This document shows positions 1 to 35,545 of a stretch of DNA of 35,545 nucleotides, piece after piece. A model generated the notes under the pieces. That model saw only the letters and a list, made by a program, of their open reading frames with translations. It ran no database searches and had not been told where the DNA came from. Source of the DNA: a virus; IMG/VR virus record IMGVR_UViG_3300002835_000567, positions 1 through 35,545 of that record. One strand, 5' to 3'. The position numbers and the translations under genes were made by a program. How positions within the stretch are numbered: the stretch's first letter is position 1; each line of letters opens with the position of its first letter.

Positions 1-482
1 AAGTGGTAGAGCGGAGCGATGTCGGTGAGGTACGCCATCTTGGCGGCGAGCAAAGTGTGCAGGCGGGTGAGCGCCATGAAGTCGCTATCCACCAGCTCGG
101 GGATACGCTCGTTGCTAGCGTAGACACCGACGTAGTCACCGACATCTTGTGAGAAGTCGATGCCGTTGCCGAAGTCCTGCTTGTCGTTCGCCACATACAA
201 GCGGCGAGCGGCCCAGCAGACACCGTTCATGACAGACTGAATGAAGCTGAGTAAACGCTCTGGCTTGAACGGCGGTCCCTCGACCGGGACTCCCTGCTCA
301 AGCTCGGCGGTCACTGCAGCCTGACGAGCGCGCTGCAAACGGAAGAATGCAAGAGCAATACGCTCGAGCGGGTCGTCCGCCTGCTGAGACTCCACGTACT
401 TGGCGATGGAGCCAAGGGTCGTGTTCTTCTCTGACATGTAGCCGATAACGTTGGGAATGAACGATTGATCTTTAATAGTCAT
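1..482 (-). CDS. Early protein of unknown function, C-terminus beyond window
   Basis: An open frame starts at an ATG at 482 and runs leftward off the window edge, so at least 160 residues are present and no stop is seen. An AGGTAAC Shine-Dalgarno lies just upstream. The protein is mostly helical-looking, with an N-terminal MTIKDQSFIPNVIGYMS and a central arginine-rich stretch (FFRLQRARQAA). I do not recognise the family. It is the third gene of the unit driven by the hairpin element at 888-917, after two tiny genes, which suggests early expression. It is real by its start, ribosome site and uninterrupted frame; function unknown. Confidence 0.75.
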   Translation of the reverse strand, partial: MTIKDQSFIPNVIGYMSEKNTTLGSIAKYVESQQADDPLERIALAFFRLQRARQAAVTAELEQGVPVEGPPFKPERLLSFIQSVMNGVCWAARRLYVANDKQDFGNGIDFSQDVGDYVGVYASNERIPELVDSDFMALTRLHTLLAAKMAYLTDIAPLYH

Positions 483-501
483 GATTAGTTACCTATGGTT
501 G

Positions 502-672
502 TTACTTGTACTCGGAAAGCAGCTTTGCCAACTGACTGGCAAATTCTGCATCGCCAAACGCTGTATCGATATCAACGTCTGATGATTCGTGGTTAGTCAA
601 CTGGTGCTCGTGGTCAACGAGCCAATCCCAGTGGACAGTGTTCAGATTGAGGATTTCATATGGATTAGACAT
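502..672 (-). CDS. Small acidic early protein (56 aa)
   Basis: This short frame encodes MSNPYEILNLNTVHWDWLV and ends in LAKLLSEYK. An AGGAAC ribosome site sits about 6 nt before the ATG. The middle is rich in Asp, Glu and His, and there is no membrane segment. It lies between two other leftward small genes with short spacers (19 nt to the gene at left, 15 nt to the one at right), consistent with one transcript from the hairpin element at 888-917. No family recognised. Small acidic proteins in this position are often host-takeover factors, but that is inference from position only. Confidence 0.7.
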   Translation of the reverse strand: MSNPYEILNLNTVHWDWLVDHEHQLTNHESSDVDIDTAFGDAEFASQLAKLLSEYK

Positions 673-687
673 GGTTAGTTCCTTTGA

Positions 688-855
688 TTATTTGGATACG
701 TCGTCTAAGTCATCTTCTATATCTAGCAACAGAATTGTCATTAGTGCCAGCATCACCTCATCTGGGTGATCTTTAGCGTACTGAATTGCCTGGCGTAATT
801 TGTTAGTGATCCGTTGTCCGTTGCTAGTTGTTAGTGGTAATTGCAGTTGTCGCAT
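688..855 (-). CDS. Small early protein with acidic tail (55 aa)
   Basis: The frame encodes MRQLQLPLTTSNGQRITNKL, a helical middle, and a strongly acidic C-terminus (DIEDDLDDVSK). An AGGTAAC site precedes the ATG by about 5 nt. It is the first gene downstream of the hairpin promoter-like element at 888-917; the predicted leader is about 38 nt. No known domain is visible. Position and size fit an early gene. Confidence 0.7.
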   Translation of the reverse strand: MRQLQLPLTTSNGQRITNKLRQAIQYAKDHPDEVMLALMTILLLDIEDDLDDVSK

Positions 856-887
856 ATTGGTTACCTTTAGTTAGTACACAATGGTCA

Positions 888-917
888 CTGACCGTGAGCC
901 CGGAACGGGCGAACGTT
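888..917 (-). promoter_or_regulatory. N4-type virion RNA polymerase promoter hairpin, copy A
   Basis: On the + (template) strand this reads CTGACCGTGA, then stem GCCCG, loop GAA, stem CGGGC (898-910), then GAACGTT. On the transcribed (minus) strand the hairpin is followed by TCAC and then GG. Taking the loop centre (904) as -11 puts +1 on the G at 893, exactly the N4 geometry of 5-bp stem, 3-nt loop and 4-nt spacer. Two more copies occur at 1717-1746 and 2701-2730. It lies just upstream of three leftward genes (855 to 1). That this phage uses an N4-like enzyme is inference; the repeated hairpin is seen directly. Confidence 0.7.
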
Positions 918-1130
918 CTAGAACTCCTCCGTTGGAGTTTCCAGTTCGCGCAGCTTTTCCTCTGCCATCATGCGCATGTGCGCCATGGAGTAGATGGCAT
1001 GGGCTGCTTCGTTAGTGAGGCGAAGGGTTTCATACATGGCCTTGGAGTCCTGGTCTGGGGAGGACTGCAACGAGCTCAACGCCCGTTGCAGTGAGTCAAC
1101 CGCCAGTACGTAGCACTGTGTGTGGTTCAT
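918..1130 (-). CDS. Small helical early protein (70 aa)
   Basis: I chose the ATG at 1130 (MNHTQCYVLAVDSLQRALSS). Its first bases overlap the TGA of the upstream 109-aa gene in an ATGA arrangement, implying translational coupling. A longer in-frame start at 1163 lies inside the upstream gene and is less likely. The protein is predicted largely helical, with a Met-rich middle (SMAHMRMMAEEKL) and an acidic end. No family recognised. Its stop directly abuts promoter element A at 917. Confidence 0.7.
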   Translation of the reverse strand: MNHTQCYVLAVDSLQRALSSLQSSPDQDSKAMYETLRLTNEAAHAIYSMAHMRMMAEEKLRELETPTEEF

Positions 1131-1456
1131 ACGGGCGGGTGTCCGCAACCCCAGCGGTGCCAAGAGGCAATGTCTGCGGCTTCGTCTTCGGTTTGGTAGT
1201 AGTTCGACATCCGGTCATAAGGCTCAAGCCACCAGCGGCTAGCGTTCTGGTCGAAGTTAAACCCGGCACGTCCGACGTACCAGCCTGCGCCTGAGCGCAT
1301 CGGGATCGGAGGGCTAACGACAAGCGTGCCGTGGGGGAAGGTGGTAGAGAAGTTCTGGTTTACGAAGTCTAGGAACTGGCTGAGGTTAGCGACGGGGGCG
1401 TCATCACAGTAGATGACTTGGGGGTCAAATAAGTCGTGCTGTTGTGGTTGCGACAT
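1127..1456 (-). CDS. Hypothetical early protein (109 aa)
   Basis: The frame starts at an ATG at 1456 with a GGAAAA ribosome site and encodes MSQPQQHDLFDPQVIYCDD, a central GAGWYVGRAGFNF segment and an aromatic C-terminal half (ASRWWLEPYDRMSNYY, then ASWHRWGCGH). No catalytic motif or membrane segment is visible. The aromatic content and regular spacing suggest a compact alpha/beta fold. It is the second gene of the unit behind hairpin element B, 17 nt after the 66-aa gene, and is coupled by ATGA to the next. Confidence 0.7.
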   Translation of the reverse strand: MSQPQQHDLFDPQVIYCDDAPVANLSQFLDFVNQNFSTTFPHGTLVVSPPIPMRSGAGWYVGRAGFNFDQNASRWWLEPYDRMSNYYQTEDEAADIASWHRWGCGHPPV

Positions 1457-1473
1457 GGTTTGGTTTTCCTGTG

Positions 1474-1674
1474 TCAGTCGGTATAGAAATGGATGCTAAC
1501 GGCGTTCCCGAAACGGTGGACTTCGGTGCCGAACGTGTTGTGATCGTAGCCTTTGCTCTCGATGTACTCGACGAGCTGCTGGTTAGTTAAGTTGAAGTCG
1601 TTGACCTCGAGGGTGTGAACGTTGCGGCAGTAGAGACGCTCGCACCGAATGTACTGAATGGGCTCTAGTGTCAT
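1474..1674 (-). CDS. Hypothetical early protein (66 aa)
   Basis: It starts at an ATG at 1674 with an AAAGGT ribosome site (MTLEPIQYIRCERLYCRNVH) and ends in VSIHFYTD. The first gene behind hairpin element B (1717-1746). The sequence alternates polar and hydrophobic residues, and the segment QQLVEYIESKGYD looks like a short helix. Two cysteines (RCERLYC) could be structural. No family recognised. Confidence 0.7.
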   Translation of the reverse strand: MTLEPIQYIRCERLYCRNVHTLEVNDFNLTNQQLVEYIESKGYDHNTFGTEVHRFGNAVSIHFYTD

Positions 1675-1716
1675 GTGAGTACCTTTGGTTGTTATGTAAA
1701 TGAATCAATTGAACAT

Positions 1717-1746
1717 CTGACCGCGAATCGGGAACCGATGAGCGTT
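1717..1746 (-). promoter_or_regulatory. N4-type virion RNA polymerase promoter hairpin, copy B
   Basis: The + (template) strand reads CTGACCGCGA, stem ATCGG, loop GAA, stem CCGAT (1727-1739), then GAGCGTT. The transcribed strand continues TCGC-GG after the hairpin, so +1 falls on the G at 1722, 11 positions from the loop centre at 1733. The stem sequence differs completely from copies A and C while pairing, loop and flanks are kept: a compensatory pattern that argues for a selected hairpin. It precedes the leftward genes 1674 to 918 and lies 52 bp left of the DnaA box at 1799. Confidence 0.7.
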
Positions 1747-1798
1747 GTACTGTATAAGTGGACAGTGGTTAGTGGTCAGTTTTGATTACTAGTTTGAG

Positions 1799-1807
1799 TT
1801 ATCCACA
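1799..1807 (+). promoter_or_regulatory. DnaA box, perfect consensus
   Basis: The nine bases TTATCCACA match the high-affinity bacterial DnaA box. The site is 3 bp from the first iteron at 1811. A chance 9-mer match is expected now and then in 35 kb, but its position at the edge of the iteron array makes it significant. Confidence 0.6.
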
Positions 1808-1810
1808 GAC

Positions 1811-1924
1811 TGTGTGCAGGCAAGGGTCTAAATGTGTGCAGCAAACAAGCCAATGTGTGCAGCAAACGAGGGGGTGTGTGCAGGCATTTTTCCTTATAAA
1901 TCAATGTGTGTTCACTGTGTGCAG
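1811..1924 (+). repeat. Direct iteron array, 5 x TGTGTGCAG
   Basis: Perfect copies start at 1811, 1833, 1854, 1875 and 1916, giving spacings of 22, 21, 21 and 41 bp, that is two or four helical turns, so bound proteins would lie on one face of the DNA. A degenerate copy (TGTGTGTTC) starts at 1905. Copies at 1833 and 1854 extend to TGTGTGCAGCAAAC; those at 1875 and 1916 extend to TGTGTGCAGGCATTTTT. Confidence 0.85.
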
Positions 1925-2001
1925 GCATTTTTTCAACTTCGCAGAAAAAACACATGTATTTCTTTGAAAAACGTTTGCTCTCAAAATGAACTTAAAAAAC
2001 C

Positions 2002-2138
2002 CTGCACACACTGCACACACTGCACACATTTCGTGTTTGCAGATTTAAAGTGTTTGTGGATCAAGGACTTAGCTGTGTGCACTTGCAACAAAGTTGCCTG
2101 CACACATTCCTGCACACAAACCGTAATGGCTGCACACA
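2002..2138 (-). repeat. Inverted iteron array, 6 x CTGCACACA
   Basis: Perfect reverse complements of the left iteron start at 2002, 2011 and 2020 (head-to-tail, no spacer), then 2098, 2110 and 2130. One opposite-facing near copy TGTGTGCAC is at 2074. Together with the left array they frame an AT-rich core, giving a roughly symmetric layout. Confidence 0.85.
2055..2063 (-). promoter_or_regulatory. Near-consensus DnaA box, reverse orientation
   Basis: The + strand reads TGTGGATCA, so the minus strand is TGATCCACA, one mismatch from TTATCCACA. It faces the perfect box at 1799 across the AT-rich core. One mismatch is common by chance, so this is weaker evidence on its own. Confidence 0.35.
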
Positions 2139-2234
2139 CCCATAACGGGCGACTGACCACGGACCATGGACAACTGGCCATGAGCACATGACCTATGTCC
2201 ACTGGCACATGACAGGTGTTGCGTGCAAACAACA

Positions 2235-2264
2235 ACTGACCACGGTACGTTGACCGTGGTCAGT
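2235..2264 (-). terminator. Stem-loop, likely terminator of leftward genes
   Basis: A perfect 12-bp inverted repeat (ACTGACCACGGT and its complement) encloses a 6-nt loop. Read leftward it begins about 10 nt after the stop of the 53-aa membrane protein and is followed by the T-rich TTGTTGTTTG, as in a rho-independent terminator. It would stop leftward transcription before it crosses the origin-like region. Confidence 0.5.
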
Positions 2265-2273
2265 GGCTAGTTG

Positions 2274-2435
2274 TTAGTCGTTAGTGGCCAGTGATGCGAG
2301 GATGCCGATGGATGAGAGACCGGTTGCGATGAGCAGCGAATAGCTGACCGGGGGCTCAGTGAAGAACGAGCCGATGAAAGTGATGTTCGCGAGGATGGTA
2401 AAGACTAGTGAAGTCTTAGCATTGGTGAAGGACAT
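2274..2435 (-). CDS. Small two-TM membrane protein (53 aa)
   Basis: The ATG at 2435 has a GAGGAAC site upstream. The protein starts MSFTNAKTSLVFTILANITF and contains two hydrophobic segments, about residues 8-25 and 30-49, joined by a short FTEPPVS turn. It should be a hairpin in the inner membrane. It is the second gene behind hairpin element C, 53 nt after the 56-aa gene. Function unknown: small early membrane proteins may act in superinfection exclusion or membrane takeover, and a small holin is possible although the clear holin is at 23094. A GGGAGG/CCTCCC hairpin lies in the spacer before it (2461-2481). Confidence 0.7.
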   Translation of the reverse strand: MSFTNAKTSLVFTILANITFIGSFFTEPPVSYSLLIATGLSSIGILASLATND

Positions 2436-2488
2436 TGGATAGTTCCTCGTGGTTAAAGATGGGAGGTTGGAGGTCCCTCCCGATTGGA

Positions 2489-2659
2489 TTAGCTGAAGAG
2501 GTTGAGTACGCCGAGGACGAATAGAGCTGCCATGTCAGGCTTCTCTTTAGCGTAGGTGACGACAGACTTGGATGCTTCTTTTGCTTTCTCAGCAGCGATA
2601 TACATCTTGTCTGGTTGTTCGTTGTTGATGTCGTTGTTGTTGGTGGTTTGATTATCCAT
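2489..2659 (-). CDS. Small early protein with C-terminal hydrophobic segment (56 aa)
   Basis: The ATG at 2659 follows an AGGAGT ribosome site. The N-terminus is Asn-rich (MDNQTTNNNDINNEQPDKMY), then a Lys/Ala helix (AAEKAKEASKSVVTYAKEK) and a short hydrophobic tail (MAALFVLGVLNLFS). This suggests a tail-anchored or membrane-associated helix. It is the first gene behind hairpin element C. No family recognised. Confidence 0.7.
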   Translation of the reverse strand: MDNQTTNNNDINNEQPDKMYIAAEKAKEASKSVVTYAKEKPDMAALFVLGVLNLFS

Positions 2660-2700
2660 GAGTAATTACTCCTAGTTAGTGAACAGATACACAATAATCA

Positions 2701-2730
2701 CTGACCGCGAGACACGAAGTGTCGAGCGTT
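2701..2730 (-). promoter_or_regulatory. N4-type virion RNA polymerase promoter hairpin, copy C
   Basis: The + (template) strand reads CTGACCGCGA, stem GACAC, loop GAA, stem GTGTC (2711-2723), then GAGCGTT. The transcribed strand continues TCGC-GG, putting +1 on the G at 2706, 11 from the loop centre at 2717. The predicted transcript shares its first bases (GGTCAGTGA, then ATTGTGTA) with that of copy A. It precedes the leftward 56-aa and 53-aa genes. Confidence 0.7.
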
Positions 2731-2995
2731 GACGGTGGGGGTTACTGGGCGACAAGGTTCCACGATTCTGGTTAAAAACAAGGTTCCAATGGTTAAATTC
2801 CGGGAAAAGGGTTGGTGCTGGAGGCGAGGGGGGAGATAGTGAACGAGTAAAATAGAAGAAAAAACGCATACCCTTACCCCAAAAAAATTTCTGCAGAAAA
2901 TTTCTATAGGAAAATTTTGCAAGATCAGGGGTATACTCCGCCAACCTCATCCGGCGCAGGAGATCGACTGTCGGTCTTCCGGAGAGGTTGTACTA
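2731..2995. other. Divergent control region before the rightward block
   Basis: No gene is supported here. It holds a direct repeat ACAAGGTTCCA (2752 and 2778), a TGGTTAAA repeat (2769 and 2790, 21 bp apart), a purine-rich stretch, a long AT-rich segment with the 12-bp palindrome TTTCTGCAGAAA, and a possible -10 box TATACT (2932-2937) without a convincing -35. A GGAGAGG ribosome site at its right end serves the HNH gene. The main rightward promoter is probably here, but I cannot place it firmly. Confidence 0.4.
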
Positions 2996-3466
2996 GTGTC
3001 AGACACTAAGACATGCGCTCGCTGCCAGACGGACCTGCCCATAACGGCCTTCGAAGCCATGAAAGGCGGCTACAGGACGATATGCCGCCCCTGTCACCAA
3101 ACCACGCGCCGCCAAAAACGGTCCACGGGCTACGAACCGTACTTGGCGAACCTCGTATCTATAAGCAAGAGTAAGAGCCGCAGTCGTGGGTTCACAGACT
3201 ACGAAGTTACAGCCGAGTACCTCGCAGAACTCTGGCAACGGCAAGATGGCCGTTGTGCGATATCGGGGGTCGTTCTTACCCATCACAATGACGGGTCGGG
3301 TGCTAAGGACTTCAACGCTAGCATCGACCGAATCGACAGCCAGCAAGGATACACCCCCGGCAATGTGCAGCTGGTCGCGCTTCGCGTTAACCTCCTCAAG
3401 CAGAGCTTAAGTACGGATATGCTGTACTGGTGGGTGAAGACTATCTACCAGTACTCTTGTGATTAG
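2996..3466 (+). CDS. HNH endonuclease with N-terminal zinc ribbon
   Basis: A 156-aa protein starting at GTG (2996) behind GGAGAGG. Cys pairs C7/C10 and C30/C33 form a zinc ribbon. The nuclease part follows from about residue 84: GRCAISG, then HH (96-97), SIDRID (109-114) and GYTPGNVQLV (118-127), the DR...GY..xN pattern of HNH/beta-beta-alpha-metal nucleases. It is the first rightward gene, two genes ahead of the terminase. HNH proteins beside terminase genes in many phages assist DNA packaging or cleavage of the packaging site; others are free-standing homing nucleases. The class is clear; the role is inferred. Confidence 0.85.
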   Translation: MSDTKTCARCQTDLPITAFEAMKGGYRTICRPCHQTTRRQKRSTGYEPYLANLVSISKSKSRSRGFTDYEVTAEYLAELWQRQDGRCAISGVVLTHHNDGSGAKDFNASIDRIDSQQGYTPGNVQLVALRVNLLKQSLSTDMLYWWVKTIYQYSCD

Positions 3467-3487
3467 ACAGGGGCGGGGCTAATATAA

Positions 3488-3766
3488 ATGCTGCCGAAAG
3501 TCCAGGTGTTCGCGATAGAGGGCTTCGAAGACGCCATTATCGGTACAGCGTATCGCGGTGGCCACGAAGTCTTGGTCTATGACGGGTGGTTGTTTGAGGC
3601 AATTGCTGCCTTAATCGACCCCAACTCGACCAGTATCCACGAATATCTGACCAAGATCCGCTTGCACGAGCTAGGGGATCGGGCACCTGTTCTTGTTTAT
3701 CTGGACGAAGAAGTTGTTGGAGAGCTCGCCGATTCAATCAGAGACCCAAACGCCCCTGTCCACTGA
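3488..3766 (+). CDS. Hypothetical protein (92 aa)
   Basis: The frame begins at an ATG at 3488 with a G-rich but poor ribosome site, encoding MLPKVQVFAIEGFEDAIIGT and a central GGHEVLVYDGWLFEAIAAL. The profile is a small soluble alpha/beta protein. It sits 21 nt after the HNH gene and ends just before the start chosen for the terminase small subunit. No family recognised; a packaging-related role would be guesswork. Confidence 0.65.
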   Translation: MLPKVQVFAIEGFEDAIIGTAYRGGHEVLVYDGWLFEAIAALIDPNSTSIHEYLTKIRLHELGDRAPVLVYLDEEVVGELADSIRDPNAPVH

Positions 3767-3788
3767 CATAGCTCAGTCTGATGAGCTG

Positions 3789-4256
3789 ATGTCCCACACT
3801 GAGTTCCAGGCCATGACCCCGTACATGGGGCTGACGCTTGGGGCTCTTACTGTGCAGCAGGAACGTCTGGTGCTGTACATGGCTCGCGGCATGACTATCG
3901 CTGCTGCGGGGCGTGCGGCTGGGTACGCCAGTTATCAGACCGCGCTGGACGCAGCTAAGCGCCCGGCCGTGGTTCAGGCGCTGAATTTCTTCCGAGAGCA
4001 GATGCGGGAAGAGGTGAAGTTCACGCGGACGCACGCGCACCAGATGTACCTGGACGCGTACAACGCTGCGGTGAACGCGACCGAGATGAAGAACACGGTT
4101 GACTCGCTGGTGAAGCTGCACGGGCTAACGGCTCCTGACAACGCCATGCAGGTCAACATTAATTTGAACCCCGCTCAGATAGAGCGGTTGAGTGATGAAG
4201 AATTATTGAAGCTGGCTGGTAAGGACGTCGGTTACTTGGAGCCTGACTCACCTTGA
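3789..4256 (+). CDS. Terminase small subunit
   Basis: The product (155 aa from the ATG at 3789, MSHTEFQAMTPYMG) has an N-terminal helix-turn-helix region with the wording TVQQERLVLYMARGMTIAAAGRAAGYAS, typical of phage small terminase DNA-binding domains. A long helical oligomerisation region and a C-terminal tail (QIERLSDEELLKLAGKD) follow. It recognises phage DNA and hands it to the ATPase. An in-frame TTG at 3693 would extend it 32 residues into the previous gene; I prefer the ATG although its ribosome site is weak. Its stop overlaps the TTG start of the large subunit. Confidence 0.85.
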   Translation: MSHTEFQAMTPYMGLTLGALTVQQERLVLYMARGMTIAAAGRAAGYASYQTALDAAKRPAVVQALNFFREQMREEVKFTRTHAHQMYLDAYNAAVNATEMKNTVDSLVKLHGLTAPDNAMQVNINLNPAQIERLSDEELLKLAGKDVGYLEPDSP

Positions 4257-5923
4257 CAGACGAGATACCAACTATTGAGTGCATGAAGTGCAAGAATCTC
4301 CATCCGGAGACGTTGTACTCAGGCAAACACAAAGGGGTATGTGTCTACTGTCTCGCTGATGCGGAGCAAGCGCTGCTTAATCCAGCGCAGTCGAAACCCG
4401 ATAACGAACCACTGTCAGAGGCGGCTAAGAAAGAGTTCGATGTAAAGGAACAGGCGCGGAAAGAACTAGCTGAACGAATACTCGCGCGTAAGCGGCTGCT
4501 GCCATTTGTTGAGAAGTTCAATCCAGACTACAACGCGGGTTGGGTGCACAAAGATGTTTGCAAACGACTTGAACAGTTTTCTCGGGACGTTGTGGATCAA
4601 AAGTCGCCGAGGCTTATGCTCTTTATGCCACCGCGTCATGGAAAGTCGACGCTTGCGTCGATTTCATTCCCGGCTTGGCATCTGGGTCGCAACCCTTCGC
4701 ATGAATTTATTAGTTGCTCGTATTCAGGCTCGCTTGCGATGGGTTTCAGTCGTAAGGTTCGTCAGGTACTCCGTGAACCGTCCTACAAAGCGATATTTCA
4801 GACGCGTCTCGATCCGGATAGCCAGAGCGCTGAGGCGTGGCTGACAACTGATGGCGGTGGCTACGTAGCTGCCGGTGTCGGTGGTGGTATAACAGGTAAA
4901 GGTGCTCATGTTCTCGTTATCGATGATCCGGTGAAGAACCGGGAGGATGCCGAGAGCCAGAACAACCGGGATGCTAACTGGGACTGGTATACGTCAACGG
5001 CGTACACCCGTCTTGCTCCTGGCGGCGGCGTGTTGGTCATTCTAACGAGGTGGCATGATGATGACTTGGCTGGTCGACTTCTTAAAGCGGGTGCTCAAGG
5101 TGGGGACGACTGGGAAGTTGTCAGATACCCCGCTATCGCCGAAGAAGACGAAGAATTCCGCAAAGCGGGAGAAGCCCTCCACCCCGAAAGGTACGACGTC
5201 GAAGCGCTCAGGCGCATCGAAAAAGCCGTAGGCCCGCGTGACTGGTCGGCGCTCTTTCAGCAGAACCCTGTAGCAGATGACGGCCAGTACTTTACTCGCG
5301 GCATGATCAACTACTACGACTTTGACGAGATTGACCAGGAATCCATGCGGTACTACTGCGCGTGGGACTTGGCCATCGGTAAGAACGACCGCAACGACTA
5401 CAGCGTTGGGATAGTGGTCGGTATCAACGAGCACGACGACATGTTCGTCATGGACTGCGTGCGCGGTCGGTTCGACGGCTTCGAACTCGTCGAGCGGATA
5501 CTTGACCTGTACGTTCAGTGGAAGCCATCGATCGTTGGCATCGAAAAGAGCCACATTGAAATGGCGCTCGGTCCGTTCCTCGAGAAACGTGTGCGTGAGC
5601 GCGGGTTGTTCGAGGCGTACTTCAAAGACCTTAAGACTGGGCGGCGCGACAAGGAAGCGCGTGCCCGAGCCATCCAAGGACGTATGCAGCAGGGGAAAGT
5701 ATATTTCCCTCGTGACGCTTCGTTCACTGGTCCGTTACTCGCGGAACTTCTTAGGTTCCCGAACGGTATGCATGACGACCAGGTCGACGCCTTGGCGTGG
5801 ATCGGTCTCATGATGTCTGAGTTCTCTACGTATCAAGCCCCGGTAGTACATACACCGTCTTGGCGGGACAAACTCCTCTCTCTTACTCGCGGACCCCGCC
5901 AAAAATCCGCGATGAGTGCATAA
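4253..5923 (+). CDS. terL: Terminase large subunit
   Basis: A 556-aa packaging motor protein. The ATPase domain carries Walker A PPRHGKST (near residue 126) and Walker B VLVIDDP (near 220). The C-terminal RNase H-like nuclease shows AWDLAIGKNDRNDYS (Asp near 371) and the late acidic motif HDDQVDALAW (near 507). Translation likely starts at TTG 4253, overlapping the small-subunit stop (TTGA), because the first 33 residues include four cysteines (10, 13, 30, 33) forming a zinc ribbon, unusual for this family and alike in spacing to that of the HNH protein. It pumps DNA into the prohead through the portal. Confidence 0.95.
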   Translation: MTDEIPTIECMKCKNLHPETLYSGKHKGVCVYCLADAEQALLNPAQSKPDNEPLSEAAKKEFDVKEQARKELAERILARKRLLPFVEKFNPDYNAGWVHKDVCKRLEQFSRDVVDQKSPRLMLFMPPRHGKSTLASISFPAWHLGRNPSHEFISCSYSGSLAMGFSRKVRQVLREPSYKAIFQTRLDPDSQSAEAWLTTDGGGYVAAGVGGGITGKGAHVLVIDDPVKNREDAESQNNRDANWDWYTSTAYTRLAPGGGVLVILTRWHDDDLAGRLLKAGAQGGDDWEVVRYPAIAEEDEEFRKAGEALHPERYDVEALRRIEKAVGPRDWSALFQQNPVADDGQYFTRGMINYYDFDEIDQESMRYYCAWDLAIGKNDRNDYSVGIVVGINEHDDMFVMDCVRGRFDGFELVERILDLYVQWKPSIVGIEKSHIEMALGPFLEKRVRERGLFEAYFKDLKTGRRDKEARARAIQGRMQQGKVYFPRDASFTGPLLAELLRFPNGMHDDQVDALAWIGLMMSEFSTYQAPVVHTPSWRDKLLSLTRGPRQKSAMSA

Positions 5924-5926
5924 ACC

Positions 5927-8077
5927 ATGGCTAAGATCAAAACCCCTTCCATCGAAGAACAGCGGCTTGCTCAACAGCAGTGGAACCGGTACGTCCGGGC
6001 CCGCGACAACGGGCACCTGCAGTACGTCGAGATGGCCAAGAAGTGTGACGCGTTCTATCGCGGCGATCAGTGGGACGAGACTGATCTGGCTAAGCTGGAG
6101 GCAGAAGGCCGTCCGGCACTGACTATTAACACCGTTCTTCCTACAGTGAACACTGTCCTCGGAGAACAGTCCACGCGTCGTGCTGACGTGCAGTTCAAAC
6201 CGCGCCGTGGTGGTGATCAGGACGTAGCGAGCGTACTGACTAAGCTGTACATGCAGATTGCTGACAACAACAAGCTCGACTGGGTCGAGCAGACGGTGTT
6301 CAGTGACGGACTCATCATGGACGGCCGTGGTTACTTTGATGTACGTATGGACTTCTCAGACCACGTCGAAGGTGAAATCCGTATCACGGCCAAAGATCCG
6401 ATCGACATTCTCATTGATCCGGATGCGAAAGAGTATGACCCGAAGACCTGGAACGAGGTGTTCGAGACCAAGTGGATGACCCTCGATGAGATCGAAGAGC
6501 TTTACGGTAAGGACAAGGCCGAGGCGCTTCGTTTCGTAGCAGAAAACGGCAACAGTTTTGGCCGTGACTCTATTGAGTACGAAGAGACCCGCTACGGTAA
6601 GACGGATACGTCGCAGGATTACTTGGGTGCTGCTATCCCAGGAAACGAAGATTATCGTAACGTGCGTGCGCTGCGCGTCATCTCGCGTCAGTACCGCAAG
6701 ATGGGCCGGGCGGATTTCTTTGTTGACCCAAACACGGGTGATCAGCGCGAAGTGCCTGAAAACTGGAATGAACAGAAATCCAAGAAGTTCGCCAAGCAGT
6801 ACGGGCTGAGCATCATTTCTAAGGTCGTTCGACGCGTGCGTTGGACCGTCACCTGCGACAAGATTGTGCTGCATGACGACTGGTCACCGTACGATGACTT
6901 CACCATCGTGCCGTACTTCGCCTATTTCCGTCGCGGCCGCCCCTTTGGCATGGTGCGTAACCTGCTCTCCCCGCAGGAGCAGCTCAACAAGATTGCCAGC
7001 CAAGAGCTGCACATCGTTAACACCACGGCCAACAGCGGCTGGATGGTGGAGAGTGGCTCGCTCGTCGGCATGACGGCTGACGACCTTGAGGAGCACGGCG
7101 CAGAGACTGGCTTGGTTCTGGAGTACAACCGTGGGTCTAACCCGCCGGTCAAAATCCAGCCGAACCAGATCCCGACTGGGCTTGATCGCATCAGCCAGAA
7201 GGCCGCGCTCAACATTAAGACTATTAGCGGCGTGAACGACTCGATGCTCGGGTCTGACGGCGCTGAGGTCTCTGGCATTGCGATCCAGGCCAAGCAGAAT
7301 CGCGGCGTCATCATGATTCAGGTGCCGCTCGACAACTTGCGTAAGACTCGACACTATCTCGCAGAAAAGGTGCTTAACCTGATTCAGAAGTTCTATACTG
7401 AACAGCGAGTGATCCAGATTACCAATGAAGATGATCCGCTCAAGCCCCGCGAGCCAATCGTGTTGAACGAGATGACTCCGGAAGGCCGCGTGGTCAACGA
7501 CCTGACTCTTGGTGAGTATGACGTCGTTATTGGTACCGCCCCGGCTCGCGACTCGTTCGACGAGATGCAGTTCGCCGAGGCCCTCAATCTGCGTCAGGTT
7601 GGTGTTGCCATTCCGGATGACGCCATCATCGAGTACAGCCATCTTGCCCGTAAGGGTGAACTCGCTAAGCGCATCCGCATGATGACGGGCGTCGAGCAGA
7701 CACCGGAACAGCAGGAAGCCGCAGCAGCGCAGAACGAGATTGCCATGCAGCAGGTGCAGCTCACGTTGGCGAAGATGCAGGCGGAAGTTCAGAAGCTGCA
7801 GTCCGAAGCGGCGATCAATATCGCCAAGGTCCAGGATGTGGCAGATGTCCAACCGCAGCTCAAGATGGCCGACCTGCAGGCGCAGATCGCTATGAAGGAG
7901 CAGGAGTTGCAGTTGCGGCGTGAGCTGGCCAGTCTGACTAACCAGACCCGCCGCTCGCAGCAGGAAACCGCTGCCGCAACCCGTATCGCTGCCACCGTAA
8001 TGCAGACCGCTGCGAAGACGCAGACACAAGCTGCATCGCGACCCGCCCCAATGATGCGGCCAATTACCCCGCAATAG
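5927..8077 (+). CDS. Portal protein, P22 type
   Basis: A 716-aa protein (ATG 5927, 3 nt after the terminase stop). The N-terminal wording CDAFYRGDQWDETD, GRPALTINTVLPTVN and GEQSTRRADVQFKPRRG is the hallmark of P22-type portals, as is DPIDILIDPDAKEYD further on. The length also fits. The last hundred residues are Gln/Ala-rich and strongly coiled-coil, like the barrel of long portals. Twelve copies form the DNA entry ring at one capsid vertex and bind the terminase and later the adaptors. The neighbouring capsid protein is of N4 type, so the head module is mosaic. Confidence 0.93.
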   Translation: MAKIKTPSIEEQRLAQQQWNRYVRARDNGHLQYVEMAKKCDAFYRGDQWDETDLAKLEAEGRPALTINTVLPTVNTVLGEQSTRRADVQFKPRRGGDQDVASVLTKLYMQIADNNKLDWVEQTVFSDGLIMDGRGYFDVRMDFSDHVEGEIRITAKDPIDILIDPDAKEYDPKTWNEVFETKWMTLDEIEELYGKDKAEALRFVAENGNSFGRDSIEYEETRYGKTDTSQDYLGAAIPGNEDYRNVRALRVISRQYRKMGRADFFVDPNTGDQREVPENWNEQKSKKFAKQYGLSIISKVVRRVRWTVTCDKIVLHDDWSPYDDFTIVPYFAYFRRGRPFGMVRNLLSPQEQLNKIASQELHIVNTTANSGWMVESGSLVGMTADDLEEHGAETGLVLEYNRGSNPPVKIQPNQIPTGLDRISQKAALNIKTISGVNDSMLGSDGAEVSGIAIQAKQNRGVIMIQVPLDNLRKTRHYLAEKVLNLIQKFYTEQRVIQITNEDDPLKPREPIVLNEMTPEGRVVNDLTLGEYDVVIGTAPARDSFDEMQFAEALNLRQVGVAIPDDAIIEYSHLARKGELAKRIRMMTGVEQTPEQQEAAAAQNEIAMQQVQLTLAKMQAEVQKLQSEAAINIAKVQDVADVQPQLKMADLQAQIAMKEQELQLRRELASLTNQTRRSQQETAAATRIAATVMQTAAKTQTQAASRPAPMMRPITPQ

Positions 8078-8087
8078 GAGGTTGACT

Positions 8088-9095
8088 ATGTCCGAGGATA
8101 AGAAGGAAGTTACTCTTGACCGTATGCCTGGTTCAGACCCAATTGAGGACGCCCAAAGCCCCTCGATTGACCTGAACTTCGGCCTTGGCGAAGAGCCTAA
8201 GGCAGCTGCCCCGATCGAACAGCCGGAAGTCGCTGAGGAACCGGTCGCCGAGGCCCCTAAAGTTGAGCCGAAAGTCGAAGTTCAGGCGGAAGCGCCGAGC
8301 ATCCCTGAGCCGCAGGTAGAGGTTGCCCCTGAACCGGAGGCAAAAACTGCCCCAGAACCGGAGCAGAAGAAGCCGATGGTGCCGAAGTCACGCCTTGACG
8401 AGGTGTTGGCGAAGCAAAAGGCGCTTCAGAAGCAGCTTGATGACCTTATGGCTGCGAAAAACGTAGCCGAAAACGCCCCGAGCACCTACGAATTCGCGGC
8501 AAAAGAGGTCGAGTACCAGAATTTGGTGCTTGACGGGCAGCATGAGAAGGCCGCAGCTCTGCGTCAGGAGATCCGTCAGGCAGAACGGGCCCAGCTTGAG
8601 TACGAACTGACCCAGAAAATGGAGCAGAAAGTCACTCAGAGCCAGCAGATGTCTGCTTTGCAGCAGGCAGCGGCCGAATTGGAGACGAACTTCCCGGTTT
8701 TTGACCGCGCTAGTTCCGACTTCAACGAGAAGTACACCCAGGAAGTCATTGATCTTCGCGATGCGTTCATCGTGAAGGGTGACAACCCGGTAGCAGCGCT
8801 GTCAAAAGCAGCTAAATTTGTCATCCGTGAGTACGGTTTGGACCCCGGCGCACCGGTTGAGCCGTCTCTTGGCTCTACGCCGACTGCTGCTAAGCCAAGC
8901 GTTGACGAAGTAGCCAAAAAGCGGGCGGAAGTAGCCCGTAAGATGAAGGCTGCTGAGGCTCAGCCGCCTGATATGCCCGGCGAGAGCTCTGCTGCACGCG
9001 GGGAGAAGGCGTTTGATGTCATGGCTTTAAGCGAGGACGAGTTTAACGCTCTCCCAGCGGCTACCCTTAAGCGTTTACGTGGAGATGTCATCTAA
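8088..9095 (+). CDS. Scaffolding protein
   Basis: A 335-aa acidic protein. The ATG at 8088 is preceded at 6 nt by AGGAGG, which overlaps the portal stop; an in-frame TTG at 8082 is part of that ribosome site and less likely. Residues 30-100 are a low-complexity Pro/Glu/Ala/Val stretch, then a long coiled coil (KSRLDEVLAKQKALQKQ, later RQEIRQAERAQLEYEL) and a charged C-terminus. Composition, helical content and position between portal and capsid gene fit a scaffold that guides prohead assembly and then leaves. No sequence family is claimed. Confidence 0.8.
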   Translation: MSEDKKEVTLDRMPGSDPIEDAQSPSIDLNFGLGEEPKAAAPIEQPEVAEEPVAEAPKVEPKVEVQAEAPSIPEPQVEVAPEPEAKTAPEPEQKKPMVPKSRLDEVLAKQKALQKQLDDLMAAKNVAENAPSTYEFAAKEVEYQNLVLDGQHEKAAALRQEIRQAERAQLEYELTQKMEQKVTQSQQMSALQQAAAELETNFPVFDRASSDFNEKYTQEVIDLRDAFIVKGDNPVAALSKAAKFVIREYGLDPGAPVEPSLGSTPTAAKPSVDEVAKKRAEVARKMKAAEAQPPDMPGESSAARGEKAFDVMALSEDEFNALPAATLKRLRGDVI

Positions 9096-9379
9096 TGGCT
9101 AACCGCGATCCAAGGCTTGCTAGGGCCGGTGTGTCGGGCTACAACAAGCCTAAGCGCACCCCAAGCCACCCTACCAAGAGTCACGTAGTGGTGGCGAAAT
9201 CTGGAGACCAGGTAAAGACGATTCGCTTTGGCCAGCAGGGCGTGAGCGGCTCCCCCAAGAAACAGGGGGAGTCTGCTGCCTACCGAAAGCGCCGCGAGTC
9301 GTTCAAAGCTCGTCATGCGTCAAATATCTCTAAGGGTAAGATGTCGGCCGCTTACTGGGCTGATAAGGTCAAATGGTAA
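9095..9379 (+). CDS. Small basic protein (94 aa), DUF6321-like
   Basis: It starts at an ATG overlapping the scaffold stop (TAATG). The sequence MANRDPRLARAGVSGYNKPK, then KTIRFGQQGVSGS, then FKARHASNISKGKMSAAYWA, matches my recollection of a small phage family, possibly DUF6321, whose ending ARHxxNIxKxKMSAxYWxxKVKW is distinctive. It is strongly positively charged. It heads a run of five basic proteins between scaffold and capsid genes. Role unknown; a virion-associated DNA- or capsid-binding protein is plausible. Confidence 0.75.
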   Translation: MANRDPRLARAGVSGYNKPKRTPSHPTKSHVVVAKSGDQVKTIRFGQQGVSGSPKKQGESAAYRKRRESFKARHASNISKGKMSAAYWADKVKW

Positions 9380-9399
9380 GGAATAAGTAAGGAGTTCCC

Positions 9400-9525
9400 A
9401 TGAAGAATATGCATCGTATGCCGGACGGCACCATGATGAAGGGCGCTAAGCACAAGGGCCCTATGAAGAAGGGCGCCCCCAAAAAGAAGGCCCCTGCTAA
9501 GAAGGCCAAAGGATATGGCTACTAA
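9400..9525 (+). CDS. Very small Lys-rich protein (41 aa)
   Basis: A strong AAGGAG site (9389-9394) precedes the ATG at 9400. The product (MKNMHRMPDGTMMKGAKHKG, ending KAPAKKAKGYGY) is about one third lysine with Gly, Pro and Met, and has no hydrophobic core. Its last codons overlap the start of the next gene. It resembles a histone-tail-like or disordered nucleic-acid-binding peptide. Overlap coupling and the ribosome site make it likely to be real. Confidence 0.7.
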   Translation: MKNMHRMPDGTMMKGAKHKGPMKKGAPKKKAPAKKAKGYGY

Positions 9526-9694
9526 GAAGAGCAGCGTTAATTCCGCTGGTAACTACACCAAGCCAACAATGCGCAAACGTCTGTTTGAAAGCATTAAGGC
9601 GGGTGGCAAAGGCGGTAAGCCCGGACAGTGGAGCGCCAGGAAGGCGCAGATGCTGGCTGTCCAGTACAAGAAAGCAGGTGGAGGCTATAAGTAA
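9515..9694 (+). CDS. Small basic phage protein (59 aa), WSARKAQ family
   Basis: The ATG at 9515 lies inside the end of the previous gene in another frame. The product carries YTKPTMRKRLFESIKAGGKG followed by PGQWSARKAQMLAVQYKKAG, a wording I recognise as recurrent in small conserved phage proteins near capsid genes. It is highly basic and its function is not known. The next gene starts on its stop (TAATG), so the run is translationally coupled. Confidence 0.75.
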   Translation: MATKKSSVNSAGNYTKPTMRKRLFESIKAGGKGGKPGQWSARKAQMLAVQYKKAGGGYK

Positions 9695-9873
9695 TGGCTA
9701 AGAACTGGATCAGCGGGGCTATTAAAAAGCCCGGTGCTTTGCGGAAGTCACTCGGCGTCAAGAAGGGGGAGAAGATCCCCGCCAAGCAGCTCCGTAAAGC
9801 GGCCAAGAAGTCCGGCAAGATGGGCCAGCGTGCCCGTCTCGCTATGACGCTTCGAAAGATGTCGAAGGATTAG
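9694..9873 (+). CDS. Small basic phage protein (59 aa)
   Basis: Starting on the TAATG overlap at 9694, it encodes MAKNWISGAIKKPGALRKSL, then GVKKGEKIPAKQLRKAAKKS and a short helix (GQRARLAMTLRKMSK). The wording IKKPGALRK.LGVKKGEKIPA is common in phage genomes and their satellites next to structural genes. No enzymatic motif is present. It is probably a nucleic-acid- or virion-binding accessory protein. Confidence 0.75.
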   Translation: MAKNWISGAIKKPGALRKSLGVKKGEKIPAKQLRKAAKKSGKMGQRARLAMTLRKMSKD

Positions 9874-9876
9874 TTC

Positions 9877-10128
9877 ATGGGGTTAGCTAAGTCTCAGCGG
9901 TCCCTTAAGAAATGGACCAAGGAAGACTGGGGTACCCGGTCTGGTAAAAACAGCATCCAGGGTAGTAAGGCCACGGGGGAGCGTTATCTCCCCCGAGCCG
10001 CCCGTAATGCGTTAAGCCCGCAGGAGTACGCAGCCACAACCCGTAACAAACGAAAAGCGACGGCTAGCGGGAAGCAGTTTTCTAAGCAGCCCAAGCGGAT
10101 CGCAAAAAAGACAGCGAAATACAGATAG
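9877..10128 (+). CDS. Small basic protein (83 aa), DUF5872-like
   Basis: ATG at 9877, 3 nt after the previous stop. It contains SLKKWTKEDWGTRSGKNS, then GERYLPRAARNALSPQEYAA, then KQPKRIAKKTAKYR, which fits the DUF5872-type family seen in phages and large DNA viruses (recalled, not searched). Basic throughout. It is the last of the five-gene basic cluster before the capsid leader. Confidence 0.8.
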   Translation: MGLAKSQRSLKKWTKEDWGTRSGKNSIQGSKATGERYLPRAARNALSPQEYAATTRNKRKATASGKQFSKQPKRIAKKTAKYR

Positions 10129-10391
10129 TAGTTGCGAACTTTTATTCGTGTTGCTAATCTACAACTGAATTCGTCCGCCGGAACGATATCTGGCCGTGTC
10201 GCACACGTTAAAAACGTTTGAGTTTTCGCCTGCAACGGCGTTAAACGTGCCGAGGTCGCGCCTCGTAAATACGCGCTAAGTCGTGACCCCACGATACGGG
10301 GAAACGGGTTAGCCGCTCCATAAAGTCGGCTGTAGCCTGGTAATGCAGGTGCATTACTGGATTTTTAAACGCAATATTAAGGAGAAGCTAA
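10129..10391. promoter_or_regulatory. 263-nt leader before the capsid gene
   Basis: The longest gap in the rightward block. It contains a possible sigma70-like pair TTGCGA (10132) and TAATCT (10155) with a 17-nt spacer, a weak match. Near its end is a stem-loop (10340-10357, TAATGC/AGGT/GCATTA) followed by TTTTT, resembling a terminator or processing site, then an AAGGAG ribosome site (10379-10384). It may give the capsid gene its own promoter, RNA stability or transcript cut, explaining high capsid expression. All of this is inference from position and sequence. Confidence 0.4.
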
Positions 10392-11534
10392 ATGGCTCTT
10401 ACTAACTTTGCGGCGCTGACTAGTGAACAACTCACGGCGTGGAGCCGTGACTTCTGGCGCGTCGCTCGCAATATGTCGTTTGTGAACCAGTTCGCTGGTT
10501 CAGGTTCTAACGCGATGATCCAGCGGGTCACCGAGCTTACGAAGTCCGACAAGGGCACGAAGGCCGTGATCACGTTGTTGGCCGACATGACCGGTGACGG
10601 CGTGACGGGTGACAGCTCGCTCGAGGGTAACGAAGAGGCGCTCCGCGCTTATGACATCACCATTGAGCTCGATCAGCTGCGCTTTGCGAACCGTATCGCT
10701 GGCCGCCTCGCTGACCAGAAGTCGGTGGTGAACTTCCGTGAGACGTCCCGTGACGCCCTCGCCTACGCGATGGCTGATCGTATCGACCAGCTCGCGTTCT
10801 TGACGCTCGCCGGTGTTGCTTACACGCACAAGACGAACGGTGGTCTCCGTCCGGTGCTGGCTTCTGGCCAGAACCTGTCGAACCTCGAGTTCGCCTCGGA
10901 TGTGTCGGCTCCGACCGCTGCTCGCCACCTTCGCGTTTCAGGCAACGACATCGTCGCCGGTGACACGACCGCGATTACTACGGCCGATGTGCTGAAGTAT
11001 CGTCATGTGGTTGAGTTGAAGGCCTACGCTAAGGACCAGTATGTCCGTGGTGTTCGCGGTGCTGGTAACGACGAGGTGTTCCACCTCTTCGTGACGCCGC
11101 AGCAGATGGCGGCCCTTAAGCTCGATTCGGACTTCCTTGCTAACGTGCGTAACGCTGGCATCCGTGGTCCGAGCAACCAGTTGTTCGCTGGTTCGAGCTC
11201 GCTGATGGTTGACGGTGTGATGGTCCACGAGTTCCGCCATGTGTTTAACACTGCTGGCGCGACGACTGGTACCTCGGCGAATGCAGGTGCCGCTGGCTAC
11301 AAGTGGGGCGCTAACGCCAACGTTGTTGGTGGTCGCGCACTCTTCTGCGGTGCTCAGGCGCTTGCTATGGCCGACATCGGTCTGCCGGAAATCGTCGAAG
11401 ATACCTTCGATTACCAGAACCAGTCTGGTATCTCGATTGGTAAGATCTTCGGTCTCCGCAAGCCGAAGTACAACAGCGATGTCACTGCCAACGTCCAAGA
11501 CTTTGGCGTGATCGCGCTCGACACGGCCGTCTAA
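10392..11534 (+). CDS. Major capsid protein, N4 gp56 family
   Basis: A 380-aa protein (MALTNFAALTSEQLTAWSRD). It shows the wording of the N4-gp56 (DUF4043) capsid family: GTKAVITLLADMTGDGVTGDS, SLEGNEEAL (near residue 77), ITIELDQLRFANRIAGRLADQ and MADRIDQLAFLTLAG. These proteins have the HK97 fold and form the icosahedral shell. The codon choice looks more uniform and GC-richer than that of neighbouring genes, consistent with high expression. It has its own leader and terminator. Family assignment is by recognised motifs. Confidence 0.92.
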   Translation: MALTNFAALTSEQLTAWSRDFWRVARNMSFVNQFAGSGSNAMIQRVTELTKSDKGTKAVITLLADMTGDGVTGDSSLEGNEEALRAYDITIELDQLRFANRIAGRLADQKSVVNFRETSRDALAYAMADRIDQLAFLTLAGVAYTHKTNGGLRPVLASGQNLSNLEFASDVSAPTAARHLRVSGNDIVAGDTTAITTADVLKYRHVVELKAYAKDQYVRGVRGAGNDEVFHLFVTPQQMAALKLDSDFLANVRNAGIRGPSNQLFAGSSSLMVDGVMVHEFRHVFNTAGATTGTSANAGAAGYKWGANANVVGGRALFCGAQALAMADIGLPEIVEDTFDYQNQSGISIGKIFGLRKPKYNSDVTANVQDFGVIALDTAV

Positions 11535-11537
11535 GCT

Positions 11538-11573
11538 GTGAGGGGGGCCCTCTCTTCGGAGGGGGCTCCCCAC
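11538..11573 (+). terminator. Rho-independent-like terminator after the capsid gene
   Basis: A long GC-rich stem (about 14 pairs, one mismatch near the base, two G-U pairs) is capped by C(TTCG)G, a very stable tetraloop, starting 4-6 nt after the capsid stop. It is followed by CTCTTTAA, a weak T tract, so it may only attenuate and let some transcript reach the adaptor genes, or protect the capsid mRNA 3' end. Confidence 0.75.
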
Positions 11574-11593
11574 TCTTTAAACCAGGGGGTTTT

Positions 11594-11986
11594 GTGAAGG
11601 TCATAGCAGACCAAGAGATTCGGGTAGCTACTTTAAGCGGCGCGTGTGTTTTGTTTTTCCCTGGAATTGAGCGCGAGGTATCCGATGAGATCGGACTACT
11701 GGCGCTTCAGCAAGGCGCAAAGCAAGTCACCGAAGGTAGGAAACCTGAACCAGTAGCAAAACCAGAACCTGTAAAGGCAGTGGATGTCCCCGCTGTAGAA
11801 GAGTTTGAAGAAGTTCGCACGCTAGATGATGTTATTACTGGGATCGAAAAGCTCGTTGAGGGCGGAGACCCAGAAGATTTTAAGGCTGATGGGACGCCTA
11901 AAGCGTCGGCGTTGAACCGGGTTGTTGGTCGCCAAGTTAGCACCGAAGACCGGGAAGCCGCTTGGGAGGCGTTCCTACATTCGTGA
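11594..11986 (+). CDS. Head-completion-like small structural protein (130 aa)
   Basis: GTG start at 11594 after an AGGGGG site. The N-terminus (MKVIADQEIRVATLSGACVL, then FFPGIEREVSDEIGLLAL) is a small beta barrel-like motif found in short phage proteins just after capsid genes. A Pro/Val/Glu linker follows, and the C-terminus (DFKADGTPKASALNRVVGRQ, ending DREAAWEAF) resembles the end of such proteins in other phages. It probably caps or stabilises the head. Exact role not known. Confidence 0.65.
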   Translation: MKVIADQEIRVATLSGACVLFFPGIEREVSDEIGLLALQQGAKQVTEGRKPEPVAKPEPVKAVDVPAVEEFEEVRTLDDVITGIEKLVEGGDPEDFKADGTPKASALNRVVGRQVSTEDREAAWEAFLHS

Positions 11987-11994
11987 GGTAGACT

Positions 11995-12708
11995 ATGTCT
12001 GTCACCGTACAAAGCGTTATTGATCGAGTCCAAAAGACTCTCCAGGACACCACCGGTGTTCGATGGCCCGTAGTAGACGAGCTCGTACTCTGGGTCAATG
12101 ACGCCCAGCGGGAGATCGCGCTTCTTAAGCCAGACGCCTCTGCGAAAAATACTACGATTACTCTTGCTAGTGGAACCAAGCAGGAGATCCCTAACGACGG
12201 CAATCGACTTCTGCGCGTGGTGCGTAACATGTCGTCGGCGGCTACTAACAGCGCCGGTAAACGCGCCGTTCGTATCGTGTCTCGTGAAGTGCTTGATGCT
12301 CAGACTCCTGACTGGCATGACCCGCTTGTTAGTGGTGACGCCGCTCATGCAGCCGTAGTAAAGCACTATGTTTACGACGAGCAGAACCCGCGAAACTTTT
12401 ATGTCTACCCAGGCATTGCGGCTGCTTCCGCTGCATATCTTGAGATCATTTACTCGGCTAACCCGAACACGGTGACGCAGGCCAGCAACCTGGATATTCC
12501 AGATATCTTTGGTAACGCTGTCATGAATTACGTGCTTTATATGGCGTATATGAAGGATGCCGATTACGCTGGCAACCAGCAACGCGCCGCATCGCACTTT
12601 CAGTTGTTCATGTCGTCAATTACTGGGAAGGCTCAGCTTGACGCTATGACCTCGCCAAACTTTGAAGCTAGCCGCCCGGTGATGCCCGCCCCAGTTGTAG
12701 CGGGGTGA
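11995..12708 (+). CDS. Head-tail adaptor protein (DUF6682-like, 237 aa)
   Basis: ATG at 11995 with GAGGT upstream. The beginning RVQKTLQDTTGVRWPVVDEL, then VLWVNDAQREIALLKPDASA, and later LPxDGNRLL-like wording (IPNDGNRLLRVVRNM) fit phage adaptor proteins that dock under the portal. The C-terminal half has PDIFGNAVMNYVLYMAYMKD, a typical helical segment of these proteins. It follows the head-completion-like gene and precedes another connector, as in portal-adaptor operons. Confidence 0.75.
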   Translation: MSVTVQSVIDRVQKTLQDTTGVRWPVVDELVLWVNDAQREIALLKPDASAKNTTITLASGTKQEIPNDGNRLLRVVRNMSSAATNSAGKRAVRIVSREVLDAQTPDWHDPLVSGDAAHAAVVKHYVYDEQNPRNFYVYPGIAAASAAYLEIIYSANPNTVTQASNLDIPDIFGNAVMNYVLYMAYMKDADYAGNQQRAASHFQLFMSSITGKAQLDAMTSPNFEASRPVMPAPVVAG

Positions 12709-12714
12709 TAAAAC

Positions 12715-13401
12715 ATGGCAACTCTTTACGAGTCGCTGCTGCCGGAAATTATCCCGATGGTGCCCGGCTGTCCCGACACGCTCATCGAGAACAACATTCG
12801 AGCGGCCACGATTGAGCTCTGCGAGAAGGCAGCGGTCCTTCAAGCGGAGCTTGATCCTGTTACTACCGTAGCTGGTGTTTACGAGTACGACCTAGAACCC
12901 CCTACCGGCACGGTAGTACATAAGATTATGTGGGTAGTGCATGATGGCAAAGAGATCGAGCCAATCAGCACAAGTTTGCTAGAACAACGCAAGCAAAACT
13001 GGCGAGACGCCGACAATCGCGGCACGCCGGAATACTACGTAAAGACCAGCCAGTCTCTGTTCTGGATGGTGCCTGTACCAAACGTTACGAAAGCCTCCAG
13101 CACCATCGTGCGAGCGCAGTTGAAGCCTACGCAGACTTCTACTGCCGCTGACGATGAGCTGATGACTGAGTATCGCGATACAATCGTCAACGGCGCTTTG
13201 TTTCGTTTGCTGCGTCTACCGAGCAAAGACTGGACTGATTTCGGCGGCGCACAGGTGTACTCGTCGCTGTTTAATGAAGGCATTACACAGGCTGATCGTC
13301 GCGCTAGGAACGCCGACGTTGGTATTGCTAGGAAGGTAGCGTATGGCGGGATCTACACTCCATTCTCACAACGGCGAAATCGTTACGGTCGCGGCGGTTG
13401 A
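12715..13401 (+). CDS. Second connector / tail tubular-like protein (228 aa)
   Basis: ATG at 12715. The start LLPEIIPMVPGCPDTLIENN, then IRAATIELCEKAAVLQAELD, VYEYDLEPPTG and VHKIMWVVHDGKEIEP is a wording common to phage adaptor or tail tubular proteins next to DUF6682-like genes. The C-terminus has an arginine-rich tail (RRNRYGRGG). It likely forms the next ring below the adaptor. The following gene begins inside its last 59 nt. Confidence 0.72.
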   Translation: MATLYESLLPEIIPMVPGCPDTLIENNIRAATIELCEKAAVLQAELDPVTTVAGVYEYDLEPPTGTVVHKIMWVVHDGKEIEPISTSLLEQRKQNWRDADNRGTPEYYVKTSQSLFWMVPVPNVTKASSTIVRAQLKPTQTSTAADDELMTEYRDTIVNGALFRLLRLPSKDWTDFGGAQVYSSLFNEGITQADRRARNADVGIARKVAYGGIYTPFSQRRNRYGRGG

Positions 13402-13798
13402 GCCGTTCGTAGCCGACGTTCGTAGAGAGTGGGATTGGGTAAGACCGGGTATTGAAGAGATCTTACGTAACTCTAAGGCTCTTACGTATCGGGCAGAAGA
13501 TGTGTACGCGGCGTGCGTTAGCCAGCAAGCCGTGCTTTGGGTGACTAGTGAAGGCTTCGTCGTTTCGACAACCGAGACTGACACCTTCACAGGTAAGAAG
13601 ACGATGTTTCTTTGGCTCGCATGGGCTAAGGAAAAGGGGAATAGCTTGGTATCTAAGTATCAATCGTTCTTCGAGAGAGCGGCGCGCGAGGCGGGGTACA
13701 GCTACCTTGAAACTAGGTCGCCCTTCCTAGGCTTGATGCCGCACTTAACAGAGAACGGTTGGTCGATTGATACCGTGGTGTATACGAGGGAGCTATAG
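13343..13798 (+). CDS. GNAT-like protein (151 aa), T7 gp13-like position
   Basis: The ATG at 13343 is preceded by AGGAAGG and overlaps the previous gene by 59 nt in another frame. The fold signature is that of reduced acetyltransferase-like phage proteins: a beta strand pair QQAVLWVTSEGFVVSTTETD, a central helix with KEKGNSLVSKYQSFFERAAR, and the ending LMPHLTENGWSIDTVVYTR. T7 gp13, also GNAT-like, lies just ahead of the internal core genes, as here. The canonical acetyl-CoA loop is not clear, so enzymatic activity is doubtful. Confidence 0.6.
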   Translation: MAGSTLHSHNGEIVTVAAVEPFVADVRREWDWVRPGIEEILRNSKALTYRAEDVYAACVSQQAVLWVTSEGFVVSTTETDTFTGKKTMFLWLAWAKEKGNSLVSKYQSFFERAAREAGYSYLETRSPFLGLMPHLTENGWSIDTVVYTREL

Positions 13799-14565
13799 TG
13801 GCCAGCAAACCAAAAGCCTCTGATTACAAGGCAAGTGACGCAGAAAAAGCTTCCGCCTCAGTTGCTATGGCAGAGTACGAGTACTTCAAACAGAAGTACG
13901 ATCCGCTGCTGCAGCAGATGCGCGATAAGTCGCTGACTGAGGATGTCCAATCTGGTCTTCGAGGTCGCGCCAACGCCGACGTTATGCAGGCGATTTCGGC
14001 CCCCAGCATCGAACGCGCTACTAGCAGCACTGCTGCAAGCGACATGGCGCAAGCCCTTACTGGGCAACTCGGTGTGGCAAACGTATCTGCTGCTCAGGTA
14101 CAGAACACCATGCAGACCGGCGTGCTTGGCACCGCTCGTGGGCAAGCTGCTGATGCACAGACTGGTATGGCGCAAGCTAGCCGGTTAGCTACATCGTCCG
14201 CCCTTGAACGTGCTCGTGCTAACCAGCAAGTTGCTATGGCAAAACAAAGCGCTGTTGCCCAAGTAGCAGCGAGTGCTATTGCACAGGCAGGCGAAAACAT
14301 TGCTAGCGGCGGTAAATGGTACGCACCTAAAGACCCAAAAACAGGGCAATTAGTAACCGGCCTCGGTGACCGGTTAAGATACAGTACGTACGGAACAGCT
14401 TATACGCCTAGGCCAGCATATGTACCTGGAGAGTTAAATGTTGCTGCTCCGCAGTTTTTTACCCCGCAGAAGCCGCAATTTACTTTAAACCAAGCAGGGC
14501 AAGTAGTCAGCGTTCCGCAACCGAGCCTATATCAGTTTAATAGATCGCTTCTTAGCGGGCGGTAA
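13798..14565 (+). CDS. Internal virion protein, T7 gp14-like (255 aa)
   Basis: GTG at 13798 overlaps the previous stop and follows GAGGGAG. The protein is Ala/Gln-rich and helical through residue 165 (e.g. SSALERARANQQVAMAKQSA), then has a Pro/Tyr-rich tail (AYTPRPAYVPGELNVAAPQF). Composition and position ahead of a coiled-coil and a giant protein match T7-type ejection protein B. It would leave the capsid with the DNA and help form a conduit through the envelope. No direct homology claimed. Confidence 0.65.
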   Translation: MASKPKASDYKASDAEKASASVAMAEYEYFKQKYDPLLQQMRDKSLTEDVQSGLRGRANADVMQAISAPSIERATSSTAASDMAQALTGQLGVANVSAAQVQNTMQTGVLGTARGQAADAQTGMAQASRLATSSALERARANQQVAMAKQSAVAQVAASAIAQAGENIASGGKWYAPKDPKTGQLVTGLGDRLRYSTYGTAYTPRPAYVPGELNVAAPQFFTPQKPQFTLNQAGQVVSVPQPSLYQFNRSLLSGR

Positions 14566-14570
14566 CTAAT

Positions 14571-15179
14571 ATGTATCAGACAGGCATTGGTAGTGTTTCA
14601 GAAGACGTTTTGCGTAGCTTTGCTACCGGCGGAAGCTATTCCTCCGGCGCAGGGGCTTCTTTGCCCACTGTTTCAGATCCAGAACAGGCGTATGCAAATC
14701 TTACGCGTCAGGAATACCTCGACTACATAAAGAACTATCGTCAGTTTGAAGAGCAGCTAATCGCTAAGGCTCAAACTGATACCTCTCTGATTAAGCAGGC
14801 GAGAGAAGATGTCGGCGTAGCTTCCGCTCTAACCCAGGGTGTAGCCGCTCGTAATGCACAGCGGTACGGCGTTGCGTTAACTCCAGCGCAAATTCAACAG
14901 CAACAGCTTCGTTTGCAGCGGGCCAATACATTGGGCGGCATTCAAGCAGTTAACGACGCTAAGATTGCTCAGCGCGAGGCTAATACAGGGTTGCTTGCAG
15001 ACCTAATTAACATTGGTCAAGGTGTTAACCGTTCTTCGCAGCAGCAACTTGGCTCAGCGGCAGCAGATGCTACGGCCCGTAAAAACGCCTATACGCAGGC
15101 AAAAGCCGCGTCTAAGGCAAATACTTATTCAACTATTGGCTCGCTGGCCTCTGCCGCGATCCTTGCGTTCGCATTCTGA
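14571..15179 (+). CDS. Internal virion protein (202 aa)
   Basis: ATG at 14571, 5 nt after the previous stop. After a Gly/Ser-rich start the body is Gln/Ala/Arg helical (ALTPAQIQQQQLRLQRANTL). The last 20 residues (STIGSLASAAILAFAF) are hydrophobic and could insert in a membrane. It belongs to the ejection-protein run and pairs with the 255-aa protein. Family not recognised. Confidence 0.62.
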   Translation: MYQTGIGSVSEDVLRSFATGGSYSSGAGASLPTVSDPEQAYANLTRQEYLDYIKNYRQFEEQLIAKAQTDTSLIKQAREDVGVASALTQGVAARNAQRYGVALTPAQIQQQQLRLQRANTLGGIQAVNDAKIAQREANTGLLADLINIGQGVNRSSQQQLGSAAADATARKNAYTQAKAASKANTYSTIGSLASAAILAFAF

Positions 15180-15187
15180 GGTAAGCC

Positions 15188-17473
15188 ATGGCTGACAATA
15201 TCGGTAGTGCAATACTGGCTGGTATCCAAGGTGCGCAACAAGGTGCACGCCAGCGACAGGCTATGCTTCTTCAACAGCAGGAGATGGACCTTGCTCGCCA
15301 GCGCGCAGCTCGAGAAGACGAGCAATTAAAGATTCAGCAAGCACAACTTGCTATTAACCAGGATGTAAATGATAGAGCGAGACAGCAGCAGACTGAGTTG
15401 TTGCGTGCAAGCGCAAAAACTCGTCTAGCGGAAGATTCTGATCGCGTGTTTGGCAGAGCGCAAAGCCTTGGCATCATCAAGCGCGATGGCAGCATCGACC
15501 GTGAGGCTTTGGCAAAAGGTATTAAGAGCGGCGACCGTCAGTACATCGGCGTTGTTGCGGACATCCTGAACGTTAACAAAGCAGAAGAGAATTTAAACCG
15601 TGGGAAGTTTGACCCTACAGACTTCCGATTTACTGGGGTAGATCCAGAAGCCTTGAAGCAAGGCAGACTAATTGCTACCGGGCAATATAGCGACGGTCGC
15701 CAGGGAGTGTTTACTGCACAGGGCGGATCTGAGCCGAACGAGAATGTAATTAATACGTCTGTCGACGAAGGCGTAGATCTTGCTATTGAAGCGCTTCAGA
15801 TGCGCGTTATCCCTAACTCAAATATGGGAGCGACAAGCGCAGAATCCCGTTTGAACGTTGGAAGAAACGTTGGAGGAACTATTGCCGACGCGTTTAGTAA
15901 CGTGTCTCCGGTGTACGCCCGTCGAAGCGGCGCACGTACAGTCCTTAACGCCATAGACTCTAGCGGACTACCGGTAGAAGCAAGCCGTACGGTTATCGCG
16001 CAGCTTGCTGCTATTAAAGACCCTAAGCAGAAGCAGGAGTTTCTTTGGAACTTATCTAAAGAACTAGGCGTAGAAGCAGAAGTTAAAACGCAAGGCGGTC
16101 TTTCTTCGTCAAGGTTGGGAGAAGACCGAGAAAGATTACTGCCAGGCACTGGTGGAACACCCATTGCTGTACCAGTAACTATAAAGGCAAGCGATAAGGT
16201 TCGCGGTCTAGATATTCAGTTGGGTAAAAAACGCGCTGAAGCAGATAAACTGCCAGTTGATTCCCCAGCAAGGGAACGTCTTGAATTAGAAATCACGGAT
16301 CTTAACACCCAACGCGGCGAGTTTATCCGTGGTGAAAACGAACGCGTTTGGACTGGTTTTGAAACAGAAAGCAAACGCATTAAAGAAGCCTCTGCTCGTC
16401 CAAATGCTACCGCAGAGACAAAGAGCTTTTGGTCTAAAAAGCAGCAAGACCTGGACGCAAAGAAACAAGCATTCATTAAGGCAGGCGGCTACACGCCTGT
16501 TATGCGTACCACTGACTACGCTGCTCTTGAGCAGAACGTACTCTCTCGCATTAAGCAGATGTCACCTGGCGAAATTGCTACGGCAGTTCAGAATGGGCAG
16601 CTTAAGTTCTCTGAGCCAGAAGTACGTGCCATGCGCGCAAGACTTTCTGAGTCTGGAGCTGGCTCGGTTAACGCCGTTGCAAAGGCGCACCCGAAAGAAG
16701 AGATCATTGGATCATTTGCTATTGCTTATGCGCAGTCTACTAACCCAGCGCAGCAACAAAGTCTTCTTACTATGATTGCCAACACCGCTGAAACTGGTAG
16801 TCCGTTCTTGAGTGACGCAGCCCGTCGCGAAATGGATCTACAAGAACAGCGAATGGCGGTTGATCTTGAGACAGCGCGCCTTCGCGCAAGCACGTCCGCT
16901 AATGAAGTTAAATTGGCTAATATTCAGGCGCTAGACAGAGTTTTAGTAGACAGCGCTAATATGCTTAACCGCACCGAAGACGGTAAACCAGTAAAAACAA
17001 CTTTAGACGACGCTCGTCGATGGGCTGTTGCTGCTCTCCCTCGAAATCAATTTAATATAGGGCAACTGGCACGACTAGATCCAGTTTTAGCGCAACAAGG
17101 CTATAAGGCGCACATGGGCCAAACTTCTCAGGCGCTTGCAACTTTCTTTGACGAAATGCCTAGCGGCGGTTTTTTGGGCCCGGCTAAAGATGTTTTGTAT
17201 TCTTGGTTTGGCGACAAACCTACGATAGATTCTATGGCGCAGCGCCTAGAGAACGTTCGTGTTGTTACTGAAAAAGGAAGCGACGGCATTGACCGTGTAA
17301 AGTCTGTTTACTTGGTGAACAGAAGCACTGGGAAGCAGCAGGGCAAAGAGCTAACTGCTGCCCAACTTCAGAATATGGACGGAGGCCCAGAGTTGTTTGG
17401 GATTATCTCCACTGCTGGAGTTATTAACAACAGCATAGCAGCCACTCGTGCCGCCGCTAACGCTAAGCAGTAA
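15188..17473 (+). CDS. Large internal virion protein, T7 gp15-like position (761 aa)
   Basis: ATG at 15188 after GAGGT. Residues 1-75 are a Gln/Arg-rich coiled coil (RQRQAMLLQQQEMDLARQRA). A long helical body follows, with a further charged coiled coil around 345-430 (LDIQLGKKRAEADKLP; ETKSFWSKKQQDLDAKKQAF). No enzyme motif seen. In T7-like ejectosomes the gp15 protein forms a tube with gp16, and size and order match here. Inference from order. Confidence 0.68.
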   Translation: MADNIGSAILAGIQGAQQGARQRQAMLLQQQEMDLARQRAAREDEQLKIQQAQLAINQDVNDRARQQQTELLRASAKTRLAEDSDRVFGRAQSLGIIKRDGSIDREALAKGIKSGDRQYIGVVADILNVNKAEENLNRGKFDPTDFRFTGVDPEALKQGRLIATGQYSDGRQGVFTAQGGSEPNENVINTSVDEGVDLAIEALQMRVIPNSNMGATSAESRLNVGRNVGGTIADAFSNVSPVYARRSGARTVLNAIDSSGLPVEASRTVIAQLAAIKDPKQKQEFLWNLSKELGVEAEVKTQGGLSSSRLGEDRERLLPGTGGTPIAVPVTIKASDKVRGLDIQLGKKRAEADKLPVDSPARERLELEITDLNTQRGEFIRGENERVWTGFETESKRIKEASARPNATAETKSFWSKKQQDLDAKKQAFIKAGGYTPVMRTTDYAALEQNVLSRIKQMSPGEIATAVQNGQLKFSEPEVRAMRARLSESGAGSVNAVAKAHPKEEIIGSFAIAYAQSTNPAQQQSLLTMIANTAETGSPFLSDAARREMDLQEQRMAVDLETARLRASTSANEVKLANIQALDRVLVDSANMLNRTEDGKPVKTTLDDARRWAVAALPRNQFNIGQLARLDPVLAQQGYKAHMGQTSQALATFFDEMPSGGFLGPAKDVLYSWFGDKPTIDSMAQRLENVRVVTEKGSDGIDRVKSVYLVNRSTGKQQGKELTAAQLQNMDGGPELFGIISTAGVINNSIAATRAAANAKQ

Positions 17474-17481
17474 CTGAACGC

Positions 17482-20400
17482 ATGGCTGAAAGAACACCAG
17501 TCCTTTCGGAGCAAGAGGATCAGTTCACGTCTTTTTTACGAGACGTATACTCATCTACTCCAGAGGAAGACGCACAGTTCCAAAGATTTGCTGCTGGAGA
17601 GAACGCTCCGCAGCTACCAACTGCGCCTGGCAACTTGCAAGAAGTATTTAGCGCCGGTATTGAGTCCGGTGTTCAAGGACTGGCAGCAGATCTTGAATAC
17701 TTTAAAGCCCTTGGCAACACCCTTATGGGGGATGAACAAGCCGCTGCTTTAAATATCCAAGAGGCTCGACTCCGTGAGGAGTTTGCTGCAGCGCCAGTAC
17801 AAGGTCTCGATACGTTTGAACAGTTCTTAGACCAGCCTACATTCGGCGGGTTTATTGAACAGGCAACCAAAAGTTTTGGCCAGGTTCTGCCATCAGCCGC
17901 GCTATCTATAGCGGGTGCCGGTACCGGTGCTATTACAGCCGCCGTCGGCCGTGGCGTACTTAATCAGGTCAACAAGCAGGTTGCCAAGCGAATCATAAAA
18001 GACTCCGTTGAGCGTACTGCCAACGGCGTTGCTGATCCTGTCGAACAACAAATTGCAGAGCTGGCTTATGGTTCTCTCCGCACGGCCGCTAAGCGTGGCG
18101 CTATAGGTGGTGCATTCGCTGCCGAATATGCGCCTATGTCGGGTAGCAATTTGTCCGAGGCTCTCGAAGCCGGACAGCCACTTGACCAGGCCAACGCGCT
18201 ACGGGCCGCTGCTATCGGCATTCCGCAAGCAGCAATCGGCGTCGGTAGTGAGTACGCATTACTTAAGCTGATCGGCGAGCAAGCCACTAAGCGTGCCGCT
18301 GTTGAAGGCGGCGTATTTGCAAATTTTGCGAAGCGGTTAGGCACCGGTGCGCTCCAAGGCGGTGCTATCGAAGCCACCACTGAAGTAGCTCAAGAAGGCA
18401 TTAGCGTCCTAAACCGCGCTGACCTAGACCCGCTATTTACTGCAGAAGACGCCAAGATGCGTCTCGCAGAAGCTGCGTTTGCTGGTTTCTTTGGCGGTGC
18501 TGCTCCTGGCGGTGCTGGTGGCGCTATAGGCGGAACGCTAGACGCTGTGTCGTCTATGAAGCCTGGCCAAGGAGTGCTTACTAATGTAGGCAACATTGTA
18601 GAAAAGGCTAAAGGCTTCCTAGAAACAGCTCGTGGTCAACGCGTTGATCAGCAAATCAACAACGAGCAGTTTGGCGATGTGGCGGCTGGCTTAACAACAC
18701 CCGAGTCTGAAGGCGACATTGACGCTCAGCTCCGTGCGATGGTTGATCCGTCTAGCGGCAAAAAAGCCGTGTGGATTGCTGGTGCCGCTCCAAAATTTAA
18801 CGCTCCGCAAAACCGGGTTAAGACGGCTAGCATTAACGGGACACTGGCATATTCAGCGTTCGTCCCTGGCCGAGGTACAATCGTATCTACGAACGAGGAT
18901 GTGGTTCGCGAAGTTATCGCAGCCGGTGCATCAGACAAGGCCTTGCAAATCGCCCTCGGTTACAGCGCCGTCAAAGACTATTCTGCCCCTGGTGACATTG
19001 TTGTTCAGGCACTCGACCGTAACGGTCGGGTCATCTCTGAAGAAGTCACGTCGCCAGAGGGGGTAAGTGCTGCTTTCGAAGCCGCTCGTAATCTGATGCC
19101 CGAAGGTGGCAGCATCCAACAGACTACTGTAGAAAAGGCGCTCGAAGATCGTAAGCGCCGCTTTGAGTCAGAGCAGCGAGTCGAGGTTCGTGACATTGAC
19201 TTGTCTGACGAACAGACCGACGAGACAGACGCTGACCAGGTAGAGATGTTCGGCCAAGGCGTGCAAGCCGTAGAGGGGCAACGCACAGTTGTTCGAGCGT
19301 ATGGTCGTAAGACTGACCCGAACCGAGTGTTTGATAACACACAGTCCGCCCGTGCCTCTTACGACACGGTGTTCGGTGAGACTAACTGGGCTGACCCGCG
19401 TTTCGCGTCTATGACCGAAGCGATGCTTAACGCTGCTGTAAATGAGCAGCGCAGTAACCCAGACTCAGCGGTATCTATTGAAGACACGCCAGATGGTGGG
19501 TATCAAATCGTTCGCGATGATTTTGGCGATCTGTTCCGCTCAATTGATACGGCTGGCAACGAAGTACGTCTAAATCTCCCTGAGTTTTTACGTTCTGCCA
19601 TACAGAGAGCACGCCGAAGCAAGTACGCTCAGAACTCTCGCGTTACTATTGTTGGCCCAGACGGAAAAAAGTCAGCCGTAAACCTTGTTGACCTTACTGC
19701 GGCTGGGCAGCGCTTACTAGAAGGCCGTGAAGGATCTGGGTTTCAGTTGCGCCAAGACCCACGTACCGGCGCTACATACGTATCTCCAGAAGCAGCCGCC
19801 AGGGCTGGTTTGCTTGAAGTCTTGGGCGATTTGGCTGTTGAAGGGTACGATGTACAGATCGATGGGCAGTCGCTTTTCCCTGGCTTCCAGCTGACGCCTG
19901 ACCGTAATCAGGCTGCTGCTGGCCGTATCCCTGCTCGATTAGGCAACGTAACTGCGGCAGTTATTGGCGGCCGTCAGCGATCTTTGAACGATCTTCTGAA
20001 CCCCGTCCAAGAGTCGGTGATGACGGCAGAAGAGCGCCAAGCTGCGCTTGCTGCTGAACCGCTCGGCCCGCCAAGAGATGATGTTTCAGACGGCCGTACC
20101 GAAACAGAACGTATGATCGAGTCGAGCGTTACGGGCGGTGAGCTCCTAACGCCGATGAACATCGACACGCCGCGCTCAGCTATTGATCTGCGCGCTGGTC
20201 GTGCTCCTACTACTGTAAGCCCGTTGGCCGAAAGACGCTCGGCGCAAGAGCGTATCTCTAACGCCATCAACAGCATGGTCGGCGATATTGTTCGCGACCT
20301 GTTTGACTCGCTCAAGTTTGCCGACCCGCCGCATATTTTTACGTTCGCTGAACTCATAGCTATGTCGGATGACCAGCTATTGCAGCTGTTTGGCGGCGCG

Positions 20401-22932
20401 TTGAATCCAGTACGCGAAGCAATCGCTAGCATGCAGAATAGCTCCACAAAGATGGGCATGCATATTTCTGGACAGTTTGGAAAGATAATTATCCTTCGAG
20501 AGTCCGGCAACGTACTGCAAGACGCTCTTGTTATTGCGCACGAAATTGGCCACAGCCTCTACAAAGAGGAGCGGAATAAAGCGCTTGAGAACTCCGCTAT
20601 TCGTAAGCGGCTGTTTAGAGCCTATCAGTCATCCCCATCGTTCAAAGACCTAAAGGACAAGTACGGGTTTGATCTCGGCTTTGAAGAGTGGTTCTCTGAC
20701 CAGGTGGCTTTGTGGGCTAACAAGCGGTACAGAAGCCGTCAGAAGGCTGATAGTCTCGTTAAGAAGTTCTTCAAGGACTTTGCGGCTCGCCTTGAGTCGC
20801 TCTGGAAGCAGACATCGGAGTCTTTCCGTAAACGGTTTGGCGGACGACTTGGAGCCGTCAACGAAGACTTCGAGACGTTCATGGACGCTGTCCTTGAGTC
20901 CAGAAAGTCACAAGTAAAGGAAAACGGCTTATCCTTTACTGAGCGAGCATTCGTATACGAGCTTAACGACCTTAATATTGCCAACGGCGGCGCAGCCCGA
21001 GCGGCGCACTGGCAGTCGAAGATCTCGCAGCTTAAGAAGAGCCCATACGTTAAACCTATCCTTCGGCTTGTATCGACGGCCGATGGCATCCTGCGTATGT
21101 ACGCCGGTAACGAAATAGCGGATATGTTTTACGTACGGGCCCAAGATCCGACCGGCAAAGGCCGTCTTGGTTTTGTACCGCAGTCGGCGCGTACGTTTGA
21201 CTTGTATAAGAACCGACTTGATACGGAGTTAGGGTCATTTGATGATCCGGCTCTGGACGCAGAGTTCGATAAGGCAGCGTCAGACACGCCGACCGCACAG
21301 TTGACCGGTAAGGCGCTGGCCATCCGCCAGTTCCTTGAGGACTTCTACTCAGAATACGTCAGCCCATCGAAGACTAAGATCGGCTTCCAGCGCGACTACT
21401 TTCCGCGTCTGCTTGATCTTGTGGCTATCTCAAATGACCCGCAAGCATTTGTCGATTTGATTCTGCAGGCCGACCCAAGTGCAAACCGCGCAAAAATAAC
21501 TAGCAGAGTTCAGAAGCTCGTAGACCTTCAGCAGGCGGTAACTAACGGCGCCGACGTAGAAGGCAACCCGTTGGACCCGGCCGCTAGCGTTAACGAGGCG
21601 CTTGAGTTAACGAAGAACTTAACTCGCCAGCAGCTTCGAGATAACGGCTTTTTGCTCCCGCCAAAGCAGGCGTTTTCTGAGTACGTCCGCAAGGTAATCA
21701 AGCGCGTCGAGTTCGACCGCGCTACCAAAGATGACCAGGGTAACGATCGCCTCAAGCCGCTGCTGGATGCTCTTGCACCAGAGGATCGCGAGCAGGCGCT
21801 GCAGGTTATCAACACCTACATGGGTTATCGCGCTCCGCTCAGTCCGTTCTGGCGAAAGCTGAACAGCTGGGGGCAGTTCATTCAGTTCGTGACTATCCTG
21901 CCGTTTGCTGCAATCTCGTCTGTGACAGACCTGGCTGGTCCGGTTATCGCGTCAAAAGAGTTTGGCGACCTGACGACTGGCATGAAAGAGGTAGTAGCGA
22001 CTATCAAAAACCGCGAAGAGGCCAAACAGTTGGCTCGCGACATCGGTGTCGTTACGCCAGAAGCCGTGGCTAACGCGTGGATCACTGATGCGGACGCCGA
22101 CTATATGGATCCGACCGCTCGTAAGTGGTCTGACCACTGGTTCTCGTTGACTGGTTTGAACTGGTTCACTCGGTTCACTCGTGAGTTTGCTACCGGCATG
22201 GGCGTGCAGTTCATTACGAAACACGCACGTAATGAGTTCAATAACCCGCGATCGGATCGGTACCTCGAAGAGCTTGGTCTGACCCGAGCCGATGTAACGA
22301 GCTGGCTCAACAGTGGGCGCAAGCTTTCGACGCCAGAAGGTAAGAAGGTTACTCAGGCGCTGCAGCGATTCGTTGAATCTTCGACGCTGCGTCCTAATGC
22401 TGCAGAGCGACCGGTGTGGGCGTCTGATCCGCACTTCGCTTTGATATGGCAGCTGAAAGGTTACTTTTACTCCTACGGTAAGGTCATCCTAGGCGGTATG
22501 TTCTCGGAGGCTGAAACCAGACTTCGTGAGCAGAATATTGGAACCCCGTGGCAGCGTGTTGGGTCCGCAGCCGGGCTGCTCGCGCTTACTGCGGTAGCGA
22601 CTATGCCGCTGGCAATGCTTGGTATGGAACTTCGCGAGTACGCAAAGTTTGGCCTGGCAGCGTTCTTACCGTTCGTTGAGGCCGACCAGAAGTACTTCCG
22701 GACCGACCGTATGGACTGGTCTGAGTATCTCGGAACGGCCTTTGAGCGGTCAAACTTTAGCGGGCCATTTGGGCTAGCTACAGGGGCTTCAAATGCTGCT
22801 AACTTTGGCGACAGCCCACTGTTTACGCTTCTTGGACCCACGACAGAGACTATCGATACCGCTATGACTAATGGCTGGCGGATAGACCGGACGTTGAAAG
22901 ACCGGCTGCTGCCAATTTATAACCAGCTGTAA
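17482..22932 (+). CDS. Giant ejection protein with zincin motif (1816 aa)
   Basis: The largest gene in the window. N-terminal helical region with a small-residue-rich hydrophobic stretch near 135-155 (SAALSIAGAGTGAITAAV). A metallopeptidase centre lies mid-protein: AHEIGHSLYKEE with H1020, E1021 and H1024, then GFEEWFSDQVALW (E1068, E1069) as candidate third ligand and helix. The C-terminal third has two hydrophobic segments (near 1467, QFVTILPFAAISSV; near 1695, GLLALTAVATMPLAMLG). T7 gp16 and its relatives are similarly large and carry a cell-wall-cutting domain at another place. I searched by eye for T7-like RNA polymerase motifs (KxxxRYxxYG, HDS) and found none. The ribosome site is weak. 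Confidence 0.72.
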   Translation: MAERTPVLSEQEDQFTSFLRDVYSSTPEEDAQFQRFAAGENAPQLPTAPGNLQEVFSAGIESGVQGLAADLEYFKALGNTLMGDEQAAALNIQEARLREEFAAAPVQGLDTFEQFLDQPTFGGFIEQATKSFGQVLPSAALSIAGAGTGAITAAVGRGVLNQVNKQVAKRIIKDSVERTANGVADPVEQQIAELAYGSLRTAAKRGAIGGAFAAEYAPMSGSNLSEALEAGQPLDQANALRAAAIGIPQAAIGVGSEYALLKLIGEQATKRAAVEGGVFANFAKRLGTGALQGGAIEATTEVAQEGISVLNRADLDPLFTAEDAKMRLAEAAFAGFFGGAAPGGAGGAIGGTLDAVSSMKPGQGVLTNVGNIVEKAKGFLETARGQRVDQQINNEQFGDVAAGLTTPESEGDIDAQLRAMVDPSSGKKAVWIAGAAPKFNAPQNRVKTASINGTLAYSAFVPGRGTIVSTNEDVVREVIAAGASDKALQIALGYSAVKDYSAPGDIVVQALDRNGRVISEEVTSPEGVSAAFEAARNLMPEGGSIQQTTVEKALEDRKRRFESEQRVEVRDIDLSDEQTDETDADQVEMFGQGVQAVEGQRTVVRAYGRKTDPNRVFDNTQSARASYDTVFGETNWADPRFASMTEAMLNAAVNEQRSNPDSAVSIEDTPDGGYQIVRDDFGDLFRSIDTAGNEVRLNLPEFLRSAIQRARRSKYAQNSRVTIVGPDGKKSAVNLVDLTAAGQRLLEGREGSGFQLRQDPRTGATYVSPEAAARAGLLEVLGDLAVEGYDVQIDGQSLFPGFQLTPDRNQAAAGRIPARLGNVTAAVIGGRQRSLNDLLNPVQESVMTAEERQAALAAEPLGPPRDDVSDGRTETERMIESSVTGGELLTPMNIDTPRSAIDLRAGRAPTTVSPLAERRSAQERISNAINSMVGDIVRDLFDSLKFADPPHIFTFAELIAMSDDQLLQLFGGALNPVREAIASMQNSSTKMGMHISGQFGKIIILRESGNVLQDALVIAHEIGHSLYKEERNKALENSAIRKRLFRAYQSSPSFKDLKDKYGFDLGFEEWFSDQVALWANKRYRSRQKADSLVKKFFKDFAARLESLWKQTSESFRKRFGGRLGAVNEDFETFMDAVLESRKSQVKENGLSFTERAFVYELNDLNIANGGAARAAHWQSKISQLKKSPYVKPILRLVSTADGILRMYAGNEIADMFYVRAQDPTGKGRLGFVPQSARTFDLYKNRLDTELGSFDDPALDAEFDKAASDTPTAQLTGKALAIRQFLEDFYSEYVSPSKTKIGFQRDYFPRLLDLVAISNDPQAFVDLILQADPSANRAKITSRVQKLVDLQQAVTNGADVEGNPLDPAASVNEALELTKNLTRQQLRDNGFLLPPKQAFSEYVRKVIKRVEFDRATKDDQGNDRLKPLLDALAPEDREQALQVINTYMGYRAPLSPFWRKLNSWGQFIQFVTILPFAAISSVTDLAGPVIASKEFGDLTTGMKEVVATIKNREEAKQLARDIGVVTPEAVANAWITDADADYMDPTARKWSDHWFSLTGLNWFTRFTREFATGMGVQFITKHARNEFNNPRSDRYLEELGLTRADVTSWLNSGRKLSTPEGKKVTQALQRFVESSTLRPNAAERPVWASDPHFALIWQLKGYFYSYGKVILGGMFSEAETRLREQNIGTPWQRVGSAAGLLALTAVATMPLAMLGMELREYAKFGLAAFLPFVEADQKYFRTDRMDWSEYLGTAFERSNFSGPFGLATGASNAANFGDSPLFTLLGPTTETIDTAMTNGWRIDRTLKDRLLPIYNQL

Positions 22933-22941
22933 GGGGTACCT

Positions 22942-23097
22942 ATGGAACTCTTTGAAATCTTTACTCGCGCATGGCCAGTTATTCTGGCGATGATCACCCT
23001 TATCATCGTGCTGTCTAAGCTGGATCTGCGGGTCGCGGTATTAGAGGATAAGATCAAGACCTTGTTTGATCTGCTTAACAAGAGGAACGAAAAATGA
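22942..23097 (+). CDS. Small TM lysis-associated protein (51 aa)
   Basis: ATG at 22942 with AAGGGG upstream. It has one hydrophobic segment (residues 10-27, AWPVILAMITLIIVLSKL) and then a short charged helix (RVAVLEDKIKTLFDLLNKRN). Its TGA overlaps the start of the holin gene (ATGA), so it is likely a lysis partner such as an antiholin or accessory pore protein. Too short to assign by sequence. Confidence 0.72.
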   Translation: MELFEIFTRAWPVILAMITLIIVLSKLDLRVAVLEDKIKTLFDLLNKRNEK

Positions 23098-23579
23098 TGA
23101 CTATGATTAGTACCTTCCTGTCATTTTTGGCAGGCGGTCTTCCTAAGATTTTGCAGATTTTTCAAGATCGACAGGACAAGAAACACGAGTTGGCCTTGGT
23201 TGCCGCGCAGAAGGAGCGTGAGTTGGCTTTGGCCGAGAAGGGCTTTCTTGCTCAGGCTCGGGTTGAAGAGATCAAACTGGAGCAAATCCAAACTCAAACG
23301 GCAGGCGAAGAGCGCCAATCCCTGTATCAGCACGACATCGAGATCGGCAAAGGTGCATCCCAGTGGATGATTAACCTCCGGGCCTCCGTTCGCCCGGTCG
23401 TCACCTACATCTTCGTGTTGGAGCTTGTCGCCCTTAACATTACGGGCATCTGGTACGCCTGGAACCAAGGCGTACCGTTCGCCGTGGCTATGGAGAACGT
23501 GTTTGGTGATGACGAGATGTTGATCCTCAGCAGCATAATCGCCTTCTGGTTTGGCACTCAGGCGTTCAACAAGAAGTGA
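23094..23579 (+). CDS. Holin, GTA-type three-TM family
   Basis: A 161-aa protein with an amphipathic N-terminus (MISTFLSFLAGGLPKILQIF), a charged coiled coil (about 25-85) and two membrane segments, VVTYIFVLELVALNITGIWY (98-117) and MLILSSIIAFWFGTQAF (about 141-157). The wording LRASVRPVVTY and FGDDEMLILSSIIAFWFG is typical of Holin_3TM proteins of the gene transfer agent type, frequent in alphaproteobacterial phages. It forms inner-membrane holes that release the endolysin, whose GTG start overlaps its stop. Confidence 0.88.
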   Translation: MMTMISTFLSFLAGGLPKILQIFQDRQDKKHELALVAAQKERELALAEKGFLAQARVEEIKLEQIQTQTAGEERQSLYQHDIEIGKGASQWMINLRASVRPVVTYIFVLELVALNITGIWYAWNQGVPFAVAMENVFGDDEMLILSSIIAFWFGTQAFNKK

Positions 23580-24091
23580 AAGTCTCCCCCGCCGCCATCC
23601 AGATGATCAAGCACCACGAAGGGGTGCGGACTAAGCCTTACCGCTGTCCTGCCCTTTTGTGGACGGTCGGCGTGGGCCACGTAATTGACCCAACCCACAC
23701 GAGGATAAAGTATGAGGAGCGGCGTAATATATCGGTACCCCCTGGCTGGGACAGAGTCCTCTCCGTGGGAGAAGTTGACGCTCTTCTTGCTGAAGACCTT
23801 GGCCGTTTTGAGCGTGGTGTACTTAGACTGTGTCCTGCTGCTGCTGGCCGTCAGGGAGTTTTCGATTCTCTCGTCAGTTTTGCCTTCAACGTGGGCCTCG
23901 GCAATCTCCAGCGTTCTTCCCTTCGGATGAAGACCAACCGGGGCGAGTTTGAGGAAGCGGCTGATGAGTTCCTGAAGTGGACTAAGGCCGGTGGCCGGGT
24001 ACTTCCTGGCCTGGTCAAACGGCGTATGGACGAGCGTTCCTTGTACTTGTCCGGCGTGCATTGTACAAACGATCCTGCTAATATCCGGTAG
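23576..24091 (+). CDS. Endolysin, T4-type lysozyme (GH24)
   Basis: A 171-aa muramidase. The catalytic triad is E15, C24 and T30 in EGVRTKPYRC then LLWTVGVGH, the E-8-(D/C)-5-T spacing of lysozymes like P1 Lyz or R21. A Cys replaces the usual Asp. The C-terminal half has GVFDSLVSFAFNVGLGNLQR and LPGLVKRRMDERSLY, standard GH24 wording. It starts GTG overlapping the holin stop (GTGA). There is no signal peptide or SAR segment, so release depends on the holin. It cleaves the peptidoglycan glycan backbone. Confidence 0.93.
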   Translation: MKVSPAAIQMIKHHEGVRTKPYRCPALLWTVGVGHVIDPTHTRIKYEERRNISVPPGWDRVLSVGEVDALLAEDLGRFERGVLRLCPAAAGRQGVFDSLVSFAFNVGLGNLQRSSLRMKTNRGEFEEAADEFLKWTKAGGRVLPGLVKRRMDERSLYLSGVHCTNDPANIR

Positions 24092-24122
24092 GGGATCTCT
24101 ACCTCCACACGAAGGGTTTAAG

Positions 24123-24455
24123 ATGGCAGAGAAAATTAAACTCGTTCAAGGGGACACCCGCCCTCAGGTGCGCCTCACGCTTACCGACGAAAATACGGGT
24201 CAGGTCATAGACCTAACGGGTGCTACCGTTACCCTACACTTTCGCTCTGTCGGCGCTACTACTTCGTTGTTTTCACGGCAAGGCGTAGTTATTGACGCCC
24301 CAAACGGCATCGCTGTCGTTTCCTGGCAAGCCGGTGACCTTAACGTCCCGGCTGGTGAGTACGAGGGGGAGATCGAGGTCTACTGGTCCGCGACCAACGC
24401 GCGCCAGACAGTTTACGACTTGTTGAAGTTTAAAGTCCGTGAGGACATCGCGTGA
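24123..24455 (+). CDS. BppU-like beta-sandwich protein (110 aa)
   Basis: ATG at 24123 with GAAGGG upstream. It encodes LVQGDTRPQVRLTLTDENTG, then DLTGATVTLHFRS and PAGEYEGEIEVYWS, the wording of BppU N-terminal-type domains that serve as small adaptor or decoration modules in phage tails. It ends where the long repeat protein begins, with GTG overlapping its stop. It is likely a tail or fibre connector. Confidence 0.75.
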   Translation: MAEKIKLVQGDTRPQVRLTLTDENTGQVIDLTGATVTLHFRSVGATTSLFSRQGVVIDAPNGIAVVSWQAGDLNVPAGEYEGEIEVYWSATNARQTVYDLLKFKVREDIA

Positions 24456-25957
24456 AACTGACTGCCGCTTGGACAGTCATAAAGAGCGCCATATCTTCCC
24501 AGGCGCTCTCTGCATCGGTTTCCGCCGTGCAGTTAGCCGCAGCTACTCAGGCAGCGGTCATTACGCTAGTCTATGAGCTGGGGCTGTTTTTACTCCTTGT
24601 CGATCGGGAAGACGGAGTTTCCGTAGACGAAAACCTGCAGCGTTCTTTTTCGAAGCGTTTAACTGACGCATTTAGGGCAGTCGATGCCCATGCTTTAGGT
24701 TTCCAGAAATCGGCCCAAGATGCAGTCGCCTTAACAGATGCCGAAACGCTGGCTATCTTTAAGAACAACTCAGACCTACTTCAACTTGTAGACATCCGAG
24801 CCGTAGCAGTGGCAAAGGCGCTGGCAGACGGCGCCTTGACGCAAGACAAATTGGTCAATGCGGTCTACAAGGCTCTCGTTGATCTTGCCGCTGTTATAGA
24901 CAATAAGTCGCTCGCTACCGGCAAGGTGGTCGGAGACGCGCTAGCCATTGCCGATGAAGCGTTTGCCTCGGTCTCCAAATCGCTGACTGACACAGCAGTT
25001 CTGTCGGACTTGCATCAGTTCTCTGCCCAAAAGAGCCTCTCCGATGTCGTCGGAGTAACCGATGACATCGACGGTGCTTTGACTATTGAAGACGACCAAG
25101 AGGTCAACTTCTTTAAGTTTACTAGCAACGTTGCTGCAGCTACTGACAACTTTGTTCGTCAGGTTGACTACGTACGCCAGTTTGACGACGCCGGGTTTGT
25201 CGCTGACCAGAGTGTTCTGGCCAGCAATAAAGCCCTCGCCAATGATGCGGAACTGACTGACGCAGCAGCACGCGTGTTTGACAAAGGCCTCTTTGAGTTC
25301 CCGTCCGTTGCTGATGCGTTCGTAAGCTCGGTACAGAAGGCCGTCGATGATCTCATCCGTGCTACTGCTGAGGATCAGCACGAACTGCAGATCAACAAGA
25401 TTGTAGCCCACGTTGCAACAGTCACGGATACTATCCTACTTGCGCTGACGTCGATACGTAACGCTGCTGACTCCGGTATTTTGTCTGACGTAGATGTCTT
25501 GGAGATATCTAAGGCGCTTAACGAAGCATTGTCAGTTGCTGACACAGCTGTAGTATCGTTGTCGAAGCCTTTATTTGACAGCGTTGATCTGTTTGACCTG
25601 GTATCACAAGAACTGTCTAAGCCTCGCGCAGACAGTTCGTTGGTATCAGACGATTCTGTCTTGGCTTTGTTTAAGGGGCTAGCAGACGAAACTCAGATCT
25701 CTGATCAGTTTGTCTTGATTGCTACATACCTACGTAGCATTGATGATTCCTCTGTAGCAGTTGACCAGTTGGTACGCTTGCTATCAAAAGTCCTGTCTGA
25801 CTCAACCACTGTCTCGGATTCGCCGTTCAAGCAACCGAACTTAGGTAAGTCGGATTCTGTGTCAGTAGGAAGTTCGGGAACGCTACTGATGCAAGGGTAC
25901 TGCGATATTACGTATTTCGCAGAAGACTTTGTCGGTAGTTCTCGGTCATTTACTTAG
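24452..25957 (+). CDS. Repeat-built tail fibre shaft-like protein (501 aa)
   Basis: GTG at 24452 overlaps the previous stop. After a hydrophobic N-terminus (AVQLAAATQAAVITLVYELG, residues 25-45) the protein is a chain of about 20-residue units of the form xDxxxLSDxxxxxxxKxLxD, for example VFDKGLFEFPSVADAFVSS or KSLTDTAVLSDLHQFSAQ. Repeats of this sort form extended fibres in other phages. The C-terminus is short and aromatic. It likely bridges tail and receptor-binding tips. Family not named. Confidence 0.7.
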   Translation: MKLTAAWTVIKSAISSQALSASVSAVQLAAATQAAVITLVYELGLFLLLVDREDGVSVDENLQRSFSKRLTDAFRAVDAHALGFQKSAQDAVALTDAETLAIFKNNSDLLQLVDIRAVAVAKALADGALTQDKLVNAVYKALVDLAAVIDNKSLATGKVVGDALAIADEAFASVSKSLTDTAVLSDLHQFSAQKSLSDVVGVTDDIDGALTIEDDQEVNFFKFTSNVAAATDNFVRQVDYVRQFDDAGFVADQSVLASNKALANDAELTDAAARVFDKGLFEFPSVADAFVSSVQKAVDDLIRATAEDQHELQINKIVAHVATVTDTILLALTSIRNAADSGILSDVDVLEISKALNEALSVADTAVVSLSKPLFDSVDLFDLVSQELSKPRADSSLVSDDSVLALFKGLADETQISDQFVLIATYLRSIDDSSVAVDQLVRLLSKVLSDSTTVSDSPFKQPNLGKSDSVSVGSSGTLLMQGYCDITYFAEDFVGSSRSFT

Positions 25958-25971
25958 TGAGGTCTTTTTAG

Positions 25972-26433
25972 ATGAATACGCTCGAAAGTTTGAAGGTGAA
26001 GGGTCGCCTGAACATTGTTCTGCGCGACAAAGACGGTAACGTCAAGGACGAGCGCGAGGTCGATAATCTCGTCGTCAGCTCGGGCTTGGCTTACATCATT
26101 AGCCGTATGGTCGGCACGTCGAAGGCTGTCATGTCTCATATGGGTCTCGGCTCTGGTACCACGGCTGCTGCCGCTGGTCAGACCGATCTCGTGAGCGTGC
26201 TTGGCTCACGTGAGGCTCTTGATTCCAGCACGATCGCTGGCACGGACAACGAAAAGGTTGTTTACGTTGCCTCGTTTGAGCCGGGTGACGCGACTGGTGC
26301 TGTGACCGAAGCGGGCATTTTCAATGCCTCGACGGCTGGTGACATGCTCTGCCGCACCGTGTTTCCGGTTGTGAACAAGGGCGCAGATGACGCATTGTCC
26401 GTTACTTGGACGATCACGTTGTCAGCGGTCTAA
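25972..26433 (+). CDS. Tail fibre-associated protein (153 aa)
   Basis: ATG at 25972 with GAGGTC upstream. It encodes LNIVLRDKDGNVKDEREVDN, then LVVSSGLAYIISRMVG, MGLGSGTTAAAAGQTDL and VYVASFEPGDATGAVTEAGI, FNASTAGDMLCRTVF. This wording is widespread in phage tail or fibre operons and is thought structural. It is GC-rich and uniform in codon use compared with the repeat gene before it. Confidence 0.7.
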   Translation: MNTLESLKVKGRLNIVLRDKDGNVKDEREVDNLVVSSGLAYIISRMVGTSKAVMSHMGLGSGTTAAAAGQTDLVSVLGSREALDSSTIAGTDNEKVVYVASFEPGDATGAVTEAGIFNASTAGDMLCRTVFPVVNKGADDALSVTWTITLSAV

Positions 26434-26445
26434 CAGAGACCGTAA

Positions 26446-26658
26446 ATGTCAACGGTAACTCTTAGAAACGTAAAGGGATCGCCGCTGACTAATGCGGAGG
26501 TTGATGCTAACTTTTCGAACTTGAATAGCGACAAGTCGGAAAAAGCAGCCAACCTCAGCGACCTCACTAGCGCGAGTACCGCCCGGAGCAATCTGGGCGT
26601 GTACTCAAGCGCTGAGGTAGACAGCAAAGCGATTGCTATGGCTATCGCTCTGGGGTAA
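26446..26658 (+). CDS. Short tail-fibre N-terminal module (70 aa)
   Basis: ATG at 26446, weak ribosome site. It reads VTLRNVKGSPLTNAEVDANF then SNLNSDKSEKAANLSDLTSA, typical of the first residues of long phage tail fibres that attach the fibre to the tail. Here the gene stops after 70 residues, so it is a stand-alone attachment module or a remnant of a longer fibre gene. Confidence 0.7.
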   Translation: MSTVTLRNVKGSPLTNAEVDANFSNLNSDKSEKAANLSDLTSASTARSNLGVYSSAEVDSKAIAMAIALG

Positions 26659-26661
26659 CAC

Positions 26662-26988
26662 ATGGCTTTTAAATCGATCGCATTGCCGAACATCGGCACA
26701 TCAGGATCGCCTTCGACTGTTACTACTACCGTACAGGCTGGGGAAACCCAGACCCTTATTGGGTTAGCTTTTGCCAACGCAAGCGGTACAAACGTGACTA
26801 TTTCGGCGAAACTGAACAAGAGTGGCGGCGCTTCTGCGTTCTTAATTAAGGACGCACTGGTTCTTCCAGGCGGAGCGTTGGCGGTGGTAGGCGGCGATCA
26901 AAAAGTGGTGCTCGAAACGGGCGACACAATTACTGCGTACGCAAGTGCTAGTAATTCAGTCGACGCTACTCTGTCTTACCTCGTCTGA
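26662..26988 (+). CDS. Small beta-rich virion protein (108 aa)
   Basis: ATG at 26662, 3 nt after the previous stop, with GGGGTAA upstream. The protein (MAFKSIALPNIGTSGSPSTV; LIGLAFANASGTNVTISAKL; VLPGGALAVVGGDQKVVL) has the pattern of a single jelly-roll or beta sandwich seen in small proteins of aquatic phage fibre operons. Role structural by context. Confidence 0.65.
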   Translation: MAFKSIALPNIGTSGSPSTVTTTVQAGETQTLIGLAFANASGTNVTISAKLNKSGGASAFLIKDALVLPGGALAVVGGDQKVVLETGDTITAYASASNSVDATLSYLV

Positions 26989-26998
26989 GGATTGAGCA

Positions 26999-29077
26999 AT
27001 GGGCTATATTGGTAACGCTCCGTTTGGCGGACAAATCACTGGTGACAACGTCCTTGACGGGTCAGTTGGCACAGCTGATATAACCAATGGAGCAGTTACG
27101 GCTGCCAAACTTAGTTCTACTGCTATTACTGATAAGCTTGGATTCACGCCGTACAATTCCGCTAACCCTAGTGGGTACATAACTAGTTCTGCGCTCTCTC
27201 CGTACTTAACGATTGCTAGCGCAGCTAGTACGTATCAGACTATCCTTACCTACTCTGACGTTACTACAGCTCTCGGATTTACTCCGTATAACAGCACAAA
27301 CCCTAGCGGGTATATATCCGGCAACCAGACGATTACCGTCTCCGGTGACGCCAGCGGTAGCGGTACTACTGCAATCTCTCTTACGCTGGCTAACAGCGGC
27401 GTTAGTGCTGGCACCTACGGTAACGCAACAAACATTCCTCAGATCGCGGTTGACGCTAAAGGTAGACTTACTTCTGTTAGTAACGTTGCTGTTAGCATCC
27501 CGTCCGGGTCTTTGACGTTTACCGGTGATGTAACTGGAACCGGATCGACTGGATCCAGCACGGCATTGACGTTAGCCAACAGCGGCGTGTCTGCCGGTAC
27601 GTACACAAAAGTCACTGTTGATGCGAAAGGCCGCGTTACTACCGGAGCATCGCTAGCCTCGGGCGACCTGCCTACCTACACCGGCACGATCACCTCAAGC
27701 CAGGTGACGACCGCGCTCGGGTACACGCCTCCGCAGCCAACCGGTACTGGTGCAAGCGGAACGTGGGGCATCTCGATCAGCGGCAACGCTGCTACGGCAA
27801 CCACGGCTTCCAACGTAAACAACGGCACGTTGACAATGAACGTGTCGGGTACGGGGTTGTCTGGTTCTCAGACTTTTACGGCTAACCAGTCGAGCAACGC
27901 AACGTTCACAATAACGTCGAACGCAACAAGTGCAAATACAGCAAACGCTATTGTCGCGCGTGATGCTAATGGTGCTTTTGTTGCTCAAGACATTACCGCC
28001 ACTCGTAGTAACGGCACCGGCGTTATTTTCTTTGGTAATACTGGAACGCGATACCTTTTCTGGGATGGGACTAACTACGCCATGCCCGGTGCCAATCTTT
28101 TTGTTAACGGTTCTCAGGCCGTCACAAATAACGGTGGTACGTGGGGCATCAATATCTCCGGCACGGCCGCGTACGCAACCAACACTACGCAGGGTTTTGC
28201 TAGTAACTGGAACACCGACTTCGCCAACACGCCTGCTGGGAGCACAAGGCTTTCTGGCGACACACCTACTGGTAGCTCAACAGGTGGCCCCGGTGGAGTG
28301 TGGTGGTTCCAGCAAAACATGCGTCATACCAACGCATCAAACGTCTGGGGCGTTCAGGTCGCGTGGGGGTGGGAAGACAATGCTAACGTTCTTCGCACTC
28401 GCAACGTACAAGGCGGCAATTACGGTGCGTGGGTCACGTACCTTAATAGCGCTAATTACACTTCTTATGTAACGGGTAGCAAATTGCAGTCACAGACATT
28501 TACAGGTTCGGGCACCTTTACTGTCCCGACAGGCGTTACATCCGTTTGGGTCACCATGGTTGGTGGCGGCTCAGGCGGAGGCGCAAGCGCATACGGCAAC
28601 GGTGCTGGCGGCGGCGGTGCTGGCGCATATATGATCAAAAGGGCCGTTAATGTTACGCCGGGATCAGGAGTTGCTGTCACTATCGGTGGAGGGGGTGCTG
28701 GTCACCCTCCTGACTCTCAAGGTAACGGGTCTCCTGGCGGTGCTACTTCGTTTGGCTCAATTAGCTGCTCTGGCGCGCTTGGTGGCGGTGGTATTGGCCA
28801 ACAGCAAAATTCACAGGCAGGCGCTGGTGGAGCGGTTGGTGGCGCAAGGCAATACACTTTCGCAGCGGGTAGCCTTGGCGGGCTAGTGGGTAGAAACGTA
28901 ACGGGTGGCGTCAATTGGGGCGGCGGTGCAGGCGGCCTGTATGGTAACGGCGGTAACGCTAGCGACGCTTACGGTGAGAGCGCGGTTGGAAACTCCGGCG
29001 GCGGTGGCGGTGCTGGTGGTTATGGCGGCGGCGGTAACGGTGGATCGGGAATGGTTATCGTCGAGTGGTTAGCATAA
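26999..29077 (+). CDS. Tail fibre with glycine-rich C-terminal domain (692 aa)
   Basis: Begins MGYIGNAPFGGQI, a recurrent fibre start. The shaft has repeats FTPYNSANPSGYI / FTPYNSTNPSGYI and TLANSGVSAGTY, typical of collagen-free beta-structured fibres. The last 170 residues are a domain starting FTGSGTFTVPTGVTSVWV and rich in GGGG runs, ending GGSGMVIVEWLA, like glycine-rich adhesin tips (for example S16 gp38-type polyglycine layers). It probably binds a surface receptor. The glycine-rich end is shared with the 170-aa protein at 31072. Confidence 0.85.
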   Translation: MGYIGNAPFGGQITGDNVLDGSVGTADITNGAVTAAKLSSTAITDKLGFTPYNSANPSGYITSSALSPYLTIASAASTYQTILTYSDVTTALGFTPYNSTNPSGYISGNQTITVSGDASGSGTTAISLTLANSGVSAGTYGNATNIPQIAVDAKGRLTSVSNVAVSIPSGSLTFTGDVTGTGSTGSSTALTLANSGVSAGTYTKVTVDAKGRVTTGASLASGDLPTYTGTITSSQVTTALGYTPPQPTGTGASGTWGISISGNAATATTASNVNNGTLTMNVSGTGLSGSQTFTANQSSNATFTITSNATSANTANAIVARDANGAFVAQDITATRSNGTGVIFFGNTGTRYLFWDGTNYAMPGANLFVNGSQAVTNNGGTWGINISGTAAYATNTTQGFASNWNTDFANTPAGSTRLSGDTPTGSSTGGPGGVWWFQQNMRHTNASNVWGVQVAWGWEDNANVLRTRNVQGGNYGAWVTYLNSANYTSYVTGSKLQSQTFTGSGTFTVPTGVTSVWVTMVGGGSGGGASAYGNGAGGGGAGAYMIKRAVNVTPGSGVAVTIGGGGAGHPPDSQGNGSPGGATSFGSISCSGALGGGGIGQQQNSQAGAGGAVGGARQYTFAAGSLGGLVGRNVTGGVNWGGGAGGLYGNGGNASDAYGESAVGNSGGGGGAGGYGGGGNGGSGMVIVEWLA

Positions 29078-29089
29078 GGAGTATAAGAC

Positions 29090-29464
29090 GTGGCACATTT
29101 TGCACAGCTTGATGAAGACAACGTGGTAATCAAAGTCGTAGTGATTGGCAACGAAGATATATGCGACGAAGACGGAAACGAGGTTGAAAGTATTGGCGTC
29201 GCCTTTTGCCAAAGTTTATTTGGCGAGGGCAATTGGGTGCAGACCTCGTATAACGGAACGTTTCGTAAACGATATGCTGGCGTAGGTTATACCTATGACG
29301 CTGACTACGACGCGTTTATCCCACCGAAGCCATTTGCTTCTTGGGTTTTTGATGAAGTCAAACTGAACTGGGCACCACCGGTGCCATTTCCGTCTGACGG
29401 TGGACGCTACGATTGGGACGAAGCATCAGGCTCTTGGGAAGCCATTGCTGGTTCAAACGGTTAA
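29090..29464 (+). CDS. Conserved fibre-region protein (124 aa)
   Basis: GTG at 29090 after AAGGAG. The wording MAHFAQLDEDNVVIKVVVIG, FGEGNWVQTSYNGTFRKRYA and FIPPKPFASWVFDE is widely found in cyanophage and pelagiphage genomes next to structural genes. The fold looks like a small beta-rich protein with a C-terminal WDEASGSW motif. Function not established; possibly a fibre-assembly or accessory protein. Confidence 0.75.
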   Translation: MAHFAQLDEDNVVIKVVVIGNEDICDEDGNEVESIGVAFCQSLFGEGNWVQTSYNGTFRKRYAGVGYTYDADYDAFIPPKPFASWVFDEVKLNWAPPVPFPSDGGRYDWDEASGSWEAIAGSNG

Positions 29465-29474
29465 TAGGTGCTAA

Positions 29475-29672
29475 ATGGAAACGTATTCTTTTGTTCTTAC
29501 TGAGCAGGACGCCAACATTATTATTGGCGCGTTGGCAAAACAACCGTTTGAGGTGGTTGTGAACCTGATACAGAAACTTCAAACGCAAGCTGAGAAGCAA
29601 AGAAACGCTAAGGAAATGATGGAGGTAGCGGCAGGAGCGGCTTCCACCGAACTTCCTAGCCCAGCCAAATAA
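29475..29672 (+). CDS. Small helical protein (65 aa)
   Basis: ATG at 29475 with AGGTG upstream. It begins METYSFVLTEQDANIIIGAL and continues AKQPFEVVVNLIQKLQTQAE, a helical protein with a flexible end. Similar short proteins occur in phage fibre regions, with no known function. Confidence 0.68.
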   Translation: METYSFVLTEQDANIIIGALAKQPFEVVVNLIQKLQTQAEKQRNAKEMMEVAAGAASTELPSPAK

Positions 29673-29676
29673 AATC

Positions 29677-29696
29677 AGAGCAGCAAAAGCTGCTCT
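29677..29696 (+). terminator. Perfect stem-loop between fibre genes
   Basis: An 8-bp perfect stem (AGAGCAGC / GCTGCTCT) with an AAAA loop lies just after the 65-aa gene. No T tract follows, and the next ribosome site (GAGG) overlaps its edge, so it is more likely a processing or attenuation hairpin than a strong terminator. Confidence 0.45.
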
Positions 29697-29707
29697 TGAG
29701 GTAACGC

Positions 29708-31075
29708 ATGGCATACATCGGCAACGCACCAGGGTTCTCAACGCAGCGCATCGTGACTACGTTCACGGCGACTGCTGGTCAGACCTCGTTCTCGCCCACC
29801 GGCGGGTACATACTTAATTACGTCGATGTGTACTACAACGGCGTTAAGTTGGTAGCGGGTGACGATTTCACTGCTACCGACATGAGCGCGGTTGTATTAA
29901 CCATTCCTGCTTCTGCTGGTGACATGGTTGAAGTTGTCTCGTATGTACCGAGAGGCTTAACTGACGGTTACACCAAGGTTGAAGCCGACGCTCGCTACGA
30001 ACCAATTGATAGCGCGTATACAAAAGCTGAAGCTGATGCCCGTTACGAACCAATCGATAGCGCCTACACGAAAGCAGAATCTGACGCTCGTTACGAGCCT
30101 TTAGACAGCGCGTATACAAAAGCTGAGTCTGATGCGAAGTACGCGCTGTTAGGTGCGAACACTGACATTACTTCGCTAAATCCTGACTACATAACGTTTG
30201 ACCAGACGGCAGTCGTCACCGACGCTGTTGGCCGCTTGACATGGGATTCTGCGACCGGCTCTTTGCGCATGCCGATGCTCGGCGGTAATGCCGTTGCGTC
30301 TCTCGGTCAAACAATGCATGCGTATGTAACTAACGCCGAGTCGTTTACAATCAATAAAGGGCAGCCTGTATATCTACACTCTGCTCAAGGCGATCGAGCG
30401 ACGGTAAAGCTGGCGTTTAATACTTCTGATGCAACATCGGCAAAGACTTTTGGTCTTGCCGCTGAAAACATAGGCGCGAATCAGACAGGCTACGTTATTT
30501 GCCAAGGCGTACTAAGTAATATAGATACATCCGCTTACACTGGCGGAGCAACTCTTTACCTTGGAAGCACTGCTGGGTCGCTAACAACGACTAAGCCAGT
30601 AGCGCCAAACCACTTGGTTTATATCGGCGTTGTCGAAAAAACCAATGCTGGCGGCGGTCAGATTTACGTTCGCCCACAGAATGGGTACGAGCTGGATGAG
30701 ATTCACGACGTACTGATTACGTCTCCTGCCAATGGGCAGATACTGGTATACGACGGCTCCACTAACTTATGGAAAAATCAAGCCCCGGCTGGCGGTCTGC
30801 CAGATTTAGTAGTCGTCTCTGGCACTACGCAAGCAGCCGTCGCTAACAAGCACTACGTTTTGACTAACGCTGCTACCACGACCGTCACACTTCCGGCTTC
30901 TCCGGCGGCTGGCGACGTAGTGTGGGTCACTGTAGAGAACGGCCGCATCGACAACGTGATTGCCCGCAACGGCCAGAACATTGAAAGCATCGCGGATGAC
31001 TTACTGCTCGACGACACGCAAGCGTCGCTGCAGCTCCGCTACGTCAACGCAACTATTGGATGGGTTTTGATATGA
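29708..31075 (+). CDS. Tail fibre shaft, cassette 1 (455 aa)
   Basis: Begins MAYIGNAPGFSTQRIVTTF, then a small beta domain (YILNYVDVYYNGVKLVAGDD). Residues 88-147 are four 15-aa repeats of the form YTKxEADARYEPIDSA. A beta-rich body follows. The end (VSGTTQAAVANKHYVLTNAA, then DVVWVTVENGRIDNVIARNG and LQLRYVNATIGWVLI) is homologous to the end of the 290-aa fibre at 32236. Its TGA overlaps the ATG of the glycine-rich tip gene. It likely forms a trimeric shaft ending in the shared joining domain. Confidence 0.82.
   Translation: MAYIGNAPGFSTQRIVTTFTATAGQTSFSPTGGYILNYVDVYYNGVKLVAGDDFTATDMSAVVLTIPASAGDMVEVVSYVPRGLTDGYTKVEADARYEPIDSAYTKAEADARYEPIDSAYTKAESDARYEPLDSAYTKAESDAKYALLGANTDITSLNPDYITFDQTAVVTDAVGRLTWDSATGSLRMPMLGGNAVASLGQTMHAYVTNAESFTINKGQPVYLHSAQGDRATVKLAFNTSDATSAKTFGLAAENIGANQTGYVICQGVLSNIDTSAYTGGATLYLGSTAGSLTTTKPVAPNHLVYIGVVEKTNAGGGQIYVRPQNGYELDEIHDVLITSPANGQILVYDGSTNLWKNQAPAGGLPDLVVVSGTTQAAVANKHYVLTNAATTTVTLPASPAAGDVVWVTVENGRIDNVIARNGQNIESIADDLLLDDTQASLQLRYVNATIGWVLI
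29969..30148 (+). repeat. Four 45-bp tandem repeats inside fibre gene
   Basis: Four in-frame units of 15 codons encode YTKxEADARYEPxDSA-type repeats. The units differ mostly at third positions and a few residues, so they are old enough to have diverged but could still recombine and change shaft length. Confidence 0.85.
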
Positions 31076-31584
31076 CCGCTCTTAGCAGCCTAAGGTCTGG
31101 CGGAAAGCCAAAACAAGTAACTACGTATACAAGTGGAACTGGAACATATACGCCTACCGCCGCTAATGCGTGGTGCTACGTCACTCTCGTCGGCGGAGGC
31201 GGAAATGGTGGCGGCGGCTCCGGTGACGGCGGGTCTGCTGCAGCTGTATGGACACAGTGGATAAAGTTGTCAGGGGCTACTTCTTATGCTGTTGGAGCTG
31301 GCGGCGGCGGCAACACTACGTTTGGCTCGTTAACCGCAGTTGGAGGTAGATCCGGCGGCGGCAACTTCTCTCAGGGTAGTGACGCTGGCGGAGGAGCTGG
31401 TGGTTTTAATGGACAGTCGTCGCAATATGGCGCAGGAGGTTCTGGATCTGGCTACGGGGGTGTAAACGGTGGTAACGCAACTGGCTACGGAGCCGGTGGG
31501 GGCGGCGCCGGGTACTACTACGGCGGGCGGGATGCTGGCAGCGGGTCTGGCGGTTTAATTATCATTGAGGATTTTGGACCATGA
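31072..31584 (+). CDS. Glycine-rich fibre tip protein, cassette 1 (170 aa)
   Basis: I chose the ATG at 31072 because it overlaps the fibre stop (ATGA); an in-frame ATG at 31060 is the alternative. The sequence starts MTALSSLRSGGKPKQVTTYT, then is dominated by Gly runs (GGGGNGGGGSGDGG, GAGGSGSGYGGVNGGN) and ends SGGLIIIEDFGP, close to the end of the 692-aa fibre. It resembles polyglycine adhesins that bind outer-membrane receptors. Likely a separable receptor-binding tip attached to the shaft. Confidence 0.75.
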   Translation: MTALSSLRSGGKPKQVTTYTSGTGTYTPTAANAWCYVTLVGGGGNGGGGSGDGGSAAAVWTQWIKLSGATSYAVGAGGGGNTTFGSLTAVGGRSGGGNFSQGSDAGGGAGGFNGQSSQYGAGGSGSGYGGVNGGNATGYGAGGGGAGYYYGGRDAGSGSGGLIIIEDFGP

Positions 31585-32000
31585 AGCGTTGGGCATTGAT
31601 TGAAGACGGAAAAGTAACAAATGTCGTCGAGCAGGCCACGCAGCCGGTATTGTTTGGTTCATGGGTTGAAACGCCGACGCACTATGTTAGCCCCGGTTGG
31701 AGTTATATAGATGGCGAATTCGTTGACCCACGTCCGCCGATCACTATTCCTAACATTATCACAAAGGTGTCGTTTCGTTTCCGCATGACCGACACTGAGT
31801 ATGTCGGCGTTCTGACCGCTGCCAAGACCGACGTTGAGGTCCAGGCTTGGGTCGAGACCTTCAACATGGTGTCACAGGTCAACTTGTCGGACGAACGAAC
31901 CGTGGCCGGACTTAACGTCTTGGTCAGCAAAGGTCTGCTCACCCAAGAGCGGGCTACAGAAATACTGTCTACTACCGTACTAGAGGGGGAAAGGCCGTAA
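31581..32000 (+). CDS. Fibre accessory protein, cassette 1 (139 aa)
   Basis: ATG at 31581 overlaps the tip stop (ATGA). The N-terminus (MKRWALIEDGKVTNVVEQAT, then YVSPGWSYIDGEFVDPRPP) is the small beta domain often found in fibre-assembly-type proteins. The C-terminal 80 residues (VSFRFRMTDTEYVGVLTAAK; AWVETFNMVSQVNLSDERTV) are clearly homologous to the whole of the 95-aa protein at 34582. It may be a chaperone or capping protein of its cassette. Confidence 0.75.
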   Translation: MKRWALIEDGKVTNVVEQATQPVLFGSWVETPTHYVSPGWSYIDGEFVDPRPPITIPNIITKVSFRFRMTDTEYVGVLTAAKTDVEVQAWVETFNMVSQVNLSDERTVAGLNVLVSKGLLTQERATEILSTTVLEGERP

Positions 32001-32221
32001 TGTCCAGAGCCAGAACACTAGCCAGCGCCATCGGTTCCGACGGTGCGCTTAACGTAGGCGACGTCGCGGGGCTGCATACGGTCGCGTCTACGGGTCTTTT
32101 TTCGGACCTTATGAGTAAACCCACAACCCTGGCCGGATATGGTATAACAGACGCGGCCACGCAACAGTACGTCGCTGATTCCATTGGAGAAGTAGAAGCG
32201 CTCGCGTTGGCGGGCATTTAG
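32000..32221 (+). CDS. Short fibre N-terminal module, cassette 2 (73 aa)
   Basis: ATG on the previous stop (TAATG). It contains LNVGDVAGLHTVASTGLFSD and KPTTLAGYGITDAATQQYVA, standard wording of repeat segments in phage tail fibres. As with the 70-aa gene at 26446, the module is split off as a separate short protein ahead of the shaft gene. Confidence 0.7.
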   Translation: MSRARTLASAIGSDGALNVGDVAGLHTVASTGLFSDLMSKPTTLAGYGITDAATQQYVADSIGEVEALALAGI

Positions 32222-32235
32222 AGAGGTACGGCCAA

Positions 32236-33108
32236 ATGCCAGTCAATATATCGGTTTTTGAGTCCAGCCTTCAGTCAAAACTGAACGGTACTACTGGCTC
32301 AAGCAGTGGTACTGAGTTCTTACTCCTGTCCAAGTCGCTCAACGAGCTTAACACAGGTTTTACCGCTACCGTTGCTGCTGTTAACGATCTTCCTGCCGCA
32401 GCTGGAAATGCTGGGCGAATCATTTTTGTCACCGCAACCAACCTGCCGTACTACAGCAACGGCACGTCTTGGAACTCAATCAGCGGCACGGTTTCCAGCA
32501 TCTCGGTGTCCGGTGGTACGACCGGTCTTACGACTACTGGTGGCCCGATCACTGCGAGTGGGACGATCACGCTTACCGGTACTCTTACGGTAGCTAACGG
32601 TGGTACCGGCGCAACAACCGAGTCTGGTGCCCGAACGGCGCTTGGTGTACCCAGCCTGACAGGTACTGGAGCGACCGGCTCCTGGGACATCTCAGTCACC
32701 GGCACCGCGTCCAACGTTACCGGTGTTGTTGCCGCTGCCAACGGTGGCACTGGCATTACATCTCCTGGCGTGGCTGGGAACGTCCTTACCTCTGACGGCA
32801 CCGCATGGGTAAGCACGCCTGTTCAGGGGTTGCCCACCGCGAATATTGTAAGCGGCACGACTCAGCAGGCCGTAGCACTCAACCACTACATTCTGGTCAA
32901 CGCAGCAGCGACCACGGTCACGCTGCCAGCGACCCCGTCGCTTGGCGATGTGGTGTGGGTGACGGTGGCTAACGGCAGAACAGACAACGTCATCGCAAGG
33001 AACGGATCAAATATCCAGTCCCTTGCAGAGAATCTTACGATTAACGCGGCCTACGCCGCTGTTCAACTTCGGTATGCAGACGCAACGAGAGGATGGGTTT
33101 TCACATGA
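32236..33108 (+). CDS. Tail fibre shaft, cassette 2 (290 aa)
   Basis: ATG at 32236 with GAGAGG upstream. The body has FTATVAAVNDLPAAAGNAGR and repeats such as TLTVANGGTGATTESGARTA and VAAANGGTGITSPGVAG, typical of fibres. The C-terminal domain (SGTTQQAVALNHYILVNAAA, VWVTVANGRTDNVIARNGSN, VQLRYADATRGWVFT) matches that of the 455-aa fibre. Its stop overlaps the ATG of the propeller-like tip gene. Confidence 0.82.
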   Translation: MPVNISVFESSLQSKLNGTTGSSSGTEFLLLSKSLNELNTGFTATVAAVNDLPAAAGNAGRIIFVTATNLPYYSNGTSWNSISGTVSSISVSGGTTGLTTTGGPITASGTITLTGTLTVANGGTGATTESGARTALGVPSLTGTGATGSWDISVTGTASNVTGVVAAANGGTGITSPGVAGNVLTSDGTAWVSTPVQGLPTANIVSGTTQQAVALNHYILVNAAATTVTLPATPSLGDVVWVTVANGRTDNVIARNGSNIQSLAENLTINAAYAAVQLRYADATRGWVFT

Positions 33109-34571
33109 GTACGCTCACTCAATTTACTGGCGGCGGCGATTCGATACTCGGGGAAGTCGTCGAGTTTAACGCGCGAACCAAAGGGTTTAGCTTTACTGAC
33201 GGTACTCGCGAATACATGCAGACCGGCGTTATCAAAGAGTACTCCTCTGCGTACGCGCCTCTTGTTGCATCAAATACGCTGTGTGGAATCAGCGTGCCTA
33301 CTGATCCCCTCCATAAGGATTGGTCGTTCTTGTCGTACTCAAACTACTGGAACCAAACTTCTAGTCATGCTGGCGCCAAATTTTTTCAGCTAGGAACAGA
33401 TCAAGCAAGCGGACTTCCGTACAAGCATATATGCCTAATTGGCAGCAACTACGCAGGCGCAGGTTCTACTTGGTTCAAGCATAAGTACGGCGTCAACTTT
33501 GCAAACACCGTGACCGCCCAGCAGGACGACGACGGTGGCGGAGTTCATTCAGTTCATTTGTTCAATAACCGGCTCGTGTTTAGTGGCTACCGCTCCTCAA
33601 TGGATACTGACGCCAACGGCTTCAGTATGTTTTGGTCGACGGGCGCTAATAGCCCTACACAAAATGCTACTCGTAACTATCAGACTACATGGAACTGGGG
33701 CTACACGCCGATCCCAGCGGAAAATCAGACTACTGCGCTTTTGTGGACTATTTATGAGTACGCCAGAAGCGGGTGGAGCGCTAACGCCTTTAAGACCACA
33801 GACGGCGTTAACTTTACGTCGCTAAATATCACTTCAGATCTACGTTATCCGGGTCGGTTTACTTGGTCTACTGTGGGTAACTGTTGGATTATGGTGACAT
33901 GGGACGGCCGTATCATGACGTCTGCTGACGGACAGACGTGGACTCAACGGACTGTTCCGGTTGGTATGCCGACCTCTATAGGCCATTCTATGTTGTTTGG
34001 CTCTTCGGGGTATCGCTTCTGCGTAGATCATCCGACCCAAGGCACCATTATTTGTCTCGATAGTAACGATACAACTAGTCTGTACTTCCTTAAGACTACA
34101 GACGGTATCAACTACACCCTCTTAAACGCAGCGAGTGCAAACCCCCACCTGCGTAATTATTTTTGGGGTGCATCTGGCTATCAGCCGCGCCTTATGCGGG
34201 ATGGCGATACGTTGATTATGTACAACGTATCAACTACTAACGGTGACACTGCAGGTTCTACCATTGCCACCTCTACGGACTTTGGTCAGACCTGGACGCT
34301 TCACCCATTAATTTTCAACAACAACCCGCCAAGCAATACGTTGCAGACTGCCGGTGGTATTTACTTAAACTTTATGGGGTTAGAGAAGTTTGATTCTAAG
34401 TGGTACGGAATTTTCATGGCTCGCAACCAATACGGCACTGTTGGTACAAAAGCCTATGAATTAACAAACCGTGGTGGTTATTTCTCAGGCACGCCAACCC
34501 ATATTGGCGTAACTCAGGGCCTTTCGTTTGCAACCGGCAGCAGTTTGTCGCCCTATGTTCGGATTAAGTGA
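33105..34571 (+). CDS. Asp-box beta-propeller-like tip protein, cassette 2 (488 aa)
   Basis: ATG at 33105 overlaps the fibre stop (ATGA); an in-frame ATG at 33093 is the alternative. The protein is Trp/Tyr/Asn-rich and carries four Asp-box-like motifs (x-x-D-x-G-x-x-[WFY]): TTDGVNF (near 231), SADGQTW (near 272), TTDGINY (near 332) and STDFGQTW (near 389), spaced 40-60 residues, as in sialidase-type or BNR beta-propellers. I see no arginine triad that would prove sialidase activity. Likely a carbohydrate-binding or degrading receptor tip. Confidence 0.75.
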   Translation: MSTLTQFTGGGDSILGEVVEFNARTKGFSFTDGTREYMQTGVIKEYSSAYAPLVASNTLCGISVPTDPLHKDWSFLSYSNYWNQTSSHAGAKFFQLGTDQASGLPYKHICLIGSNYAGAGSTWFKHKYGVNFANTVTAQQDDDGGGVHSVHLFNNRLVFSGYRSSMDTDANGFSMFWSTGANSPTQNATRNYQTTWNWGYTPIPAENQTTALLWTIYEYARSGWSANAFKTTDGVNFTSLNITSDLRYPGRFTWSTVGNCWIMVTWDGRIMTSADGQTWTQRTVPVGMPTSIGHSMLFGSSGYRFCVDHPTQGTIICLDSNDTTSLYFLKTTDGINYTLLNAASANPHLRNYFWGASGYQPRLMRDGDTLIMYNVSTTNGDTAGSTIATSTDFGQTWTLHPLIFNNNPPSNTLQTAGGIYLNFMGLEKFDSKWYGIFMARNQYGTVGTKAYELTNRGGYFSGTPTHIGVTQGLSFATGSSLSPYVRIK

Positions 34572-34581
34572 GGATTAGACA

Positions 34582-34869
34582 ATGTCAGAAGAGTTTATCT
34601 TTATTCCTCAGGTCGAGCCAAAAATCGTCACTAAGCTGGCGTTCCGCTATCGACTGACCGACGAGGAGTTTGTCGGGATCATCGATGCGGCGCAGACCAG
34701 CGTGCCGGTGCGAGCATGGTTTGAGACGTTCAACATGGTTTCGCAGATTAACCTCGCCGACAAGCGAACTGCTGACGGACTTGACGCTTTGGTTGCGCTA
34801 GGACTGTTGGAAGAGGAGCGAGTCAAGGAGATTATTGAGGCCCCCATCCAGCCGGAAGAACGCCCCTAA
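34582..34869 (+). CDS. Fibre accessory protein, cassette 2 (95 aa)
   Basis: ATG at 34582 after GAGGA. It reads VTKLAFRYRLTDEEFVGIID, then AWFETFNMVSQINLADKRTA, DGLDALVALGLLEEERV, and aligns with the C-terminal 80 residues of the 139-aa protein of cassette 1 without gaps. It lacks the N-terminal beta domain of that protein. Probably a paralogue produced by cassette duplication. Confidence 0.78.
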   Translation: MSEEFIFIPQVEPKIVTKLAFRYRLTDEEFVGIIDAAQTSVPVRAWFETFNMVSQINLADKRTADGLDALVALGLLEEERVKEIIEAPIQPEERP

Positions 34870-34873
34870 TTTC

Positions 34874-34896
34874 TACCACGGCTACCTGCCGTGGTA
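34874..34896 (+). terminator. Terminator-like hairpin after the fibre region
   Basis: A perfect 9-bp stem (TACCACGGC / GCCGTGGTA) with a TACCT loop directly follows the last fibre gene and is trailed by ATATTTA. A likely end or slowdown of the long fibre transcript. Confidence 0.65.
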
Positions 34897-34932
34897 ATAT
34901 TTAGGGCAGGAAAGATCACTTAGGAAGAACCT

Positions 34933-35175
34933 ATGGCCGACGCTACGGTAACAATTGATGGTAAGCAGTATGAGCTGGACAAGATCTCAAACGAGGTCAA
35001 AGAGCTAATGTCCCTGCACGCTCAGGCTCAGGAGATGATGGTTGCTGCTCGCCGCCAAGCGGTTATCCATGAAGTTTCGGTAGTTAATTTGGCTAATCTA
35101 ATTAAAGTTCGGGTGGAGGCTGAATCCGATGGCAGTAAGCCAGCTGAGCCACTTTCAGGCCATGTCGTCGAATAA
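34933..35175 (+). CDS. Small helical protein (80 aa), DUF6447-like
   Basis: ATG at 34933 after AGGA. The start ATVTIDGKQYELDKISNEVK followed by helical ELMSLHAQAQEMMVAARRQA fits a small phage family I recall as DUF6447 (uncertain). Soluble, function unknown. The next gene begins inside its end. Confidence 0.7.
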   Translation: MADATVTIDGKQYELDKISNEVKELMSLHAQAQEMMVAARRQAVIHEVSVVNLANLIKVRVEAESDGSKPAEPLSGHVVE

Positions 35176-35383
35176 CGGGCATGATTTCGACGACCGCTAT
35201 TGGGAGGTGGCCTCCCGGTTAGCCGTCCACGAAGCTATGTGCGAAGAACGATCGAAGAACATAGACGATCGTCTCGTTAAGATCGAGTCCGGTATTGAGA
35301 AGATTAACCAATGGGGAATCCTGATTGGGTTCACACTGATCTGTAGCATGGCGGGAATCCTCGTTACCTTGCTACTCAAGTGA
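35129..35383 (+). CDS. Coiled-coil protein with C-terminal TM (84 aa)
   Basis: I prefer the ATG at 35129, which has a GGAGG site 9 nt upstream and overlaps the previous gene by 47 nt; an in-frame ATG at 35162 would remove 11 residues. The protein has a helical region (SRLAVHEAMCEERSKNIDDR) and a C-terminal membrane segment (WGILIGFTLICSMAGILVTL), resembling XhlA/hemolysin-type or DUF-type phage membrane proteins. It may be a second membrane factor for lysis or entry. Confidence 0.7.
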   Translation: MAVSQLSHFQAMSSNNGHDFDDRYWEVASRLAVHEAMCEERSKNIDDRLVKIESGIEKINQWGILIGFTLICSMAGILVTLLLK

Positions 35384-35390
35384 GGTACGT

Positions 35391-35545
35391 ATGGCCTATT
35401 TTAAGCTCGACCGGTTTAGCGGCATCGCACCGGGAGTCTCACCTAGACTTCTAGCAGACCAGTTTGGCCAGACGGCCGAGAACATTGATTTTGAGTCCGG
35501 GCGACTGACCCCGACAACTAACGACGTAGACGTATTCACGCTTCA
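35391..35545 (+). CDS. Structural protein, N-terminus only (partial)
   Basis: ATG at 35391 after GAGGT. The first 51 residues are MAYFKLDRFSGIAPGVSPRL, then LADQFGQTAENIDFESGRLT, before the window ends. The wording GIAP..PRLL..Q.AQ.A.N.DF.SG.L.P is typical of large phage tail or stabilisation proteins. Length and identity cannot be judged. Confidence 0.65.
   Translation, partial: MAYFKLDRFSGIAPGVSPRLLADQFGQTAENIDFESGRLTPTTNDVDVFTL

Follow-up and report, generated by a model that had tools for sequence, protein, structure and literature searches.

A stretch of 35,545 bp, the whole of IMG/VR record IMGVR_UViG_3300002835_000567 and here called the window, carries three hairpin elements that would be the promoters of the leftward, replication-side and presumably early genes of this virus. 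The record has no end repeats and is an incomplete genome. We lean towards a hairpin-promoter mechanism like that of phage N4, read by an enzyme other than a recognisable N4-type virion RNA polymerase (vRNAP). The promoter reading is based on the geometry of the N4 promoters P1-P3, covariation of the stems, the placement before SD sequences and start codons, conservation through +6, a downstream TTRTGWA box and the absence of a sigma-70 site at the elements.

Element C (888-917) reads CTGACC GTGA GCCCG GAA CGGGC GAACGTT, element B (1717-1746) reads CTGACC GCGA ATCGG GAA CCGAT GAGCGTT, and element A (2701-2730) reads CTGACC GCGA GACAC GAA GTGTC GAGCGTT, all on the plus strand, which would be the template strand of leftward transcription. 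The folded parts are 893-915, 1722-1744 and 2706-2728, with the putative +1 at 893, 1722 and 2706, respectively. The positions given in the initial annotation were exact. A scan of the 35.5 kb for such hairpins, requiring a loop of GAA/GGA type and a CC at four bases' distance, found just these three, and the same pattern written backwards gave 0 matches. The three elements are not a product of chance.

The covariation first noticed among the three stems was also found at larger scale. When IMG/VR viral contigs were scanned in a structure-blind way, with the flanks and GAA fixed and all ten stem bases free, 80 matches were paired 5/5, with nine stem sequences among them, against 15 chance matches that paired at 3/5 or less. 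In 22 distinct elements, standard pairs filled 98.9% of pair cells, compensatory double changes occurred in 7 of 8 pairs, and pairing fell to 12-52% when the partner was slid by 1-3 columns; some of these 22 came from a structure search, and the unbiased evidence is the flank-only scan (80 vs 15). The conserved flanks pair on the plus strand as well, CGY with RCG, with GA lying opposite GA. The folded unit therefore consists of 3 bp, a tandem G·A/A·G step, 5 bp and a GAA triloop, that is 10 layers counted from the putative +1 C, and DNA folding of all three window elements gave (((..(((((...)))))..))). The outer pairs co-vary too, being CGC/GCG, CGT/ACG in the element at 888 and CAC/GTG in other elements. 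The layout first described is correct for CTGACC, the 5-bp stem and the GAA loop; however, the TCRC spacer and the GARCGTT box are not unpaired flanks but contribute to the folded unit. The internal loop was GA/GA in 26 of the 30 canonical-register elements selected as promoter-like, and four other types were found once each.

Opposed GA steps (5'-GA-3'/3'-AG-5') and G-N-A triloops both belong to the classical motifs with sheared G.A pairs. Their chemistry would favour folding of the plus strand, from which the leftward genes are transcribed, because the other strand would bear TC/TC and TTC. The loop of N4 itself has a sheared pair between -10G and -12A (PMC4496689). Watson-Crick covariation tells neither which strand folds nor whether the folded molecule is RNA or DNA, and the count of wobble pairs for the two strands was tied (4 vs 4), which leaves room for an element acting as RNA, either in the leader of the leftward mRNA, as a hairpin, or as an antisense RNA from the plus strand. 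We consider this very unlikely. On the mRNA strand, the hairpin would have UC/UC mismatches and a loop of UUC, while the stable tandem G.A and GNA lie on the plus strand, and an RNA from that strand would be antisense to the genes downstream of the element. The structure of the leader RNA was not above that of shuffled sequences (mean z -0.08), and no Rfam family was above threshold, the two sub-threshold matches both lying away from the elements.

The elements sit before leftward genes, as had been claimed. Of the 45 distinct sites listed, 43 have an SD sequence and start codon 38-62 nt after the GG that faces the template CC; this count is approximate by one, as one site lies in a contig without a clear start, another has its only start, a doubtful one, at 101 nt, and one match from the structural search looks spurious. 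In the window, the start codons of three minus-strand ORFs follow the putative +1 by 38 nt (element C; 55 aa, 688..855), 48 nt (element B; 66 aa, 1474..1674) and 47 nt (element A; 56 aa, 2489..2659). Conservation extends as far as +6 (GGTCAG), which is also the case in T7-family promoters, and a second conserved box with the consensus TTRTGWA was found at +13..+19 from column counts of 25 distinct leaders. On the minus strand, it is TTGTGTA in the leaders of element C (875..881) and element A (2688..2694), and a weak match in that of element B (1704..1710).

No sigma-70 -35/-10 hexamers were found at the leftward gene starts, and there was one elsewhere in the region against 3.1 expected. This bears on the explanation that the host RNA polymerase transcribes these genes while the extruded hairpin or cruciform binds a protein, of the phage or of the host, by which they are switched on or off. 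Such a regulator could be seated at the TTRTGWA box, and no phage RNA polymerase was found in the relatives. We nevertheless regard it as unlikely, since the elements lack a sigma-70-like promoter, and since the constant spacing between loop and GG, with conservation ending at +6, resembles a start site and not an operator.

The same hairpin scan, when run on N4, recovered its three early promoters P1-P3. These promoters, which are read by the virion RNA polymerase gp50, have the 5-bp apical stem, loop centre at -11 and GG start in common with the elements described here (PMC4496689), and in both phages the template strand can be written CC-N4-5bp-GRA-5bp and early genes are preceded by a small number of such copies. 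N4 loops are GAA or GGA, and that of P1 is GAA as here. The initial annotation is thus borne out in placing the loop centre 11 positions from GG with the hairpin on the template strand, and the elements have what is expected of an N4-type promoter, namely a template-strand hairpin with a 5-7 bp stem and a purine-rich 3-nt loop at -11. The two systems differ in several respects. The N4 vRNAP contacts the stem bases -8G and -9C (PMC4496689); positions -8/-9 are G/C in N4 P1-P3 but C/G, G/G and A/C in the three window elements, so the contact bases are not conserved. With its 10 layers, which include tandem G.A steps, the stem here takes in the spacer that stays separate in N4, and unlike that of N4 it has the putative +1 C paired at its base. 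Conserved flanks and GGTCAG are also present here, and the relatives have no vRNAP or RNAPII gene. Three predicted hairpins of 4-5 nt with 3-nt loops also stand before the early genes of LUZ7 and LIT1 of Schitoviridae (PMC3715699), but those genomes encode a vRNAP and a heterodimeric RNAPII, neither of which was found here.

The part of the genome that is missing from the window is covered by near relatives. Among them, G004 (56.1 kb) was taken as a complete genome, because its ends overlap by 314 bp at 98% and a near-identical permuted relative, G006, spans its end junction. A profile built from the central domains of 11 Schitoviridae vRNAPs gave only E>0.5 throughout the relatives, while held-out schitovirus vRNAPs were found at 1e-267 and 1e-187. 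The polymerase family PF00940, which characterises a T7-type system, gave nothing in nine clade records including the window, with the complete G004 among the genomes searched; as positive controls, it found T7 RNAP at 1e-110 and N4 at 1e-14; the N4 RNAPII was detected, and the N4 vRNAP faintly. Profile-to-profile comparison of ten conserved proteins with vRNAP showed no relation. Complete and near-complete relatives thus have no gp50-type vRNAP gene, the window's own record being incomplete.

It had been supposed that this phage carries a genuine N4-type vRNAP in its virion, encoded outside the window. The promoter geometry, the N4-gp56 capsid and the homologues of N4 gp24/gp25 in relatives would agree with that, but the empty searches with working controls stand against it, and given the complete relative this explanation is largely refuted; we hold it to be highly improbable. 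The very large T7-like RNA polymerase gene for which a search had been proposed is not recognisable in any clade genome searched, and this speaks against an N4-like vRNAP gene, not against hairpin promoters as such.

Two virion proteins were considered as carriers of the polymerase. The larger one (17482..22932, plus strand) is an ejection-type protein of 1816 aa, cysteine-free like N4 gp50, with a HEIGH motif in an invariant HExxH...EEW zincin, and its C-terminal part is related to a KPP25 structural protein and LUZ24 gp50, which are particle proteins. It was rejected as a homologue of N4 gp50, because the alignment is confined to the HExxH stretch, which matches the C1 HExxH domain weakly (E 0.006-0.03); the C1 domain of N4 gp50 has been described (PMC12633501). 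An AF2 model of residues 331-1130 (pLDDT 68; residues 1-330 and 1131-1816 lie outside it) showed small alpha/beta domains and the zincin, and within this part no PDB fold matched at E<=0.001 and no RNAP-like fold was seen. A vRNAP hidden in this protein was rejected, as there was no profile match or polymerase domain, no RNAP-like fold in 331-1130 and no conserved polymerase motif, the DxDxD at residue 1536 not being conserved. The other one is a mostly helical, cysteine-free, probable ejection protein of 761 aa (15188..17473, plus strand), which had no support as a vRNAP; its model was poor and was made without an alignment.

For the hairpin promoters that we favour, the mechanism may be as follows. 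As in phage N4, the template strand would form a DNA hairpin, extruded by negative supercoiling, and this hairpin would be the form recognised by the polymerase. RNA would then start at the GG that faces the template CC, with about 40-60 nt of leader between GG and the ribosome-binding site and start codon. The reader may be a phage RNA polymerase too diverged to be recognised, most plausibly virion-borne, or another enzyme. The first of these is conceivable because a polymerase hidden in a giant virion protein has a precedent in P23-45 (PMC10770324). Against the promoter reading we counted that no candidate polymerase was found, that -8G/-9C are not kept and that the +1 C is paired, and also the tied wobble test and the variants of the G010 type, whose stability is not predicted (see below). 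In a more specific form, which we put forward only tentatively, a lineage outside Schitoviridae would use extruded template-strand hairpins with tandem sheared G.A steps as promoters for an RNA polymerase of no recognised family, or to make the host RNA polymerase start there.

To our knowledge, N4-like phages are the one group in which DNA-hairpin promoters have been described, and there the promoters go with a single giant virion enzyme. Here, a group of uncultured podoviruses has N4-shaped hairpins at leftward gene starts without a recognisable N4- or T7-type RNA polymerase in the relatives examined. Elaborated and strongly covarying hairpin promoters without a recognisable enzyme would mean that an RNA polymerase has escaped recognition or that there is a second route of hairpin initiation. 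The promoters are short and defined, and they could be used as bait for the enzyme.

Three relatives (G010, G011 and G013) lack the consensus and were at first taken to be without the element. This was wrong, because they have rearranged versions with 10-layer stems, in which the tandem G.A step lies at other layers and the loop keeps the same distance from the start. In G010, for example, the variant at 33590 has the leader GGTCGGTCTGTTTTGTGAGC, followed by ATG. Variants of the 10-layer design occur in relatives whose flanks otherwise differ. A structure-only search found SD and start codon 33-68 nt downstream in 46 of 108 matches, compared with 2-7 of 64-121 in the controls (reversed, shuffled, and other mismatch or loop types). 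Nearest-neighbour energies do not predict stability for the variants with two GA steps (G010-type), and their position, leader and pattern suggest that they are the same element. After the variants came to light, hairpin presence was useless as a phylogenetic marker for the polymerase gene. Variants with a GGA loop in other contigs were all attributed to chance.

Two contigs showed further arrangements. In G033 (1434-1576), two copies of element A stand in tandem at a distance of 112 bp, which is consistent with a modular cis element. In G035 (4869-4925), a canonical element is directly adjoined by another perfect tandem-G.A hairpin, whose stem differs (GCGAGCCCCGAAGGGGCGAGC) and which has no CTGACC/GG start; therefore the structure and the start word can be uncoupled.

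In near relatives, the leftward genes seen at the left edge of the window run on into a block of replication genes, which encodes DNA polymerase A, a DUF5906 primase-helicase, a SNF2-type helicase and an exonuclease and also holds MoxR/VWA genes, the last being homologues of N4 gp24/gp25. Between elements B and A (1808-2140), there is a cluster of iteron-like TGTGTGCAG/CTGCACACA repeats in both orientations, which is possibly a replication origin. The hairpins might accordingly be single-strand DNA signals for replication, for primer synthesis or initiator binding, lying in early intergenic regions together with the iteron-like repeats. In Streptomyces telomeres and in parvoviruses, DNA hairpins with sheared G.A closing pairs do act as replication signals and are recognised in single-stranded form (PMC4513846), but those stand at replicon ends, whereas the elements here are internal, in the 5' regions of genes. 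We judge this explanation quite unlikely, since nearly all copies lie 38-62 nt upstream of a co-directional SD and start codon, which a replication signal would not need, and since element C is well outside the iteron region. At 2226-2273, the inverted repeat CTGACCACGG...CCGTGGTCAG reuses the CTGACC/GGTCAG word of the hairpin elements and was also scored as terminator-like on the minus strand.

The rightward structural block of the window contains terminase, a P22-type portal, the major capsid protein, ejection-type proteins, and lysis and tail genes. The capsid protein (10392..11534, plus strand; N4-gp56 family, TIGR04387/Phage_capsid_3) scored 66.6 bits against TIGR04387, whose cut-off is 60, which upholds the family assignment made at first. 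This capsid is one character of Schitoviridae, but the portal is P22-type (PF16510), and the vRNAP and heterodimeric RNAPII (gp15/gp16) of that family were not found in the relatives. The nearest isolates by capsid and ejection protein are Kochitakasuvirus KPP25 and Aeromonas phage phiA008, with capsids 48-54% identical and a related C-terminal region of the ejection protein. In these two isolates, no such element was found at a meaningful score with model R1, and there was no vRNAP. A KPP25 hairpin at 24020 with a near-perfect stem and a GGA loop was not counted, as no annotated gene start lies at promoter distance.

A capsid relative (56%) was found inside a 1.5-Mb bacterial scaffold of Motiliproteus coralliicola, hinting at a prophage and at a gammaproteobacterial host range; 21 kb searched there gave no promoter-like hairpin match. 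The host of the clade is likely gammaproteobacterial. At the start of the structural block, palindromic AAAATTTCTGCAG/CTATAG tracts followed by a -10-like hexamer TATACT (2880-2945) precede the rightward endonuclease and terminase genes, and this site is possibly an activator-dependent host promoter for the block. The block opens with an HNH/endonuclease VII-like protein (2996-3466), which is conserved in several relatives.
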